Shown here: in pieces, positions 1 through 64,000 of the stretch
Layout: each line of letters begins with the position of its first letter
Numbering within the stretch: position 1 is the first letter of the stretch
From: Chloroflexota bacterium
Lineage (GTDB): Bacteria > Chloroflexota > Anaerolineae > Anaerolineales > Anaerolineaceae
Direction of reading: 5' to 3'
Length of the DNA stretch: 64,000 nt
Assembly (NCBI GenBank): GCA_016887485.1
Contig: CP069394.1
Span: 868,001-932,000 of the forward strand
Notes under the pieces: generated by a model
The model's input: the letters and a program-made list of their open reading frames with translations, nothing else
Database searches by the model: none
Told to the model about the DNA's origin: nothing
Translations under genes and position numbers: made by a program

Positions 1-258
1 AGGAGTGAAGTGGATATCGAAAAGGACCGCATCCGTTTCAAGATCCAATACAAAGGCGTGGACTTCTATATTAACATTGACACACTCATCAAACCCGATC
101 TTGGTCACTTCCTGGAGGTCAAGAGCCGCACCTGGAGCCGCGATGATGCCGAGAAGAAATCCAAGATAATTGCGGAGTTGATCGAAAACCTTGGCGCTTC
201 ACCGGAAGCAGCAGAAACCGAGGATTATATCGAGATCGTTGAATCCCATCTCAAATAG
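1..258 (+). CDS. C-terminal end of a CYTH-domain-like protein (5' truncated)
   Basis: The reading frame is open to the left edge of the window, so this is the last roughly 85 residues of a longer protein; the GTG at 10 is probably internal. The segment ending FLEVKSRTWSRDDAEKK, followed by a helix, resembles the end of the CYTH (class IV adenylate cyclase/thiamine triphosphatase) fold, where an EVKSR strand is followed by a helix rich in acidic and basic residues. CYTH proteins bind triphosphates with divalent metal, but no catalytic N-terminal ExExK motif is inside the window, so activity cannot be judged. It lies 23 nt upstream of glgA on the same strand and may be cotranscribed with it. 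Confidence 0.55.
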   Translation, partial: RSEVDIEKDRIRFKIQYKGVDFYINIDTLIKPDLGHFLEVKSRTWSRDDAEKKSKIIAELIENLGASPEAAETEDYIEIVESHLK

Positions 259-281
259 CACAGATCGGAAAAAGAAATAAT

Positions 282-1745
282 ATGACCCTCAACGTTCTTT
301 TCCTCGCCGCAGAAGCCGAACCCTTCATCAAGGTTGGCGGGCTTGGCGATGTTGCCGGCGCGCTCCCGGAAGCCATCCATCATGCAACCCGATCAGGTTC
401 GGACCTGCCAGAGGTGGATATTCGGCTGGTGATCCCCTACCACTATGCCATCAAAGAGCGAGATTTCGATACACACTTGATCGGTGAATTCGATGTACCA
501 AAAGTCGATGGCAGCGAAAAATGCCAGGTCTATCGTTATGACAAAGGCGTTATTCCTATTTATCTTTTGGATGGCGACCCCATTGACGATAAATCCCCGG
601 TTTATTCCATTGATCCGATTTTAGATGGATATAAATTCGTCTTCTTCTCATTGGCTGCGCTGGAGCTTCCCCATTTCCTCAACTGGCGGGTGGATATCCT
701 CCAAGCCAATGACTGGCACACCGCTACATCCGTTTATGCCCTGACCAAAAAACGCTTTCGCAAGGGGCCTTTGAAGGACACCCGAACAATTCACACGCTT
801 CACAACATGCCCTTCATGGGTTTTGGTGTCCAGCAGGCACTCACGGATTACGGCCTGCCGCCGATTGACGATCCCATTCTGCCCGAATGGGCCAGGCACG
901 CCCCGCTTCCGATGGGATTGTATTCCGCCGACCGGATCATCGCTGTTTCCCCCCATTATGCCGAAGAGATTTTGACACCGGAATTTGGCTGCGGACTGGA
1001 CGATTTCCTCAAGACACGCAAGGACGTGATCAGTGGGATCCTTAATGGTCTGGATGCTGAACGGTGGGACCCACAAACCGATCCCAACTTGAGCCAGAAT
1101 TACGATCAGGAGAGCCTAGGCCTCCGTAAGAAGAACAAAGAAACGCTGCAAAAGCAATTTAATCTGGAAATCAACCCCGAAACACCCCTGTTGACCATCG
1201 TCAGCCGAATGGACCCACAAAAAGGCATCGATATCGCCCTGCGAGGACTCCAACATTGTAAGAATGAGGATTGGCAGGCAATCATTTTAGGCACGGGCAT
1301 CCCCTATGTCGAGGAGATGGCCCTCCAATTGGAAGTTGATTACCCCGATCGGGTTCGCAGCATCATTAAATTTGATGGAAAATTAGCCCACCAGCTTTAT
1401 GCCGGGGCAGATATCTTCATGATGCCCTCACGCTACGAGCCTTGCGGCCTCTCACAACTCATATCCATGCGCTATGGCTGTGTTCCAATCGCCCGGGCCA
1501 CCGGCGGTTTGGCTGACACCATCCATTATTCACCACGAAAACCTCAGGAATCCACCGGTATTCTCTTCACCAAGCCCTATCCCTCTGCCTTCGCAACTGC
1601 CCTCAAGCGGACCTTCCGGCTCTACCAAAAACCGGATATCTGGTCACAAATTCAGGCCAATGGCATGCGGGCTGATTTTTCCTGGGAATACTCTGCTCGC
1701 AAATATGTCGCCGCTTATGAAGAATTATTAGGTGCTTCAAAGTAA
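282..1745 (+). CDS. glgA: glycogen (starch) synthase, GT5 family
   Basis: Transfers glucose from ADP-glucose to the non-reducing end of alpha-1,4-glucan in the cytoplasm. The N-terminal Rossmann domain carries the KVGGLGDV nucleotide-sugar motif at about residues 17-24 and the DWHTA motif near 145. The C-terminal domain has SRMDPQKG and the SRYEPCGLSQL motif containing the conserved catalytic-site glutamate. The length, 487 residues, is normal for bacterial GlgA. No strong Shine-Dalgarno sequence precedes the ATG. malQ follows after 21 nt, so glycogen synthesis and maltodextrin handling are probably coexpressed. Confidence 0.96.
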   Translation: MTLNVLFLAAEAEPFIKVGGLGDVAGALPEAIHHATRSGSDLPEVDIRLVIPYHYAIKERDFDTHLIGEFDVPKVDGSEKCQVYRYDKGVIPIYLLDGDPIDDKSPVYSIDPILDGYKFVFFSLAALELPHFLNWRVDILQANDWHTATSVYALTKKRFRKGPLKDTRTIHTLHNMPFMGFGVQQALTDYGLPPIDDPILPEWARHAPLPMGLYSADRIIAVSPHYAEEILTPEFGCGLDDFLKTRKDVISGILNGLDAERWDPQTDPNLSQNYDQESLGLRKKNKETLQKQFNLEINPETPLLTIVSRMDPQKGIDIALRGLQHCKNEDWQAIILGTGIPYVEEMALQLEVDYPDRVRSIIKFDGKLAHQLYAGADIFMMPSRYEPCGLSQLISMRYGCVPIARATGGLADTIHYSPRKPQESTGILFTKPYPSAFATALKRTFRLYQKPDIWSQIQANGMRADFSWEYSARKYVAAYEELLGASK

Positions 1746-1766
1746 ATAAGTGCCAAGGAGTTTTGG

Positions 1767-3326
1767 ATGAAACAAAACCGTGCCGCAGGCATTCTCCTGC
1801 ACCCAACCAGCTTACCCGGCCCGGATGGGATCGGTGATCTGGGACCAGAGGCCTTTCGCTGGATAGATTTTCTTCACCAATCCGGTTGCCAATTTTGGCA
1901 GGTTCTTCCCCTGGGCCCCACCGGTTATGCCGATTCACCCTACCAATGCTTTTCTGCCTTCGCCGGCAATCCCTATCTGATCAGCGCAACGATCCTCCTG
2001 GATCAGGGACTCCTGACTAAGGAAGATCTCGCGGATCGGCCCACCTTCCCCCTTGAACGGGTGGATTACGGACCAGTGATTCAATGGAAACTGAAGATCA
2101 TCGCCAAAGCCTATCAAAATTTCCTCTCCACTAGCGATGAAGCCCTGCAGAAGGATTTTGAACTTTTCAAAGAGGTGGAGAAAGATTGGCTGGCACCATT
2201 TGCGATCTTTATGGCGATCAAGACCGAACACAACCTCAATCCCTGGGACACCTGGCCGGAGGACCTGCGCCAGCGTAAACCGGAAGCCTTGAAGAAATTT
2301 ACCCAATCCCACAAAGATGAAATTGAGCAGCAGGCTTTTGCTCAGTTCATCTTCTTCAGGCAGTGGCAGGCTGTCCGTGAATATGCCCACGAAAAGGGTG
2401 TCCGGATCATTGGTGATGTGCCGATCTTTGTTGCCTACGATAGCGCAGATGTCTGGGTTCACAAGGATCTGTTCTATCTGGATAAAGATGGTCTGCCGGA
2501 GGTCGTGGCCGGCGTTCCACCAGACTATTTCTCCGTAACCGGTCAGCTTTGGGGCAATCCGCTCTATAAATGGGACGTCCATCAAGCTCAGGGTTATGAA
2601 TGGTGGCTTTCACGCCTCCAGGCTGTCCTCAAACAGGTCGATGTGGTCCGACTGGATCATTTCCGCGGCTTCGAAGCCTATTGGGAAATCCCCTATGGTA
2701 ATGAGACCGCTGTCGAAGGCCGCTGGGTCAACGGGCCAGGCCAGGACTTCTTTAAGGTGATTAAAGAGAAAATGGGAAACCTGCCGATCATTGCCGAAGA
2801 CCTCGGGGTGATCACCGAGGGCGTGACCGAAATGCGGGATGCCTTCCGGCTGCCGGGGATGAAGATCCTCCAGTTTGCCTTCGCTTCCGACCCGGACGAT
2901 GCCTTCCTGCCTCATAACTATCCCGTCAATTGCGTTGCCTATACTGGCACCCACGATAACAACACCACCCGCGGCTGGTACGAAGCTGCCCCCGAACGTG
3001 AAAAGGACTTCTGCCGTCGTTACCTCGCCCGCTCAGGGGGTGACATCGCCTGGTCCATGATCCGTGTCCTTTGGGACTCGGTGGCAGCGTGGGTACTGGC
3101 TCCAATGCAGGACTTCCTCAGCCTGGGAGAATGGGCACGGATGAATTATCCCGGCACATCCTCTGGCAACTGGCAGTGGCGGATGCACCCCAATGCGATC
3201 AACGAAGGCTTAATCGCAAGGCTACACGAAACCAATTATCTTTATGGCAGATTGCACGAGGAAGAAAAAGCTAAACTCCATGACAAGATGGTTGCTGATA
3301 CGGAAGGTCAGGTTATGCCTCACTAG
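1767..3326 (+). CDS. malQ: 4-alpha-glucanotransferase (amylomaltase), GH77
   Basis: Disproportionates alpha-1,4-glucans, moving maltodextrin segments between chains. The 519-residue protein has the GH77 signature: PTSLPGPDGIGDLG near the N terminus, GDVPIFVAYDSADVW, the nucleophile aspartate in VRLDHFRG, the acid/base glutamate in IAEDLGVIT, and the third carboxylate in TGTHDNNT. A good ribosome site (AAGGAG) lies about 8 nt before the ATG. It is the second gene of a probable glgA-malQ operon. Its last 14 nt overlap the 3' end of the convergent EamA transporter gene. Confidence 0.96.
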   Translation: MKQNRAAGILLHPTSLPGPDGIGDLGPEAFRWIDFLHQSGCQFWQVLPLGPTGYADSPYQCFSAFAGNPYLISATILLDQGLLTKEDLADRPTFPLERVDYGPVIQWKLKIIAKAYQNFLSTSDEALQKDFELFKEVEKDWLAPFAIFMAIKTEHNLNPWDTWPEDLRQRKPEALKKFTQSHKDEIEQQAFAQFIFFRQWQAVREYAHEKGVRIIGDVPIFVAYDSADVWVHKDLFYLDKDGLPEVVAGVPPDYFSVTGQLWGNPLYKWDVHQAQGYEWWLSRLQAVLKQVDVVRLDHFRGFEAYWEIPYGNETAVEGRWVNGPGQDFFKVIKEKMGNLPIIAEDLGVITEGVTEMRDAFRLPGMKILQFAFASDPDDAFLPHNYPVNCVAYTGTHDNNTTRGWYEAAPEREKDFCRRYLARSGGDIAWSMIRVLWDSVAAWVLAPMQDFLSLGEWARMNYPGTSSGNWQWRMHPNAINEGLIARLHETNYLYGRLHEEEKAKLHDKMVADTEGQVMPH

Positions 3327-4263
3327 CTCTGGCTGCCGTCCGGCGCACAGAGCCAATCGCAATCCCCACCAGGACCAATACAGCCCCCGCCCCTTCCAGG
3401 AGTGTGGGGCTTTCTCTTAGGAAGATATATGCCAGAATTGAAGTGCCGATTGGTTCCCCCAACAAGGTCAGCGAGACATAGGCCGCAGAAATATACTTCA
3501 AGGCCCAATTTAACAGGGAATGTCCCAGCAACTGCGGGATAATCCCCAATGCCAGCAGCCATAGATAGGTCTTGGAGTTATAAGAGAAAACGGGTTCGGC
3601 CTTGATAATAAGCACACCCAATAGGATCCCTGCTGCGGTGCCATAAACCAAGGTAGTATAAGAAATCGTATCAAGCTTCTTGCGCAATTGACGACCCATC
3701 AGCATATACCCGGCAGCCATCCAAGCCCCAAACAGCGCCAGAGCGTTCCCCCACATGGCCTGACCAGTAAAACCCTGTGCCTGGCAAGTGAGTCCAGTGG
3801 TATCCCACTGACAGGCGTTCGCCAGACCCACAATCACCCCACCCACCACAGAGATCACCAGGCCAATCCACACGGTCTGCCGGATTTTCTCCTTAAGGAC
3901 CATCGGTGACAGCAGGGCGACCCACAACGGTGTGGTGGTCACCAACACGACGGAACTGGCAATCGAGGTATATTCCAATGACGTGATCCAGGATGCGAAG
4001 TGCAAGGCCAGGAACAACCCGGCGAGCAATCCTTTTCCCCATTCCTGCCAGCTCAAATGCACAGGCCTTTTTTTATTACGGATGAGTGCCATCGGCACCA
4101 GAACCAGGCTGGCAACCGTCAGCCGGGCGGCAGCGATCACTAAGGATGAAGCCTCAGCTTGGGCAAACCGAATAAACAGTGAGGCAGTGGAAACAAAGAT
4201 AATCCCTGCCAGCGTGGCCAGTACGGGATGATGTTGTTTGGTGGTATCGATCTTTTCGGTCAT
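3313..4263 (-). CDS. EamA/DMT-family transporter
   Basis: Integral membrane protein of 316 residues with ten hydrophobic segments arranged as two EamA repeats, the standard drug/metabolite transporter layout. The first repeat starts near residue 15 (GIIFVSTASLFIRFAQ) and the second near 165 (GNALALFGAWMAAGYMLMGR). The conserved proline/glutamate pattern before the last helix (TLLGEPIGTSILAYIFLRE) is present. Substrate cannot be inferred; family members export amino acids, nucleosides or metabolites. It is convergent with malQ and divergent from the ferredoxin gene. Confidence 0.9.
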   Translation of the reverse strand: MTEKIDTTKQHHPVLATLAGIIFVSTASLFIRFAQAEASSLVIAAARLTVASLVLVPMALIRNKKRPVHLSWQEWGKGLLAGLFLALHFASWITSLEYTSIASSVVLVTTTPLWVALLSPMVLKEKIRQTVWIGLVISVVGGVIVGLANACQWDTTGLTCQAQGFTGQAMWGNALALFGAWMAAGYMLMGRQLRKKLDTISYTTLVYGTAAGILLGVLIIKAEPVFSYNSKTYLWLLALGIIPQLLGHSLLNWALKYISAAYVSLTLLGEPIGTSILAYIFLRESPTLLEGAGAVLVLVGIAIGSVRRTAARASEA

Positions 4264-4293
4264 GGGGGATTAATTGTAATGCAAATCAACTGC

Positions 4294-4322
4294 TTGACAA
4301 AGGTTCTCCTCTCCACTACAAT
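4294..4322 (+). promoter_or_regulatory. sigma-70 type promoter for the ferredoxin gene
   Basis: A perfect TTGACA at 4294-4299, a 17-nt spacer and TACAAT at 4317-4322. The predicted start of transcription is near 4329, giving a leader of about 20 nt that contains the ribosome site before the ATG at 4351. This is the most canonical promoter in the window. Confidence 0.8.
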
Positions 4323-4350
4323 CCCATAAAAACAGGAGTTGGGAGACATA

Positions 4351-4764
4351 ATGACTCACATTATCACCAGTTTATGCATCCGTGATGGCAGTTGTGTAAC
4401 CGTTTGTCCGGTGGAATGTATCGTGCCCGGCAACCCGCAGGATGAATGGCCGCTCTATTACATTGACCCGGAAACCTGTATAGACTGCGGTGCATGCATC
4501 CCAGAATGCCCCTTCCATGCCATCTTCCCGGAAGATGAAGTTCCTGAGGCTTTCCTGGCCCAGGGCAATGAAATCCAATCCGCACCTGTCGGAACGGCTG
4601 GCTTCGAAGAGACCTTCGACGGGCATGACTACGAAGGCAATCCAGTTCATTTGGAGGCCACCCGCCGCTTGGCAGCAGATGAAGAGGTGGACCTCACCGC
4701 AGATATCCAGACGAATTACGATTTCTTTGAAGATGGTCCGGGCTATGATGCCCTGGACGACTAA
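4351..4764 (+). CDS. ferredoxin, probable [3Fe-4S]/[4Fe-4S] dicluster type
   Basis: Small soluble electron carrier, 137 residues from the ATG at 4351; an upstream in-frame TTG at 4339 is less likely because GGAG lies 5 nt before this ATG. Cysteines are at positions 9, 15, 19 and 23, then 43, 46, 49 and 53. The second group is a classical CxxCxxC...C set. In the first group the residue equivalent to the second cysteine of the CxxC pair is missing, as in 7Fe ferredoxins, so one cluster is probably 3Fe-4S. The C-terminal half is acidic and lacks known motifs. Transcribed alone between a strong promoter and a terminator. Confidence 0.88.
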   Translation: MTHIITSLCIRDGSCVTVCPVECIVPGNPQDEWPLYYIDPETCIDCGACIPECPFHAIFPEDEVPEAFLAQGNEIQSAPVGTAGFEETFDGHDYEGNPVHLEATRRLAADEEVDLTADIQTNYDFFEDGPGYDALDD

Positions 4765-4788
4765 TGAGAATTCTCACTTAACCAATAA

Positions 4789-4822
4789 CCGGTGTGCTGA
4801 GTAAATGAGCACACCGGTTTTT
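4789..4822 (+). terminator. Rho-independent terminator after the ferredoxin gene
   Basis: A perfect 10-bp stem (4789-4798 with 4808-4817), a 9-nt loop and TTTTT at 4818-4822. It sits 24 nt after the ferredoxin stop codon. The convergent ppgK gene ends at 4838, so the hairpin may also help stop transcription from the other side, though no good U-tract is seen in that direction. Confidence 0.9.
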
Positions 4823-4837
4823 ATACGTTGACAGGCA

Positions 4838-5590
4838 TTAGTCCAGAGCGATACCTTCCTCAGCAGCCATTGCTGCGCCAATGATCCCCGCCTGGTTCTC
4901 CAGCTCAGCGGGCAGCACTTCGGCGCGAATGCCCTTCAGGTATTTACCATATTGCTCAAATTGCCGACTGACACCCCCACCCAGGATGATCGCATCCGGG
5001 CTGAATAAGAAGTCATACGTCTGGAGGACTTCCTTCAGCCGCTTCCCCCATTGCTTCCAGGAAAGGTCCTTTTCCTTGCGCACACCATCCCCTGCCCGGT
5101 GCTCAGCATCCCTACCCCGGATCTGAAGATGACCCAATTCCGTATTTGGCCAGAGCTCACGATTCATAAAGAATGCGGAGCCAATCCCGGTCCCAATTGT
5201 CAGGAAGATGACATACCGATCCTCAAAGTGTTTCCCACTGCCAAACCGCATTTCTGCTAGGCCGGCAGCGTCGGCATCATTCAAGATAATAGCCTGGCAG
5301 CCGGTGTGGGTCTCAATCAATTCACGCAGGTCCGTGCCCGTCCATTCCTGGGCGACATTCGCCGCAGTGATAACCACGCCTCGCCGGACCACGCCGGGGA
5401 AGCCAACGCCAATTTTGCCCTGCCAGTTAAATTCGCTGACGATATGCTTGATCACCTCAATGACTTGGTCAGGCGTACCCGGTTCAGGGGTTGGGATACG
5501 AATCCGGTCTTTCAGGAATTCGCCCGTTTCCACATCAATAGGTGCGGCTTTGATCCCCGATCCACCAATATCAATACCTAAGACAGCCAT
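4838..5590 (-). CDS. ppgK: polyphosphate glucokinase, ROK family
   Basis: Phosphorylates glucose to glucose-6-phosphate using inorganic polyphosphate (and often ATP). The 250-residue ROK protein begins MAVLGIDIGGSGIKAAPID (phosphate-binding loop), has the FLTIGTGIGSAF motif and the PNTELGHL motif typical of polyphosphate glucokinases; the usual ROK zinc-cysteine motif is absent, as in that subgroup. Three tandem candidate starts exist (GTG 5596, ATG 5593, ATG 5590). I chose 5590 because AGGAG at 5596-5600 then has a 5-nt spacer. Likely first or sole gene of its transcript, followed by mltG and ruvX only as upstream neighbours on the same strand. Confidence 0.92.
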   Translation of the reverse strand: MAVLGIDIGGSGIKAAPIDVETGEFLKDRIRIPTPEPGTPDQVIEVIKHIVSEFNWQGKIGVGFPGVVRRGVVITAANVAQEWTGTDLRELIETHTGCQAIILNDADAAGLAEMRFGSGKHFEDRYVIFLTIGTGIGSAFFMNRELWPNTELGHLQIRGRDAEHRAGDGVRKEKDLSWKQWGKRLKEVLQTYDFLFSPDAIILGGGVSRQFEQYGKYLKGIRAEVLPAELENQAGIIGAAMAAEEGIALD

Positions 5591-5610
5591 CATCACTCCT
5601 CTTCTACTAC

Positions 5611-6747
5611 TTACTCACAGCCATTATTTAGATGTCCTTCATAAGTAATCGCGAAATTATGCCGTCCGGAACCATCACAAGCCGCCCGGAAGAAGTAGTA
5701 TGGAGTCTCAGCCGGAAAAGCGACTGCCTGCAGAGACAATAAATCCGGATTATCCATCGGTGTGGGTGGCAGGGCAGGAATTTGGTAGGTGTTATAGGGC
5801 GATTCCACGCCCAGATCAGCACCACTCAGCGGGGATTTCCACCATGTCCCAAGATCATTCTGATACCCCAGCGCATACTGCACTGTGGGATCTGATTCCA
5901 ACCGCATGCCGTCATTCAGCCGATTATAAAAGACTGATGCAATCAGTGGCTTTTCGTCATCCACGACGACCTCCTTCTCAATAATCGAAGCCAGAGTCAC
6001 CGCCTCCTGCACAGTCAATCCCTGCCTCACAAATCCGTCCAACATCTCCTGACTGACATTCGCTGAGAAGTTTGCCAGGAAGGTCTCAATCACGGTGATG
6101 GCATTTGCCTCACGCGGGATGGTATACACACCTGGGAATAGGAACCCCTCCAAAGTCGGCGCGCTGTCCACCGGCAGATAGGCAAAGAATTCCGGCAGAG
6201 GGTTATAAGCCAGATTAATGATCTCCTCGGCTTCAATATTCAACCCGCTGCCCGCCACACTGGCAGCAACTTCTTCAATCCGCCACCCAGCTAGAATGCT
6301 CACAGTCGCATCCCTGGGTGTCGCATCCAGCATATCCGCCGCGATGTCCATCGGCGACATCTGACCGCTCAACAGGTATTCCCCGGACTGCAATTGACGA
6401 TCCAAGCCGCTGTAGACCAGGTAAATCCGGAACAATTCCGCATCCGGAATGAAACCTTCATCCTCCAATCGAATGCAGACCATCGACACCGATTCGCCCT
6501 GCCCCACGCTAAAGGACTGCTCCGGCAGGGTCGGGTTTGTGGGTGACATCATTTTCACTCGGTTAGAGAAAAGCTCCAATGGGTAAATCACCCGCTGGGT
6601 GAGCGATAGCAGAGGTGATGCCGGGCCATAATGGGCTGTAACTTGCTGTGAGACATACAGATAACCTGTGACCAGCCCGACACAACCGATCAAAAGGATC
6701 AAAACAACAATCAAAAGGAATAATGAACGGCGCTGCTTTTTAGCCAT
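5611..6747 (-). CDS. mltG: MltG/YceG-like endolytic transglycosylase
   Basis: Membrane-anchored lytic transglycosylase thought to cleave nascent glycan strands and set their length. One N-terminal transmembrane helix lies at about residues 8-30, followed by an extracytoplasmic YceG domain. The conserved catalytic glutamate is in LASIIEKEV, and the family motifs for short glycan chains, SDPTVQYALG and SPYNTYQIPALPPTPMDNP, are all present. The length of 378 residues is normal. It overlaps the upstream ruvX gene by 8 nt, indicating translational coupling in a ruvX-mltG pair, an arrangement seen in many bacteria. Confidence 0.93.
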   Translation of the reverse strand: MAKKQRRSLFLLIVVLILLIGCVGLVTGYLYVSQQVTAHYGPASPLLSLTQRVIYPLELFSNRVKMMSPTNPTLPEQSFSVGQGESVSMVCIRLEDEGFIPDAELFRIYLVYSGLDRQLQSGEYLLSGQMSPMDIAADMLDATPRDATVSILAGWRIEEVAASVAGSGLNIEAEEIINLAYNPLPEFFAYLPVDSAPTLEGFLFPGVYTIPREANAITVIETFLANFSANVSQEMLDGFVRQGLTVQEAVTLASIIEKEVVVDDEKPLIASVFYNRLNDGMRLESDPTVQYALGYQNDLGTWWKSPLSGADLGVESPYNTYQIPALPPTPMDNPDLLSLQAVAFPAETPYYFFRAACDGSGRHNFAITYEGHLNNGCE

Positions 6748-7183
6748 GATGGTCCTCCTCGCCCCGAACCCAATCCTCGTTTTGGATCAGGAAATCCTGT
6801 AACAGAATGCTGGCCGCCAGGTCATCCAGATGCCCTTTGCGTTTCTTGCGGCTGGTACCCAATGCCACCCGGCTGCCAATGGCGGCCTGGGTAGTACCGC
6901 TCTCGTCCCAAAGATGGATTGGAATCTTGGTAAATTCCCTGATGGCCTCTGCAAGACGAATGGATTTGCGTGCCTGGGGGCCAACCTCGCCATTTGCATC
7001 CAGTGGCTGCCCAATCACAATCGTCCCGACAGCCTCTTCCGCAGCGATCTCAGCGATCTTTTGAGCATCCTTCGCCCTGGCCTCATGCGTGAGTACCGTT
7101 AAAGGGCGCGAAATCGTCCCGGTGGGGTCACTGATGGCCAGACCGATCCGTTTTTCGCCCGGATCAACCGCCAACACTTTCAT
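6740..7183 (-). CDS. ruvX: RuvX/YqgF-family putative pre-16S rRNA nuclease
   Basis: RNase H-fold protein of 147 residues proposed to process the 5' end of 16S rRNA and also annotated as a Holliday junction resolvase-like protein. The metal-binding aspartates are in VDPGEKRIGLAISD, WDESGTTQAA and LDDLAASILLQDF, and the VIGQPLDANG segment is typical of the family. It starts with ATG at 7183 after a CGGGAGGGG ribosome site, and its stop overlaps the mltG start. Which of the two reported functions dominates cannot be told from sequence. Confidence 0.93.
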   Translation of the reverse strand: MKVLAVDPGEKRIGLAISDPTGTISRPLTVLTHEARAKDAQKIAEIAAEEAVGTIVIGQPLDANGEVGPQARKSIRLAEAIREFTKIPIHLWDESGTTQAAIGSRVALGTSRKKRKGHLDDLAASILLQDFLIQNEDWVRGEEDHHG

Positions 7184-7274
7184 TCACCCCTCCCGGCGCT
7201 CGGATTTTCCATTTTCCTTGAATTGGATCGTTTTTTCATACTTAATGGGAATTATACAATATTTACCCTGGGTA

Positions 7275-7313
7275 AGAAAAAAGTTCCCGGAGGATTTCAC
7301 CTACCGGGAACTT
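7275..7313 (-). terminator. Rho-independent terminator after tal-pgi
   Basis: A 10-bp perfect stem (7281-7290 with 7304-7313), 13-nt loop, followed on the minus strand by a run of six or more U. It begins 20 nt after the tal-pgi stop codon and closes the tkt/tal-pgi transcription unit. Confidence 0.9.
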
Positions 7314-7332
7314 ATCATCATCTATTTTGGAT

Positions 7333-10098
7333 CTAGAAATCCAGTTTATCGCCTGCTGGCAGGTTAATGCGGATCACCCGCCGGTCACGGCTCTGCAAAG
7401 CATCCAAATCACCCAGTGACTGCGCCCGGGCAAGCATCGAGAAGCCATAAAACGCTTCAGGAATCGCCAGGTCTTCTGCGTCGGCCTGAGTAATCTGCAG
7501 GAACAGCCCGTTATTCGCGCCGCCCTTATGTAGCTGCCCGGTGGAATGCAGGAAGCGGGGGCCAAAGCCCAAGGTGGTCGCCTTGCTGGTCGCTTTCAAT
7601 ATGCGCTCCCGTAAAGCGGTCAGTTTGGCTTCCACAGATTCGTTCCGCGGCAGGTAAGCATTGATGGCGATATAATCACCGTCTTTTGCCTGGGCGGTGA
7701 AGGCCGCAATTACCTCTGAAACCGAACCACATTTCTTCAAGCCATCGAAATCCACACCAGCAACTTCCACACCGTCCTTTTCCCAGAGGGTTTCAGGCTC
7801 ATCCAAATGACCGGCATCCTGATAGGCTTTAATCAGTTTCCTGGTGCGGTCCTTATTGTCCTGCACGTCCGGCTGATCGAAGGCATTTACGCCAATCACA
7901 CTACAAGCTGTAGCAATTGCAAACTCCCAGCGATAGAACTCGCCGGCCAGATCATAGAGCGTGGGGATATCCAACGTCACAACAGGTTGTCCGGCTTTCA
8001 CAAGCATGGCAGCGAAGGCATCTTGTTCACCAGTCGCCCGCAAATAAGCGAAAATCCGGTCATTGCCATAAGCATCTGCCGCAACCAGAGGTTCATCGGC
8101 CACCGGGACAATGCCCTTACCGAGTTTACCGCTGGATTCAGCGACCAGTTGTTCCAGCCAGGCACCTAAAGGCGCCACAGCGTCATCAGTCAGGAAGGTT
8201 AGTTTGTCCTTACCGGCCAGGGCCGCTTCACCCAGAATGATCCCCAGGAGTGCGCCGGTGTTCTCAACCAGCGGCTGATCCTGCGAACAGCGGGCAGCCA
8301 TATCACTGGCAGCCCAGAGGAATTCATCCAGGTCCACGCCCATCAGTGCAGCAGGCACCAGGCCAAATTGGCTTAATGCTGAATAACGGCCGCCCACATT
8401 CGGGTTGGCAGTCATAACTGCGCGGAACCCTAGCTCTTTCCCCATCGCAGCCAGTTTGTTGCCGGGGTCGGTGACGGCAATGAAGTGTTTAGCGAAGTCT
8501 TTTCCGGCTTCCGCTTTGGCCCTATCCCAGAAATAATGGAACAGGCTCATGGTTTCAGTGGTGCCGCCGGATTTACTGGAGACGATGAAGAGAGTCTTGC
8601 CATAATCCACCCATTCATCCATTTCTTTGACCTGTTCCGGAATGGTGGAGTCAAGGATGCGGAGTTCTGCGCCTTCGATATACCCTTCAAAAATCTTGGC
8701 CATTGTCTCAGGAGCCAGTGATGATCCGCCCATACCCAGAAGAACGACTTTCTCGAAGTCCTCATCCAGGGCTTCATAGGCGAAACCATAGAGATCCTCC
8801 ACCAGGCTCTGATTGTCATCCGCCAGAGTCAGCCAACCCAAACGCTTTTGAATCTCATCCTTGTCGGCGGGATCATTCGTCCAGACTGTTGGGTCAATCC
8901 GATGAATCCGGGAAATAATATTTTCAGCGTCAAACTGTTCAGTGCGCTTTACCACCGCATCAAAAAGATCGCCCAGCCCATCCACATACTGCTTGCGGCG
9001 CTGTTCGATCACATTCAGCAATTTATCAAACCCAGCGTTAAAACTTGCCAGGCCTTCAGCTTCCAGCTCTTCGCTGACCTTATCAAATGAGAGTCCAATC
9101 TGAGCGTACTTCTCGAAGTCCGCTTTTGCCTCATCCAGATCATCATAAATGGTCACTCGGGGTTCCCCGTGATCCAGATAAGCATCCAGGGTCTTGGGGG
9201 GCATCGTGTTGACCGAATATGGTGCAACCAACATTTCAACATATTTGACATCACTATAGGCAGGATTCTTTGTGCCGGTGGAAGCCCAAAGCGGTCGCTG
9301 TTTCTGCGCGCCAAACTCAGCAACCTTCTGGAAGCGTTCAGCATTGAAGAATTCCTCAAAGTCCTGATAGGCCAGGCGGATATTATCCACCGCCATTTTG
9401 CCCATCAGTGATTGGGCGATCTCAGCATTCGGACCGCCGGCATCCACGACTTCCTGCAGGTAACCATCCGCCTTGACTTCCACACGGGAGACGAAGAAGG
9501 AGGCACAGGAGACAATCCCATCCACAGCGAGGCCAGCCGCCACACGCCGTTCGATACCTTTCAAATAGGCATCCATCACGTCACGGTATCGAGCGCGGGA
9601 GAAGATCAAAGTCACGTTAATATTAATCCCCGCCGCAATCGCATCGGTGATCGCGGGAAGGCCTTCCACTGTACCAGGGATTTTCACCAGCAGGTTTGGC
9701 CGGTTCACGGTTTCCCAAAGCCAAATGGCCTGTTCGAGCGTACCTTCGGTATCGTGGGCCAAGCGTGGGTCCACTTCCAGGCTTACAAAGCCATCTGCGC
9801 CGTCGGTCGCTTCATAGATCGGGCGGAATAGGTCAGCAACGTCCTGAACATCTTTAATCGCCAGATTAAAGAAAGTTTCCAGAGGTTCCAAACCCGCCCA
9901 GGCCATAGTCTGTAAATCCGCATCATAGTCATCACTGTCGGCAATAGCCTTCATGAAGATACTGGGATTGGAGGTCAGGTCAAGGATATCCCGACGTTCA
10001 ATCATGCCCATCAAGGTGCCATCAACGATCAGCTTTCGCCGAATATTATCGTAACAAACCGATTGACCAAGGATATGCAATTTATCTGCTGCACTCAT
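7333..10098 (-). CDS. tal-pgi: bifunctional transaldolase / glucose-6-phosphate isomerase
   Basis: A natural fusion. Residues about 1-370 are a transaldolase (TLMGMIERRDILDLTSNPSIF; Schiff-base lysine in NLLVKIPGT), which moves a dihydroxyacetone unit in the pentose phosphate pathway. Residues about 390-920 are glucose-6-phosphate isomerase (SKSGGTTET sugar-phosphate motif, VGGRYSALSQFG, and the C-terminal GPRFLHSTGQLHKGG motif). I set the start at the ATG at 10098 because AAAGGA lies 9 nt before it; an in-frame ATG at 10116 has no usable spacing. The gene follows transketolase directly, so both enzymes of the non-oxidative branch plus Pgi are coexpressed. Fusions of this kind occur in Chloroflexi and a few other phyla. 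Confidence 0.94.
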   Translation of the reverse strand: MSAADKLHILGQSVCYDNIRRKLIVDGTLMGMIERRDILDLTSNPSIFMKAIADSDDYDADLQTMAWAGLEPLETFFNLAIKDVQDVADLFRPIYEATDGADGFVSLEVDPRLAHDTEGTLEQAIWLWETVNRPNLLVKIPGTVEGLPAITDAIAAGININVTLIFSRARYRDVMDAYLKGIERRVAAGLAVDGIVSCASFFVSRVEVKADGYLQEVVDAGGPNAEIAQSLMGKMAVDNIRLAYQDFEEFFNAERFQKVAEFGAQKQRPLWASTGTKNPAYSDVKYVEMLVAPYSVNTMPPKTLDAYLDHGEPRVTIYDDLDEAKADFEKYAQIGLSFDKVSEELEAEGLASFNAGFDKLLNVIEQRRKQYVDGLGDLFDAVVKRTEQFDAENIISRIHRIDPTVWTNDPADKDEIQKRLGWLTLADDNQSLVEDLYGFAYEALDEDFEKVVLLGMGGSSLAPETMAKIFEGYIEGAELRILDSTIPEQVKEMDEWVDYGKTLFIVSSKSGGTTETMSLFHYFWDRAKAEAGKDFAKHFIAVTDPGNKLAAMGKELGFRAVMTANPNVGGRYSALSQFGLVPAALMGVDLDEFLWAASDMAARCSQDQPLVENTGALLGIILGEAALAGKDKLTFLTDDAVAPLGAWLEQLVAESSGKLGKGIVPVADEPLVAADAYGNDRIFAYLRATGEQDAFAAMLVKAGQPVVTLDIPTLYDLAGEFYRWEFAIATACSVIGVNAFDQPDVQDNKDRTRKLIKAYQDAGHLDEPETLWEKDGVEVAGVDFDGLKKCGSVSEVIAAFTAQAKDGDYIAINAYLPRNESVEAKLTALRERILKATSKATTLGFGPRFLHSTGQLHKGGANNGLFLQITQADAEDLAIPEAFYGFSMLARAQSLGDLDALQSRDRRVIRINLPAGDKLDF

Positions 10099-10130
10099 TT
10101 TCTTGGGTCCTTTCATACCTTTATAGTGTT

Positions 10131-12170
10131 TTACTTATGACCATTATTGTTTTCGGTTGCACCAGCATTGGCCCGAAGCAATTTCATCGCTTCGGCGATC
10201 ACGTTCTCAACCGTAAAGCCAAATTTCTCCATAACCAAACCACCGGGAGCTGATTCACCAAAGCGGTCAATGCCGATGGAATAACCGGCATCACCAACCC
10301 AGCGGTGCCAACCAAAGGTCGATCCTGCTTCAACGGACAGTCTCTTCTTGATCGCCGGGGGCAAAACCTGGTCCTGATATTCTTTCGATTGACCCGCAAA
10401 GAGTTCCCAGCTCGGGAAGGAAACCACACGCACATTCACACCCTCTGCCGCCATCCGACCGGCTGCGGTCATGATCAAACCGACTTCGGAGCCTGAGGCC
10501 ATCAGGATCAGTTCAGGTGTGCCTTCGCCCATATCCGCCAAAACGTAAGCGCCCTTTTGCAGGTTTTCTGCGTCGGCGTAGACATTACGGTCAATGGTGG
10601 GCAGGTTCTGCCGAGAGAGGATCAATGCCGTGGGGCCGTCATGCTCAACAGCGAACTTCCAGGCTTGAGCAGTCTCATTGGCGTCACCCGGCCGGAGAGT
10701 AACCAGCTCGGGGATGATCCGCAGTGAGTCAACATGCTCAATGGGTTCATGGGTCGGTCCATCTTCACCAACACCGATTGAATCGTGGGTGAAGACCCAA
10801 ATGGATTTATACCCTGACAGGGCGGAGAGCCGCACTGCAGGGCGAACATAGTCAGAGAAGACCAGGAAAGTGCCAGCATAAGGTACGATGCCGCCATGGA
10901 CAGACATCGCATTGATGATCGCGCCCATTGCATGTTCACGCACGCCAAAGTGCATATTGCGCCCTTCAGGTGTCTCCGGGCTGAAGGCAGGTTCCCCGTT
11001 GATCCAGGTTTTGTTGGATGGCGCCAGGTCAGCCGCCCCACCCATCAACTCGGGTAACGTGGCAGCCAGGCCATTGATCACCTTGCCGGAAGCAGCACGT
11101 GAGGCGATACCCTTTTCATCGGCAGGGAAGACCGGCAAGCCTTTTTCCCAATCCTTGGGCAGGTCACCGGAGATCCGGCGTTTTAGTTCAGCTGCCAATT
11201 CAGGATAAGCTTTCTGATAATCCTCAAATTTGCGCCCCCACCACATATTTTGGGATTCGCCCTCATCCAGTTTGGCCAGGAAATGTTCTTTGACATCCTC
11301 TGGGATGAAGAAATGCGGTTCCACCGGCCAGCCAACAGCTTCCTTGGCCTTGGCAATCTCATCCCATCCAGGAGGCGACCCGTGGGCAGCTTCTGTGCCT
11401 TGCACATCAGGCAGGCCATCCCCAATCACCGTATCCACAATGATCAGTGAAGGACGAGGATCGGCCTTAGCGGCCTCTGCAGCGGCCACAAGGGCATCTA
11501 CGTCATAAGGATTACTAACGTGCCCCACATGCCAGCCCAGTGCCTCAAAACGCATCCGGCGGTCATCGGTGAAAGCCAGTTCAGTTGAACCATCAATGGA
11601 AATGTGGTTATTGTCATAAAAATAGATCAGCTTACCCAATTTGAGATGTCCGGCTAATGACGCCGCCTCATAGGAAATCCCTTCCATCAGGTCGCCATCG
11701 GTGACGATCGCATAGGTATAGTGATCGACGATCTCATGTCCAGGGCGGTTGAATTCCGCCGCCATATGAGCTTCTGCAATAGCAAAACCAACGCCATTTG
11801 CAAAACCTTGCCCCAAAGGCCCGGTCGTCACTTCAACGCCAGGGGTCATCCCATATTCCGGATGGCCGGGGGTCTTGCTGCCCCATTGACGGAATTGCTG
11901 CAGCTCGGAAAGCGGCAGATCATACCCCGTGAGGTGAAGCATGGTATAAATTAACATAGAACCGTGACCGCCTGAAAGAATAAAACGGTCACGGTTAAAC
12001 CACTTTGGGTTCTTGGGGTTATAGCGGAGAAGTTTCATCCATAAGGCATAGGCAATCCCCGCATCGCCCATTGGTAAACCCGGATGGCCTGATTTTGCGG
12101 TTTGTACACCATCAACGGACAAGAATTTAATCGCATTAATTGCTTTTTCCTGAATTGAATCTGTACTCAT
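10131..12170 (-). CDS. tkt: transketolase
   Basis: Thiamine diphosphate enzyme transferring two-carbon units in the pentose phosphate pathway. The 679-residue protein has the expected domain order: pyrophosphate-binding domain with [20 protein letters not shown] and the GDG...N thiamine motif ([18 protein letters not shown]), pyrimidine-binding domain ([26 protein letters not shown]), and the C-terminal domain (GSEVGLIM). Start at ATG 12170 with AAAGGAAT about 8 nt upstream. It is the first gene of a tkt/tal-pgi pair, with only 32 nt between the coding regions. Confidence 0.97.
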
Positions 12171-12314
12171 AAGATTGATTCCTTTCGTTAATTGATCGGT
12201 TTCATTTTACCATGTTCATTTTCTTATAAGATGTGACAATTATCCATCAGTCTGTTATTGAATATAATAAAGAACAACTTTACTATTGCCCAAATAATCG
12301 TAATTGAGGAACCT

Positions 12315-12872
12315 TTGAAGAAACATAATTACCTGATCATCGCTTCGATCATTCTCATGCTGGGGATTGCCTGGACGCTCCTGACCCCGGCGATCTTTCC
12401 GGCTGTTCAGGCAGGGTCATCCCAGGCCGCCCATGAGGGGTTTCAAGCGCCGGATTTCACCCTGTTTACCCCTGACGGTCAGTCCGTTACCTTATCCGAT
12501 CTCACCGGGAAGCCAGTTCTGGTTTTCCTTTGGGCCTCCTGGTGTTCAGTCTGTAAAGCCACTATGCCGGGTTTGGAACCCGTTTATCAGGAATATGCCT
12601 CCCGGGGGTTTGAGATCGTGGCAGTCAACATGACATCCCAGGATGTCGCTTCATCAGCAATCACTTATTTCGAAGGCCAGGGCTTTTCTTTTCCAATGCT
12701 GCTCGATCCGGATGGTTCAGTGGCCCAGCAATATCAGATGCATGCGCTGCCAACCTCCATCCTGATTGGACCGGATGGCATTGTTCAAAGGGTTGTGATT
12801 GGTGCAGGCATGAATGCCGGTGAGCTGCGCGCCTGGCTGGATGAAGTGCTATCAATAGGACAGGGGGAATAG
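12315..12872 (+). CDS. TlpA/ResA-like membrane-anchored thioredoxin
   Basis: Extracytoplasmic thiol-disulfide protein. One N-terminal hydrophobic helix (about residues 5-25) anchors it, followed by an AhpC-TSA/Redoxin domain with the active-site WASWCSVCK (CxxC), cis-proline region HALPTSILIGPDG, and the KPVLVFLWASW strand. I chose the TTG at 12315 because TGAGGA precedes it and the protein then starts MKKHNYLIIASII; a TTG at 12258 would add 19 residues. The Lgt-like/FolK fusion starts 3 nt after its stop, so the two are probably an operon. Its partner proteins are unknown; cytochrome maturation or general thiol reduction are possible. Confidence 0.88.
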   Translation: MKKHNYLIIASIILMLGIAWTLLTPAIFPAVQAGSSQAAHEGFQAPDFTLFTPDGQSVTLSDLTGKPVLVFLWASWCSVCKATMPGLEPVYQEYASRGFEIVAVNMTSQDVASSAITYFEGQGFSFPMLLDPDGSVAQQYQMHALPTSILIGPDGIVQRVVIGAGMNAGELRAWLDEVLSIGQGE

Positions 12873-12875
12873 ACG

Positions 12876-14120
12876 ATGTTTCCAGTTATTGACCTCGGCC
12901 CCGTTGCCCTTCAGGCTGCCGGCCTGTTGATCATCCTCAGTGTCTGGCTTGGATTGTGGCTCAGCGGTAAGTTTGCTACTCACCTGGGCACCAATGGCGA
13001 TGTGATTGAAAACGGATTGTTGTATGGTTTCATGGGTGGCATTGTCGCAGCCAGAGTGGGATTTCTATTAACCAATCCCACAATCCTGCAGGAAAATCCG
13101 CTCAGCATCGTCTCCCTGACCCCCTCCATGCTGGATGCCAATTTTGGGCTCCTGGCAGGTTTACTGATCGCACTGATCATTTTCCAGCGCAAGCACCTCC
13201 CCTTATGGCCCACACTGGATACCCTCAGCCCCCTGATGATCCTGGCTTATGCGGGCTTTCAACTGGCGAACCTGGCGAACGGTAACGCCTATGGGCTGCC
13301 AGCAGAGCTGCCCTGGGGCATTTCACTCTGGAACGCCATCCGCCATCCCGTTCAGATCTATGCCCTAATACTGACGGCCGGGCTGTTTATCTGGTGGTTG
13401 GCCCGGACCCGTTTCACCAAACAAAACGGTTTCTATCATAGCGGGATTCTATTCAGCCTGACCTTTGGCAGCTTAGCCCTTATCACCCTGACCACGCAAG
13501 CCTTCATAGCCGAGAAACAACTGCTGTTTGGCGTGGATCAAATCCAATTGTTTTCGCTGATCCTGTTGGCAGGAAGTCTATTAATCATCAATCAACTGGG
13601 CTTCCGAAAGCCCAAAGTTACGAAAGTCTACATCTCAATGGGATCGAATAGTGATCCCCTGGATAACCTCTATGAAGGCAGCCAGGACATCGCGGCTCAT
13701 TTCAAGATTCTACGCCGTTCAGAGGTCTACAAAACCAAAGATATCCGTGAAGGCCACGAAGACATCTTCTATCTCAATCGAGTCTTACTGATTGAAACCT
13801 CGCTCTCCTATCCTGAGCTTATCGCCACCCTCAAAGAGATTGAACAATCCCACGGGCGGCAGCACGGTGAACTGGATGTCATTCCCCTGGATCTGGACGT
13901 CCTCACTTTTGGTAAACAAGTGTTTTCCAACCTAAACCGCCAAATTCCCGACCCCGATCTGCGGAAACATGGTTATATCCTGCTGCCTTTGGCTGAAACC
14001 ACCCCGGATTTTCGTCACCCGGCCACAGGCGAATCAATTGATGATCTAATTTTAAAATTATCTCCGGAAGAACTGGACATCCAGAAAATCGAAGAGGTGA
14101 AAGATGGAATTGAAGGGTAA
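12876..14120 (+). CDS. folK: fusion of an Lgt-like membrane domain with FolK (HPPK)
   Basis: Residues about 1-245 form a polytopic membrane domain of about seven helices. It resembles prolipoprotein diacylglyceryl transferase (GFMGGIVAARVGFLL; ANLANGNAYGLPAELPWGI; RHPVQIYALI). The Lgt catalytic HGG is replaced by a sequence around DANFGLLAGL, and the arginine before NFxNGE is replaced by glutamine, so lipoprotein acylation is doubtful. Residues about 250-400 are 6-hydroxymethyl-7,8-dihydropterin pyrophosphokinase (VYISMGSNSDP, FYLNRVLLIET, IPLDLDVLTFG, HGYILLPLAE). The IPLDLD motif carries the two magnesium aspartates. The downstream folM-like gene overlaps by 17 nt, supporting a folate role for this transcript. 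Confidence 0.85.
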   Translation: MFPVIDLGPVALQAAGLLIILSVWLGLWLSGKFATHLGTNGDVIENGLLYGFMGGIVAARVGFLLTNPTILQENPLSIVSLTPSMLDANFGLLAGLLIALIIFQRKHLPLWPTLDTLSPLMILAYAGFQLANLANGNAYGLPAELPWGISLWNAIRHPVQIYALILTAGLFIWWLARTRFTKQNGFYHSGILFSLTFGSLALITLTTQAFIAEKQLLFGVDQIQLFSLILLAGSLLIINQLGFRKPKVTKVYISMGSNSDPLDNLYEGSQDIAAHFKILRRSEVYKTKDIREGHEDIFYLNRVLLIETSLSYPELIATLKEIEQSHGRQHGELDVIPLDLDVLTFGKQVFSNLNRQIPDPDLRKHGYILLPLAETTPDFRHPATGESIDDLILKLSPEELDIQKIEEVKDGIEG

Positions 14121-14835
14121 AACAGCACTCGTCACCGGCGGCGGCATCCGACTGGGGCGCGCCTATGCCCTGGCGCTGGCAAAGGAAGGCGTAAACCTGG
14201 CTATCCACTATAACCGTTCCTTAGAACCGGCTGAAGAGACAGCCAAACTTGCCCGCGAGTTGGGCGTTAAAGCCGTTACCTTTGGGGCGGATTTCAATGA
14301 CCTGACCGCAGTGGAAGCCCTATTCCCTGAAATCCTGAAACACTTTGACTCTGTGGATATTTTGATCAATAACGCTGCCATCTACCTGCGCGGCGACGGT
14401 TTGGAAACGGACCGTGAGATGTGGGAATCACAATTCAGGATCAACCTGCAAACCCCCTTTACGCTGATTCAGGCTTTTGCGCACCAGCTTCCCAAAGGGC
14501 GCCCCGGACGCATTCTCAATATCGCCGATGCCCAAATCCTGCAACACCGACCTGACCATTTCGCCTACCGATTGACCAAATTGGCCTTGGTGGAGATGAC
14601 CCGGATGTTTGCGCTCGAACTCGCCCCCAACATCACGGTAAATGCCTTTGCACCCGGTATCATGCTGCCTCTGGCAGACCGGGAAGACATAGATTTGGAG
14701 GCTTACGCCAAAAGCCATGTCCCCTTGCAGCGAACCGGAAGTCCCGAAATCGCTGTGGAAAACGCCCTCCACCTCATCAAGAGTGACTTCACCACCGGTG
14801 CGTTCCTGCGGGTGGACGGTGGGCAATATCTCTGA
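14104..14835 (+). CDS. SDR-family pteridine reductase-like protein (FolM/PTR1-like)
   Basis: Short-chain dehydrogenase of 243 residues. It has the N-terminal cofactor motif TGGGIRLGRAYA, whose arginine suggests NADPH, the NNAAIYL motif, and catalytic YRLTK. The position before the tyrosine carries ADAQ, with an aspartate where most SDRs have the catalytic serine; this D-Y-K arrangement is the hallmark of pteridine reductase and FolM dihydromonapterin reductase. The gene overlaps the FolK fusion by 17 nt, which supports reduction of dihydrofolate or dihydropterin. A generic 3-oxoacyl reductase is the alternative. Confidence 0.75.
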   Translation: MELKGKTALVTGGGIRLGRAYALALAKEGVNLAIHYNRSLEPAEETAKLARELGVKAVTFGADFNDLTAVEALFPEILKHFDSVDILINNAAIYLRGDGLETDREMWESQFRINLQTPFTLIQAFAHQLPKGRPGRILNIADAQILQHRPDHFAYRLTKLALVEMTRMFALELAPNITVNAFAPGIMLPLADREDIDLEAYAKSHVPLQRTGSPEIAVENALHLIKSDFTTGAFLRVDGGQYL

Positions 14836-15552
14836 TCAGGGCTGGCCGTAGACAGGAATGGATGCCCCTGTGATCGCATCCGACTCCGGTGAAGCCAGGA
14901 ACAGAATCGTCTCTGCGATCTTCGCCGTGGAAACCCATTTGGAAAAATCGGCATTGGGCATCTCAGCCCGGTTATTGGGGGTATCAATCGTCCCCGGCAG
15001 CACGCAATTGACCTGAACACCTTTCCCAGCCAACTCAGCCGCCATACTTTCCGTCAGCCGCAATAAGGCCGCTTTCGTGGCACTATACGCCCCCATTTTG
15101 GCGCCGCCCTTCAAGGCCGCCTTTGCGCCAATCGTGATGATCTTCCCGCTGCCCGTCTCAACCAAATCCGGGATAAAAGCCTTGGCAAGGTTCAAGAAGG
15201 TGTTCACATTGATATCCAGCATCTTCTGCCAGGTTTCTGCTGAGAGCGCATCAACTGTCTCGCCATAGGTAAAGCCTCCAACCGTATGCACGACCACATC
15301 GACTTGACCTGACCGTTGATGAACCTCAGATTGTACTTTTGGCGCAACACCGGTCTGGCTGAGGTCAATGTTCTCAACCATTTCCAAGCGTCCGCTGACC
15401 CCCACATCCAATCCCTGCTCTGCTAGGCGTCCTTCCCGATGATCTAAAGCACAGACTGTGGCCCCTTCTCGCAGAAAGGCCTTGACGACCTCCCTGCCTA
15501 ATGCCCCAGCCGCACCGGAAACAACGACAATTTTATCTGTGAATTTTCCCAT
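14836..15552 (-). CDS. SDR-family oxidoreductase
   Basis: Short-chain dehydrogenase of 238 residues with the glycine motif GAAGALGREV (NAD(P)-binding), a VVHTVGGF segment in the place of the usual NNAG, and catalytic YSATK. The acidic residue after the second strand (ALDHREG) suggests NAD rather than NADP. The substrate cannot be inferred. Its stop codon directly abuts that of the convergent folM-like gene with no spacer. It is 3 nt downstream of the glycosyltransferase gene on the same strand, so the two are likely cotranscribed. Confidence 0.88.
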   Translation of the reverse strand: MGKFTDKIVVVSGAAGALGREVVKAFLREGATVCALDHREGRLAEQGLDVGVSGRLEMVENIDLSQTGVAPKVQSEVHQRSGQVDVVVHTVGGFTYGETVDALSAETWQKMLDINVNTFLNLAKAFIPDLVETGSGKIITIGAKAALKGGAKMGAYSATKAALLRLTESMAAELAGKGVQVNCVLPGTIDTPNNRAEMPNADFSKWVSTAKIAETILFLASPESDAITGASIPVYGQP

Positions 15553-15555
15553 GTC

Positions 15556-16974
15556 TCAAAATCCTTTCCACCGATTGATCACAGGAATGAGATAGGTTTT
15601 ATCAATCCAATCTTGCCATTGTTCTTCAGAGAAACCTTTCATTTCAGCATAGGCCGCAGAAATCCACTCCATCCCCTTGAAAACTTCTGCCAGTTCAACA
15701 GCAGGTTCAAATTTCCCCCGAAAGTCATGATAAATCCGATCCTGCTCCAAATAGCACCAGGGTGCAATTTGATACGGCGTGCTCTCATCCGGCCGATATT
15801 TTGAAAAAGGCATTGGCTCACGTTTTTCAGCCGTCGTGATGATCTGGGCATACTGCTCAACCTGAAAATTAAAATCCAGGTAGGTTTGAATGAATGTTGT
15901 TGTCGCTGCACTCACATTTCCACCAGAATGGATAATCTTAACAATCTTTTCCGCCGCAGCATGAATGTCACCATAATTCACCTTATCAATCAGCTCATCT
16001 GGCAGAAGTGTGCGGTGCACACCTGTTCTGGAGACCACACTGGGCGTGCCGCAGGCCAGTGACTCATAGGCAACATTGCCAAAAGCCTCCACAATATTCC
16101 CCAGGCAAAGTGTCACCTGGCCCAGACTATATAGTTCCGGCATCCTTGCCGCCGGGATCCAGGGTACAAACATGAAATGATCCCGCACATCCAAATCCAC
16201 CATCAACCGGATCATCTCGCCATAGAATTCTGCTTCACCCTGCGAGACCATTGAGCCAATCCACTCCGGGATCAGGATCTTGAGGTTATAAATGCCGAAC
16301 CGGTGCACCAATACTTCGGCCACCCGGATCGTTTCCGGCAAGCCTTTGCCCGGCTCAGGCCGGTGGGGGAGCAGGAGGATCACCTGTTCATCGGGATCAA
16401 CCCCCAGTTCAGCCGCCAGTTTAGTGTAATCCACTGGATGGAACATCTCAAAATCAATGCCGTTATTCACCTGGTGCAATCGCAAATCCAATTCAGGATA
16501 GAACCTGCCCACCGTAGCCCGGACAACAGAAGCTGAATATGGTGAGACACAGATCAACTCGTCATATCGGCCAATGAAGGAACCCAACACCGATTCAGGG
16601 TAAATATTATCCCGCAGAGAAACAACGGTCGGGATATGCTGATAGACATCAGGAATGAGGAATTCACCATCATGGATATAAAACCGGTCCGCATCTCCCA
16701 AAAAATCCGTCAGTTTTTCGATGATCCGGGCCAGGTCCGGGCCGCTGACGGCGTACGGTTGCGGAAATGGGAGGTGAAACGGCAGAACAGGGTACACATG
16801 TTCCTGTTCACCCCATGCAAATGACTCCTGAGGCTCAACAGCCTGGGCACAGACAATCTCGACCTGATGTCCCAATTCTCCCAGGTGCCTGGCGATGTGA
16901 TAGAGATGCTTGGAAGCTCCACCCGTGACCTTATTGGGATAAAGCGGATTTATGGAAAACATTACGATCTTCAT
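15556..16974 (-). CDS. glycosyltransferase, GT4-like
   Basis: Cytoplasmic GT-B fold enzyme of 472 residues. The N terminus (MKIVMFSINPLYPNKVTGGASKHLYHIARHL) is a GT4 acceptor domain with a glycine loop. The C-terminal donor domain contains ILLLPHRPEPGKG, a helix around YSLGQVTLCLGNIVEAFGNVAYESLACGTPSVV with the conserved glutamates, and VSRTGVHRTLLP. Donor and acceptor are unknown. About 100 extra residues after the donor domain are rich in aromatic and charged residues. It diverges from folB across a 56-nt gap. Confidence 0.9.
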   Translation of the reverse strand: MKIVMFSINPLYPNKVTGGASKHLYHIARHLGELGHQVEIVCAQAVEPQESFAWGEQEHVYPVLPFHLPFPQPYAVSGPDLARIIEKLTDFLGDADRFYIHDGEFLIPDVYQHIPTVVSLRDNIYPESVLGSFIGRYDELICVSPYSASVVRATVGRFYPELDLRLHQVNNGIDFEMFHPVDYTKLAAELGVDPDEQVILLLPHRPEPGKGLPETIRVAEVLVHRFGIYNLKILIPEWIGSMVSQGEAEFYGEMIRLMVDLDVRDHFMFVPWIPAARMPELYSLGQVTLCLGNIVEAFGNVAYESLACGTPSVVSRTGVHRTLLPDELIDKVNYGDIHAAAEKIVKIIHSGGNVSAATTTFIQTYLDFNFQVEQYAQIITTAEKREPMPFSKYRPDESTPYQIAPWCYLEQDRIYHDFRGKFEPAVELAEVFKGMEWISAAYAEMKGFSEEQWQDWIDKTYLIPVINRWKGF

Positions 16975-17030
16975 GGATTTCTCAATTCTCTGATTCTCGG
17001 TACAATGAGAGCACAGAAAAGGATGTCACA

Positions 17031-17384
17031 ATGGATAAGATCATTATCAAAAATCTAAAGACTGAGGGAATCCTGGGAATCCACCAAAGGGAGCAGGAAA
17101 CACCTCAGCCCATTCAAATCAATGTCGTGATGTCGGTAGATACCTCTATGGCCGCGGCCGATGATGATATCCACCAGACAGTTAATTATTCAACCATTGC
17201 CAAGCAGATCATCCAGAAGGTACAGTCCACCCACTTCTATACGGTGGAAGCCCTAATCTCGGCCTTGGCTGACCTTGTCCTCGAAAATGACAAGGTAAAA
17301 AAGGTTTGGCTGCGGGTCGAAAAAACCGAGGCGGTCACGGCAGCCGAGTCTGTCGGCGTGGAGATCACCCGTAAGCGGTCTTAA
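17031..17384 (+). CDS. folB: dihydroneopterin aldolase
   Basis: Converts 7,8-dihydroneopterin to 6-hydroxymethyl-7,8-dihydropterin and glycolaldehyde, the step before FolK. The 117-residue T-fold protein starts MDKIIIKNLKTEGILGIHQREQE, with the conserved catalytic-site glutamate, and has DDIHQTVNYSTIAKQI and FYTVEALISALAD, with the substrate-binding glutamate. A TACAAT box at 17001-17006 and an AAAAGGA ribosome site 7 nt before the ATG precede it. It is convergent with folE, whose 3' end lies 5 nt away, so two folate genes meet tail to tail. Confidence 0.93.
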   Translation: MDKIIIKNLKTEGILGIHQREQETPQPIQINVVMSVDTSMAAADDDIHQTVNYSTIAKQIIQKVQSTHFYTVEALISALADLVLENDKVKKVWLRVEKTEAVTAAESVGVEITRKRS

Positions 17385-17389
17385 AAGCC

Positions 17390-18031
17390 TTAGAAATGCA
17401 GGCTGGTTGCGCCTCGGCTGATATTGTCGAGGAACTCCATCCGGGTCGACATATCCTTACGGAAAACACCCAGCATTGTGGATGTCGTCATACGGGCATC
17501 ATGCTTTTTCACACCGCGCAGCATCATGCACATGTGCACCCCCTCAGCCACCACGGCAACACCCTGCGGCTTGAGCACAAAATTAATGTATTCCGCAATC
17601 TGGCGGGTCATCCGTTCCTGCACCTGCAGACGACGGGAGAAAAGGTCCACAATTCGGGGAATCTTGGATAGGCCGATGACCTTATCCGTTGGGATATAGG
17701 CCACATGCACCCGTCCAATAAAGGGCAGCATGTGGTGTTCGCACATGCTGTAAAATTCGATATCCCGGACGATGACCATCTCATCATAACCCACATCAAA
17801 TACAGCTTCATTAATCAGCTCGCGGGGGTCCATCCGATAACCGGCCAGCAATTCTGTATAGGCTTTGGCCACCCGATGTGGTGTCTTCAGTAGACCTTCC
17901 CTGTCCACATCCTCCCCAATCGCCTCCAGAATATCTTTCACTGAGTGTTCAATCGTATCAAGGTCCATGTCCTGATCACAAAATAGATCAGCGGCTTCAG
18001 CCATGGGATCTTTGCAATCTTCAACCATCAT
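17390..18031 (-). CDS. folE: GTP cyclohydrolase I
   Basis: Catalyses GTP to 7,8-dihydroneopterin triphosphate, the first folate step. The 213-residue protein has the conserved zinc and active-site residues: the cysteine and histidines of [21 protein letters not shown], and the second zinc cysteine in [11 protein letters not shown]. Near the N terminus [13 protein letters not shown] matches the family. Two adjacent ATG codons are available (18031 and 18028); the ribosome site AGGAG at 18036-18040 has better spacing (7 nt) to the second. The first dozen residues are variable and carry no motif. Confidence 0.96.
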
Positions 18032-18095
18032 AAAACTCCTGTTTTAGTTATATTATATTGGATTTATTTTATCATATTTAGCTTTGATAATACCT

Positions 18096-18132
18096 AAAAA
18101 AAGCAGCCTGTACAATGTTTTGTACAGGCTGC
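18096..18132 (-). terminator. Rho-independent terminator after hpf
   Basis: A perfect 12-bp stem (18103-18114 with 18121-18132), a 6-nt loop, and seven U on the minus strand (18096-18102). It lies 24 nt after the hpf stop codon and is the strongest terminator in the window. Confidence 0.93.
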
Positions 18133-18155
18133 CCTATTCCCAAATTTATTACCAC

Positions 18156-18725
18156 CTAGCCAATTTCTGGAACGATGATCCCATAGGTCCCATCAAGCCG
18201 GCGATAGAGCACATTAAATTCACTGGTATTCGCATTATAGAAAATAAAGAAATTCTCGTGTCCCAGCAATTTCATCTGTTCCACGGCTTCCATTTCATCC
18301 ATTGGAACCAATGCGAACCGTTTCCTGCGGGCGATCACTGGTTCTGGTTCGTCAAAAACTTCTTCCTCTGGTACTTGCATCGAAACCGCATCCGCAATAG
18401 TCTGGCCATCTCCCCGGCCGCGATCCCGTTTGCCTTTATACCGTCTGATCTGACGCCGCATCTTATCCAAAGAGGCATCTATGGCTGAAAAAATGCTATC
18501 GGAGCGCTCCTCTGAGCGCAGGATAAATCCCTTACCTCGCAAAGTTAGCTGAGCGACATGTCGGTCATTGGCATTCCGGGCGGTCTTGGTGTGTGAAAGG
18601 TCCACACGGCATTCATCCACCTCGTCCAGGAATTTTTCAAGCTTCTCCACTTTTTTGATCACATAGTCATTCAGGCGATCCGTCAATTCTAAATTCTTGG
18701 TGAAGATATCAATTTTGACTGTCAT
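18156..18725 (-). CDS. hpf: long-form ribosome hibernation promoting factor
   Basis: Binds the 30S decoding region and promotes 100S ribosome dimers in slow growth. The 189-residue length marks the long form: residues 1-105 are the S30AE/YfiA domain (VKIDIFTKNLELTDRLNDYVIKK), and about 125-185 is the dimerisation domain (VIARRKRFALVPMDEMEAVEQMKLLGHENFFIFYN...YRRLDGTYGIIVPE). The start is the ATG at 18725, preceded by GGAGG with a 5-nt spacer; longer versions would run into comF. It lies 26 nt after comF and ends at a strong terminator. Confidence 0.96.
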   Translation of the reverse strand: MTVKIDIFTKNLELTDRLNDYVIKKVEKLEKFLDEVDECRVDLSHTKTARNANDRHVAQLTLRGKGFILRSEERSDSIFSAIDASLDKMRRQIRRYKGKRDRGRGDGQTIADAVSMQVPEEEVFDEPEPVIARRKRFALVPMDEMEAVEQMKLLGHENFFIFYNANTSEFNVLYRRLDGTYGIIVPEIG

Positions 18726-18751
18726 TTTGTCCTCCATTTCAGGTTGGGTAA

Positions 18752-19513
18752 TCAGATTATACTTGATGGAGAGTCCGAAAGAACAGGGGGTAAACCTTGG
18801 ATCGGACGGGCAAGGGTTAAACAGTAAACCTTTAAAGAGCCTCCTTTTTTCAATGCTAGTGAACATTCCTTCAGAGTTGATCCTGTAGTCGTCACATCAT
18901 CAATCAATAAAACACGCTTCCCATGAACAATCTCTGGCGTAGCTTCAAATGCCCCCCGGACATTGGACTTACGCTTTTTTGCGGATAGTTCAACCTGAGA
19001 TTGCGTATTTCGGATGCGTTTTAAGCCAAAAGGTGTAAATGGGATGCCCAGCGCATAAGAAATCGGCCGGGCCAATAACGTGGCCTGGTTATAGCCGCGT
19101 TCCTTCATCCTGATCGGGCTGAGAGGTACCGGTACGACCAGATCCAGGTCCCACCCTTCTCGTCTGATCAATTCAGTCAGTTCTTCAGCGAAGAATTCGC
19201 CCATAGCCTGGTTGCGGTCATATTTCAGGGAATGCACACATTCCCTGATCACACCCTCATAACTCGCCAGGCTTCTACTCGCCTCAAATGGCGGTTCTTC
19301 GCTCTGGCACTCCGCACATAGATTTTCTTTTGCCGTTATTGGGCTGCCGCAGCGCTGGCAAAGTGGGCCACTGATCGGTTTTATTTCCTGCTGACACTTA
19401 AAACATAAACGATAACCCTGTTCTCCGCATCCTACACAATTGGGCGGGTACATCCAGTCCAGCGCCGTCCAAAACCCCCGGTATAAGACCTGTGCAATGC
19501 GGAAATTCAACAA
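18752..19513 (-). CDS. comF: ComF-family phosphoribosyltransferase-like protein
   Basis: ComF proteins support natural transformation in several bacteria, probably by assisting DNA uptake or strand transfer. An N-terminal zinc-ribbon region has cysteine pairs CVGCG, CFKC, CQRCG and CAEC within residues about 25-70. The phosphoribosyltransferase fold carries the PRPP motif VLLIDDVTTTGSTL near residue 205, and VVPVPLSPIRMKERGYNQA is highly characteristic. The start is uncertain: two adjacent TTG codons (19513, 19510) without an obvious ribosome site; a shorter form from ATG at the MYPPNC segment is possible. It follows a small pilin-like gene by 35 nt. Confidence 0.9.
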   Translation of the reverse strand: MLNFRIAQVLYRGFWTALDWMYPPNCVGCGEQGYRLCFKCQQEIKPISGPLCQRCGSPITAKENLCAECQSEEPPFEASRSLASYEGVIRECVHSLKYDRNQAMGEFFAEELTELIRREGWDLDLVVPVPLSPIRMKERGYNQATLLARPISYALGIPFTPFGLKRIRNTQSQVELSAKKRKSNVRGAFEATPEIVHGKRVLLIDDVTTTGSTLKECSLALKKGGSLKVYCLTLARPIQGLPPVLSDSPSSII

Positions 19514-19548
19514 AGGTTATCGCCTTATGATGAAGCTCGTTTAATGAT

Positions 19549-19701
19549 CTATTGTTGTATTGATTGTAACATCGAATCCCATAGAAGCAAAAGGGCTGGT
19601 TCAAGCAAAAGATAAGCTGTGATCAGAACCATCACAACCAAAATGGCTATTAAAATCCATTCTAGGGTGCCTAAACCTCGACTTTCTCCTATTCTTGCCA
19701 T
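19549..19701 (-). CDS. 50-residue single-helix membrane protein, Flp-pilin-like
   Basis: The ATG at 19701 is preceded by GGAGG with a 4-nt spacer, so the protein starts MARIGESRG. Residues about 13-38 form one hydrophobic helix. The stretch RGLGTLEWILIAILV has a glycine followed at +5 by glutamate and at +6 by an aromatic residue, the layout of type IVb (Flp) prepilin cleavage sites (G/xxxxEY). Only about ten residues precede it. No other pilus genes are near, so this could equally be a small membrane protein with a chance match. It is upstream of comF on the same strand; a TATAAT box lies at 19730-19735. Confidence 0.5.
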   Translation of the reverse strand: MARIGESRGLGTLEWILIAILVVMVLITAYLLLEPALLLLWDSMLQSIQQ

Positions 19702-19799
19702 GCAACCTCCAAAAGAAGATTTTTGAATCATTATAATACAAGCCCAATATACTCTATAATAAGAATACCGCAAACTCGCAAAAGTCCTAAGAAAATCTA

Positions 19800-19828
19800 T
19801 TGCTTAGCTATTTTGAAATTTGTATAAT
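19800..19828 (+). promoter_or_regulatory. promoter of the SPFH two-gene unit
   Basis: TTGCTT at 19800-19805, a 17-nt spacer, and a perfect TATAAT at 19823-19828. The start of transcription would be near 19835, giving a leader of about 57 nt before the ATG at 19892, which has TTGGAGG as ribosome site. Confidence 0.7.
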
Positions 19829-19891
19829 AATATCGAAAGTAAATAAGGGAAATAACCCAATATTTATCCTAATAACCAAATTGGAGGAACT

Positions 19892-20416
19892 ATGAGTGAT
19901 ATATTTGAAAAAGTATCCGGTGAACAGGATTTCATCAAGAAAATTCTGGCAAAGGTGCCTGGCTTCAAAGGATATATTGAACGCGGTGACCGCCGTATGT
20001 CCGATAAACTCCTGCGGGAACAGGTAGCCAATGAGTTTGAGACCCTTTATGGCCGGATTTCTGGGCTTCAGCGTGACCTGATCAGCCAGGGCGGAATCGC
20101 CTATGTGGATGACATGGAAGCCGCTGCCATCAAGATCCGCCAGTTCATTGACCGTATCAAAACTGCCTCATATGGCTACAGCGGCATCTTTGATGCCATC
20201 AAGATCAAAGAAGATAAACTGGCTATGGTCTATGAATATGACGCCGCATTGCTCGGTCTGTCCGATCAGGTCAGCTCAGCCATTGATAATGTGGAGACTT
20301 CGATGGGCACTGACGGCCTGGATGCCGCCATCCGTCATCTGGTCACAGTCAGCCAGCAGTGCGTTGACGCTTTCAACAAACGCTCAGAGGTAATGAAAGA
20401 TATCGCTGCTGAGTAA
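19892..20416 (+). CDS. conserved hypothetical protein, helical, partner of SPFH gene
   Basis: A 174-residue soluble protein that I do not recognise as a named family. It is predicted to be mostly helical, with heptad-like stretches (LREQVANEFETLYGRISGLQRDLI; DDMEAAAIKIRQFIDRIKTA; LSDQVSSAIDNVE) and no signal peptide or membrane segment. There are no cysteines apart from one near the C terminus. A GGAGG ribosome site precedes the ATG. It shares a promoter and terminator with the following SPFH gene, 51 nt downstream, so a physical partnership is plausible but not shown. Confidence 0.75.
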   Translation: MSDIFEKVSGEQDFIKKILAKVPGFKGYIERGDRRMSDKLLREQVANEFETLYGRISGLQRDLISQGGIAYVDDMEAAAIKIRQFIDRIKTASYGYSGIFDAIKIKEDKLAMVYEYDAALLGLSDQVSSAIDNVETSMGTDGLDAAIRHLVTVSQQCVDAFNKRSEVMKDIAAE

Positions 20417-20467
20417 TGCTTCGATGTCATCTTAGTAATTGAAGAATAGAAAATGGAGTGAAAAACT

Positions 20468-21511
20468 ATGGCTAGAATTTTTGATGTTGTTGAATATCCA
20501 AAAGAGATGGCGGACGAGATCGTCCATCGTTTCCCTGAATCCGGTGTCGCCGATCTGCGAATTGGCTCCCAGGTCATCATCCGAGAATCACAAAATGTCG
20601 TGTTCATGCGGGATGGACGTGCTTTGGATGTGCTTGGCCCCGGCCGACACACTATCACCACTGCCAATATTCCGCTCTTAGTTGACCTGGTTGGTAAAGC
20701 ATTTGGCGACCGGACCCCCTTTACGGCTGAAGTCTTCTATGTCTCCATGAAGGAATTTGCCGATCGCAAATGGGGCACCCCCCAACCGATCATAGTCCGC
20801 AACCCTGGGATGGGCCTTGGCGTAGCTTTGCTGCAGGGCTTCGGCACCTACAGTTTCAAAGTGGCTGACCCCCAGCAATTCGTGACCCAGATCGTGGGCG
20901 CTCAGGGCTACTATCGCACCAGCGATATTGAAAACCGTCTGCGCACCATGCTCCTCTCGAAGCTTCAGGACCTCCTGGGCGAGACCACTGCATCCAAGAG
21001 CGTTCTGGATCTGATCGGCCTGACCGACGAACTTTCTGCCGGTGTCCGGGCCAAGACTCAGGATGATTTCAAGGCCATTGGTTTGCAGCTGATTTCCTTC
21101 TACATCGGTAACCTGAAACCCTCCGACAAATCCGCCGAAGATCTTCGGGCCATGGGTATGCTCGATATGCAGACCTACACCCAGTTGCAGGCTGCGGATG
21201 CCATGCGGGATGCTGCTCAGAACCCCAATGGCGGGGCTGGCCTCACCGCTGGGATTGGCGCTGGGATGGGTATTGGTAATGTCCTCAGCTCCACGCTCAA
21301 TAATCAGATGCAAAATGGCGGCCAGGCTGCACCCGCAGCGAATGGCTCTGTGATGCCCGATGTGATGACCCCCGCCGAAGCGGCCACCTTCCTGAAGGTT
21401 TCTGCAGAGGATGTGGTGGCAGCCATCGAAGCCGGCGACCTCAAAGCCCGCAAAATCGGGAACGCCTTCCGCATTAGCAAAGATGCCCTCAATGATTTCT
21501 TGAAAGGCTAA
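20468..21511 (+). CDS. SPFH-domain protein with C-terminal excisionase-type HTH
   Basis: Residues about 40-240 resemble the SPFH/band-7 fold of the virion-core-protein-like (YdjI) group: VIIRESQNVVFMRDGRALDVLGPGRHTITTANIPLL, then VFYVSMKEFADRKWGTP and a long helical region. No transmembrane anchor is seen. Residues about 245-290 are a glycine/alanine/asparagine-rich linker. Residues about 298-347 (MTPAEAATFLKVSAEDVVAAIEAGDLK...) match the helix-turn-helix 17/excisionase family. Proteins of this SPFH group usually end in a zinc ribbon or similar small domain, so a DNA-binding-type tail is notable. This domain can also bind protein, so DNA binding is inference. Confidence 0.85.
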   Translation: MARIFDVVEYPKEMADEIVHRFPESGVADLRIGSQVIIRESQNVVFMRDGRALDVLGPGRHTITTANIPLLVDLVGKAFGDRTPFTAEVFYVSMKEFADRKWGTPQPIIVRNPGMGLGVALLQGFGTYSFKVADPQQFVTQIVGAQGYYRTSDIENRLRTMLLSKLQDLLGETTASKSVLDLIGLTDELSAGVRAKTQDDFKAIGLQLISFYIGNLKPSDKSAEDLRAMGMLDMQTYTQLQAADAMRDAAQNPNGGAGLTAGIGAGMGIGNVLSSTLNNQMQNGGQAAPAANGSVMPDVMTPAEAATFLKVSAEDVVAAIEAGDLKARKIGNAFRISKDALNDFLKG

Positions 21512-21532
21512 TCCTTTTCCAGTCAAAAACAT

Positions 21533-21563
21533 GGGTGCTTGAGATGATCAAGCACCCTTTTTT
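21533..21563 (+). terminator. Rho-independent terminator after the SPFH gene
   Basis: A perfect 10-bp stem (21533-21542 with 21548-21557), a 5-nt loop and six T. It closes the two-gene SPFH unit 21 nt after the stop codon. Confidence 0.93.
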
Positions 21564-21606
21564 GGTTAAATTGCTAGAAGCCTTAACCTTATGTGAATAG
21601 CCCTCA

Positions 21607-21615
21607 TGGTATAAT
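21607..21615 (+). promoter_or_regulatory. extended -10 promoter of sucCD
   Basis: TGGTATAAT, an extended -10 element with a perfect TATAAT at 21610-21615. I see no good -35 hexamer at the matching distance, which is tolerable for extended -10 promoters. The sucC start codon is 33 nt further on. Confidence 0.6.
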
Positions 21616-21647
21616 TTTTTTAACAACATATTAACAACGAGAGTGAC

Positions 21648-22787
21648 ATGAGGCTTCACGAATACCAATCTAAAGATATTTTTGCCCAACATCATATACC
21701 CATACCAAGAGGACGTTTGGCTTCCACACCCGAGGAAGCCAAATTAATTGCAGAGGAACTTAACGGGACTGTCGTACTAAAAGCCCAAGTTTTAATCGGC
21801 GGCAGGGGGAAAGCAGGCGGCATCAGACTGGTTCATTCACCAAGAGAAGCAGAAGAAGAAGCATCCAAGATCCTGGGAAACCGGATCAAAGATATTCCTG
21901 TCCGGCGTCTATTGGTGGAGGAAGGCGTCAGCATTCAGCAAGAAATTTACCTAGGCATGACTATTGACCGCGAACGCGGTGAAACGGTCATGATCGCCAG
22001 CGCTGAAGGCGGCATCGATATTGAAGAAGTCGCCCGCGTCTCACCGGAAAAGATCGCCCGGGTCGGGATCAATCCGCTACTGGGTCTGCGGGATTTCCAA
22101 ATCCGCAACCTGGCCGCAGAGATCGAAATCCCCCGTAACCTCTGGCGTTCCTTCATCTCCATTTGCCAAAATCTTTATGAGGCTTATCTGGAACTGGACG
22201 CTACCCTGGCTGAGATCAATCCCCTGGTAATCACGCTGGATCAGCACATTATTGCGCTGGATGGCAAGATCATTGTGGATGACAACGCCCTTTTCCGTCA
22301 CACGGACCTGATGGATAAGCGGGACATCTCAGCGGAAGTACCCGAAGAAACCGAAGCCCGAAAATTCGGCCTGGCCTATATCAAGCTGGACGGCAATATC
22401 GGCTGTCTGGTTAACGGCGCCGGGCTGGCAATGGCTTCGATGGACATCATCAAACATAAAGGTGGAATGCCTGCGAATTTTCTGGATATCGGCGGAGGAG
22501 CTAGCGCAGAAAAAGTCGCTGCTGCCCTGCGGATTATCCTCTCTGACCCCCAGGTACAAACCGTTCTGATTAACATCTTTGGCGGGATCACCCGCTGCGA
22601 TGAAGTCGCCAGTGGGATTAAACAAACCCTAGAAGAACTCCAGCCCGAAGTACCGTTTGTCATTCGCCTGGTTGGAACCAATGATTCTAAAGGCCGGCAG
22701 ATCCTTGCTGAGGCCAACCTTAACACGGCAGAAAGCCTGCAAGAAGCGGCTGAAAAAGCCGTCCATCTTTCCAAGGAGGTGGCCTGA
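21648..22787 (+). CDS. sucC: ADP-forming succinate-CoA ligase, beta subunit
   Basis: ATP-grasp subunit that couples succinyl-CoA cleavage to nucleotide phosphorylation. The 379-residue protein starts [22 protein letters not shown], has the [14 protein letters not shown] nucleotide-binding loop, the metal site in LAEINPLV, and the C-terminal [14 protein letters not shown] phosphohistidine-interacting segment. It overlaps sucD by one base (TGATG). The closely related malate-CoA ligase MtkA is hard to exclude by eye. With methylmalonyl-CoA mutase and epimerase also in the window, a succinate/propionate pathway is a coherent reading. Confidence 0.93.
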
Positions 22788-23650
22788 TGAGCATCCTCGT
22801 CAATGGTTCTACCCGGCTTCTCGTTCAGGGGATCACCGGTCAGGAAGGCTTGTTCCACACGCAACAAATGCTTAACTATGGCACCAATATTGTCGCCGGT
22901 GTGACCCCCGGTCGCGGCGGTGAATGGGTTTTGGAAGGAAAAATTCCCGTTTTCGATTCCGTACGCACCGGCGTGGAAGTCACCGGCGCCAATACCAGCG
23001 TCATCTTTGTCCCGGCCCGATTCGCCGGAGATGCCATTCTTGAGGCAGTGGATGCAGGCATTGACCTGATCATCTGCATCACCGAGGGCATACCCGTCAA
23101 TGATATGCTGACGGTCAAACAAGTCATCCGTGATAAAGACGTAACCCTGATCGGGCCGAACTCACCCGGCCTGATCACCCCCGGCTCCGCCAAAGTCGGA
23201 ATCATCCCCAGCACCATCACAGAAAAAGGTAATGTTGGTGTGGTCTCACGTTCCGGCACCCTGACCTATGAGGTGCTCTATGCTTTGAAACAGGCTGGCA
23301 TCGGTACGAGCACCTGCGTGGGAATCGGCGGCGACCCCATCATTGGTACGAACTTCAGTGAGGTCCTCTCCCACTTTGAGGGCGACTCGCAGACGGATGT
23401 CGTCGTGATGATCGGTGAAATCGGTGGACGGGAAGAAGAAAAAGCTGCTGCTTTCGTCGCAGACCATATGACCAAACCTGTCATCGGGTTCATCGCCGGC
23501 CAGGCCGCTCCTGCAAATAAGCGCATGGGGCATGCCGGTGCGATCATCGAAGGCGGCGTGGGAACAGCTCAGGCCAAGATCGAGGCACTTCAAACCGCAG
23601 GTATTCAGGTTGCGCACTACCCGGAAGAAATTCCAGACATGATCCCCTAA
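22787..23650 (+). CDS. sucD: succinate-CoA ligase, alpha subunit
   Basis: Binds CoA and carries the phosphohistidine intermediate. The 287-residue protein has the N-terminal CoA-binding Rossmann motif [30 protein letters not shown], the [11 protein letters not shown] loop, and the active-site histidine in [13 protein letters not shown]. The start codon overlaps the sucC stop codon. An unrelated small gene follows 22 nt later on the same strand and may be read through into it. Confidence 0.95.
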
Positions 23651-23672
23651 TCTGGGTCCTATTTAGTACACC

Positions 23673-24041
23673 ATGATCCTCTATCGCCCCGTTGGGCTAA
23701 AAGAACTGGAACTGATCGCTGCCTCAGGCTATTCAGTCTTTCCACCTCGGCTGCCTGAACAACCCATTTTCTATCCGGTCCTCAACCAGGCCTATGCGGA
23801 ACAAATCGCCCGGGATTGGAACGCGACAACCCCGCCCTATGCAGGTTTCGTCACCCGTTTTAAAATCGATCAGGACTATGCTGAAGGATTTGAAATCAAA
23901 ACCGTTGGTGGCAAAATCCATCAGGAGTTATGGGTGCCTGCTGAAGAGCTTGACGAATTCAACCGCCATATCGTTGGCAAAATCGAAGTTGTTGGATCTT
24001 TATATGGCGAGAAGTTTAACGGTCAAAAAATTACCGATTAA
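23673..24041 (+). CDS. conserved hypothetical protein (family often labelled ADP-ribosylation/crystallin J1)
   Basis: A soluble protein of 122 residues starting MILYRPVGLKELELIAASGYSVFPPRLPEQPIF. It belongs to a widespread small family that I know only by that automatic database label; no ADP-ribosyl chemistry is visible and I do not support that function. Conserved-looking stretches are FPPRLPEQPIFYPVLN, YAEQIARDW and ELWVPAEELDEFN. There is no signal peptide or membrane segment. It lies 22 nt downstream of sucD and ends at its own terminator, so it may be the last gene of the sucCD transcript. Confidence 0.8.
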   Translation: MILYRPVGLKELELIAASGYSVFPPRLPEQPIFYPVLNQAYAEQIARDWNATTPPYAGFVTRFKIDQDYAEGFEIKTVGGKIHQELWVPAEELDEFNRHIVGKIEVVGSLYGEKFNGQKITD

Positions 24042-24070
24042 GAACTCATAAATTAACCATTAAACCAATA

Positions 24071-24101
24071 GAACTCCCATGAAACGGGAGTTCTTTGTTT
24101 T
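24071..24101 (+). terminator. Rho-independent terminator after the sucCD unit
   Basis: An 8-bp perfect stem (24071-24078 with 24086-24093), a 7-nt loop and a T-rich tail TTTGTTTT. It lies 29 nt after the stop of the small hypothetical gene. Confidence 0.85.
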
Positions 24102-24173
24102 CAGTCATCTAATAGACTCGGGAAGGGACTAAAGCCTTCATGAGTCTCCCCTTGCGAATAGCATGGAAATGAA

Positions 24174-24407
24174 CTATTTATGATTATCGATATAGGTCAC
24201 TGCATCTTGCACGGACTGGATATCGCGGGCATCTTCATCAGAAATGGTGATATCAAACTTTTCGCAAAAACCGTCAATCAAGAAGAACTGATCCATTGAA
24301 TCGGCTTTTAAATCTTCAATGAAACGTGTTTCCGGGGTAATATTAGCATCATCAATCTTTAACACATCAACGATGACTTCTTTGACTTCTGATAATGTAT
24401 CGGACAT
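24174..24407 (-). CDS. acpP: acyl carrier protein
   Basis: Carries acyl chains on a 4'-phosphopantetheine arm in fatty acid synthesis. The 77-residue acidic protein has its modifiable serine at position 37 in ADSMDQF; the usual motif is DSLD, so methionine replaces leucine. The start ATG at 24407 is preceded by AGGAGG with a 4-nt spacer, and the promoter lies directly upstream. No fatty acid synthesis genes adjoin it, so a more specialised carrier role cannot be excluded. Confidence 0.88.
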   Translation of the reverse strand: MSDTLSEVKEVIVDVLKIDDANITPETRFIEDLKADSMDQFFLIDGFCEKFDITISDEDARDIQSVQDAVTYIDNHK

Positions 24408-24440
24408 AGCGCCTCCTCTAGCTTGAGATGATCTAAACAA

Positions 24441-24468
24441 ATTCTAACCTGCCTTGTGAAACTGTCAA
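24441..24468 (-). promoter_or_regulatory. promoter of the acyl carrier protein gene
   Basis: On the minus strand a perfect TTGACA (24463-24468), 16-nt spacer and TAGAAT (24441-24446). It lies 33 nt upstream of the start codon. Confidence 0.75.
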
Positions 24469-24506
24469 GCCCACAGATAGATTTCTAGGATGATAAACAC
24501 AAGATT

Positions 24507-25538
24507 ATGGAAAAAGATACTCACATAAATCATAGAAAATCAGAACATATCCGGATCAACCTTGAAGAGGACGTCCAATCTGGAAGTACGACTGGATTGG
24601 AGCGCTACAGGCTGCTGCACCAGGCCCTGCCTGAAATGGACCTGGCGGACATCGATCTGAGCCAAACCCTCTTCGGGAAACAGCAACCTGTGCCAATTCT
24701 CGTCTCATCCATGACCGGGGGAACGGACTCAGCGACACGAATAAACCGGAATTTAGCCATCGCGGCTCAGGAGACCGGGCTGGCAATGGGTGTCGGATCA
24801 CAGCGAGCAGCAATTGAGAAACCCGAGCTTGCCTCCACCTTTGAGGTGCGGAGTGTTGCACCAAACATCCTCCTCTTCGCCAACCTTGGTGCGGTCCAGC
24901 TCAATTATGGATATGGTGTCGATGAATGCCGCAGGGTAGTCGAAATGATCGAAGCTGACGCTCTGATCCTGCACCTCAACCCCCTTCAGGAAGCCCTCCA
25001 GCCTGAAGGTGATCATGATTTCTCTCATCTGGCAGACAAGATCGGTGCAGTTGTTAATAAGCTGGACGTACCAGTGATTGTCAAAGAGGTTGGCTGGGGC
25101 ATGTCCAGAGAGACCGTTCGGCGATTGATGGAAGTCGGTGTGGCAGCTATTGATGTTGCCGGTGCGGGCGGGACCTCCTGGTCTCAAGTCGAGATGCACC
25201 GGATTCAAAATCCCTATCGCGCCCAAACAGCAGCCGCCTTTGTGGATTGGGGCATTCCAACAGCCGATTCAATCCTCAATGTACGCGAAGAGAGTGAAAC
25301 CATCCCTGTCATCGCTTCAGGAGGGCTGAAAACGGGAATTGATATCGTCAAATGTCTGGCGCTTGGGGCCAATCTGGGTGCCATGGCAGGTCTGTTCCTG
25401 AAAGCCGCAGTTGAATCCGAGCAAGCCGCTGCCCAAACCATGCAGATGATCGTGGATCAGGTCCGGATTGCAATGTTCGCCACCGGTGCAAAGACCCTGG
25501 CCGATCTCACCCCCGCCAAACTTGTAAATAAGAATTGA
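24507..25538 (+). CDS. fni: type 2 isopentenyl-diphosphate delta-isomerase
   Basis: FMN- and NADPH-dependent isomerase interconverting IPP and DMAPP. The 343-residue TIM-barrel protein has [14 protein letters not shown] near the N terminus, SSMTGGT (FMN phosphate region), [24 protein letters not shown] with catalytic-site residues, [19 protein letters not shown] and SGGLKTG. It is followed after 7 nt by a polyprenyl synthase gene, making a small isoprenoid operon. It is divergent from the acyl carrier protein gene. Confidence 0.95.
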
Positions 25539-25545
25539 ACGCCTT

Positions 25546-26562
25546 ATGACATTGGAAAAACTGCAGACCATTCTTGTCCCTCAAATTGAGGACGCACTAA
25601 AAGAATTCATCCAAACCATTGATTTCAGATCGAGCGTTGAATTGGGGCATATGCTGCGGTATCACATGGGCTGGGAGGATAATCTGCCAGCTAAGGCTTC
25701 CAAAGGCAAGCGGCTGCGGCCCCTGATCGTCCTGCTGACGACCGGTGCGTTTGGTGACTATCCCACTAAGGCCATGGCGGCCGCCGTTGCCGTGGAGCTT
25801 CTGCATAATTTCACTCTGATCCATGATGACATTGAAGACCAATCCCCAATGCGTCATAGCCGCCCCACCCTCTGGCACAGGTACGGCACCGCACAGGCCA
25901 TCAATGCCGGCGATGCGCTCTTCAGTATCGCCCAGCTCAGCATGCTGGATCTGGCGAAAACCTGCAACCAATACGTCGTTCTGGATGCGACCAGGGCATT
26001 CAACGAGATGTGCCTGCACCTGACCCAAGGCCAATCTCTGGATATCTCCTTTGAAACCCGACCAGATGTCACCGTTGAGGCTTATAAGGACATGATAGCC
26101 GGGAAAACAGCTGCCCTGATCGCATATACTTCTGGCCTCGGGGCATTGATCTCCGGACAAACTGCAACAGAATATCAAAAACTATCCGAATTCGGGAGAT
26201 GTCTTGGTCTCGCTTTCCAGATTCAAGATGATATTCTTGGTATCTGGGGGAACCCAAAGTTAACTGGGAAGTCCGCTGCCAGTGACATCCTGACCCGCAA
26301 GAAAACCCTGCCCAACCTTTTTGGCCTGGCGCAATGTTCCGAATTTCGTGTTTTTTGGGAAAAAGAAGCCCTCTCGCAAGATGAGGTCAATCAAATGGCT
26401 GAGTTATTAGAGCAATGCGGCGTCCGTGAGCAGGTTGAAAGTGAAGCCGGTTCATTAACCGAACAAGCCTTCAATACCCTTGAATGTGTTTTCCCCAAAC
26501 CCAACGAATACAGCGAAGCCCTTTTCGAGTTGACTCAGCTGCTCCTTAACCGGAAAGCTTAG
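25546..26562 (+). CDS. trans-prenyltransferase (polyprenyl diphosphate synthase)
   Basis: Head-to-tail condensation of IPP onto allylic diphosphates. The 338-residue all-helical protein has the first aspartate-rich motif in LIHDDIEDQSPMRHSRPT, where two prolines or serines commonly define product length, the GDALF segment, and the second motif in FQIQDDILGIWG, which has DDILG rather than DDxxD. Chain length of the product is not determined. Paired with fni. Its stop codon overlaps by 4 nt that of the convergent exporter gene. Confidence 0.92.
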   Translation: MTLEKLQTILVPQIEDALKEFIQTIDFRSSVELGHMLRYHMGWEDNLPAKASKGKRLRPLIVLLTTGAFGDYPTKAMAAAVAVELLHNFTLIHDDIEDQSPMRHSRPTLWHRYGTAQAINAGDALFSIAQLSMLDLAKTCNQYVVLDATRAFNEMCLHLTQGQSLDISFETRPDVTVEAYKDMIAGKTAALIAYTSGLGALISGQTATEYQKLSEFGRCLGLAFQIQDDILGIWGNPKLTGKSAASDILTRKKTLPNLFGLAQCSEFRVFWEKEALSQDEVNQMAELLEQCGVREQVESEAGSLTEQAFNTLECVFPKPNEYSEALFELTQLLLNRKA

Positions 26563-27884
26563 ACCGTTTCCATTTCAGCCTGACGCAAGGATTTACTGCG
26601 CAGGGCCAGCCAGGCAGCCTGGATGAGATGGGCAAAGGTGAAAGCTACTGAGGCAATATAGATGCCGACAAATGCCTTCGTGATGATCCCCACCAACAAA
26701 ACTGCAATCATGGCGATCAGGAATGCGACCACCGATTCGGCCACACTCCTGGTAATGGAGCTATGGATCAGAAAACCCTGATAATAGCTGATGTAGACGC
26801 TGAGCACACCAAGGGGAATCGCCAGAGCCAGTGTCACCCGGCCCGCCGGGATCAAACCCAAAGGTAAAGCGGCGATGTATTGCAGCCAGAGCCTGGAGAG
26901 AGGCGTCGCCACAAAAAGCAGAAGAAGCGCAGATAGTCCCAAGGAAATATCCCGGGCAAATTTCCGTAGAGCAGGCTTGGGGTCGAAATCTTCCAACAGC
27001 GCAACCATCACTTCGTTATAGGCCACCCCCGGACTGCGGAAAATGAACAACAAACCCGAAATAACCGCCCAGACGGCCAGTGATTCCAATGGGTTAGGCA
27101 TGCGAGAGATTGCAGCACTGATAAAGGGCTGCCAGAGCAGCCAGAGCGCAGAGGTCATGGCCAATGGGAGATAGAACGAGACGAACTTTTTCAATGTTAA
27201 TGGATCTTCAACAGGCGGCGCTGACTGGATTTCTGGACGGATCCTGCGGCCTAATAAGCCAGCATAGATTGCGCCTACGGTTACACCAATACCTTGCGCT
27301 GCACCAGCCAATGTCGGCCCGGGAATAGTCTTAACGATAAAACCAATGGTGATTACAATCGCCACAGCGATCAGGCGGGCGAAAGTAATCTGCCCCACCA
27401 TACGGGAATGCCCAAAGCGAATCATCGTGCCCTGCTGGAACCGGCGGTAAGCGATCGCCAAAGTCCAGGGTGAAAGGAAAAGGAAACCCTGTCGGGCCGG
27501 TTCAATCACTTCCGCTGGGGATTTCAATAAGACATTGGTTATGAAATCAAACATGGGGGTGACCGCGATGAGAATGTGCAGCGCCATCAGAACACCGCCC
27601 ATCCAAAGGGTGATCTTCTGCAATTTCTGATGAGAGGCCCAATCCCGGCTGAGTGCCGTAGCAGCGGCGAGGAGCATAATCACAGGTGCTTCAATGATGA
27701 GTGCGATCGGAAAGACCACGCCCCCATAGGCTGCCAGGCTAATTTCAGGATTCGCCAACCGGGCGACGATAGCATTTATCGAGGGCAACTCGATACTCAT
27801 CAAGATCCAGCTGGCCACCAATGGCAGCCAGGTGCGAAAGACTTTTTTAATTGACAGGGCTTTACTTGCAGAATTATTCACCAA
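26559..27884 (-). CDS. MOP-superfamily polytopic membrane protein, ANKH/MATE-like
   Basis: An integral membrane protein of 441 residues with about twelve hydrophobic segments in two halves, the layout of the MOP exporter superfamily. The second half (LTLKKFVSFYLPLAMTSALWLLWQPFISAAISRMPNPLES) resembles the ANKH/progressive ankylosis group more than classical multidrug MATE proteins. The N-terminal half has RRFQQGTMIRFGHSR. The substrate is unknown; lipid-linked intermediates, pyrophosphate or drugs are known for relatives. Start uncertain: TTG at 27884 or the next codon GTG at 27881. Confidence 0.7.
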   Translation of the reverse strand: MVNNSASKALSIKKVFRTWLPLVASWILMSIELPSINAIVARLANPEISLAAYGGVVFPIALIIEAPVIMLLAAATALSRDWASHQKLQKITLWMGGVLMALHILIAVTPMFDFITNVLLKSPAEVIEPARQGFLFLSPWTLAIAYRRFQQGTMIRFGHSRMVGQITFARLIAVAIVITIGFIVKTIPGPTLAGAAQGIGVTVGAIYAGLLGRRIRPEIQSAPPVEDPLTLKKFVSFYLPLAMTSALWLLWQPFISAAISRMPNPLESLAVWAVISGLLFIFRSPGVAYNEVMVALLEDFDPKPALRKFARDISLGLSALLLLFVATPLSRLWLQYIAALPLGLIPAGRVTLALAIPLGVLSVYISYYQGFLIHSSITRSVAESVVAFLIAMIAVLLVGIITKAFVGIYIASVAFTFAHLIQAAWLALRSKSLRQAEMETV

Positions 27885-27968
27885 TATTCACATTCCAATA
27901 CTATAAAATGAGTCAAATTATTTCAGTTTATTTGCTAATCCAATAGACAATCGTCAGAGTACCATTTT

Positions 27969-29147
27969 CTATTTGATATTCTTCAAAATCTCAACCGCAC
28001 CCTGCGCCATTACCGCCACAGCATAGGGTAAACAAACCTCATCGATATTGAACCGCGGATGGTGGTGACCAAAGTCAAGCCCCTTTTCAGCGTTGGATGA
28101 ACCAACCAGCATATAGAAGCCCGGCACATCCTGAGTCATATACGAAAAATCTTCTGATCCCATTGTCTGGTAAGCCTGGTCAATATCTGCATCAGGCTGG
28201 ATAGTTTGAACAACGCCCGCCATCAAAGCAGCCAGCGTAGGATCATTTTCCACCGGATAGGTTACCCGAACAATCTCAATCTCCGTCTCACAGCCCATCG
28301 TTTGGCCTATACCTTCAACAATCTCCCGGAAGCGTTCTTCCACCAAGTCAAATATAGAGGTTTTAAAGGTCCTTATCGTCCCTTCAAAAACCGCATCCTG
28401 AGGGATCACGTTAAAGACAGTCCCTGAATGCAATGCGCCAACCGTCACCACGGCCGAATCAAGCGGATTGACGTTACGGGACACAATCGTCTGCAACGCC
28501 GTAACCATCTGTGCCGCTGCAACAATTGGATCAATGCTGAGGTGCGGGATAGCCCCATGACCGCCTTTTCCAATCACCTTTACATAGAAAGTGTGCGCCC
28601 CGGACATCAACGGACCGAATTTGAGACCATACCAACCTACCGGTTTCTCATTCCAGACATGCATCGCCAAGGCAGCATCAGGTTTCGGATTGGTGAGAAC
28701 GCCTTCTTTCACCATCAATTCAGCCCCGCCATCGCCCTCTTCAGCCGGCTGGAATACAAACTTGACCGTTCCCGGCAGCGATTCCCGCATCCCCGCCAGG
28801 ATCTTTGCCACCGTCAGGCCCACAGCGATGTGATTGTCATGTCCGCAGGCGTGCATCTTACCGGGGACTGTTGAAACAAAGTCAATATCGTTTTCTTCCT
28901 GAATCGGAAGAGCATCCATGTCAAAACGCAGCAAAACAACGGGTGATTTCTTAGTACCCTCTAGCAAGCCGACCACGCCAGTCTTGCCCACACCAGTGGT
29001 GACTTCCATCCCCAATTCCCGCAAGGTGTCAGCCACAATCCCTGCAGTCCGGATTTCTTCGAATCCAAGCTCCGGATGACGGTGAAAATCGCGCCGCATC
29101 GTCACGGTGTAGTCCTTAAGTTCTTTTGCCTTTGCAAAGAAGTCCAT
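27969..29147 (-). CDS. M20-family amidohydrolase (aminoacylase/hippurate hydrolase type)
   Basis: Dinuclear metal hydrolase that removes acyl groups from N-acyl amino acids or related amides. The 392-residue protein has DFHRHPELGFEE, the metal-binding HACGHDNH, the catalytic EE in FQPAEEGDGGAELM, HVWNEKP, and a C-terminal metal histidine region (GSEDFSYM; DFGHHHPRF). A dimerisation domain interrupts the catalytic domain at about residues 185-300. No signal peptide is present. The PIG-L deacetylase gene ends 2 nt upstream, so the two form an operon. Confidence 0.93.
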   Translation of the reverse strand: MDFFAKAKELKDYTVTMRRDFHRHPELGFEEIRTAGIVADTLRELGMEVTTGVGKTGVVGLLEGTKKSPVVLLRFDMDALPIQEENDIDFVSTVPGKMHACGHDNHIAVGLTVAKILAGMRESLPGTVKFVFQPAEEGDGGAELMVKEGVLTNPKPDAALAMHVWNEKPVGWYGLKFGPLMSGAHTFYVKVIGKGGHGAIPHLSIDPIVAAAQMVTALQTIVSRNVNPLDSAVVTVGALHSGTVFNVIPQDAVFEGTIRTFKTSIFDLVEERFREIVEGIGQTMGCETEIEIVRVTYPVENDPTLAALMAGVVQTIQPDADIDQAYQTMGSEDFSYMTQDVPGFYMLVGSSNAEKGLDFGHHHPRFNIDEVCLPYAVAVMAQGAVEILKNIK

Positions 29148-29149
29148 CG

Positions 29150-29872
29150 TCAGGCTCTCCTGAATTTAATCACACGGAAGGTCTCTTCCAATTTCATCTC
29201 ACCGGTCTCAGCATCCGTAACCCGCTCCTGCATCCTTTTTTCAAAGGCTTGGGGGGCACCAATCTGAGTCGCGTGCTGTTTTAGCGCTTTCAGTTTCAGC
29301 GGCCAGAATTCTGTCACATCCAGGGTGACATCGGGCTGGCAGGTCAGGCTCATCCAGACCTCTTCGACCTCATGCGGTGAAAAGCCTTCCTCAACTAAAT
29401 CCATAAAAAAGAAATGGTTACCCGCTGCAGGAAAGACGGCATCCACCACGACCTGCCCGGCATAGCGGTGATCGGGGTGGTTGATATATTGCGAACTGGG
29501 GAATAGGTTACTGGGGTCGCAGGTCACCAGGATTTGCGGGCGATAGCGCCGGATTTCACGCACGACCTTCTTGCGCATTTCCAGGTCGGGGACGATATAG
29601 CCATCCTCATAATCAAAGAAATCTACTGAGCTAACGCCCAATGTATCACAGGCAGCCTGTTGCTCCCTAATTCGAAGGTTCGCAATGTCTTTCGCCGTGA
29701 GGGTCACATCCTTGGCCCCCTTATCACCCTGGGTCAACAAGACATAGCGGACTGTATGGCCTGCTTTGATCCACCGCGCAATCGTGCCCCCGAGGAAAAA
29801 CTCAGGGTCATCCGGATGCGCCAAAATAACCAGGATTTCTTTTGGGGAATCCCAACCTTCAGAAAATTCCAT
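29150..29872 (-). CDS. PIG-L/LmbE-family deacetylase
   Basis: Zinc-dependent deacetylase fold of 240 residues. The zinc and catalytic residues are in ILVILAHPDDPEFFLGG (AHPDD motif) and the distal histidine in NHPDHRYAG. Family members deacetylate N-acetylglucosamine-containing small molecules (for example in bacillithiol or mycothiol synthesis) or diacetylchitobiose. The substrate here is not evident. The M20 amidohydrolase gene follows after 2 nt, suggesting linked N-acyl hydrolysis steps. Confidence 0.92.
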   Translation of the reverse strand: MEFSEGWDSPKEILVILAHPDDPEFFLGGTIARWIKAGHTVRYVLLTQGDKGAKDVTLTAKDIANLRIREQQAACDTLGVSSVDFFDYEDGYIVPDLEMRKKVVREIRRYRPQILVTCDPSNLFPSSQYINHPDHRYAGQVVVDAVFPAAGNHFFFMDLVEEGFSPHEVEEVWMSLTCQPDVTLDVTEFWPLKLKALKQHATQIGAPQAFEKRMQERVTDAETGEMKLEETFRVIKFRRA

Positions 29873-29898
29873 GACGTTCCAGTCCTCAATAACTGCCG

Positions 29899-30963
29899 CT
29901 ATGTTTTCTTTTGATTGTTTGTGTTGTTATTCTTGCTGTTGTTATTATTCTTGTTGCTGTGATTGGACCGTCGGGAACGTCGTCCTCTTCGCCGATTTGA
30001 GCTGTGACCTTTTGAGCTTTTATGGTTACTGTTGTTGTCTGCCTTGCCCCGCTCAACCTTTTGGTCCTCAGGGCGGCTCAGAGATACTTCCTTGGGAGGT
30101 TCTTTCACTTCCAAAGGTGCGACTTCTTCACCATTTGCGATCTTCTCAGCCCGATCCAGCTCCTCTTTCGTGAACTGGCGGGGACCGATCTCCGGGATAT
30201 CGACTATCACCGTCTGACGTAATGGCAGGATCTGGATCACGCGCCCCTCGCCCATCGGCGTGAGGATACGTTTCTTCCGCTTCGGTAGGGTCTTGATTGC
30301 CTCCACATACTGATCGTATTCATAGCCCAGACAGCAGCGCAACCGGCCGCACATCCCGGTGATTTCAGAGGGGGTCAGGGAAATATCCTGGGTCTTTGCC
30401 ATGCGGATCGAAATTGAAGAGAAGTCCGTCAGGAATTTGGAGCAGCAGCGTTTTTCCTGACCGCAGGCCCCCATCCCTTGGATCACCTTGGCAGCGTCAC
30501 GGGGACCAATCTGGCGAATTTCCAGATGGACTCCCTTGATCATCTTCTGAATGTCCTGATGCAAACGCTTGAGATTGTAATGCACAGAGTTTTCACTGTT
30601 GAGCGCCAGAAATAACTGGCTGCCATCCAGCGAATATTCAATGGTGATGATCTTCACACCACTCATATCGTTTTCGTTGAGGTGCTTCTCGATCTGCTCT
30701 CTGATCGCTTCTTCCTTGATCGCAAGAGCTTTCCGCTGCATCAGGTCCTTGGAAGTCGCTGGCCGCTCGACCGGCTTAAACGCGGTCAACTCCAGATCAT
30801 CAACATTGAGGGCTACCTGAGTGGTGGTCGCCAACTGAGTACCCCGGCTGGTCCGCACGACGACAGGATCACCCGGTTTGATATCCGGATAATTGGACGC
30901 GTCGAAATAGTAATTCTTTCCAACAGCTTCGAATTTTACACCGATAATATTTGTTTGAGTCAT
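29899..30963 (-). CDS. ricT: RicT/YaaT-like PSP1-domain iron-sulfur protein with long basic tail
   Basis: Homologue of RicT (YaaT), a subunit of the Ric complex that in Bacillus stimulates RNase Y-dependent mRNA maturation and carries [4Fe-4S] clusters. The first 40 residues and residues up to about 245 make the PSP1 domain; cysteines occur in GACGQEKRCCSKF and GMCGRLRCCLGYEYDQY. Residues about 295-354 are a low-complexity tail of asparagine, serine, arginine and lysine, absent from typical 270-280-residue homologues. I chose the ATG at 30963, 6 nt after a TATAAT box, with no ribosome site: a probable leaderless message. Confidence 0.88.
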   Translation of the reverse strand: MTQTNIIGVKFEAVGKNYYFDASNYPDIKPGDPVVVRTSRGTQLATTTQVALNVDDLELTAFKPVERPATSKDLMQRKALAIKEEAIREQIEKHLNENDMSGVKIITIEYSLDGSQLFLALNSENSVHYNLKRLHQDIQKMIKGVHLEIRQIGPRDAAKVIQGMGACGQEKRCCSKFLTDFSSISIRMAKTQDISLTPSEITGMCGRLRCCLGYEYDQYVEAIKTLPKRKKRILTPMGEGRVIQILPLRQTVIVDIPEIGPRQFTKEELDRAEKIANGEEVAPLEVKEPPKEVSLSRPEDQKVERGKADNNSNHKSSKGHSSNRRRGRRSRRSNHSNKNNNNSKNNNTNNQKKT

Positions 30964-30969
30964 AGGCAA

Positions 30970-30996
30970 ATTATATCATGCTGATTTTTCAGCATG
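30970..30996 (-). promoter_or_regulatory. -10 box and hairpin before ricT
   Basis: On the minus strand TATAAT (30970-30975) is followed by six bases and then the ATG of ricT, so transcription should begin at or next to the start codon. Directly upstream is a perfect 8-bp inverted repeat (30977-30984 with 30989-30996, 4-nt loop). It lies between the end of mrp and this promoter and could be a terminator lacking a U-tract or a repressor site; I cannot decide which. Confidence 0.5.
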
Positions 30997-31003
30997 CGAG
31001 AGA

Positions 31004-32041
31004 TCAATCGAGCACTTCCATGCTCATTCGGGCAGCCACGTTTTGCGCCAATGCCGTCAGCGCCATCCCACCGGCTGAGGTCGGGTCCACTGCCACAACA
31101 GGCTGGCCCTCATCCCCGCCCAGGCGGACGTTCTCATCAATCGGCAAATTTGCCAACAGAGGCGCACCGGCCATCCGGGCCAGTTGCTCGCCGCCGCCTT
31201 CACCGAAGATCTTACGCCGGCTGCCATCGGGCATTTCAAAGTAGCTCATATTTTCGACCACGCCCAAAACCGGCACTTCCATCTTCTTGAACATGGAAAC
31301 GGCCCGGGCGGCATCATCAAAGGATACCTGCTGGGGCATGGTGACGATCACGCCACCGCTCAACGGTACGGTCTGCACAAGTGAGAGCTGCACATCACCG
31401 GTTCCAGGCGGCAGGTCCACGATCAGGTAGTCCAGATCGCCCCAGTCCACATCCATCAGAAACTGCTTGATGGCGGAATGGAGCATAGGTCCACGCCAGA
31501 TCAGGGGCTGACCGGTGGTGACCATGAAACCGATTGACATCACCTTGACGCCGTATGCCATCGCAGGTTGAATCTTCATGCCCTTGGGGGTTGGCGGGAG
31601 TGCTTCCACGCCCATCATCGTGGGAACGTTGGGTCCGTAGATATCCGCATCCAGCAAGCCAACCTTGGCACCAGCTTCGGCCAGCGCCACGGCCAGGTTC
31701 ACGGCGACGGTGGATTTGCCCACCCCGCCCTTACCGGAACCAACGGCGATAATATTCTTGATATCCAGATCAGTGATCTTCTTATCTTCCGGCACCTTGG
31801 CGCCCATCGTCACATTGACCGAGTCCACACCGTCCAGCGCCAGCACGGCACCTTCAGCGTCCTTTTGGATCTGGGTGCGCAGGGGGCATGCGGGTGTGGT
31901 CAGTTCCACGGTGAAAGCCACCGCCGAACCATCAACCTTGACATCCTTGATCATCCCCAAGCTAACCAGGTCCCGGTGCAATTCCGGATCCTGAACCTGA
32001 CTGAGCGCAGCCAGGACATCTTTTTCGGTGATACCTGCCAT
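31004..32041 (-). CDS. mrp: Mrp/ApbC-type P-loop ATPase with N-terminal MIP18 domain
   Basis: Iron-sulfur cluster carrier/loader family. Residues about 1-95 are the MIP18 (DUF59) domain (MAGITEKDVLAALSQVQDPELHRDLVSLGM) with the cysteine in TTPACPL. Residues about 100-340 are the deviant Walker A ATPase (VGSGKGGVGKST; LLDADIYGPNVP; LIVDLPPGTGDVQL). At the place where Mrp proteins normally have a CxxC cluster site after ENMSYF, this protein has EMPDGS, so both cysteines are missing; some Mrp proteins in other phyla share this variation. Ends 40 nt before the ricT start. Confidence 0.93.
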   Translation of the reverse strand: MAGITEKDVLAALSQVQDPELHRDLVSLGMIKDVKVDGSAVAFTVELTTPACPLRTQIQKDAEGAVLALDGVDSVNVTMGAKVPEDKKITDLDIKNIIAVGSGKGGVGKSTVAVNLAVALAEAGAKVGLLDADIYGPNVPTMMGVEALPPTPKGMKIQPAMAYGVKVMSIGFMVTTGQPLIWRGPMLHSAIKQFLMDVDWGDLDYLIVDLPPGTGDVQLSLVQTVPLSGGVIVTMPQQVSFDDAARAVSMFKKMEVPVLGVVENMSYFEMPDGSRRKIFGEGGGEQLARMAGAPLLANLPIDENVRLGGDEGQPVVAVDPTSAGGMALTALAQNVAARMSMEVLD

Positions 32042-32166
32042 GTTACCAACATCCTTTCAACTGAGTAAAAACCAACCCTGACATTGATACTGCCAAAATG
32101 CCCGCAGGTCAGGTGAGATTAGTTCGATTGCCTGTTCAATTTTACCCATTAATTGAAGAATTGACC

Positions 32167-32358
32167 ATGATGCCGATCATCCACGCAATCATCGGAACCG
32201 TCGCCCAGCTCGTGATGACCTATACCGTGATCCCGATGAAATGGGCGCGCAAGCTCCCACCCCGCCGCATACGAGTGCTGATGCGCTTGGCGATGGTCCT
32301 TTGGGTGCTGACGATCTTAGGTGGGATCGGGTTGTATGTAGTTGCGTTTGTTATTTAG
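32167..32358 (+). CDS. small two-helix membrane protein
   Basis: From the ATG at 32167 the product is 63 residues with two hydrophobic segments (about 3-19 and 40-62) joined by a basic loop (KWARKLPPRRIRVLMR). An in-frame ATG at 32098 would add 23 residues but has no ribosome site; neither start has a convincing one. The HAIIGTVAQLVMTYTV segment is reminiscent of DUF420-like membrane proteins, but the match is too short to assign. It is divergent from mrp. Confidence 0.5.
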   Translation: MMPIIHAIIGTVAQLVMTYTVIPMKWARKLPPRRIRVLMRLAMVLWVLTILGGIGLYVVAFVI

Positions 32359-32380
32359 GTTAAATGATAATTAAAACCGT

Positions 32381-32402
32381 AGGGTGGGTCGCTGACCCAC
32401 CC
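32381..32402. repeat. REP-like palindrome, possible terminator
   Basis: GGGTGGGTC and its exact complement GACCCACCC flank a 3-nt loop (32382-32390 with 32394-32402), followed by TTTTA. It lies between convergent genes (the small membrane protein and DUF3795 gene). The GTAGGGTGGGT...ACCCACC core resembles dispersed repeats known from several phyla, and related palindromes recur at 33413-33429 and in degenerate form elsewhere in the window. Confidence 0.6.
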
Positions 32403-32433
32403 TTTTATGTTCACATTAATTGATACCCATGAA

Positions 32434-33276
32434 TCACTTCTCGGGATTGCGTTTTACCCCTAAAAGAATCTTAAAATCATCTATTTCGGTGGTCTCATCC
32501 ACCCTGGCCCACACCCACTTTCCATCATGGTATTGGTGGGTGTTATTTATCTGAGTCACCATCTTTTCAGATATTTTTTCTTTCAATCCTTCTATCATTT
32601 CCAATTCTTTTTTGCCAAACACCAGCAGTACAGTAAATGAGTGCCGCTCTGGGTGATAACTAATGATGGATTTACTTCCTTTGCGATAATTAATTCCCCA
32701 GCCATAATCTTTTCCCCCGAACCTGATGATGGTGGAAAGGTCATAGTGTGACTTTAAATAATTATGAATTTCATCCCATTTGCTAATAATATCGGAGTCA
32801 CCCAAAAACAACCTGAGATCATCATATTCCGGAACAATCATTTTGTTGAACATTCGGGAGTGTTCTGGATATTTTTCCCTTAACGCCTTTAGTCTTTCGA
32901 CATTTTCGTATGGCTTGATGAAATTCTTCCGATCGGATCGACTTAGGGTAAAAGGCACCTTCTCCACCCAATCCTCATAGCGAACCAGCCGGGTCTCGAG
33001 AATTTCGCAGGGATAATCATCGCATTGCGCGCAGTTTTCAATCCCCTTTGAGATCACGCAGGGACGCACCGGGCAGCCCTTATCCACCAAAATGGGGTCG
33101 GAGGAACAGGTCAGGCAGCCCTCACAATAAATCTCCTCAGGCTGCAAGTCAATCCCAAAAATCTTCTGCCAGCCTTCACTCAAAAGTTCTCGTTGATCGT
33201 TGACCTTTATGTTTTCAGCATAAGCAAGACAGAGATCGCACCGATACCCGCACCGGGTTAAGAGTTCTTTCGCCAT
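32434..33276 (-). CDS. DUF3795-DUF3788 fusion protein, cysteine-rich N terminus
   Basis: A 280-residue protein of unknown function. The N-terminal 95 residues match DUF3795, with cysteines in TRCGYRCDLCLAYAEN, YCEGCLTC, GCPVRPC and CAQCDDYPCE, likely a zinc or iron-sulfur site. After a linker, the C-terminal half (WDEIHNYLKSHYDLSTIIRFGGKDYGWGINYRKGSKS...) resembles DUF3788. I chose the ATG at 33276 because GGAGG precedes it by 6 nt; the longer form from 33291 contains that ribosome site. No neighbours suggest a role. Confidence 0.75.
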   Translation of the reverse strand: MAKELLTRCGYRCDLCLAYAENIKVNDQRELLSEGWQKIFGIDLQPEEIYCEGCLTCSSDPILVDKGCPVRPCVISKGIENCAQCDDYPCEILETRLVRYEDWVEKVPFTLSRSDRKNFIKPYENVERLKALREKYPEHSRMFNKMIVPEYDDLRLFLGDSDIISKWDEIHNYLKSHYDLSTIIRFGGKDYGWGINYRKGSKSIISYHPERHSFTVLLVFGKKELEMIEGLKEKISEKMVTQINNTHQYHDGKWVWARVDETTEIDDFKILLGVKRNPEK

Positions 33277-33463
33277 GGCATCCCTCCCCAATACACAATT
33301 GAGAATTTAACAACCACTTTATTAAATTTTACACAATATTCCAGATATCAATCAAATCAATTCGAATTCGAAGGTCATTTGCCGGGCAGCGTACGGGACA
33401 AATACTATAAAATGTGGGCCCGCGACCCACTCTACTCACCTTACAATTAACAGTCCCGAACAC

Positions 33464-33539
33464 CGTAGGTCACGCTTCCAGCGTGACAATCATATCAACT
33501 TTGTCACGTAGACGGCTGCGCCACCACACGTGACCTACG
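33464..33539. repeat. REPIN-like element with 11-bp terminal inverted repeats
   Basis: CGTAGGTCACG at 33464-33474 is repeated as its exact complement CGTGACCTACG at 33529-33539. Inside, GTCACGCT (33469-33476) and AGCGTGAC (33480-33487) form a perfect 8-bp hairpin, and GTCACGT appears again at 33503-33509. The layout of two REP-like hairpins facing each other is that of REPINs mobilised by RAYT transposases, none of which is encoded in the window. Confidence 0.6.
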
Positions 33540-33597
33540 ATATCAGTTCACTTTTTATTCTATCAAATTTGCTGAGTATCAACCACACCCATAACAT

Positions 33598-33626
33598 AAA
33601 AAAGGGCGGGCTGTTGGCCCACCCTT
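33598..33626 (-). terminator. Rho-independent terminator after glmS
   Basis: A GC-rich stem (33602-33611 with 33617-33626, one mismatch), a 5-nt loop and six U on the minus strand. It begins 25 nt after the glmS stop codon. Confidence 0.85.
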
Positions 33627-33650
33627 CTGCATATTCTCAAATGTAGTTTC

Positions 33651-35492
33651 TTACTCCACCGTCACGCTCTTTGCCAAATTCCTCGGCTGATCCACATCCA
33701 ATCCCAGCAGCGAGGCGATATGATAGGCAAAAAGCTGCAGCGGGATAATCGTGATCACCGGTGAGAGCAGCCAGGGCGTCCTCGGCACCCAGAGGATGTT
33801 CTCGGTCAGGTCCGGGATGCGCTCATCGCCATCCGTCGCCACTGCGATCACTGCCCCGCCGCGGGCCAGCGCCTGTTCGATCTGGCTGATCATCTTGTCA
33901 TACCAGGGGTCATCCGCCACCAGCGCCACCACGGGCATATCCTGATCGATCAAGGCGATCGGGCCGTGTTTCATCTCACCCGCCGGGTAGCCCTCGGCGT
34001 GGATATACGAAATTTCTTTAAGTTTCAATGCGCCTTCATAGGAAATCGGCATATTGATGCCCCGCCCCAGGTAAAGCATGTGCTCCATGTTCATAAACTT
34101 GCGGGCCAGCTCCAACACCTGCGGCTCACGGTTCAGGCATTCACCCACCAGCGCAGGGACGCCCATCAGGTCATTGACCAGCTGGTAGCGCTCTCCGGCA
34201 TCCAGTGTGCCGCGCAGGTCACCCAGATAGACCGCCAGCAGATAGAGGTCAATTAACGGCGCCGTGAAAGCCTTTGTCGAAGCCACGCCGATCTCAGGTC
34301 CGGTTTGCATCGAAATGCAGCCATCGGCAATCCGCATCGCCTGTGAGCCAATCGCATTCACGATCGACCACAGCATCGCGCCCTTCGAGCGGCCTTCTTC
34401 CATCGCCGCCAGAGTATCTGCCGTCTCGCCTGACTGGCTGATCGCCATCACCACGGTATCTTCATCGATCAGGGGGTCAGCATAGCGGAACTCGGAGGCA
34501 ATCGCCACTTCCACTGGAATTCGGGCAATCCGTTCGATCAGGATCTTACCCACCATCCCGGCGTGAGCGGCCGTGCCGCAGGCGGTGATGATGATCCGCT
34601 TGATTTTCTTAGCTTTTTCGGCATCCAGGTTCAACTCGTGCAGGATGACCTTGCCCTCGTCAAAATCCACCCGGCCGGCAAGTGTGTCGGTCAGCGAGCG
34701 GACCTGTTCGTGAATTTCCTTCTGCATGAAGTGACGATATTCGCCCTTCTCTGCAGCCACCGGGTCCCAGGAGATGGTTTGCACCGGCAGATCCACCGGG
34801 TTACCGTCCAGGTCGGTCACTTCCACGGATTCCTTGGTGACAATCGCCATCTGATGCGATTCTAGGAACATCACCCGGCGGGTGTGTTCAAGGATCGCCG
34901 GCAGGTCAGATGCGACGAAGTTCTCGCCCTCGCCCAAACCGATCACCACACCGCCGGCATTCCCCATCCGAGCCGCCACGATCTTATCAGGTTCGCGGGA
35001 GGACATCACCACGATCCCATGCGCGCCCTTCAACTGACGCAGGGTCTGACGGACAGCTTCAACCAATGTCGTACCTGCAGCGTAGAATTTCTCCACCAGG
35101 TGCACGATGGTCTCTGAATCGGTATCGGAATGAAAAACGGTACCCTCGGCAGCCAGTTCTTCACGCAGCGTCAGGTAATTTTCCACAATCCCGTTATGCA
35201 CCACCACGAACTCACCGGTACTGCCGATATGCGGGTGGGCGTTCCGGGCGTTGGGTTCGCCGTGGGTTGCCCAGCGGGTATGCCCAATGCCGATCTTGCC
35301 ATGCAACGGCAGATCATGCACCAAAGCTTCCAGGTGGCTCAACTTCCCGGCATCACGCCGGATTTCGATATGGCCGTTATCCAACACAGCCACACCGGCC
35401 GAATCGTAGCCCCGATATTCGAGGCGTTTCAGTCCCTTCAAGATAATGGGGGTTGAATCCTGGTCTCCGATATAGCCAACAATGCCACACAT
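33651..35492 (-). CDS. glmS: glutamine--fructose-6-phosphate aminotransferase (isomerizing)
   Basis: Makes glucosamine-6-phosphate, the entry to cell-wall amino sugars. Residues 1-240 are the class II glutamine amidotransferase domain beginning MCGIVGYIGDQD, with the catalytic cysteine directly after the initiator methionine. Two SIS sugar isomerase domains follow (ACGTAAHAGMVGKILIER; SQSGETADTLAAMEEGRSKGA; then YLGRGINMPISYEGALKLKE), ending in the conserved NLAKSVTVE. The length of 613 residues is normal. Its leader carries a glmS ribozyme, so it is probably controlled by glucosamine-6-phosphate. Confidence 0.97.
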   Translation of the reverse strand: MCGIVGYIGDQDSTPIILKGLKRLEYRGYDSAGVAVLDNGHIEIRRDAGKLSHLEALVHDLPLHGKIGIGHTRWATHGEPNARNAHPHIGSTGEFVVVHNGIVENYLTLREELAAEGTVFHSDTDSETIVHLVEKFYAAGTTLVEAVRQTLRQLKGAHGIVVMSSREPDKIVAARMGNAGGVVIGLGEGENFVASDLPAILEHTRRVMFLESHQMAIVTKESVEVTDLDGNPVDLPVQTISWDPVAAEKGEYRHFMQKEIHEQVRSLTDTLAGRVDFDEGKVILHELNLDAEKAKKIKRIIITACGTAAHAGMVGKILIERIARIPVEVAIASEFRYADPLIDEDTVVMAISQSGETADTLAAMEEGRSKGAMLWSIVNAIGSQAMRIADGCISMQTGPEIGVASTKAFTAPLIDLYLLAVYLGDLRGTLDAGERYQLVNDLMGVPALVGECLNREPQVLELARKFMNMEHMLYLGRGINMPISYEGALKLKEISYIHAEGYPAGEMKHGPIALIDQDMPVVALVADDPWYDKMISQIEQALARGGAVIAVATDGDERIPDLTENILWVPRTPWLLSPVITIIPLQLFAYHIASLLGLDVDQPRNLAKSVTVE

Positions 35493-35504
35493 AGGTTCTT
35501 ATCT

Positions 35505-35731
35505 CCATGGTTGTTTGCGCGCCACGCGTCCAGAAATGGGGCCGCCATCACAGGGGCCTCTTGGGGCTTGGCACTCAGTTGTGTTCGGTATGGGAATCAA
35601 CTACTCTTGTAGTGGGAGGCATCCGCCGATCTCTCGATTTTCCGACTGGCAGCGACCAGCCGTTAACCCCGGTTTGCACTGGGGAACCTCCTTCCTCGTC
35701 ACCAACTTAATCTTCAAGCTGGCCAGGCGCT
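35505..35731 (-). ncRNA. glmS ribozyme: glmS ribozyme/riboswitch in the glmS leader
   Basis: In the leader of glmS the minus strand shows, in order, the elements of the glucosamine-6-phosphate-activated self-cleaving ribozyme: AAGCGCC with the cleavage site expected between A35731 and G35730; a P2-like hairpin (CCAGCTT and AAGTTGG, about 35722-35703); GACGAGG (35700-35694); GGAGG (35691-35687); and GGCGGATGCCTCC (35627-35615), whose CCTCC pairs with the GGAGG. Compared with the Bacillus ribozyme, the stretch between GGAGG and GGCGG is expanded by about 45 nt and holds extra hairpins. The 3' boundary is approximate; the P4-like region runs toward the start codon. Confidence 0.9.
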
Positions 35732-35781
35732 TCTTATTCCCATGTCAATGTTCTACGTTCACCTCAATTAAGGTGCCCCCC

Positions 35782-35787
35782 ATTATA
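35782..35787 (-). promoter_or_regulatory. -10 box for glmS
   Basis: A perfect TATAAT on the minus strand directly after the stop codon of the yqeC-mocA fusion. Transcription would start near 35775, about 45 nt before the ribozyme cleavage site. No good -35 hexamer is seen (TTACCG at a 16-nt distance is the best). Confidence 0.55.
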
Positions 35788-35789
35788 CC

Positions 35790-37175
35790 TTAATCACCGG
35801 AATCGGTAAGGAAGTCGTGAAAGCCTGTTCCGCGTTCCGAGTCAGGGAAATAGGCTCGTTTCAGCCGTTCATAGCCTTCCTCGTCATCCACATCCAAGGC
35901 GTCACGCTCATCTGACCACTCCAGCCAGGCTACCTCAAACTGACTGAATACCGCCCTGCCACCCTGATCCCCCTGAATGGCCTCCAGAGCATCAAATGCT
36001 TCCCTGGCAAACAGCACTGGGTTCGCCCGTCTTCCAGAAATCCTTGGGGCTGCAATGGGCAGGAGGTTGGCATAATAGGCCTCCACCACCGATCGGATCA
36101 ATGTCGGCGAAACCTGGGGCTGATCACTCATCAAAAAGACCGCCGCCTGACAGTCCTCCGGTAATGCCTGAACGCCCTTTTTCAGTGATGTCGATTGGCC
36201 TTTCTGCCAATCCGGATTATGCACAATAGTCACAGGTAATTCGGTCAGCGAAGCCCTCACCGCGTCGGATTCCGCCCCAGTGATCACGACCAGCGGTGTC
36301 AGGCCCGCATCTAAGGCGTTTTGGGCCACTTTGGCGATAAATGGTTGTCCCTGCCAGCCCAGCAACTGCTTGGGCCGTCCCAGGCGCTTGCTGCCACCTG
36401 CTGCCAGGATCACGCCTGCAACCTTCGAGTGAACACTAAAAACCGTCCCATCTTTACCTGGCTGTTGCAAAGAACCAATCACCACCTGTGAATAACAATC
36501 CCTCAATTCACTGGCGATCCGTCCAGCTTGGGACTGCAATTTGGGTGTATCTGCCTGATTTAGAAATAAGGTCCGCTTGGCTTTGGGTGGGATGCCTTTC
36601 AAGCCACCCTCCACACTCCTCAGCGTCCTAATCAGCGCTTCACTGGTAATTCGGTAGCCCAGTTTAAAGCCGCTTATCGCGGCAAAACGTTCCGGCCGGT
36701 GAACGGTGGTCTCATCCAGTGGCTGGCCCAAACCACCTAACCCAGCCACCACAATCACCTGATCCACCCACTCAGGAACGGCTGGTTCGTGACCTGCGGG
36801 GGCTTTCAGGTTCCTCTGACGGGCCCCATCCGCTTCGATCAACAAGGTTATCCTGTTTTTCCGACAATAATCGCTGAGCGTCTCCAATTGGCGCGGTTCC
36901 AGTGCCACCAGCCTGTCATCCGAACTGACTGGGCCTGTCACAAGGAGCGAATGGGTGTTTTCAATGAAATCTTGAGATAAATCCTCGCCAGGTTGGAGGA
37001 TAAGATGTCTTTCCACCAATGGGGATTGCCAGGCACCCAAATGGGTTGTGGTCGTCAGGATCACCGGGCCCGGATAGCACTCTGCCAGGGCAAACATCAG
37101 GCTGGTTTTCCCGCCCGCACCGGTTAATGCGATGCACTCACCTTGCCGGAGTCTAAATACCCTTTGGAGGTCCAA
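35790..37175 (-). CDS. fusion of YqeC-like protein and MocA-like molybdenum cofactor nucleotidyltransferase
   Basis: Residues about 1-235 are a YqeC-type P-loop protein (GECIALTGAGGKTSLMFALAE Walker A; VILTTTTHLG; LLIEADGARQRNLKAPAGHEPA), a marker of selenium-dependent molybdenum hydroxylases. Residues about 250-450 are a MobA-like nucleotidyltransferase (GVILAAGGSKRLGRPKQLLGWQG; FLMSDQPQVSP), like MocA, which makes molybdopterin cytosine dinucleotide from CTP. The start is a TTG at 37175, with AAGGA overlapping the stop region of yqeB 6 nt upstream. The two activities are usually separate genes. It is the last gene of the molybdenum hydroxylase/F420 array; the glmS promoter follows. Confidence 0.87.
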   Translation of the reverse strand: MDLQRVFRLRQGECIALTGAGGKTSLMFALAECYPGPVILTTTTHLGAWQSPLVERHLILQPGEDLSQDFIENTHSLLVTGPVSSDDRLVALEPRQLETLSDYCRKNRITLLIEADGARQRNLKAPAGHEPAVPEWVDQVIVVAGLGGLGQPLDETTVHRPERFAAISGFKLGYRITSEALIRTLRSVEGGLKGIPPKAKRTLFLNQADTPKLQSQAGRIASELRDCYSQVVIGSLQQPGKDGTVFSVHSKVAGVILAAGGSKRLGRPKQLLGWQGQPFIAKVAQNALDAGLTPLVVITGAESDAVRASLTELPVTIVHNPDWQKGQSTSLKKGVQALPEDCQAAVFLMSDQPQVSPTLIRSVVEAYYANLLPIAAPRISGRRANPVLFAREAFDALEAIQGDQGGRAVFSQFEVAWLEWSDERDALDVDDEEGYERLKRAYFPDSERGTGFHDFLTDSGD

Positions 37176-37181
37176 ACCGGA

Positions 37182-37994
37182 TTATCCTTCCCAGAGCTGC
37201 TGCCGAATCTTCGGTCGCGTTAACAATGCTTCCAACACACCGCCGCCAATTGACAGCGATTTCTCCGAAGCATACCAGCAGCGAAAGATCTCTGGCCGCG
37301 GATCCACATCCCCCACCTTCATACCCTCCCGCACCTGCACGCCATTGTGAATCAAACCACGTACGACGCCATCAAAGGGCGCAACTTCCGCCTGACCGTT
37401 CACCAACAAGAGCGGATCGCCTTTCTTGACGGTATGCCCAATCGGCACCAAGGTCTCCACAATGCCAGTTGCCGGGGCATGTAGCACCCGTTCAGCAGCA
37501 TATTCCTGCACTTTGCCAGGAATGCCGGTATCCGGTTCCGGGCTGCCTTCCCAATAGACCCGGCCGAGGAAGTGCCCGCGGTTGGTCTCCACTGCGGCGT
37601 GGCAGTTCTTGCCAACGGTGAAGCCCGGACCCAGGCCGATCACCATATCGGCGATGGAAAGATCAATCTCAGTGGCTTTCTTGCGCATCCGCGCATCCAC
37701 CACCGCAACAGGATAAAATTTGTTCAGCAGGTTCAAGTCCGGGTCAATAATCACCGGAATTTCCTCGTTTTGCCAGCAGGCCCCCATCTGGTCAGCAGAT
37801 TGGATCAACCGACCGGTCACTTCTTCAATGGTGGCATCACCATCATAAACCGCCTGGGCAAAAGCCACCGAACGGCGGACAGCCAATGGTTGCGAGCGTT
37901 CCACAACGACCACATGGATCCCAGAACGATGTAACCGGAGAGCGACACCGCTGGCCAGGTCACCCCCACCCCAGACCAGGACAAAGGGGATCAT
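37182..37994 (-). CDS. yqeB: YqeB-family selenium-dependent molybdenum hydroxylase maturation protein
   Basis: Rossmann-fold protein of 270 residues (family EF2563), one of the genes whose presence marks organisms using selenium as a labile cofactor in molybdenum hydroxylases. The N terminus VLVWGGGDLASGVALRLHRSG is a nucleotide-binding glycine motif. It also has DPDLNLLNKFYPVAVVDARMRKK and the GPGFTVGKNCHAAVETNRGH motif with a conserved cysteine-histidine pair. It overlaps the molybdenum subunit gene by 4 nt (ATGA) and precedes the YqeC-MocA fusion, so the two maturation factors are translated together. Confidence 0.9.
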   Translation of the reverse strand: MIPFVLVWGGGDLASGVALRLHRSGIHVVVVERSQPLAVRRSVAFAQAVYDGDATIEEVTGRLIQSADQMGACWQNEEIPVIIDPDLNLLNKFYPVAVVDARMRKKATEIDLSIADMVIGLGPGFTVGKNCHAAVETNRGHFLGRVYWEGSPEPDTGIPGKVQEYAAERVLHAPATGIVETLVPIGHTVKKGDPLLLVNGQAEVAPFDGVVRGLIHNGVQVREGMKVGDVDPRPEIFRCWYASEKSLSIGGGVLEALLTRPKIRQQLWEG

Positions 37995-40201
37995 TTTATC
38001 TTCCCCAATTTCCGCAGGACTCGCTCTGGGGTCAGCGGGAATTCATCAAACCAGACGCCGGTCGCATCGTGCATGGCCGCCATAATAGCTGGTGCCAGCG
38101 GCAAATAGGGCATTTCTGACATACCCCGAGCACCATAAGGTCCATTGGGTTCAGCAAATTCAAGAATCACAGATTCCACTTCGTCAGGAATATCCAGCAC
38201 CGTGGGAATCAGGTAATTGGAGAGCATGTTGGTTAAAACCTTGCCATCCTTTTGGATGAAGTTCTCCAAGATGGAATAACCGGCGGCCTGGATTAGCGCA
38301 CCTTCAATTTGCCCTTCCACCTGCATGGGATTGATCGCCTTGCCGACGTCATCCGCACAGAGGATCTTTAACAAGTGAATTTCACCTGTCTCCGTATCCA
38401 CTTCCAATTCAACATTCTCCGCCACATAACCGTAGGACACGTTCGGATAGCACTCGCCTGTCTCTTTATTAAATGGTTGAGTAGGCGGCGCTAAATATTT
38501 ATATTCAACCGTTAGAGGCCGTTCATCCGTTTCCTGCCATTTCTTCAATGCCAATTTGGCAGCGCCAAGTACGGAGTTCCCACCCATGAAAGTCATCCGA
38601 GAAGCTGAGGAGCTTCCAGAATTCCCTGATGAGCTGGTATCTGAGGCAATTAGTTCAACTTTCTCAAGTGGTAAATTCAATTCTTCCGCAACAATTTGGC
38701 GGAAAATGGAATGAGCACCTTGACCAACATCCGCGCCGGCGTGATGCAGGACGGCTTTTTCTATTTCTTTGTCACCATAAAGGTCAATGATAGCTGCGCT
38801 GTTTTCTTGATAACCAAATGAAAATCCGACATTCTTAAAGCTGCAGGCAATTCCGCGTCCCCGTTTGATAACACCATCTCCGGGTATTGGCCCTGGCGCT
38901 TGCCAGCCCTTGTCCGTCTCAGTCCACCCGGATCGCTCTGCACAGACAGCCATGACCGGTTTAATTGTGACGCCCTTAGGTGGTTTTGTATTGACGGATA
39001 GGATCGAGTCATCATCGATCAAATTTCGCATCCGCAATTCAACCGGATCCATATTGAGGGCTTCCGCCAGGCGATTCATCTGCATTTCTGCTTCAAAGGC
39101 ACCCTGAGGGCCGCCAAATCCACGGAAAGCGCCACCGGGTACATTATTGGTATAAACAGACCGAGAATCGACATGAACGTTAGGAATCTCGTAAGGCCCG
39201 GAGCATACGATAGTCGCATTACCCTGAACCTTGTTGGTCGTATACATATAGGCGCCGCCATCGGCCAGGATATCGACTTTTGCTGCGAGGACCTTACCTT
39301 CCTTCGTCGCACCCCATTTCGCCTTCAGTTTATAAGCATGGCGTTTATGGTGCCCAATGATCGATTCTTCCCGCGTCCAGATGATCTTAACCGGTCGATC
39401 AATTCCTCGTTCATGCAACCGCATCGTAGCCAAACCCAGAATGATCTGCACAGACATATCCTCACGGCCGCCAAAAGCGCCGCCGATCGCGGGATAGATC
39501 ACCCGAATTTTTTCTTCAGGCAGTGTGAGTGAATGCGCAATTTGCTCCTGATCCTCATGGGTCCATTGACCAGCGACAACCACAGTGATCCGGCCTTCCT
39601 CGTCAATATAGGAAATACCGGCTTCAGGTTGAAGATAAGCATGTTCCTGCATCGGGGTATGATATTCCCCCTCTACAATCACATCGCATTTCGTAAAAGC
39701 CTCTTCCACATCGCCGTGCCGAATTTTGTAATGTAACATCAGATTGGTTCCCTTTTCAGGGTGTACCAGGATCTCATCAGTTATCGACGCTTCTGTTTCC
39801 GTCACCAGTGGGAGGTCTTCATAATCCACTTTGATTTTCTTCCGGGCCGCCTCAGCAATTTCATTGCTTTCAGCTACAACCAAAGCAACCTGATCACCCA
39901 CAAACCGGACATGATCCGCGAATGGTATCGAGGATCCCGGTCCACAGAGCACAGGTTGATCGGAGATGCCCAAGCCATATTCATTCACCGGGACATCCTT
40001 GGCCGTGAAGACAGCGATAACACCTCCCATGGCCTCCGCTGCTGAAGTGTCAATCGATTTGACAATCGCGTGTGGGCGCTCGGCAAAGAGCACCTTCATA
40101 TATACCTGGTCGGGCATATTGAAATCACCGGGATAGAGCGCGGCGCCGGTGGCTTTGTCTTTTACATCAAATCGTATAACAGATTTTCCGACTGTCGCCA
40201 T
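37991..40201 (-). CDS. xanthine dehydrogenase-family molybdopterin-binding subunit
   Basis: The 736-residue large subunit of a molybdenum hydroxylase that inserts a water-derived oxygen into a C-H bond of an N-heterocycle or aldehyde. It has the N-terminal a/b hammerhead domain (residues about 10-125) and the molybdopterin-binding domains: GGAFGGREDMSVQ, GGAFRGFGGPQGAFEAE, and GARGMSEMPYLPLAPA near the C terminus, whose glutamate corresponds to the catalytic base. It lacks the AYRCSFR loop of carbon monoxide dehydrogenase. The partner FAD/iron-sulfur protein is encoded 9 nt upstream. Selenium dependence is inferred from the adjacent yqeB and yqeC genes. Confidence 0.93.
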   Translation of the reverse strand: MATVGKSVIRFDVKDKATGAALYPGDFNMPDQVYMKVLFAERPHAIVKSIDTSAAEAMGGVIAVFTAKDVPVNEYGLGISDQPVLCGPGSSIPFADHVRFVGDQVALVVAESNEIAEAARKKIKVDYEDLPLVTETEASITDEILVHPEKGTNLMLHYKIRHGDVEEAFTKCDVIVEGEYHTPMQEHAYLQPEAGISYIDEEGRITVVVAGQWTHEDQEQIAHSLTLPEEKIRVIYPAIGGAFGGREDMSVQIILGLATMRLHERGIDRPVKIIWTREESIIGHHKRHAYKLKAKWGATKEGKVLAAKVDILADGGAYMYTTNKVQGNATIVCSGPYEIPNVHVDSRSVYTNNVPGGAFRGFGGPQGAFEAEMQMNRLAEALNMDPVELRMRNLIDDDSILSVNTKPPKGVTIKPVMAVCAERSGWTETDKGWQAPGPIPGDGVIKRGRGIACSFKNVGFSFGYQENSAAIIDLYGDKEIEKAVLHHAGADVGQGAHSIFRQIVAEELNLPLEKVELIASDTSSSGNSGSSSASRMTFMGGNSVLGAAKLALKKWQETDERPLTVEYKYLAPPTQPFNKETGECYPNVSYGYVAENVELEVDTETGEIHLLKILCADDVGKAINPMQVEGQIEGALIQAAGYSILENFIQKDGKVLTNMLSNYLIPTVLDIPDEVESVILEFAEPNGPYGARGMSEMPYLPLAPAIMAAMHDATGVWFDEFPLTPERVLRKLGKIK

Positions 40202-40210
40202 TTTTAGCTC

Positions 40211-41623
40211 CTAAGCCTGCTTCGATTGAGTCTTGCTTGCGACCTCAATCGCTTCAATGATCTTGTAATATCCTGTGCAGCGGCAAAGATTGCCCGTGAT
40301 TGCCTGTCTGATCTCGGCCTGCGAGGGGGTTTCCTTTTCTTCCAGCAGTTTGGTTGCGGACATGATGAAACCCGGGGTGCAGAAACCGCATTGGATCGCA
40401 CCATGCTCCACAAAGGCATTCTGCATGACGCTCAATTCGCCACCTTCCTGCAAGCCTTCAATCGTCACAATCTCAGCGCCGTGCGCACGGGGAGCGGGCA
40501 CGAGACAGCTCATCACGGCCCGGCCGTCGAGGAACACCGTGCATGCGCCGCATTCCCCTTCGGCGCAGCCTTCCTTTGTGCCGGTCAATCCGGCGTCTTC
40601 CCGGATCAGGTTCAACAAGGTCTTATTAAAACCACTCTTGAAATGATATTCCTTGCCATTGATCCAGGTATGGATTTCCTTGCCATCCCAGGGCACCTTC
40701 GGTTTCTGGGCAAACATCCCATCCCCCATCAGGAGCACCGGTTCATCAGGTACAAGCTCCTTATCCCCGCCGTTCATAATCGCTGTCAGGGCACGTTTGG
40801 CAATCACGCCAATCATGTAATCCCGATATTCCGCAGAGCCGCGGATATCCGAGATCGGTTGAGCAGCCTGTGCTGTCAGAGTGCCGGCTTCTTCAATCAC
40901 ATCCTCGCCTAAGGCTTTACCCATCAGGAAGGCTTCTGCTTTCTCAGCGTTGATAATGGTGGGAGCGGCGGCGCCCAGGGTGATTCGGGCATCCAATACC
41001 TGCCAGCCATCCAGATCCAGAATGACGGTGACATTGATCACCGAGATGGCCTGGGCTTTTCGCAGGGCTGATTTGATAAAGAAGGAAGGTTGACTATCCG
41101 TCAATCCCTTGAAAGCAATATCGGTAATAATCTCATCCGGCGCCATCACCGTTCGCCGCACACCGGTATAGAATTCCGATAGCGGCACAACCCGCTCTCC
41201 CCGCAGAGAGCGTAGGGTCAATTTGGCGTCCAAAGCCATCAGCGGGCTGATCGTATCATTGGCGGGTGAAGCGGTCGCCAGGTTTCCGGCTACCGTCCCA
41301 CGATTGCGGATTTGGGGAGAACCAACTTCCCAACATGCCTGCAGCAGGGCAAAAGCCTTTTCATGGATCAAGGGTGAGCCGACCACATGATTATGGGTGA
41401 CTGTCGGGCCAAGATGGATGGTTCCATCCAGATCTTCCGTGATGCTATCCAGGCCTGGTATCTTGGATATGTCAATAATCGTTTTGAGGTTCGGCCGGAC
41501 ACCGCGTTCGATCTCCAGGATCAAATCTGTGCCCCCGGCGATGATCCGGGCGGAGTCACCCGCCTGTGCTAAGGCCGCAACTGCCTCATCGAGTGTTTCT
41601 GCCATGATATAGTTTTGCCACAT
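40211..41623 (-). CDS. fused FAD-binding and [2Fe-2S] subunit of molybdenum hydroxylase
   Basis: Residues about 1-280 are the FAD domain (IIAGGTDLILEIERG; RNRGTVAGNLATASPANDTISPL). Residues about 310-465 are the small iron-sulfur subunit, with plant-type cysteines in GCAEGECGACTVFLDG and the second cluster in QCGFCTPGFIMS and NLCRCTGYYKI. Normally these are two proteins, or all three domains are on one chain, so this order (FAD then 2Fe-2S) is a partial fusion. It passes electrons from the molybdenum subunit encoded 9 nt downstream to FAD and then to an acceptor. Confidence 0.93.
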   Translation of the reverse strand: MWQNYIMAETLDEAVAALAQAGDSARIIAGGTDLILEIERGVRPNLKTIIDISKIPGLDSITEDLDGTIHLGPTVTHNHVVGSPLIHEKAFALLQACWEVGSPQIRNRGTVAGNLATASPANDTISPLMALDAKLTLRSLRGERVVPLSEFYTGVRRTVMAPDEIITDIAFKGLTDSQPSFFIKSALRKAQAISVINVTVILDLDGWQVLDARITLGAAAPTIINAEKAEAFLMGKALGEDVIEEAGTLTAQAAQPISDIRGSAEYRDYMIGVIAKRALTAIMNGGDKELVPDEPVLLMGDGMFAQKPKVPWDGKEIHTWINGKEYHFKSGFNKTLLNLIREDAGLTGTKEGCAEGECGACTVFLDGRAVMSCLVPAPRAHGAEIVTIEGLQEGGELSVMQNAFVEHGAIQCGFCTPGFIMSATKLLEEKETPSQAEIRQAITGNLCRCTGYYKIIEAIEVASKTQSKQA

Positions 41624-41636
41624 ACGACTTCTCTCC

Positions 41637-42425
41637 TTAGGCCTTACGAAAATGTCGTTTGCCTTCGTTTCGAATGGCGGTAATTTCCGCCATAATACTG
41701 ACTGCTATTTCGTCCGGGGTCTCTGCGTTGATTTCCAGCCCAATCGGTGAATGTACTCGGTCAATCTGCTCCTGGGGGATCCCGGCTTCCAGCAACTTCT
41801 CCTGGCAGTGAGCCCAGCGTCGCTTTGAGCCAATCAAGCCGATATAGGGAGCGGAGGTCTCAAACAGAGGCGGCAGACCCATCAGGTCCACTTCCACGCC
41901 CCGAGTCACCAACACAAAGAAGGTCTGTGGCCCAATGGTTACCCTTCCCGGAACCTCTTCAATTGGAATCGGCAGATACTCATCAGCCTCAGGGACCGCT
42001 TCCGGTGTACAGAGTTCAACCCGGTCGTCACTGAGGACGACGCGATATCCCAACCATGAGGCCAAATGGACCACTGCCCGGCCAACATGCCCGCCGCCGA
42101 TGACCACCACGGTTGGCGCGCTCAGAAAGGGCTCGACGAAAATCGTCACCGTCCCTCCACATAGTCCCGGATCGCCTTTTTCAACGTTAATTAAATTATA
42201 TTTTAAAAAACGAGTTCGTCCATCCTTGATCGCACCGAGTGCTTCCTGATGAGCGAGTTTTTCCGTCTCCCCGCCGCCCACCGTGCCTTCAAAGCGGCCG
42301 TCAGGGAAGACAAGCATCTTCGCTCCGGCATGGCGCGGGACTGAACCTGTGGTATTGACCACCGTACACAGCGCCACAGGTTGCCCGGCATGCACCGCTT
42401 CATTCAAGTGATCCAATAATGACAT
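41637..42425 (-). CDS. XdhC/CoxI-family molybdenum hydroxylase maturation factor
   Basis: XdhC-type chaperone that binds molybdenum cofactor and promotes its sulfuration and insertion into xanthine dehydrogenase-type enzymes. The N-terminal domain (LCTVVNTTGSVPRHAGAKMLVFPDG; GTVGGGETE) and the C-terminal Rossmann domain (TVVVIGGGHVGRAVV; IGLIGSKRRWAHC; SPIGLEINAETPDEIAVSIMAEI) are complete. The start is the ATG at 42425, one base after the stop of the pyrophosphatase gene; a longer form would overlap that gene. Only one XdhC serves two hydroxylases in the array, unless another copy lies elsewhere. Confidence 0.92.
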   Translation of the reverse strand: MSLLDHLNEAVHAGQPVALCTVVNTTGSVPRHAGAKMLVFPDGRFEGTVGGGETEKLAHQEALGAIKDGRTRFLKYNLINVEKGDPGLCGGTVTIFVEPFLSAPTVVVIGGGHVGRAVVHLASWLGYRVVLSDDRVELCTPEAVPEADEYLPIPIEEVPGRVTIGPQTFFVLVTRGVEVDLMGLPPLFETSAPYIGLIGSKRRWAHCQEKLLEAGIPQEQIDRVHSPIGLEINAETPDEIAVSIMAEITAIRNEGKRHFRKA

Positions 42426-42426
42426 C

Positions 42427-43806
42427 TTAGTCCTCAAGTAAGCTAAATACCACCGGCAGGAGCTGTTTCTTTCGGGAGACCACACCCGTTGCCAGGCGGG
42501 TTCCATCGGAAAGCGGACGGTACGGCAATTCTTCCAAAACTGCAGGTGCATCCACCATTAACAGACGGCTGTCACCCTGCACCACATCGGTCACCATCAG
42601 CATGGCGAAATCCAGGCTCCGGCGTTCACGCAATTCCTGCAGGGCGTTCCTCAGTGGCTCCAGATAGTCGTTCAGCTCATAAAGATCGGAAACTTCTGCC
42701 TGCGCAATCGCAAAGCGGGTGCTGGCGGCCTCATACTGCTTCATATCCGTTGAGACCACATCTTTCGGGTCCCGGCTGGAAAGCCCAGCCCCGGCAGCGA
42801 GTACCTTCTCACCGAAACTATGGATTGTCTCCCCTTCCAAAGGCCCACCATATACCAGAGCCCAGCGGCCCAAACGTTCAGCAGCCTGATGGTCCCGTTC
42901 TGTGGTAGTCGGAGAGGTCATTACCAGCGTATCCGATAACAGCCCGGCCAGCATCAATCCAGCCAGCTCAGGCGGGGCACTCAACCCTGCGTCTTCAATT
43001 AATTCCGACACCAGCGTGGAGGTACTTCCCACCACATCCACTGTGAAACGGATCGGTTCATGCGTGGTAGGGTTACCCAGCCGGTGGTGATCAAGGATTT
43101 CGACCAATTCGGCCTCGTCCAGGGAGCCCAATGCCTGCTGAGGTTCATTATGATCCACCAAAATGATCTTCAAGCGCGGCGGATCGAGCAAGTCCCGTTG
43201 ACGACAAATGCCCAAATAGCGTTTGTTGTCATCCAATACCCAAAATTCATCCACTTCGTCGCGCAGCAATCGCCGGATCACGTCCCTAATGCGGGTCGTA
43301 GCGGTATAGCGAGCAATATCCGTCTCAGCAGATTCCTTGCAAGGGATTTCCAGCAGTTCTGCCAGGGTCATCTCCTTATAGCGGGGATGTGGACCCATAT
43401 GGCGGCTGAGGAAATTAAAAAGTGATTGACCGGTGATCAGCCCATAGGGCGTCCCATCTGGGTTTACCACAGGGGCAATTCCTCCGGTCCGGTTCAATAT
43501 CGCCCAGGCTTCACTCAATGGCCGGTCGGGTGTGACCGTGTCTAATCTATGCATCACCGAATCAAAACGGGGAGAAGCATCATTGAAAAGTACAGGGGGT
43601 TCAAGGTTCACTTCGTGTAGAACCCAGGCAGTTTGCCTGTTGATCGCCCCTGACCGAGCTGGAACTGCGTTCGCCCCATCCCTTTCCTGCAGCAACCAGG
43701 CATAGCCCATCGCCGAGGCAATCGCATCGGTATCAGGGTTGACATGACCAATGACAAAAATGCGGTTTGAATCCCGCAAATTTGCCATACTGTGAATACT
43801 CGCCAT
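42427..43806 (-). CDS. ppaC: manganese-dependent inorganic pyrophosphatase (DHH/DHHA2) with CBS domains
   Basis: Family II pyrophosphatase of 459 residues. The DHH domain has VIGHVNPDTDAIASA at the N terminus, and after an insertion VDHNEPQQ and EILDHHRLGNPTTHEPIRF with the manganese-binding DHH. Two CBS domains, about residues 75-200 (PLSEAWAILNRTGGIAPVVN; TRIRDVIRRLLRDEVDEFWV), form a nucleotide-sensing regulatory module. DHHA2 is at the C terminus. No DRTGG domain is evident between the CBS pair. It lies between genes for the two hydroxylases, where MocA and CofC reactions release pyrophosphate. Confidence 0.92.
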   Translation of the reverse strand: MASIHSMANLRDSNRIFVIGHVNPDTDAIASAMGYAWLLQERDGANAVPARSGAINRQTAWVLHEVNLEPPVLFNDASPRFDSVMHRLDTVTPDRPLSEAWAILNRTGGIAPVVNPDGTPYGLITGQSLFNFLSRHMGPHPRYKEMTLAELLEIPCKESAETDIARYTATTRIRDVIRRLLRDEVDEFWVLDDNKRYLGICRQRDLLDPPRLKIILVDHNEPQQALGSLDEAELVEILDHHRLGNPTTHEPIRFTVDVVGSTSTLVSELIEDAGLSAPPELAGLMLAGLLSDTLVMTSPTTTERDHQAAERLGRWALVYGGPLEGETIHSFGEKVLAAGAGLSSRDPKDVVSTDMKQYEAASTRFAIAQAEVSDLYELNDYLEPLRNALQELRERRSLDFAMLMVTDVVQGDSRLLMVDAPAVLEELPYRPLSDGTRLATGVVSRKKQLLPVVFSLLED

Positions 43807-43825
43807 TAAGTCTTCAGACCTCTTC

Positions 43826-46825
43826 CTATAAAGGTAAACCTTTTAAGTTCCGCCAAATCCGTTCTGGAATGGCAGGAATGGTGTTCAACGCAACCCCACA
43901 AGCATCCAAAATGGCATTCCCTACTGCAGGCGCAACCCCGTCCAATGGGATCTCCGCCACAGCTTTAGCGCCATAGGGATGCGAGGGTTCATAAGTCTCA
44001 ACAAAGATCGTGGTCAGCTCCGGCATCTCGTCGGCCCGGAAGATATGATAATCCACGAAATCCTTCTCACGGGGCTGACCGTCTTTATCATAGCGCATTT
44101 CTTCACTGACCGCATACCCCAAAGCCTGGGCCATGCCCCCTTCAATCTGCCCCGAGGCCGTCACAGGGTTGATAATCACACCCGAATCTACAGCCATGAC
44201 TAATTTATCAACCGTGACCATTCCGCTTTCGACATCCACGGTCACTTCGGCGAATTGCGCTGCAAATGGTGGTGGTGCCACCGGGGACATGTGTGAAGCA
44301 ACGCCCATGATCTGTTCCTGATCGGTCTGGTGTAATGAATTCAGGCCAATTTCCTTCATGGTATAGAACTCACCGGAGGGCGCAATAGCCTTGCGGTCTT
44401 CCAGGATGATCTCATCCGGGGATACGGTCTTACCTTCCTCGGCGAACATCATGGATGCCCGCACCCGAATTCGTTCCGCCACGATCTCAGCGGCTTTCAC
44501 CGTCGCAGTTCCGGAAATATAAGTCGTACTGGAAGCATAAGCACCTTTGTCAAAGGGGGTGAAATCGGTGTCGGAAGAATACACCACAAAATCCTCCACC
44601 GGAACACCGAGTGTCTCTGCGGCCATCTGTGCCAGGACCGTATCGGAGCCAGTACCGAGGTCCGTGGCACCTACCAACAGGTTAAACGATCCGTCGTCAT
44701 TCATCTTGATGCTTGCCCCGCCCATATCCAAATAGGGAATAGCGGTGCCCTGCATCACCATTGCCACACCAATCCCCTTACGCAGATGCTTTTGGCCAGG
44801 GACGATATGCCACTGCTGATTATTAAATTTATGATCCCAACCTATCGCCATGCGGCCCTGTTCAACACAATCCTCCAGGCCAATAGTGTAGATCGTCTCA
44901 GGCTTCGGTTCGCGACCCTCGCTCCAGGCCTTGCTGAAGGGATGGATCTCACCGGAGCGCAATGCATTCTTCAAGCGGAATTCAATCGGGTCCATACCTA
45001 ATTCTCGGGCAATGTTCTCCATATGCCGCTCCACCGGCCAGAATCCCTGCGGGACACCGTAACCTCGGTAAGCGCCGGAGGGCACTGTGTTGGTATAAAC
45101 CACATCCGAATAGAAGCGAATGTTAGGATCTTTACGATATTCACCATCTCCCACATAAATCGCCATCGCCTTATGACCGGTATTGCCGGCCACAGTCAGC
45201 GCATGGCAGCCATAGGCACCGGTATCACTCAGGCAGTACATCTCATTCGCCGTGATCGTGCCGTCATTCTTGAGGCCGGTTTTTAGGTGAATGCGCATTG
45301 GGTGCCGGGTCCGTGCGCCAATGAATTCCTCTTCCCGGGTCATTTCATAGAGCACCGGTTTGCCCGTGGCAATCGTGAGGTGTGCAGCGACATCCTCCAC
45401 CAGCACTTCCTGCTTGCCGCCAAAACCGCCGCCAATCCGGGGTTTGATCACTCGAATGCGCTTGATCGGCAAGTCCAACACCGGAGCAATCTGCCGCCGG
45501 ACATGGAAGGGCACCTGGGTGCTGGTCTTGATCACCAGGCGGTCATCCTCATCCCAATAGGTCATCACGACATGGGGTTCGATATGAGCCTGCTGGACCT
45601 TGGGGACATCATAATCCCCTTCAATGATCCGATCCGCTTCGGCGAAGCCTTTTTCGACATCGCCAATATCAATTCGGATTTCCGCCGCGATATTGCGGGA
45701 AGGATCCGATTCGTCAAAATTCACATATTCCGGTTCATCATGGATAACCGGTGCACCCTTATCCATCGCTTTGCTGGGATCCAACAAAGGTTCCAGCACT
45801 TCATATTCAACATCAATCAAATCCAAGGCAGCTTCAGCAATGGCAACCGATTCGGCGGCCACAAAAGCCACCCGGTCACCCACGAAGCGCACCTTATGAT
45901 CCAGCGAGAAGGAATCCAGCGGCCCGGGGATCGGGTGGGACTGTCCTGCTGTGGAATAGGCTACTCGTGGGAGGTCTTTCCAGGTAAGTACCGCAGCGAC
46001 ACCCGGCAGGGCTTCCGCCCGGGAGGTGTCGATATTTTTGATCTCAGCGTGGGCATGAGGGCTGCGCAGCACTTTGGCATAGAGCAGGTCGCGCATCTCA
46101 TAGTCAGCCACAAAGGCTGGTTTCCCCTGTACCAGTTTGACCGCGTCCACTTTGGTCTCTGCATGGCCCACAGTCTTCATCTCTGAATGCGGGTCAACAA
46201 TCTTCAATTGTGGCAGGATCTTGGTTTCGGTCAAGGTGCCTTTACCATTGGTCACAGGCACGCCGCCGTCAACAGGTCCTTCTGACGGCTTCAAAGCCTC
46301 AGTGACATCAATCGGCCCATTGACCGGCATGACTTCTTCGCCGCGTAAAATTGCAGCGGCCCGTAAAACTGCCTGCACGGGCTTGATGTAACCGGTGCAG
46401 CGGCACAGGACGCCCGAAAGAGCGTCCCGGACCTGGTCCTCGTCCGGATTGGGGTCACGATTCAAAAGGGCCTTAGCTGTCAGCACCATCGCCGGCGTAC
46501 AGTAACCGCACTGGATCGCGCCAACTTCTACAAAAGCCTGTTGGATCACACTCAACCCATCGGTTTTCTTCCAGCCGTGATCGGGATGGGCACCCTCAGC
46601 TTCCACAGTTTGAATTTTATGACCTTCAGCTTGAGCCGTCAGCATCGTGCAGCTGTTGACCGACCTGCCATCAAAAAGGATTGTACAGGCGCCGCATTCA
46701 CCATGCTCACAGCCGCCGCTTTTAATACTGAAGAAACCTAGTTTACGCAGGGTATCTAATAATCGTTCATTGGGATCAACCCGCAGAGGGAATTCTTGTC
46801 CATTGATCGTCAGTGTAACGTTCAT
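43826..46825 (-). CDS. fused [2Fe-2S] and molybdopterin-binding subunit of molybdenum hydroxylase
   Basis: Residues about 1-160 are the iron-sulfur subunit (GGCEHGECGACTILFDG; CGYCTPAMVLTAK; VLCRCTGYIKP). After a linker of about 75 residues, residues about 235-990 are the molybdenum subunit (VKLVQGKPAFVADYEM; GGGFGGKQEVLVED; SGAYRGYGVPQGFWPVE; GAKAVAEIPLDGVAPAVG with the catalytic glutamate). The start is the ATG at 46825, one base after the FAD gene stop. The substrate is unknown; the CO dehydrogenase loop is absent. The fusion order differs from that of the other hydroxylase in this array. Confidence 0.93.
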   Translation of the reverse strand: MNVTLTINGQEFPLRVDPNERLLDTLRKLGFFSIKSGGCEHGECGACTILFDGRSVNSCTMLTAQAEGHKIQTVEAEGAHPDHGWKKTDGLSVIQQAFVEVGAIQCGYCTPAMVLTAKALLNRDPNPDEDQVRDALSGVLCRCTGYIKPVQAVLRAAAILRGEEVMPVNGPIDVTEALKPSEGPVDGGVPVTNGKGTLTETKILPQLKIVDPHSEMKTVGHAETKVDAVKLVQGKPAFVADYEMRDLLYAKVLRSPHAHAEIKNIDTSRAEALPGVAAVLTWKDLPRVAYSTAGQSHPIPGPLDSFSLDHKVRFVGDRVAFVAAESVAIAEAALDLIDVEYEVLEPLLDPSKAMDKGAPVIHDEPEYVNFDESDPSRNIAAEIRIDIGDVEKGFAEADRIIEGDYDVPKVQQAHIEPHVVMTYWDEDDRLVIKTSTQVPFHVRRQIAPVLDLPIKRIRVIKPRIGGGFGGKQEVLVEDVAAHLTIATGKPVLYEMTREEEFIGARTRHPMRIHLKTGLKNDGTITANEMYCLSDTGAYGCHALTVAGNTGHKAMAIYVGDGEYRKDPNIRFYSDVVYTNTVPSGAYRGYGVPQGFWPVERHMENIARELGMDPIEFRLKNALRSGEIHPFSKAWSEGREPKPETIYTIGLEDCVEQGRMAIGWDHKFNNQQWHIVPGQKHLRKGIGVAMVMQGTAIPYLDMGGASIKMNDDGSFNLLVGATDLGTGSDTVLAQMAAETLGVPVEDFVVYSSDTDFTPFDKGAYASSTTYISGTATVKAAEIVAERIRVRASMMFAEEGKTVSPDEIILEDRKAIAPSGEFYTMKEIGLNSLHQTDQEQIMGVASHMSPVAPPPFAAQFAEVTVDVESGMVTVDKLVMAVDSGVIINPVTASGQIEGGMAQALGYAVSEEMRYDKDGQPREKDFVDYHIFRADEMPELTTIFVETYEPSHPYGAKAVAEIPLDGVAPAVGNAILDACGVALNTIPAIPERIWRNLKGLPL

Positions 46826-46826
46826 T

Positions 46827-47600
46827 TCAGGCCTCGCTTTCCTTGAGCGCATCAATCCGATCCAGGCATCTTAATGCCAGCCGGGAGGCGACTTCCCGCC
46901 GGTAGACAGCAGTCGCCCATTGGTCTTCTGCCTCAAAATACGCATCTCGGGCGGCGACATCTACACCTCGGTCTTCCGGTCCGTCCATGGCCACAATCGG
47001 TGCGGCCCCATAGCCGCCTAAAACCACTCGTGTCCTGCCCGAGCCCCATTGGGCGGCAGCAACAATCAGGGTTGGCCGGTCTTTAGGTGAACGGGCCACA
47101 TACTCGAACACGACATGCGGCCGCAGCCACCATTCGACCTCCGTCATCAGCACACCGGGCTTTTCCTCGTCCCGCATCGGCAGCCAGTTCCCCATCCGTA
47201 CCCGGTTGCCGTCCGGCTCCCAGGTCAGCGTGGCGTCCAATGCCAATAAAACTGTGGAGAGAGCTGACCGGGCATCACTGCTCATCAGCCACCCGCCGAT
47301 GGTTGCCATATTGCGGATATTCAGGGAAGAATCCAGCAAAATCGCGGCTTTAATCGCCTCGTGAACATCAGGATGTTCCACCAATTGCACCAACTGGACC
47401 ATCGCGCCAGCCGCAATCCGCTGTCCGCGCGTTTCAACCTGATCTAAACCGGTACCCTGCAGATCAACCACACCAGGGATATCCCCCTGATGGCGGCTCA
47501 AATAAGTGCCACCCCCAAGTGGCTTCAGGTTAGAGCCTTCATCTTTCAATAATTGAACGGCCTCTGCAACCGAACCAGGCCGGAAATATTCTTTTATCAT
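46827..47600 (-). CDS. FAD-binding subunit of molybdenum hydroxylase
   Basis: The 257-residue CoxM/XdhB-type flavoprotein that takes electrons from the iron-sulfur domains of the fused subunit encoded next. It starts MIKEYFRPGSVAEAVQLLKD. The first FAD loop is KPLGGGTYLSRH in place of the usual AGGTDLLP. The second loop reads IRNMATIGGWLMSSDARS, with tryptophan where asparagine of GGN is conserved, so FAD contacts are altered or the cofactor is bound less tightly. The thioesterase gene overlaps its start by 1 nt. Confidence 0.88.
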   Translation of the reverse strand: MIKEYFRPGSVAEAVQLLKDEGSNLKPLGGGTYLSRHQGDIPGVVDLQGTGLDQVETRGQRIAAGAMVQLVQLVEHPDVHEAIKAAILLDSSLNIRNMATIGGWLMSSDARSALSTVLLALDATLTWEPDGNRVRMGNWLPMRDEEKPGVLMTEVEWWLRPHVVFEYVARSPKDRPTLIVAAAQWGSGRTRVVLGGYGAAPIVAMDGPEDRGVDVAARDAYFEAEDQWATAVYRREVASRLALRCLDRIDALKESEA

Positions 47601-48070
47601 CAGTCCTCCTTATCAGGATAAACGCGCCAGCCCATCTCCTCCAGATCCACATCCGTTAATTGGCTTTCAGGGATATCTACCAACACCAATTCCGCCTCGG
47701 TCAAGATTTCTCCATCGCCATTGCGAATCTCCGCATGGGCTTTAGCAACCTTGCCTTTTCGCTCTCCTGCAACGCCAATGGCGACCAAAGGCGTCTCAGA
47801 AAGCACAGGTTTCCGATAGCGGACATTGAGTTGCGCCGTGACCATAAAGTGATTTGGATTTTCCATCAAAGCCCGTCCACCGGTCTCATCCAAAATGGCA
47901 GCTAAAATACCGCCATGGACCACACCAGTGTAACCTTCATATTGGGCAGGGATGTTGATCTCTGTCTGAACCAGGCCGGGTTCGATAAAGTGGAAATCCA
48001 ATTTCAAACCAACTGGATTTTCCTGGCCACAAATGAAACAATTCGATGAGCCTGGTTGTTTTTTATGCAT
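47600..48070 (-). CDS. hotdog-fold PaaI-type thioesterase
   Basis: A 156-residue acyl-CoA thioesterase of the PaaI family. The N terminus has SNCFICGQENPVGLKL, a common mark of one subgroup. The hotdog core has YEGYTGVVHGGILAAILDETGGRAL with the catalytic-site HGG and the aspartate/glutamate on the long helix. No localisation signal. It shares 1 nt with the FAD subunit gene and lies 2 nt after the LLM oxidoreductase gene. Whether it acts on a CoA thioester from the heterocycle pathway is a guess. Confidence 0.88.
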   Translation of the reverse strand: MHKKQPGSSNCFICGQENPVGLKLDFHFIEPGLVQTEINIPAQYEGYTGVVHGGILAAILDETGGRALMENPNHFMVTAQLNVRYRKPVLSETPLVAIGVAGERKGKVAKAHAEIRNGDGEILTEAELVLVDIPESQLTDVDLEEMGWRVYPDKED

Positions 48071-48072
48071 CG

Positions 48073-49071
48073 CTATTTTGTTGCAAAAGTATCGATCAGG
48101 ACTTTAACGTTCCCACCCACCGGGTAGAGCACCGGGCAGGTTGCGCCGTTATCAATATATTCCTGCACTTTGGCACGAGCCTCATCAGGCGTACCCGAAG
48201 CAGTGATCTTATGGATCAGCTCATCTGGCACCAAATGCTTGGCCTTTGCAATCTGTTCGTGGGTGGCAGGCCAGCCAAGGATCGATTGGATCTCGTGAAC
48301 GATGTCCATCGAAACGCCTGAGGCTTTGGCGATATGGGGCTGCTGGGCCAGATATTGGGTCAGAAGTTCACGGGTGGTGTCCCGCGCTTTATCGCCATCC
48401 TCATCCACCGAGCAGACCACGAGCTGCGGGCGGTCCAGTTCTTCCAGTGTCCGGCCGGATTCCTTGAGACCAGCCTTGAGTTTATTGATAGCAACCTCAT
48501 TGTAAGCAGGCGGCACGCAGTAATTCAGCAGCGCGCCGTCAGCGATCTTGCCGGTTAGTTCAAGCATCTTGGGGCCGGTAGCGCCTATGTAGATCGGTAC
48601 GTTCCGAGGCTCGCGGCGTCCGTGAACCACATCCAACTCGATGCCGTTGACATGCACAAATTCACCATCAAAAGTCACCCGTTCCATATTGAGCAGGCGG
48701 CGCATGGTCAACACGGTCTCTTCCATAGCTTTCAGGGGGTTCTTGCGATGAATGCCGACATTGCCAGCCAGCGGGTCCCACCAGGCGCCGATCCCACAAA
48801 TGATCCGGTCAGGGGCGAGGTCATCCAGAGTGAGATAAGTCGCTGCCAGGAGGCCGATATTTCGGGTCCAGTTGTTGATCACGCCGGAGCCAATTTTCAG
48901 CTTATCCGTGACAGCTGCATAGGCCGCCATCGGGACAATTGCGTCCCGGACCAGACGACTTTCTGCTTGCCAAACGGCCTCAAACCCGCGCTCCTCTGCG
49001 TATTTGACGTAATCCAGGCCATCCCGAAGATCATGGGCGTCTTGCAAATATAAGGCAACTCTCTCAATCAT
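48073..49071 (-). CDS. LLM-class F420-dependent oxidoreductase
   Basis: Luciferase-like TIM barrel of 332 residues, most similar in pattern to the F420-dependent group (Mer-like): [96 protein letters not shown]. The nonprolyl cis-peptide region fits F420 rather than FMN enzymes. The neighbouring genes for CofC, CofD, CofE and the F420:NADPH reductase support this. The substrate is unknown; it may reduce or oxidise a product of the molybdenum hydroxylases. Confidence 0.88.
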
Positions 49072-49098
49072 GGCTTCTTCCTTTTCTAGAGGTGAGGT

Positions 49099-49719
49099 TT
49101 AAATTTCTATAAAAACCGGGATCGCCTTGGCGGAATTTAGCAAAGCATAATCTTCCGGTAGGTCCAAGTCTAAAGCGATACGTTCATTCTCCACAATCAC
49201 CACCTGAGCCTTTTTTTCTTTGGCCAATTCAATATGGCGGTCAAACGATTCTTTTCCATAGGAGAAAGTCAACAGGTCAGCAGGTGTAGTAAATAATAAA
49301 TTCGTGCCCTGACGCCGCCGATCGGGAGCAAGGACAATACAGGGTGGTTCTGTGCGTGCATCCAGAAAGGCCTTCACGTCATCGGGAGTCATCAATGGTA
49401 AATCCGCCGGAACGATCAGCACACCTTCTGTGGAAAAGTTCTTGGAAAATAAAGTCGCCCTTCTTAGGGCGGCGTTCAGTTCCGGTGTGCCGTTTTCTGT
49501 CACAGTGCGCACTTGCAGATCTCGGGCTTCGGTGAGGACATCGGAATCACGACTCACCACCAGGATATCGGTGATGGCATCTACTTCTTTTAAGATTTCA
49601 ATTGTATGGACAAATAACTGGTGGTTAAGGTTCGTTCGTTCATCTTCGGATAAAATTTCAGAAAGTCGGGATTTTCCCCGGCGGAGAGGTTTAACTGGAA
49701 CGATTGCCCAAAGGCTCAT
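49099..49719 (-). CDS. cofC: 2-phospholactate (or phosphoenolpyruvate) guanylyltransferase
   Basis: Activates 2-phospho-L-lactate or PEP with GTP, releasing pyrophosphate, for F420 synthesis. The 206-residue protein starts MSLWAIVPVKPLRRGKSRLSEIL (nucleotidyltransferase loop), and has VPADLPLMTPDDV (metal aspartates), PDRRRQGTNLLF and YGKESFDRHIELA. The start is the ATG at 49719, four bases after the cofD stop; AGGAG inside the end of cofD serves as ribosome site with a long 11-nt spacer. Which phosphoacid is used cannot be told from sequence alone. Confidence 0.92.
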   Translation of the reverse strand: MSLWAIVPVKPLRRGKSRLSEILSEDERTNLNHQLFVHTIEILKEVDAITDILVVSRDSDVLTEARDLQVRTVTENGTPELNAALRRATLFSKNFSTEGVLIVPADLPLMTPDDVKAFLDARTEPPCIVLAPDRRRQGTNLLFTTPADLLTFSYGKESFDRHIELAKEKKAQVVIVENERIALDLDLPEDYALLNSAKAIPVFIEI

Positions 49720-49723
49720 ATGG

Positions 49724-50668
49724 TCATTGGCTCCTATTGATGACCGACGCGCCAAATGCCAAGACTTCTTTGGCCAGGCGTGAACGGTCTGATCTATCCT
49801 TCATTATAATATCAGTTACTAAAGGAATTATACGCCAACGCCGTATTTTTTCCAATTCAGCCGCATCTATTGTGTCAAAAACAAAACCCGTTAGGAAATC
49901 ACGGTAATGATCCGCCACAGCAGAAGCCGAAGGGTCAAATCCCAACTCTGTATACATTTTCGCAGCCGGTCCCTTCAAAGCCTTACCGCCAATGATCGGC
50001 GAAACGGCTATCACACGCTTTTCCGTAATAAGGTCCAAATAGCCTGGCACTGCCAGGATCGGTGCGATACTCACCCAGGGATTGGATGGCGCTAGGATAA
50101 CCAGATCAGCAGCCTCAATCGCGGCCATTGCTGCTGGCACCGGTTGAGAAATATCCGCCCCGACAAACTCAAAACCGGTCACTTCCGGTTGGCAGGCCTG
50201 GTGGACAAAGTATTCCTGAAACCCCAGGGATTCACCGGTCTTGGTTTTCACAATGGTCCTGACCGGATCATCGCTCATCGGATAAACCGGATGGGTCACC
50301 CCCCACTTCATGCAAAGCTCGTGAGTGATCTCTGAAAGTCGCCTGCCCTGTTTCAGGGCTTCCGTGCGATAAAAATGGGTTGCCAGGTCCTTATCCCCCA
50401 GATGGAACCAGGCCAAACCGCCCAATGCTTCTAAAGTATCGAAGGTCGTCCAGGCCTCATCTTGCAATCCCCAGCCCGTCTTTGGATTTGCCAAATCAGC
50501 CAGTGTGTAACAGACCGTATCCAGGTCAGGGCTGATCTGCAGGCCCAGATATTCAAAATCATCACCCGTATTGACGATTACACTCAGCGATTCTGGCCCA
50601 AGCAGCTGTGCAAAGCCATCCACCAGCTTTGCGCCGCCAACCCCACCCGCTAAGGCAACTACCTTCAT
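49724..50668 (-). CDS. cofD: 2-phospho-L-lactate transferase (F420 synthesis)
   Basis: Transfers the phospholactyl (or enolpyruvyl) group to the deazaflavin FO, making F420-0 or its dehydro form. The 314-residue protein has [17 protein letters not shown] at the N terminus, [43 protein letters not shown], and the distal IVLAPSNPW-like motif [17 protein letters not shown]. It overlaps the 2H phosphoesterase gene by 4 nt. FO synthase (CofG/CofH) is not encoded in the window and must lie elsewhere. Confidence 0.95.
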
Positions 50669-51219
50669 GCTTCACTTCCTTCGGATGTAAGGTCAAATAC
50701 GGACAATGTCTCTCCTGTACTCTGATTTTCAGATTTGACGACCCAAATGGTGTTCACAGTGGTGACCAGATCAAACGGCTCGTTTCCAATGGATTGAATG
50801 GCGCAAGGCAAATTTTTCAAGGTAAGGTCACGCAAGGCAAGTGAAATATGAGGAATCCACTCATCCGGCGAATAAAACTCATTTAAGCCCTTCCCATAGG
50901 GCATCAGTTGATCCCAAAGTTTTTGATGAAGGCGCATTAATTGAGGTGATTTCACCACCGGCAGGTAGAGTACCGGATCCTCACCATCAAAGAAGCCCAA
51001 TCCTGAGGTATGCACATCAAAGGCTGCAGTTTCCTGAGTGATGACTTCAATAATTGGCTCACAGCGTTCAACTTCCAGCATTTCCGCTGAAAACCAGGTG
51101 AAATGAGGGTTGGGATAATTAAAGATCCCTTCCAGGCCGCAATTTTGGTTTAACTGCCGCCAAAGACGCATCACCTGTACTGTGGCCGGTTCACTCAGTT
51201 CACTAATCAGCGCAAACAT
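50665..51219 (-). CDS. 2H phosphoesterase/2'-5' RNA ligase-like protein
   Basis: A 184-residue protein with the two HxT/S motifs of the 2H phosphoesterase (LigT) superfamily: PHFTWF near residue 39 and PHISLA near residue 125, symmetric in sequence as in the two-lobed fold. Members hydrolyse or make 2',3'-cyclic and 2'-5' phosphodiesters. It is placed between cofE (6 nt) and cofD (4-nt overlap), inside the F420 genes. I know no established F420 step needing such an enzyme. Confidence 0.82.
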
Positions 51220-51225
51220 GCCATT

Positions 51226-51993
51226 TCACCTGAACATATCCAGATCTTTGGGCCGGATCAATTCCTGCAGGCCCCCTTCCCTTAGGGGATAAGGGAAACC
51301 GCGCACATGCACGACCGGTGTCCCCTCTGCGGCCTGGCCCATCATCAATGAAGCTGCTGCCGCCAACTCATCGGCTGCACCAATCAGGGTTGCCTTTAAA
51401 TGATAATCATAGAGATCCGCTTCACCCCGCATATCCACCAACCCGGGGATGCCGGAAAGGCCAATTGTCACCCCGACGGTGCCATTTCGCCAGGCACGGC
51501 CATGTGAGTCAATGATCTGCACACCCAACTGGCAGCCACATTCAGCTTCCAATGTTTTGCGGATTTTCTCAGCGGAGAGATCAGGGTTTTCCGGCAGGAG
51601 CAGCACCCAATCTTCCGGTTCCCCCCAGGATCCTTCCACATTGGAATGGTCAATGCCGGCATTGGCGCTGACAAAGCCTAATTTATGCTCCACAATGATC
51701 AGATTCTCTCGGGTGCGCAGCACTTCATTGCTCTCAGATAGGATCAATTCCAGCAAACGAGGATCCTTTCCCGTAATTTCAGCATAACGCAGCGCCTCAG
51801 CGCCAGGCTTCACCAGGGTGAGGTTCTTCATCCGTCCTTCGGCCTTGGAGACGATCTTCTGCGCCAAAACCAGGATATCCCCATCCTCCAGCTTGATCTG
51901 CTGCACATTTAGCGAATTCAGGATCATCCGCGCGAGGTCGTCGGCGGGCTGCACCATTGGGATGGATTGTAATGGGGTAAGCGTCAGGGGCAT
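51226..51993 (-). CDS. cofE: coenzyme F420-0:L-glutamate ligase
   Basis: Adds L-glutamate residues to F420-0, using GTP in characterised enzymes. The 255-residue protein has DGDILVLAQKIVSKAEGR (metal and nucleotide site), PRLLELILSES, NAGIDHSNVEGSWG, GVTIGLSGIPGLVDMRGEADLYD and AAASLMMGQAAEGTPVVHVRG, all conserved in CofE. It lacks the C-terminal FMN nitroreductase domain found in actinobacterial FbiB, so a dehydro-F420 reductase would have to be a separate gene. One base separates it from the npdG stop. Confidence 0.94.
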   Translation of the reverse strand: MPLTLTPLQSIPMVQPADDLARMILNSLNVQQIKLEDGDILVLAQKIVSKAEGRMKNLTLVKPGAEALRYAEITGKDPRLLELILSESNEVLRTRENLIIVEHKLGFVSANAGIDHSNVEGSWGEPEDWVLLLPENPDLSAEKIRKTLEAECGCQLGVQIIDSHGRAWRNGTVGVTIGLSGIPGLVDMRGEADLYDYHLKATLIGAADELAAAASLMMGQAAEGTPVVHVRGFPYPLREGGLQELIRPKDLDMFR

Positions 51994-51994
51994 T

Positions 51995-52681
51995 CTATTC
52001 CTGCTCGGATATCCCGGTGATCCGGATGCCGGAGGCTTTGACCTTGTGCTGAATGTTCAAACCGATCAGCACGGATGTCATCCCTTCAACCACAACGGCA
52101 TTCTCAATCGGACCGGCATCCCAGCCCTTAAGGCCAGTATCTGCCACCAAACCAAGGACGACCGTGCGCGCGGCCTTGGATTTCCCGCAGACCAGCACAT
52201 CACAGTCCACGTCCTCATCCTTGTTCATTAACCGTTCATAGGAAATATTCTGGAAAGCATCCACAACCCGGCAATTCTCACCGAGGATTTCCTGGGCTTC
52301 CTGGGCCACGGACCCAGCGGGCGGCATCTGGACCTTGGTCACCTTGGGCGGCACGATCGGAACAACGACATCAACCACAATCTTGCCATCCAGCAGATCC
52401 TTCAAGCCCTCCAGGGTTGGACGATGAGCGGAATAGGGTACCGTGACCACGGCGATATCACAGGCAGCCACAGCTTCCGGGTTTTCCATACCTTCCAGTT
52501 CGCCGCCGCCCTCTTCCAGGAGCGCTTTCAGTTCATCCACTGCGCGTTGGGCCTTTTCGGCCTGGCGTGAGCCAATGATCACATGATGTCCGGCCTGCAC
52601 CCAGCGGTAAGCCAGGCCTTTGCCTTCTTTGCCCGTCCCGCCGATGATACCGATTGTATACGTTTCTTTATTTTCAGTCAT
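51995..52681 (-). CDS. npdG: F420-dependent NADP reductase (F420H2:NADP oxidoreductase)
   Basis: Exchanges hydride between reduced F420 and NADP. The 228-residue protein has GIIGGTGKEGKGLAYRWVQAGHHVIIGSRQAEKAQ, with the arginine after the second strand giving NADP preference, and a CDIAVVTVPYSAH segment and KSKAARTVVLGLVADTGLKGWDAGPIENA typical of NpdG. Two ATG starts exist (52687, 52681); AGGA fits the second better. Lies 9 nt after the ssnA stop. It connects the F420 pool to NADPH. Confidence 0.92.
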   Translation of the reverse strand: MTENKETYTIGIIGGTGKEGKGLAYRWVQAGHHVIIGSRQAEKAQRAVDELKALLEEGGGELEGMENPEAVAACDIAVVTVPYSAHRPTLEGLKDLLDGKIVVDVVVPIVPPKVTKVQMPPAGSVAQEAQEILGENCRVVDAFQNISYERLMNKDEDVDCDVLVCGKSKAARTVVLGLVADTGLKGWDAGPIENAVVVEGMTSVLIGLNIQHKVKASGIRITGISEQE

Positions 52682-52690
52682 TCTCATATC

Positions 52691-54049
52691 CTAATTCTTG
52701 GTTGCGATCTCTTCAAATCGCTGCCAGGTCTGAACGGCGTTTTCCATCGCCTTTTGGGCAATTTCCGCCTCATTCAGGGTGAGTAGCTTCTTCTGATACA
52801 TCAACGGCGTTCCAGCCACGATGGTCGCTGTGACCATGCTCTCCTGGAAACCAAAGAGGATATGCCAGGGCAAGTTACCAGATGTCAGCGGCGTGAAGGG
52901 ATGATAGTCAACAAAGATCAGGTCGGCAGCGGCGCCTTCCTTGATCCATCCCACCCGCAAGCCGTCAAAGACCTCGGTCACAAGCTCGCTGTTGTTTTCA
53001 ACAGCCATCTTCATCACGGTGTAGCCATTCATCTGCTGCGGGTTGAAATGCGCCATCTTGGGCAGTAAGTAGGCTTCTTTCCATTCCTGCCACATTGTGT
53101 TGGAAAATCCGTCATTTCCCATGCCCACACGGACGCCGGCTTCCAGCATCTCTTCCACTGGGGCAACACCGACCGCATTGTTCATATTAGAACGGGGTTG
53201 ATGGGTCAGCCAGGCAGCAGATTCTGCCAAATGGGCGATTTCGCGGCTGTCCAAATGAACCCCATGCGCCAAAATCGATTTTGGCTGGAGGATACCGAAT
53301 TCATCCAACCGGAAGATCACCCGTTTGCCGGATTTTTCCAGGCTGTCCACTTGGTCAGCCAAACCCTCAGCCGCATGGATATGAAAGCCAATGTCCTCAG
53401 GACAAAGGTCTCGGGAGCGATTCAGGGTCTCAGCCGAAAGAGTCAGGCTGGCGTGCAGGCCAAAATGAGCCCGCAAATTGGCATCTGCCGGGTTGTGTTT
53501 GGCAATCCGTTTGATGAAGCGGAGGTTTTCCTGCATACCCTGTTCGGCCTTATCCATCCCATCGCGATCCGTCACTTCGTAACACAGCGAAGCCCTGATC
53601 CCGGATTGATTGACCGCATCGGCAACGATATCCAATGACCCTTCAATGGCATTAGGTGAAGCATGATGATCGATTAGGGTCGTCGTGCCATGTTTAATGG
53701 CATCCACCAAACAGACCAGAGTGGAATATTTGATTCCATCCTCATCCAAAGCTTTATCTAAATTCCACCAGAGTTTCTTCAGGATCTGGACGAAGTTTTT
53801 CGGCGGGTCGCCAGGGATGGCCAGCCCACGGGAGAATGCGCCATAGAAATGGGTGTGCGCACAGATATTTCCCGGCATGACATATTGCCCTTCGGCATCC
53901 AATTGTTCTTCATCTGGATAAAGTTGAGTGAGTTCGTCCTGGGGGGCAATCTTTTCAATGATCCCCTCACGCACCAAAATCCCTGTTCCTTCAGGCAATA
54001 TCTGGTTCTCAGGACCCCAAGTGATGATCTTACCGTTAATGATCAGCAT
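52691..54049 (-). CDS. ssnA: SsnA/TrzA-family aminohydrolase
   Basis: Metal-dependent amidohydrolase of 452 residues with a TIM barrel. Metal ligands: HTHFYG near residue 66, the HHAS and HIHAAEG histidines, AHGVHLD, and the aspartate in GMGNDGFSNTM. This pattern matches the SsnA subgroup (putative aminohydrolase), which in other bacteria is encoded with xanthine dehydrogenase-like and other purine-catabolism genes. It probably deaminates or hydrolyses a ring-derived product. It is the first gene of the 16-gene minus-strand array, with its promoter presumably in the 54050-54160 gap. Confidence 0.9.
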   Translation of the reverse strand: MLIINGKIITWGPENQILPEGTGILVREGIIEKIAPQDELTQLYPDEEQLDAEGQYVMPGNICAHTHFYGAFSRGLAIPGDPPKNFVQILKKLWWNLDKALDEDGIKYSTLVCLVDAIKHGTTTLIDHHASPNAIEGSLDIVADAVNQSGIRASLCYEVTDRDGMDKAEQGMQENLRFIKRIAKHNPADANLRAHFGLHASLTLSAETLNRSRDLCPEDIGFHIHAAEGLADQVDSLEKSGKRVIFRLDEFGILQPKSILAHGVHLDSREIAHLAESAAWLTHQPRSNMNNAVGVAPVEEMLEAGVRVGMGNDGFSNTMWQEWKEAYLLPKMAHFNPQQMNGYTVMKMAVENNSELVTEVFDGLRVGWIKEGAAADLIFVDYHPFTPLTSGNLPWHILFGFQESMVTATIVAGTPLMYQKKLLTLNEAEIAQKAMENAVQTWQRFEEIATKN

Positions 54050-54123
54050 ACTTTTCCTCTCATTGGTAAGTGATAAATGATGATGGAGAAATTATAGCAC
54101 AAGCACCCCTTCCAGCTAAAAAA

Positions 54124-54140
54124 CCTGAGATAATCTCAGG
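54124..54140. promoter_or_regulatory. perfect palindrome between ssnA and the DUF309 gene
   Basis: CCTGAGA-TAA-TCTCAGG, a 7-bp inverted repeat with a 3-nt spacer. It sits in the divergent intergenic region, about 20 nt upstream of the extended -10 box of the plus-strand gene and 75 nt upstream of ssnA. Its position and symmetry fit an operator for a dimeric repressor or activator controlling the large array. No U-tract follows on either strand, so a terminator is unlikely. Confidence 0.5.
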
Positions 54141-54158
54141 GGAAAATTTGACTGTCAA

Positions 54159-54167
54159 TGCTATAAT
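54159..54167 (+). promoter_or_regulatory. extended -10 promoter for the DUF309-pcp unit
   Basis: TGCTATAAT: an extended -10 element with perfect TATAAT at 54162-54167. The start of transcription would be near 54174, upstream of the GTG chosen as the DUF309 start at 54196, and within the longer open frame; this argues for the shorter protein. Confidence 0.6.
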
Positions 54168-54195
54168 CCGTTTATCTCAACAAGGCAGGTGGCCC

Positions 54196-54585
54196 GTGCA
54201 GCAACGTCAAGCTGATTTCAACCAGGATGCGCTCAAAGGCCTGCAGGATTTCAACCGGCAGGCATTTTTCGATGCTCATGAATACTTTGAGGAAGCCTGG
54301 CGCTCCTCGCCCCTCGAGGAACGTGAACTCTATCGGGCTTTATTACAGATCAGCGGCGGTTTTTATCGGCTCACGCAAGGCCGACCAACCGCAGCACATA
54401 AATTCTTTGATCGGGCCCTCCACTGGCTGCAACCCTTCCCTTCACCTTTCAAAACAGTCGATATTGACTCCCTCCGGGCTTGGCTGACCGAACTTTTGAA
54501 TGCACTGATGGAAGGCCACTCGTCTGAGACTATACTCACCCAATATTTCCATCCAATTGACCTGCCCAACCAGGAGACGCTATGA
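54196..54585 (+). CDS. DUF309 domain protein
   Basis: A 129-residue protein with the DUF309 helical domain: FFDAHEYFEEAWRSSPLEERELYRALLQISGGFYRL, where HE and E/W positions are conserved. Function unknown; the HExxE-like arrangement is not a demonstrated metal site. I chose the GTG at 54196, preceded by AGGTGG, because the promoter lies just upstream; the frame is open further back to 54070. It overlaps pcp by 4 nt (ATGA), so the two are translated together. Confidence 0.78.
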   Translation: MQQRQADFNQDALKGLQDFNRQAFFDAHEYFEEAWRSSPLEERELYRALLQISGGFYRLTQGRPTAAHKFFDRALHWLQPFPSPFKTVDIDSLRAWLTELLNALMEGHSSETILTQYFHPIDLPNQETL

Positions 54586-55187
54586 AAGTTCTCATCACCG
54601 GTTTCGAACCCTTTGGTCAAAGCCTCATCAACCCCAGCCAGATCTTGCTGGAAGACGCGCCGGATCAATTTCCAGGTGGCATCGAGCTGGTTAAAGCCAT
54701 TCTCCCGGTGGAAAAGGCAGCCGGACCCGAGGCATTAGTAGATGCCATCCTTCGTTACCAACCCGAGGCTGTGATCTGCTTCGGCCTGGCAGTTGGCCGT
54801 TCAGTGATCTCGCTAGAGCGGGTTGCCGTCAACCTGATGGATTACCGCATGCCGGATAATGCCGGGCAGACCGTTCAGGATCAACCTGTCAACCCCGATG
54901 GACCGGCCGCCTATTTCAGCAGCCTTCCCCTCCGCGCCATGCTCACCGCCTTACAGTCCAACAATATTCCGGCTGAGCTCTCCCTCACGGCTGGATCCTA
55001 TCTCTGCAATCAGGTGTTTTACACCCTGATGCACCACCTTGCCACCCACGGGCAATCCATCCCAGCCGGGTTCATCCATCTGCCGGCTTGCCCAGAGCAG
55101 GCCGCTCACTTTGACAAACCCACCCCAACCCTTAGCCTGACAATCATTAAGTCAGCCCTGCCTCTCCTATTGGAGACACTAACCTAA
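54582..55187 (+). CDS. pcp: pyroglutamyl-peptidase I
   Basis: Cysteine peptidase (C15) removing N-terminal pyroglutamate. The 201-residue protein has FGLAVGRSVISLERVAVN with catalytic Glu79, AGSYLCNQVFYTLM with nucleophile Cys142, and FIHLP with His166. The N terminus MKVLITGFEPFG is typical of the family. It is 4 nt overlapped with the DUF309 gene and 26 nt upstream of the beta-helix gene. No unusual feature. Confidence 0.94.
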   Translation: MKVLITGFEPFGQSLINPSQILLEDAPDQFPGGIELVKAILPVEKAAGPEALVDAILRYQPEAVICFGLAVGRSVISLERVAVNLMDYRMPDNAGQTVQDQPVNPDGPAAYFSSLPLRAMLTALQSNNIPAELSLTAGSYLCNQVFYTLMHHLATHGQSIPAGFIHLPACPEQAAHFDKPTPTLSLTIIKSALPLLLETLT

Positions 55188-55213
55188 AAAGCCTATCGTG
55201 AAAGGCTATCGCA

Positions 55214-56494
55214 ATGAAAACAATCCAACCCACCAACCAACTGGTCCTCACTGAGGACACTCGCCTGGAAACTGGCACCTATTTCCTGCCTGATGGGATC
55301 ATTATCGCCGAAAATGGCATCACCCTGGATGGGAACGGTGCCAAGCTGATCGGCAACGGTCATTCAGGAATTGGCATCCGCCTCAACGGTTTGCAGGAAG
55401 TCACCCTCAGGAACCTGCAGATCAGCGGTTTCACTCAGGGCATCCAGGCTATTGACTGCCAGGAGCTCACCATCACTAATTGCCGTATCCGCGAGTGTGG
55501 AGTTGTGATTAGCGACTCGTCCTCAGACTCCCCCTGGCATCCAACAGAGTCTTTTCCCTGCGGCGTTTTTATGGGGAGCGTTGGCAACAGTCAGATCATC
55601 CGCAATGACCTCCAATGCCAATCCAATGGATTGGTCGCCGTTTCCTGCCGTGAACTGACCGTCAAAAGCAACATCGCGAGCCATAATCCTGGGTTTGGCT
55701 TCATCGTTAACGACACCTCCAAATCCACCTTTTTGAAGAACCAGGCCAACCACTGCGCTTCAGAATTGACCAAGCACCCGGCTTTCGTCAAAGCCAGTGA
55801 GCATTCTGCCGGCTTCCTCTTGTTCAACGGATCAGAACATAACACCTTCAAATTAAATGAGGCCAGGCTTTGCGCGGCCGGGTTCCGATTGGAAGGGCTA
55901 ACCTCAGATGGACAGGCTGCCCCCTGCAGCAACAATCGCTTCGAAGGAAATGACGCCTCTCATTGTGTTTTCAGCAGCTTTGCAGATCGTTACAACCAAA
56001 ATAACCACTATCTGCAAAATGAGGCTTCTCATTCAAATACCGGTTTCGTTTTGTCCGGGGTTTCAGGGGCCACCTTCGAGCGGAATACCCTGGTCGGGAA
56101 TCACAAGGCCGGTATCGCCGCAGAAAACAGCGTCCACTGCGATGTCATCAACAACACCCTCCAGGATAACCGCTTTGGCATCCTCCTGTGGAGCAGGCCG
56201 GACGAATCAACCCAACCACGCCCTCCTGAGAACGACACCAGCAAATTCTGGGATATCCGCAATAACACCCTTCTGCGAAATCACACCGGCATCCGCATCG
56301 CCGCAGACCAGGTGGCAGGGCTGACACCCCTCGGCACCAACCTGACGGTCCAGCCTCCCAAGCCGCACGACCACGAGATCTACCAGAATGTGATCTCCGA
56401 CAACCGGATTGGCATCCAAACCTACGAAGCTGAGCGAACAATCATCAAAGATAACCAGTTTGGGTTAAACTTGTTGGGTGATATCAAGTCCTAA
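55214..56494 (+). CDS. right-handed parallel beta-helix protein (NosD/CASH-like)
   Basis: A 426-residue protein built of repeated coils of 22-25 residues, for example GIGIRLNGLQEVTLRNLQISGFTQGIQAIDC, NRFEGNDASHCVF and GATFERNTLVGNHKAGIAAENS, with the asparagine ladders typical of NosD/pectin lyase-like beta-helices. No signal peptide is apparent, so it may be cytoplasmic, unlike periplasmic NosD. The final lines are rich in asparagine/isoleucine turns. Enzyme activity (carbohydrate lyase or epimerase) cannot be told. It follows pcp by 26 nt. Confidence 0.85.
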   Translation: MKTIQPTNQLVLTEDTRLETGTYFLPDGIIIAENGITLDGNGAKLIGNGHSGIGIRLNGLQEVTLRNLQISGFTQGIQAIDCQELTITNCRIRECGVVISDSSSDSPWHPTESFPCGVFMGSVGNSQIIRNDLQCQSNGLVAVSCRELTVKSNIASHNPGFGFIVNDTSKSTFLKNQANHCASELTKHPAFVKASEHSAGFLLFNGSEHNTFKLNEARLCAAGFRLEGLTSDGQAAPCSNNRFEGNDASHCVFSSFADRYNQNNHYLQNEASHSNTGFVLSGVSGATFERNTLVGNHKAGIAAENSVHCDVINNTLQDNRFGILLWSRPDESTQPRPPENDTSKFWDIRNNTLLRNHTGIRIAADQVAGLTPLGTNLTVQPPKPHDHEIYQNVISDNRIGIQTYEAERTIIKDNQFGLNLLGDIKS

Positions 56495-56507
56495 CGTTTG
56501 GAGAAAC

Positions 56508-57695
56508 ATGAACCCTATCGTCATCGAGAAAACCCAGCAAGCAATTGAACTGCTCAAGGAAAATAACATTGACATGTGGCTGACCTTTGTCCGTGAGACT
56601 AGCGCGGGTGGTGACCCCGTCCTGCCATTGATCTACGGCGAATCGGACCTCACCTGGCAGAGCGCGCTGATCTTCACCCAAAGTGGTGAACGCATTGCCA
56701 TTGTTGGCCGCTTTGAACTGGAAACCGCCCACAATGTTGGGGCGTATGACAAGGTCATCCCTTACGATGAATCAATCCGTCCTGTTCTGCTGGCGGAACT
56801 GGAGCGCATATCCCCTAAGCAAATCGCAATTAACACTTCCGAAAGCGATGTCCTTGCAGACGGCCTCACCCACGGCATGTACCTCAACCTGTGCGCTCTG
56901 CTGGAAGGTACGCACTATATTGACCGTCTTATTTCAGCCGAAAAGTTGCTCAGCAGCCTGCGTGGGCGCAAATCTGCGCTCGAGATCGCTCGCATCCGCA
57001 CGGCATTTGCTATAACCGAAGAAATCTATGCGAAAGCCATTAGTGAAATCCAACCCGGCCTGAGCGAGATCTATGTGGCAGAGATGATGCAAGCCGAAGT
57101 GGTCCGCAGAGGGCTCGATTTTGCCTGGCCCCGCAGCAATAACCCCGCGGTCAACTCGGGCCCTGATTCACCGGTCGGACATAATGCGCCCACCGAGATC
57201 CGGATCGAACGCGGCCACCTCCTGCACTTCGACTTCGGCATCCGGAAAGAGGATTATTGCTCAGATATTCAGCGGATGGTTTACTTGTTGAAGCCGGGTG
57301 AATCAAAAGCCCCGGAAGCGGTTCAGCACGGTTTCGATACCGTCGTGCATGCCATTCAGGCCGCGTTCGACCTCATCCAACCCGGCGCAACTGGTGCTGA
57401 GATTGACCAAGCTGCCCGCGAGGTTGTGACCGGTGCGGGGTATCCTGAATTCAAGCATGCCACCGGGCATCAAGTCGGTCGCCTGGCGCATGATGGCGGC
57501 GCTATCCTGGGACCTGCCTGGGACCGTTATGGGCAGACGCCGTTTCTCCCCCTGGAAGTCGGTCAGGTCTATACCCTTGAGCCCAGCCTGATGGTGCCAG
57601 GTTTCGGCATTATCGGCCTGGAAGAGGATATCGTCGTCACAGCTGAGGGCGCAGAATTCCTGTCAAACCCTCAAACGGAACTCATATTGAAATAA
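56508..57695 (+). CDS. M24-family metallopeptidase (Xaa-Pro peptidase-like)
   Basis: Residues about 1-140 are the creatinase-type N-terminal domain. Residues about 150-395 are the pita-bread catalytic domain with the five metal ligands: the two aspartates in HFDFGIRKEDYCSDIQR, the histidine in ATGHQVGRLAHDG, and the glutamates in TLEPSLMVPG and LEEDIVVT. The start is the ATG at 56508 with GGAG 5 nt before it; it lies inside the end of the frame of the beta-helix gene, 13 nt after its stop. Aminopeptidase P or prolidase activity is likely; the exact substrate is not clear. Confidence 0.92.
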   Translation: MNPIVIEKTQQAIELLKENNIDMWLTFVRETSAGGDPVLPLIYGESDLTWQSALIFTQSGERIAIVGRFELETAHNVGAYDKVIPYDESIRPVLLAELERISPKQIAINTSESDVLADGLTHGMYLNLCALLEGTHYIDRLISAEKLLSSLRGRKSALEIARIRTAFAITEEIYAKAISEIQPGLSEIYVAEMMQAEVVRRGLDFAWPRSNNPAVNSGPDSPVGHNAPTEIRIERGHLLHFDFGIRKEDYCSDIQRMVYLLKPGESKAPEAVQHGFDTVVHAIQAAFDLIQPGATGAEIDQAAREVVTGAGYPEFKHATGHQVGRLAHDGGAILGPAWDRYGQTPFLPLEVGQVYTLEPSLMVPGFGIIGLEEDIVVTAEGAEFLSNPQTELILK

Positions 57696-57714
57696 TGACC
57701 CAAGTTAAATTAAA

Positions 57715-57740
57715 AAAGGACACACAGTTGTGTGTCCTTT
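57715..57740. terminator. bidirectional Rho-independent terminator
   Basis: An 11-bp perfect stem (57715-57725 with 57730-57740) with a 4-nt loop. It has an A-run on the left and a T-run on the right, so it can stop transcription from both the M24 peptidase gene and the convergent cyclophilin gene. Confidence 0.88.
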
Positions 57741-57756
57741 TGGTGTTAACGTAGGT

Positions 57757-58275
57757 TTACTCTTCGATAATATCGATGGACTGGATTTTCACCCCATCAT
57801 ATTCCGGGTGCATCGGGTCACGGGGCGGGATCGCGAAAACCACATCCATCCCATCTACCACCTCACCAAAGACGCTGTGTTTGCCGTCCAGCCAGGGGGT
57901 CGGCACATGGGTGATGAAGAACTGCGAGCCATTGGTGTTCGGGCCGGCATTTGCCATGGAAAGGATACCGGGTTTGTTATGGCGTAATTCGTTATTGAAT
58001 TCGTCTTTGAAGGAATATCCCGGGCCGCCGGCGCCGGTGCCTGTGGGGTCACCGCCTTGGGCCATGAAGTTCATGATCACACGGTGGAAAATCGTGCCAT
58101 CATAATAGCCTTCACGAGCAAGGAAAACAAAATTATTCACTGTCCTGGGGACCAATTTCTCAAAGAGGTCAAGGGTAATATCACCCTTATCCGTATGCAT
58201 GACCGCTTTATAATTCTTGGCCAGGTCGATTAACATCTCCGGGGCTGACGCCCATTGCTGGATCTTTTTTGCCAT
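57757..58275 (-). CDS. peptidyl-prolyl cis-trans isomerase (cyclophilin type)
   Basis: Catalyses prolyl bond isomerisation; cytoplasmic, no signal peptide. The 172-residue protein has the cyclophilin active site: [25 protein letters not shown] with the catalytic arginine, [17 protein letters not shown], and [18 protein letters not shown]. About 20 N-terminal residues precede the fold. It starts at ATG 58275 after GAAAGG. Confidence 0.95.
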
Positions 58276-58303
58276 TACTGCCTTTCTTCTCCGTAAATCT
58301 TTC

Positions 58304-58708
58304 TTAAGTTAACTCATATAATTCTACCAACACCCCATTGGCTGCTTTGGGGTGGACAAATGCCATCTTCCGGCCGGGCAGCTCAATCGGCGTTTCATTG
58401 ATCAAGCGTGCCCCTTTTCCTTTAAGGATAGCCAGCATCCCTTCGATGTCATCAACTTCCAGGCAGAGGTGATGCAATCCTTCCCCGCGTTTTTCGAGGT
58501 ATTTTCCCAATCCCGATTCGGGATCGGTGGGCTGGACCAATTCTACTTCACTATCGCCCACTGGAATGAAAGCGACTTTCGACGCTTGTGAGGGTACTTC
58601 TTCAATATGATCGAGCTCCAGGCCCATCACATCCCGCCAAAAACCTAGAGCGGCATCAATATCATTAACAACAACCGCAACATGGTTGATCTTTTTCACT
58701 GCTGCCAT
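58304..58708 (-). CDS. mce: methylmalonyl-CoA epimerase
   Basis: Interconverts (R)- and (S)-methylmalonyl-CoA. The 134-residue vicinal oxygen chelate protein has [25 protein letters not shown] (first metal histidine), a metal-binding [10 protein letters not shown] and LVELYEL at the end. AGGAG lies 7 nt before the ATG. It is 11 nt after the mutase gene, so epimerase and mutase are one transcription unit for propionate/succinate interconversion. Confidence 0.93.
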
Positions 58709-58719
58709 GCTTGCTCTCC

Positions 58720-60372
58720 TTAGATGAACGTTGGTGGGCGATATTCACCCCAGACATCGCGCAGAACGCCGCAAATTTCACCCAGGGTGATATTGCTCTC
58801 GGCGCATTCAACCATTACCGGCATAAGCGGTGTGTCACCTTTGGCTGCTGTTTCCAGCTGACCTAAAAGTTGACTCACTTTTTCGCCGTCCCGCCGAGCC
58901 CGCAGCGCTGCCAACCGGGCTACCTGATCTTCTTCCACGGAGGGATCCACTCGCAGTGATTCGAGTTCGATCTCCTCTTCCACCTGGAAATCGTTCACAC
59001 CGACCACAACCTCATCGCCTTTTTCAATCGCAATCTGCACCTTATAGGCTGCTTCCTGGATCTCACGCTGCATGAAGCCGGTATTGATGGCGTTCATCGC
59101 ACCGCCCATCGCGTCAATCTTCTCAATATATGCCATCGCCATCGCTTCGATTTGATTGGTTAGTGATTCAACGACATAAGAACCCGCCAACGGGTCCACT
59201 GTGTCGGCTACGCCCGATTCATAGGCGATGATCTGCTGAGTACGTAAAGCCACGCGAACCGATTTCTCGGTGGGCAGCCAGAGCGCCTCATCCATACTGT
59301 TGGTATGCAGCGATTGCGTCCCACCCAGCACGGCCGCCAGGGCCTGCAGGGTCACCCGCACAACGTTATTCTCCGGCTGTTGCGCTGTGAGCGTTGAACC
59401 CGCGGTCTGTGTGTGAAAACGCAGGCGGCACGATTTCTCATCCTGTGCCCCGAAGCGTTCTTTCATGATTTTGGCATAAAGCCTTCGGGCCGCCCTGAAT
59501 TTCGTAATTTCCTCCAGGAAATTATTATGGGCATTGAAGAAGAATGACAACTGGCTGGCAAAATCATCCACTTTCAAACCAGCATCAATCGCGGCCTGAA
59601 TGTAGCCAATCGCATTCGCCAGGGTGAAAGCCACTTCCTGTGCGGCTGTCGAGCCTGCTTCTCGGATGTGATACCCGGAAATACTGATCGTGTTCCAGCG
59701 GGGAATTTCATCCTTGCAGAACTTGAAGACATCCGTGATCAACCGCATGGAAGGCTCCGGCGGGAAGATATAGGTCCCACGGGCGACATATTCCTTCAAG
59801 ATGTCATTCTGGATCGTCCCGCGCAGCTTGCTCAGCGGAACGCCCTGCCTCTTGGCAACGGCGACATAAAATGCCAGCAAAACAGCGGCCGGAGCGTTGA
59901 TCGTCATGCTGGTGGAGACCTTATCCAGGGGGATATCCTTGAAGAGCGTCTCCATATCCTCTACGGAGGAAATTGATACACCGACTTTACCAACCTCCCC
60001 CTGCGCCAGGGGATCATCAGCGTCATAACCGATCTGGGTGGGCAGGTCAAAAGCGACTGAAAGGCCAGTCTGACCCTGCTCCAACAGGTAGCGATAACGG
60101 GCATTGGATTCCTGGGCTGTGGCATAGCCAGCATACTGCCGCATGGTCCAGAACCGTCCACGGTACATGGTCGGCTGCACACCCCGTGTATATGGATATT
60201 CCCCGGGGAAACCCAGGGAACCTTCATAATTAGGATGTTCTGGTGGAAGCATTACTGGCGGGAGTTCGATACCGGATGAAGTCGTGAATTTATCCCGGCG
60301 TTCAGGGAATTTTCGGACCAATGGGTCGTAGACCTCATCCTCCCATCTTTTCATCTCATCATTTAAAGACAT
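58720..60372 (-). CDS. methylmalonyl-CoA mutase, large subunit (substrate-binding domain only)
   Basis: Isomerises methylmalonyl-CoA and succinyl-CoA using adenosylcobalamin. The 550-residue protein has the catalytic (beta/alpha)8 barrel: [94 protein letters not shown] and [19 protein letters not shown]. The C-terminal cobalamin-binding domain is absent, so a separate small subunit gene must exist outside the window. It could also be a related acyl-CoA mutase, but adjacency to mce favours methylmalonyl-CoA. Confidence 0.93.
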
Positions 60373-60508
60373 TCATACCTCAAATGGTTTTCTATTTTGG
60401 TTTAGGGCTAACCTCAAGTATACCCGAAACCCATTTTGCCTACCGGCACATTTTTTAAGGATCAACCTCATATTTTTTATCAATGGGAAAACAATAGGAT
60501 TTGAAAAT

Positions 60509-60709
60509 CGTAGGGTGCCGCACCTCTTTTGTGCGCACCGCCCAGATCGCCACGTTGCACCTTACGGTCGCTACTCGCGATGACAAGCGTTTTCGTAGGG
60601 TGCTGCACCTCTTTTGTGCGCACCGCCCAGATCGCCACGTTGCACCTTACGGTCGCTACTCGCGATGACATGCGTTTTCGTAGAGTGCTGCACCACTTTT
60701 GTGCGCACC
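60509..60709. repeat. 85-bp tandem direct repeat, 2.4 copies
   Basis: Copies start at 60509, 60594 and 60679, a period of exactly 85. The first two differ at only two positions; the third is cut after about 31 bases. Each unit begins CGTAGGGTGC, contains small palindromes (GGTGC..GCACC; GTGCGCAC) and a GGTCGCTACTCGCGATGACA segment resembling REP-type repeats. It was probably made by recent duplication of a dispersed element. Confidence 0.8.
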
Positions 60710-60739
60710 ACCTTGCTGGTTAATCTCCCAAGTCCACCA

Positions 60740-60768
60740 TTCACTACTCACCATTTTTCTGGTAAAAT
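60740..60768 (+). promoter_or_regulatory. promoter and leader hairpin of rplI
   Basis: TTCACT at 60740-60745, 17-nt spacer, TAAAAT at 60763-60768. The leader then has a 7-bp hairpin (60776-60782 with 60795-60801) and a GAAAGGG ribosome site 9 nt before the ATG. The hairpin could bind L9 or be incidental. Confidence 0.5.
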
Positions 60769-60839
60769 CCTTTAGCTTGTCCGTTGTACCCTTCGGGCAA
60801 GACAAATCAACATTAGAAAGCACGAAAGGGCTTGTAAAG

Positions 60840-61421
60840 ATGAAAGTATTATTGATCAAAGATGTGTACAAATTAGGTCGAGCCGGCGAGATCAAGAAAG
60901 TCGCCAATGGTTATGGCCGCAACTACCTCATTCCCCAAGGTTTTGCCATTCCCGCAACCCCCGGCGCCATGAAACAGGCTGGTCGGATCTCAGTCAAGGC
61001 GACAGAACGTCGCGCTGTTCTGAACGAGGAATTGGCCTCCGTGGCAGAGGTGTTGGAAGGCAAGACCTTGACCTTCGCTGTCAAGGCTGGCGAAACCGGA
61101 AAACTCTATGGCTCCATCTCCGATCAGGACATTGTGGAATTCGTCAAAGAGAACTTCGAAATTGAACTGGAAAAACGCCAGGTCGAGACCGAACCAATCC
61201 GCGAACTGGGTGTCTACACCCTTCCTGTTCACCTGACAATGGACCTCGTTCCCAGCATCAAAGTCATCATCCACCGTGAAGGTGAATTGCCGACTGAAGA
61301 AGTTGAGGAACTGGAAGCCGTTGTCGAAGAAGTTGCTGAGGCTCCTGTGGTTGAAGAAATCGCAGAACCCGAAGCAGAGGAAGAGGCTGCTGAGGACGAA
61401 AGCGAAGAAGCCGAAGCCTAA
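60840..61421 (+). CDS. rplI: 50S ribosomal protein L9
   Basis: Binds 23S rRNA near the L1 stalk. The 193-residue protein has MKVLLIKDVYKLGRAGEIKKVANGYGRNYLIP, the diagnostic N-terminal rRNA-binding domain, then the connecting helix and the C-terminal domain ending near residue 148 (LVPSIKVIIHREG). Residues about 150-193 are an extra, strongly acidic tail of glutamate, alanine and valine. The usual L9 is about 150 residues. The start is the ATG at 60840, since the N-terminal domain begins exactly there. It is monocistronic here rather than next to rpsF-ssb-rpsR. Confidence 0.96.
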   Translation: MKVLLIKDVYKLGRAGEIKKVANGYGRNYLIPQGFAIPATPGAMKQAGRISVKATERRAVLNEELASVAEVLEGKTLTFAVKAGETGKLYGSISDQDIVEFVKENFEIELEKRQVETEPIRELGVYTLPVHLTMDLVPSIKVIIHREGELPTEEVEELEAVVEEVAEAPVVEEIAEPEAEEEAAEDESEEAEA

Positions 61422-61448
61422 GCTAAGCATCCTAGCATCGTAACCCAT

Positions 61449-61491
61449 AACCGGCCTGATTGTGAACAATTCACCAGGCCGGTTCTTATTT
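61449..61491 (+). terminator. Rho-independent terminator after rplI
   Basis: A perfect 10-bp stem (61449-61458 with 61475-61484), a 16-nt loop, and CTTATTT. The rodZ-like promoter follows directly. Confidence 0.85.
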
Positions 61492-61495
61492 GAGC

Positions 61496-61501
61496 TATAA
61501 T
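61496..61501 (+). promoter_or_regulatory. -10 box of the RodZ-like gene, leaderless arrangement
   Basis: A perfect TATAAT followed by six bases and the ATG at 61508. Transcription should begin at or next to the start codon. No ribosome site exists between. The same layout is found before ricT. Confidence 0.6.
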
Positions 61502-61507
61502 ACGCCC

Positions 61508-62935
61508 ATGACACAAACACTCGGACAACAACTCAAAGCGATCCGCCAGTCCAGGGGGATCCAACTTGAAGAGATTGCCGAAATTACCCATATCCGCTTG
61601 AACTATCTGGAAGCCATCGAAGAAGGCGATGTTGAAAACCTGCCTTCTCCGGTGCAGATGCGCGGTTTTCTCCGATTATATGCTGATACATTAGGCGTTG
61701 AATTCGAAGACCTGAAGGTCCAGGGATATCACCTGACCCGAGCTGACGCGCTGGCAGCCTCACAGGAAGAAGAAGAGGAAGAAGTTTCGGAAGAAGTGGA
61801 AACCGATTCAGAGATCTCTGAAGATATGCCTGAGGGCGAAAATAAACGCAGCACAGAGCCGGTGGCAGAAACGCCGTATGGTACCGAGATTCCTGCGCCA
61901 ACAAAAACCATTGAGCCAGCAGATGAAACTCCCCCGGCAGGCGTTAAACCGGAGCTCCCAGAAGAATCTGAAGAAAAGCCCACCCCCGAAGCGAAAATTA
62001 TCTTCAAAGAAATCGGTGAACATCTCCGTCAGCGGCGAGACCTGCTGAGCCTTTCTCTCGGTGATGTCGAAACGCACACCCATGTCCGCAAACACTATCT
62101 TGAGCTTATCGAAGCAGGTGCCTTCGGGGAACTTCCCTCACCCGTCCAGGCCCGGGGAATGCTGGCAAATTATACCGAATTTCTAAACCTGGATGTTGAT
62201 GCGATTTTGCTGTATTACGCTGAAGGACTGCAGAAGCAGCGCCTTGAATCCCAAATTGCGACACCGAAACATGCCCCTGCCCGTTCCCTCAGCCCTAAGG
62301 CCCTCCGTCTGAAGAACTTCTTCTCATTGGACCTGTTTGTCATCGCTGGGATTTTCCTGGTTTTTGCCTTCTTTATCATCTGGGGCGTCAACCGGATCAT
62401 GTCGGTGAATATCCCGGAGACGGCTGCTACCGACCTCCCCGAAGTGGCCGATGTGCTCCTGGCCACCAGTGCGGCAGAGACGCCCACCCCGGATTTGGCC
62501 TTGACGGAAGAAGGCACAGCCGGAGCCGGTGAAGGTGATGAGACTGAGGTTGTGGAACAAACACCCCTCTTCACTTCCGTTGCCAACACCAGCGCCATCA
62601 ACCTGGTGATCATCCCCCGGCACAACACCTGGGTCCGGGTCTATGTGGATTATGAACTCGCCTTTGAAGGACGCATGCTAACCGGAAACGCCTATGATTA
62701 TTCCGCCAATGCGCTCATTGAAATTAACACCGGAAATGCCGGTTCTCTCCAGATCTATTTCAACGATCAGGACATTGGTCCAATTGGCCTGATCGGACAA
62801 GTGGCGGATCTGGTATTTACAGAGAATGGCCTTGTCCAGCCAACGCCAACGGCCACGCCAACCGTCACCGAGACGCCGCAGGCGACACCCTCCTCGACAC
62901 CTACCCAAACACCTACTAATGACGAAGCAAACTAA
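61508..62935 (+). CDS. RodZ-like protein with two Cro/C1-type HTH domains
   Basis: Residues about 3-72 are a RodZ-type HTH (LGQQLKAIRQSRGIQLEEIAEITHIRLNYLEAIEEGD), residues about 85-160 an acidic/proline-rich linker, and about 160-232 a second HTH of the same kind (IGEHLRQRRDLLSLSLGDVETHTHVRKHYLELIEAG). A transmembrane helix lies near 272-292 (LFVIAGIFLVFAFFIIWG), then an extracytoplasmic DUF4115-like domain at about 360-440 and a Thr/Pro-rich tail. RodZ connects MreB to cell-shape control; a single HTH is usual. It overlaps rimO by 17 nt. Start at ATG 61508. Confidence 0.88.
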   Translation: MTQTLGQQLKAIRQSRGIQLEEIAEITHIRLNYLEAIEEGDVENLPSPVQMRGFLRLYADTLGVEFEDLKVQGYHLTRADALAASQEEEEEEVSEEVETDSEISEDMPEGENKRSTEPVAETPYGTEIPAPTKTIEPADETPPAGVKPELPEESEEKPTPEAKIIFKEIGEHLRQRRDLLSLSLGDVETHTHVRKHYLELIEAGAFGELPSPVQARGMLANYTEFLNLDVDAILLYYAEGLQKQRLESQIATPKHAPARSLSPKALRLKNFFSLDLFVIAGIFLVFAFFIIWGVNRIMSVNIPETAATDLPEVADVLLATSAAETPTPDLALTEEGTAGAGEGDETEVVEQTPLFTSVANTSAINLVIIPRHNTWVRVYVDYELAFEGRMLTGNAYDYSANALIEINTGNAGSLQIYFNDQDIGPIGLIGQVADLVFTENGLVQPTPTATPTVTETPQATPSSTPTQTPTNDEAN

Positions 62936-64000
62936 ACAAACCTATCACTTGATATCATTGGGATGTCCCAAAAATCTGGTTGATTCAGAGTCGATGGCTG
63001 AACTGCTCAACCATGAAGGTATGACCCCCGTAGACACCCCTGAAGCGGCTGAATACCTGATCGTGAACACCTGCGGCTTCTTGCAAGCTGCCCGTGATGA
63101 AGCTATCGGTGTGCTGACAGATTTGGCCAGCGAGAAAATGAATTGGCAGAAACTGATCGCTGCCGGTTGCATGACAGCACGCCATCGCCAGGAAATCATC
63201 GACACCGTTCCCGGCATTGATGGCCTGTTGGGCACCCGCCGCTGGATGGATATCATGGATGTGATCCGCCAGACGGATGAGACCCGCCAAGCCCTCCCCT
63301 ATACCCACTTCCCCAGCGTCCAAACAGTTGGCCAGGATGAAAAAGGCTCCCACCGGGTTGCCATCCAGGGCGGCAGTGCCTATCTAAAAATTGCAGATGG
63401 CTGCCGCAGAGCCTGCGCCTATTGCACCATCCCCCTGATCAAGGGCACCCTCGTCAGTCGTCCGATGGATAAAATCGTCGAAGATGCCAAAGCACTGGCT
63501 GATATGGGCATCCAGGAGATGGCACTGATCGCCCAGGATGTGACCGACTATGGCCATGACCTGCAAATGAAAGACGGTCTGACCACCCTGCTGGAAAGTC
63601 TGGTCAAAGCCGTCCCGGATATCCCCTGGATCCGGCTGATGTATACCTTCCCGGGTTATGTCACCCAACCTTTGATTGATCTAATGGCGTCCGAGCCACA
63701 AATCGTCCCCTATCTGGACATGCCCCTCCAACATGCCGACCCGCGTGTGTTGAAAGCCATGCACCGCCCAAGTCGGATGGATACTGTCCGCGAAACCCTC
63801 TTCGCCATTCGGGAGAAGATGCCGGAAGCTGCTCTCCGGACGACTTTCATCGTCGGTTACCCCGGTGAGGATGAATTGGCTTTTGAAAATCTGGTCAACT
63901 TCACCCAGGAAATCCAATTCGACCACATGGGTGCCTTCACTTATTCCTTTGAAAAAGGTGCGCCGGCTGAGCCGCTGGGAGATCCCATTACTGAAGATCA
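62919..64000 (+). CDS. rimO: ribosomal protein S12 methylthiotransferase (3' truncated by window)
   Basis: Radical SAM enzyme that adds a methylthio group to an aspartate of S12. The first 360 residues are visible. The N-terminal UPF0004 domain has cysteines in ISLGCPKNLVDSE, IVNTCGF and AAGCMTARH, which bind an auxiliary [4Fe-4S] cluster. The radical SAM motif CRRACAYCTIP (CxxxCxxC) is near residue 156, followed by VSRPMDKIV and RTTFIVGYPGE. The C-terminal TRAM domain lies beyond the window. The start ATG at 62919 overlaps the RodZ-like gene, indicating coupling. MiaB is the alternative, but the LGCPKN motif favours RimO. Confidence 0.93.
   Translation, partial: MTKQTKQTYHLISLGCPKNLVDSESMAELLNHEGMTPVDTPEAAEYLIVNTCGFLQAARDEAIGVLTDLASEKMNWQKLIAAGCMTARHRQEIIDTVPGIDGLLGTRRWMDIMDVIRQTDETRQALPYTHFPSVQTVGQDEKGSHRVAIQGGSAYLKIADGCRRACAYCTIPLIKGTLVSRPMDKIVEDAKALADMGIQEMALIAQDVTDYGHDLQMKDGLTTLLESLVKAVPDIPWIRLMYTFPGYVTQPLIDLMASEPQIVPYLDMPLQHADPRVLKAMHRPSRMDTVRETLFAIREKMPEAALRTTFIVGYPGEDELAFENLVNFTQEIQFDHMGAFTYSFEKGAPAEPLGDPITED

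Follow-up and report, generated by a model that had tools for sequence, protein, structure and literature searches.

The window, by which we mean the whole 64,000-nucleotide stretch analysed, carries on its minus strand a glmS gene whose leader raises two linked questions: whether a glmS ribozyme has here been rebuilt around an expanded internal region, and which genes such a remodelled RNA serves.

The leader of glmS

The original prediction had read the ordered core of a glmS ribozyme in this leader, and its motifs do lie on the minus strand where it had placed them: AGCGCC at 35731-35726, GACGAGG at 35700-35694, GGAGG at 35691-35687 and GGCGGATGCCTCC ending at 35615. All core bases at the cleavage site and the ligand pocket are present (A-1 G1 C2 G3, ACGAGG, AUCGA and GCGGAUG), and the sequence can form all five P2.2 pairs as well as three P2.1 pairs, giving a double pseudoknot with P2. 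The glmS open reading frame (ORF), the genome's one TIGR01135 match above the cut-off, lies directly downstream, as a leader of glmS requires. Judged from its letters, the element has the look of a genuine glmS ribozyme that has been remodelled, and membership of the glmS class is supported by the sequence, the pseudoknotted core, the place before glmS and covariation among relatives.

Covariance models gave a divided answer. RF00234, the glmS ribozyme model, was the best Rfam match to the leader (35742-35588) at 31.6 bits (E 1.3e-5, 651 nt searched), which is below its gathering score of 37, and no Rfam family reached its own gathering score in the window; the low score is probably explained by an insertion of 45 nt and the lack of a P4 domain. 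A covariance model of the clade (R2), built from an alignment (A4) of 22 leaders of glutamine synthetase genes (glnA) that included no glmS leader, matched 35731-35615 at 66.2 bits (E 7.2e-16) when run against the 64-kb window, where the runner-up place had an E value of 0.79. The original prediction was to be given up if no significant covariance-model match was found; it fails to reach threshold with the Rfam model and stands on the clade model. Single-sequence folding of 281 nt gave a structure no stabler than shuffled sequences (z -0.94; 34 of 200 shuffles as good), which says little since the glmS RNA is pseudoknotted, and we left it out of the evidence. The features below draw on A1, an alignment of 48 glmS-type leaders from the family; the search pattern that supplied its rows demands most of GACGAGG.

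35590-35743, minus strand: glmS ribozyme element, window copy, comprising the core and a 45-nt insertion between P2 and P2.1, without a P4 domain
35782-35787, minus strand: TATAAT, a probable -10 box judged from sequence, with a putative transcript start about 45 nt before the cleavage site
35736-35743, minus strand: 5' strand ATGGGAAT of an outer helix, here termed P0, upstream of the cleavage site
35730-35731, minus strand: predicted cleavage site between A-1 (35731) and G1 (35730), by homology to the glmS consensus
35724-35729, minus strand: P2.2 5' strand CGCCUG, bulged at the usual position 6; the PMC7125110 register (available in part) gives five Watson-Crick pairs
35702-35722, minus strand: P1 hairpin CCAGCUU/AAGUUGG, with changes on both sides in 6 of 7 pairs (48 relatives)
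35694-35700, minus strand: GACGAGG, catalytic core and P2.1 5' strand (CGA), invariant in A1
35687-35691, minus strand: P2 5' strand GGAGG, partner of 35619-35615; paired in 100% of cells, both-side changes in 2 of 5 pairs (A1)
35667-35684, minus strand: insertion hairpin 1, CCCCAGUGCAAACCGGGG, 7 of 7 pairs compensatory (A1)
35643-35662, minus strand: insertion hairpin 2, CGGCUGG...CCAGUCG, overlapping the end of UUAAC; 5 of 5 counted pairs compensatory (A1)
35634-35641, minus strand: AAAAUCGA, ligand-pocket strand (A42 U43 C44 G45) and P2.1 3' strand, invariant in A1
35623-35628, minus strand: P2.2 3' strand CGGCGG (C52 to G57), from sequence
35615-35619, minus strand: P2 3' strand CCUCC, from sequence and A1 pairing
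35600-35613, minus strand: short P3 hairpin, from sequence, without a P3.1/P4 domain after it
35590-35597, minus strand: P0 3' strand AUUCCCAU, directly after the short P3
33651-35492, minus strand: glmS, the controlled gene (TIGR01135, 786.5 bits; cut-off 418)
33628-33600: terminator-like hairpin after glmS, from a terminator scan

The internal expansion, which had been put at about 45 nt, measures exactly that: GGAGG and ATCGA are separated by 48 nt here and by 3 nt in an insertion-free relative (L340). Both hairpins proposed within it are borne out, the CCCC/GGGG one precisely at 35684-35667 and the CTGG/CCAG one as part of a longer, 7-bp stem at 35662-35643, and all 12 counted insertion pairs are compensatory in the 48 relatives; the expansion is genuine and forms structure. 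Over the whole named structure, 96.2% of cells in A1 are paired, compared with 76.6% in shuffled alignments and at most 46.2% with partners slid; both-side changes occur in 20 pairs, a number reached by 4 of 500 shuffles, while the other measures were reached by none. By helix, P2.1 and P2 are paired in 100% of cells and P2.2 in 89.6%, with pair 5-53 failing in 25 of 48 rows. The corresponding alignment of 43 glnA-type leaders (A2) has 95.9% of cells paired (83.9% shuffled, at most 47.6% slid) and both-side changes in 34 of 51 pairs, its weakest helix being P3.1 at 85.4%. These shuffle controls take no account of relatedness.

Two sequences of the region are invariant in A1, namely UAA between the hairpins and AAAAUCGA after them, and the insertions of both A1 and A2 keep the UAA and the following AAA together with covarying stems. 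UAA and GAA(AA), which precede and follow hairpin 2 respectively (A1/A2), resemble what we take to be a purine stack motif of the UAA/GAN type, and the element is perhaps a docking platform. We also considered the insertion as a substitute for P4; this is unsupported as it stands, the glnA copies carrying both. Insertions vary elsewhere: one glmS ribozyme (L365/L367) has its insertion hairpin 2 enlarged by about 180 nt of repeat-like sequence, and another from the Chloroflexota (L341) has a long insertion between AUCGA and AGCGG.

Two further traits of the window copy had gone unremarked in the original prediction. No P3.1/P4 domain is seen in it, and an outer helix, ATGGGAAT at 35743-35736 with ATTCCCAT at 35597-35590, encloses the cleavage site and closes the element. 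The mean P0 duplex energy across 89 distinct glmS-type leaders is -9.5 kcal/mol, against -6.6 kcal/mol with partners swapped; the signal is weak in 92 glnA-type leaders (-7.5 against -6.7 kcal/mol), with both-side changes in 3 of 4 pairs in A2.

Further upstream, several of the 15 glmS-type leaders inspected also have TATAAT at about this position; the list from a promoter consensus scan does not contain the box at 35782-35787. Around it (35760-35794) lies an inverted repeat, ATTAAGGT/ACCTTAAT, and after it a near-palindrome, CACCTTAATTGAGGTG; these repeats are possibly an operator or a 5' hairpin, and a genus relative (L028) has a different inverted repeat at the corresponding place. The neighbouring genes upstream of glmS (35790-40201) resemble selenium/molybdenum-cofactor maturation proteins, with YqeC- and MocA-like regions in one ORF and a YqeB, alongside a gene like a molybdenum hydroxylase subunit.

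Copies before nitrogen assimilation genes

RF00234 has two matches in this genome, the window copy and a second copy, not mentioned in the original prediction, that scores over the cut-off (41.2 bits; C1:2676337-2676555 minus, equivalent to L003:4338-4556 minus, genome G000). The gene immediately after it encodes a type I glutamine synthetase (TIGR00653, 538.9 bits), the only TIGR00653 match detected in the genome. With a sister of the window RNA standing before glutamine synthetase in this genome, a single RNA sensor may link the supply of sugar for the cell wall to the use of nitrogen.

The remodelled ribozyme is not peculiar to one genome, and related RNAs occur in other Chloroflexota. At E ≤0.1, RF00234 had matches in 113 of the 147 family genomes searched, and in 42 of these a match exceeded the cut-off. 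Among the matches listed, the 130 loci examined had glmS downstream in 67 cases, glnA in 62 and neither in 1; the distance from core to gene was 47-241 nt for glmS (median 108, 66 parsed loci) and 118-244 nt for glnA (median 177, 62 parsed loci). A motif scan of named genomes gave at least 119 loci, 58 with glnA and 34 with glmS within 2.6 kb and 27 with neither. Of the last, again among the matches listed, seven have glutamate synthase downstream by tblastn (L138, L143, L177, L189, L211, L229 and L243; in L138 behind two other ORFs), and the rest include three with an Ada-like first gene, three with a gene for a fused GTPase-SIS protein, one with a YvcK-like gene and one with a small ORF; 11 of the 27 have less than 430 nt left, and L246 is unassigned.

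For the wider phylum we used a covariance model built from both classes (R1), which is without P1, in our reading because the alignment shifts P1 by one base between the classes. At E 0.001 it matched 106 of 400 Chloroflexota genomes, and the 90 classified loci comprised 67 before glmS, 6 before glnA, 13 before an Ada-like/EamA operon (followed by glnA in 9), 1 before glutamate synthase and 3 before none of these. One match (L342, E 1.5e-5) was rejected as a false positive, being ordinary sequence in which the ordered ribozyme motifs were not seen. No query-recognised gene was found in the flanking DNA examined of L299 and L319, the latter running to the contig end. Loci of the family search, the motif scan and the R1 scan overlap in part, so that their counts are not independent; altogether, 242 of 250 loci could be parsed into 204 distinct cores, 92 of them before glnA, 89 before glmS, 7 before glutamate synthase and 16 before others, such as the GTPase-SIS gene, the YvcK-like gene or a small ORF.

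Several gene contexts were observed alongside these counts. One ribozyme stands before an operon of an Ada-like HTH-methyltransferase, an EamA transporter (YedA-like) and glnA in L195, L226, L230, L245, L292, L297, L307 and others, and in L211 one copy is followed by glutamate synthase, Ada-like and EamA genes. A 62.2-bit copy (L228:7042-7257) with G rather than A at base -1 lies about 190 nt before the YvcK-like gene, of a UDP-GlcNAc-binding protein family (CofD 110.8 bits; TIGR01826 103 bits, below the cut-off of 196, the gene being truncated by the locus end). Outside the phylum, 5 of 80 Bipolaricaulota genomes matched at E 1e-4, all five before the same GTPase-SIS gene; in genomes assigned to that phylum or titled as such, the insertion-bearing ribozyme precedes a fused GTPase-SIS protein with a MurQ-like SIS domain (L186, L204, L213, L355, L376-L379). 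Three genomes of genus g25 (Longilinea) carry the RNA ahead of a short acidic ORF (about 46 aa, with the ending ETIEILLxDxIATGG; L359, L368, L369, L370), possibly a small regulator; related small ORFs (L371-L375) gave no significant R1 match in the flanks examined. Many of the glnA-type leaders inspected share, some 12-25 nt ahead of the cleavage site, a stretch resembling ACAAYTGAATA, perhaps a promoter or part of the RNA.

The P2.2 bulge and its possible readings

The two classes differ in P2.2. The constancy of GCG, ACGAGG, C44, GCGG and G60 across the cores holds by construction, because the search pattern demands them. The pattern-free pocket bases, however, are nearly constant as well in the 181 glmS and glnA cores (A42 in 180, U43 in 180 and G45 in 181; the exceptions are L202 and L045). 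L030 and L054 were misparsed, the match being too short, which makes the single GCGGAAG glnA entry and two of the four G-1 entries (glmS and glnA) artefacts. In the numbering of PMC7125110 (available in part), P2.2 comprises C2-G56, G3-C55, C4-G54, C5-G53, a bulge at 6 and G7-C52, with G3-C55 and C4-G54 inferred by us from the neighbouring pairs. The window copy forms all five pairs, as do 37 of the 89 glmS cores (CGGCG); for the window sequence the bulge registers tie once G-U pairs are allowed. Another 41 glmS cores have A53 and base 5 bulged. Among glnA cores, 81 of 92 have GCGGCUG or GCGACUG with CAGCG, which leaves base 4 bulged and pairs base 5 with 54 and base 6 with 53, and a further 8 have the bulge at 5. 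The 43 aligned glnA leaders (A2) pair 99.5% of P2.2 cells in the bulge-4 register and 60.5% in the usual one. A P2.2 helix with one bulged base is thus present in the glnA copies, the usual position 6 not being kept, and we treat the bulge at 4 as the mark of a sub-class. The link between bulge position and gene is strong but not strict: two of the 89 glmS cores have bulge 4 (L176, L192), and two of the seven glutamate-synthase cores keep C4. One leader before glutamate synthase, L289, reads AGCGCATG.

Other differences accompany the bulge. Base 26 is G in 88 of 89 glmS cores and in 55 of 92 glnA cores. A P4 signature (GNRA loop, A-rich flanks), scored with a crude detector whose chance rate is 32 in 1,000, was found in 90 of 92 glnA, 4 of 7 glutamate-synthase and 8 of 89 glmS distinct cores. 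Loss of P4 is not universal in glmS leaders, the detector finding the domain in 7 of 22 leaders of family f2, in 5 of 7 from f58, in 0 of 14 from f23 and, for the rest of the class, in 6 of 11 (1 unparsed). RF00234 scored 8 of 14 glnA-linked loci over the cut-off at 38.6-53.1 bits (L001, L007, L008, L012, L016, L030, L042, L046), 6 of 14 under it (L104, L140, L230, L245, L292, L297) and none of 4 glutamate-synthase loci over it (L177, L189, L229, L289).

The weakest point of our whole account is whether the bulge-4 class is active. As far as the available part of PMC7125110 goes, conservation of the bulge at 6 is 97% or more, and the single change C4G severely impairs the Thermoanaerobacter tengcongensis core, so the bulge-4 class could be slow. 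It is conceivable, though in our judgement unlikely, that the move of the bulge has retuned the glnA/glutamate-synthase branch to a different trigger, either another nitrogen-status ligand or glucosamine-6-phosphate (GlcN6P) in another range; were this true, a self-cleaving ribozyme would be running nitrogen assimilation. We give less credence still to the more specific idea that this branch uses the glmS fold for another amine ligand (glutamine, say, or a different amino sugar phosphate), with changed specificity marked by the move of the bulge. A nitrogen ligand would suit a nitrogen regulon, and the relaxed base 26 accompanies the bulge shift, but the pocket bases are unchanged and the shift is not strictly gene-linked, as the exceptions above and the 41 glmS cores with bulge 5 attest.

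That RNAs of the glnA type have lost catalysis, whether as relics or as structural leaders for protein binding or translation control, strikes us as very unlikely. The damage done by C4G alone is what such a reading would lean on; set against it are the near-complete pairing of P2.2 in the bulge-4 register, the core kept across many genera and the finding, in the available part of PMC7125110, that A6C rescues C4A about 24-fold, which its authors read, from double mutants, as an inward shift of the bulge.

Two further readings are weaker again. It is highly improbable that the insertion is a mobile or repeat element in a permissive loop: the swollen hairpin 2 of L365/L367, with its repeat-like sequence, indicates that the loop tolerates inserts, yet UAA and the following AAA are kept, the stems covary in A1 and A2 and the insertion is common to glmS and glnA copies. 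That the window element is no working ribozyme, but a product of decay or of chance resemblance, is scarcely credible, for although its RF00234 score is sub-threshold, its fold z-score is poor and P4 is missing, it matches at 66.2 bits a model free of glmS leaders, shows compensatory changes throughout, the insertion included, and keeps its place before glmS in at least 67 family loci; moreover, a core construct lacking P3/P4 cleaves (PMC7125110, available in part).

Proposed mechanism and relation to known systems

On the observed basis of sequence, covariation-supported structure, kept core and gene context, we consider it probable that the window element is a GlcN6P-activated self-cleaving ribozyme on glmS and that a bulge-4 paralogue acts on nitrogen assimilation genes; cleavage, ligand, mRNA decay, regulatory logic and duplication are inferred, in the absence of cleavage or expression data. 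Accumulating GlcN6P would bind the preformed pocket, its amine serving as general acid, and the RNA would be cut between 35731 and 35730. The cut glmS mRNA would then be degraded, probably by RNase J, giving feedback on glmS; the genome encodes a TIGR00649 protein (571 bits), presumably of the RNase J family. Glutamine is the nitrogen donor of GlmS. Because the paralogue (bulge 4, with P3.1/P4) precedes glnA or the glnA operon and glutamate synthase, the same metabolite would probably also lower glutamine and glutamate synthesis, slowing nitrogen assimilation when amino-sugar supply is ample. The glmS limb corresponds to the known negative feedback of the glmS ribozyme on glmS (PMC11602151, available in part).

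As to origin, the two-hairpin insertion is common to glmS and glnA copies, from which we infer that a glmS ribozyme already bearing it was most likely duplicated to give the glnA copy. P4, as far as the detector can tell, comes and goes among glmS leaders. The insertion-bearing ribozyme of the Bipolaricaulota calls for transfer or an older origin.

The glmS ribozyme is described as placed in leaders of genes needed to make GlcN6P (review PMC6154101, available in part). In the present genomes this catalytic fold takes the form of a regulon, standing before glmS, glutamine synthetase, glutamate synthase, the GTPase-SIS protein and the YvcK-like protein, and it may offer a route by which Anaerolineae couple cell-wall sugar synthesis to nitrogen assimilation. 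We found no report of a glmS ribozyme before glnA or glutamate synthase in the open-access literature, a scope that leaves out the glmS survey of McCown (2011), and some of these loci may be listed automatically as glmS in Rfam. These RNAs are also natural tests of whether the P2.2 bulge can move, so far inferred from designed double mutants (PMC7125110, available in part), and of what stabilises a glmS ribozyme without P4.

Glutamine riboswitches, among them the downstream-peptide motif, are leaders linked to glutamine metabolism in other bacteria. The glnA RNA (RF01739), whose ligand is glutamine (PMC3766115, available in part), is likewise such a leader, but the Chloroflexota glnA leader has the glmS-ribozyme fold, unlike glutamine riboswitches, and Rfam models of the latter gave no match at gathering scores in 20 loci scanned.

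Closer to the window copy are seven Chloroflexota ribozymes outside its class (L340, L341, L343-L347), which share the phylum and a downstream glmS. They differ in having only a few nucleotides, instead of 48, between P2 and P2.1, six being without an insertion there and L341 having its own elsewhere, and they score 57.9-100.6 bits with RF00234, with a P4 signature in six of the seven. With the RF00234 ribozymes of Bacillus subtilis and T. tengcongensis the window element shares the A|GCG cleavage site, P1, P2, the P2.1/P2.2 double pseudoknot, the pocket bases and the place in the glmS leader, and the glnA class additionally shares P3, P3.1 and P4 with its GNRA loop and A-rich internal loop. 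Unlike them, it has two extra hairpins between P2 and P2.1 and the outer helix P0, and lacks P3.1/P4, a peripheral, stabilising domain (PMC11602151, available in part); the glnA class departs further in its P2.2 bulge at 4 instead of 6 and its place before nitrogen assimilation genes. In structure, the window ribozyme is a variant within a class already known.
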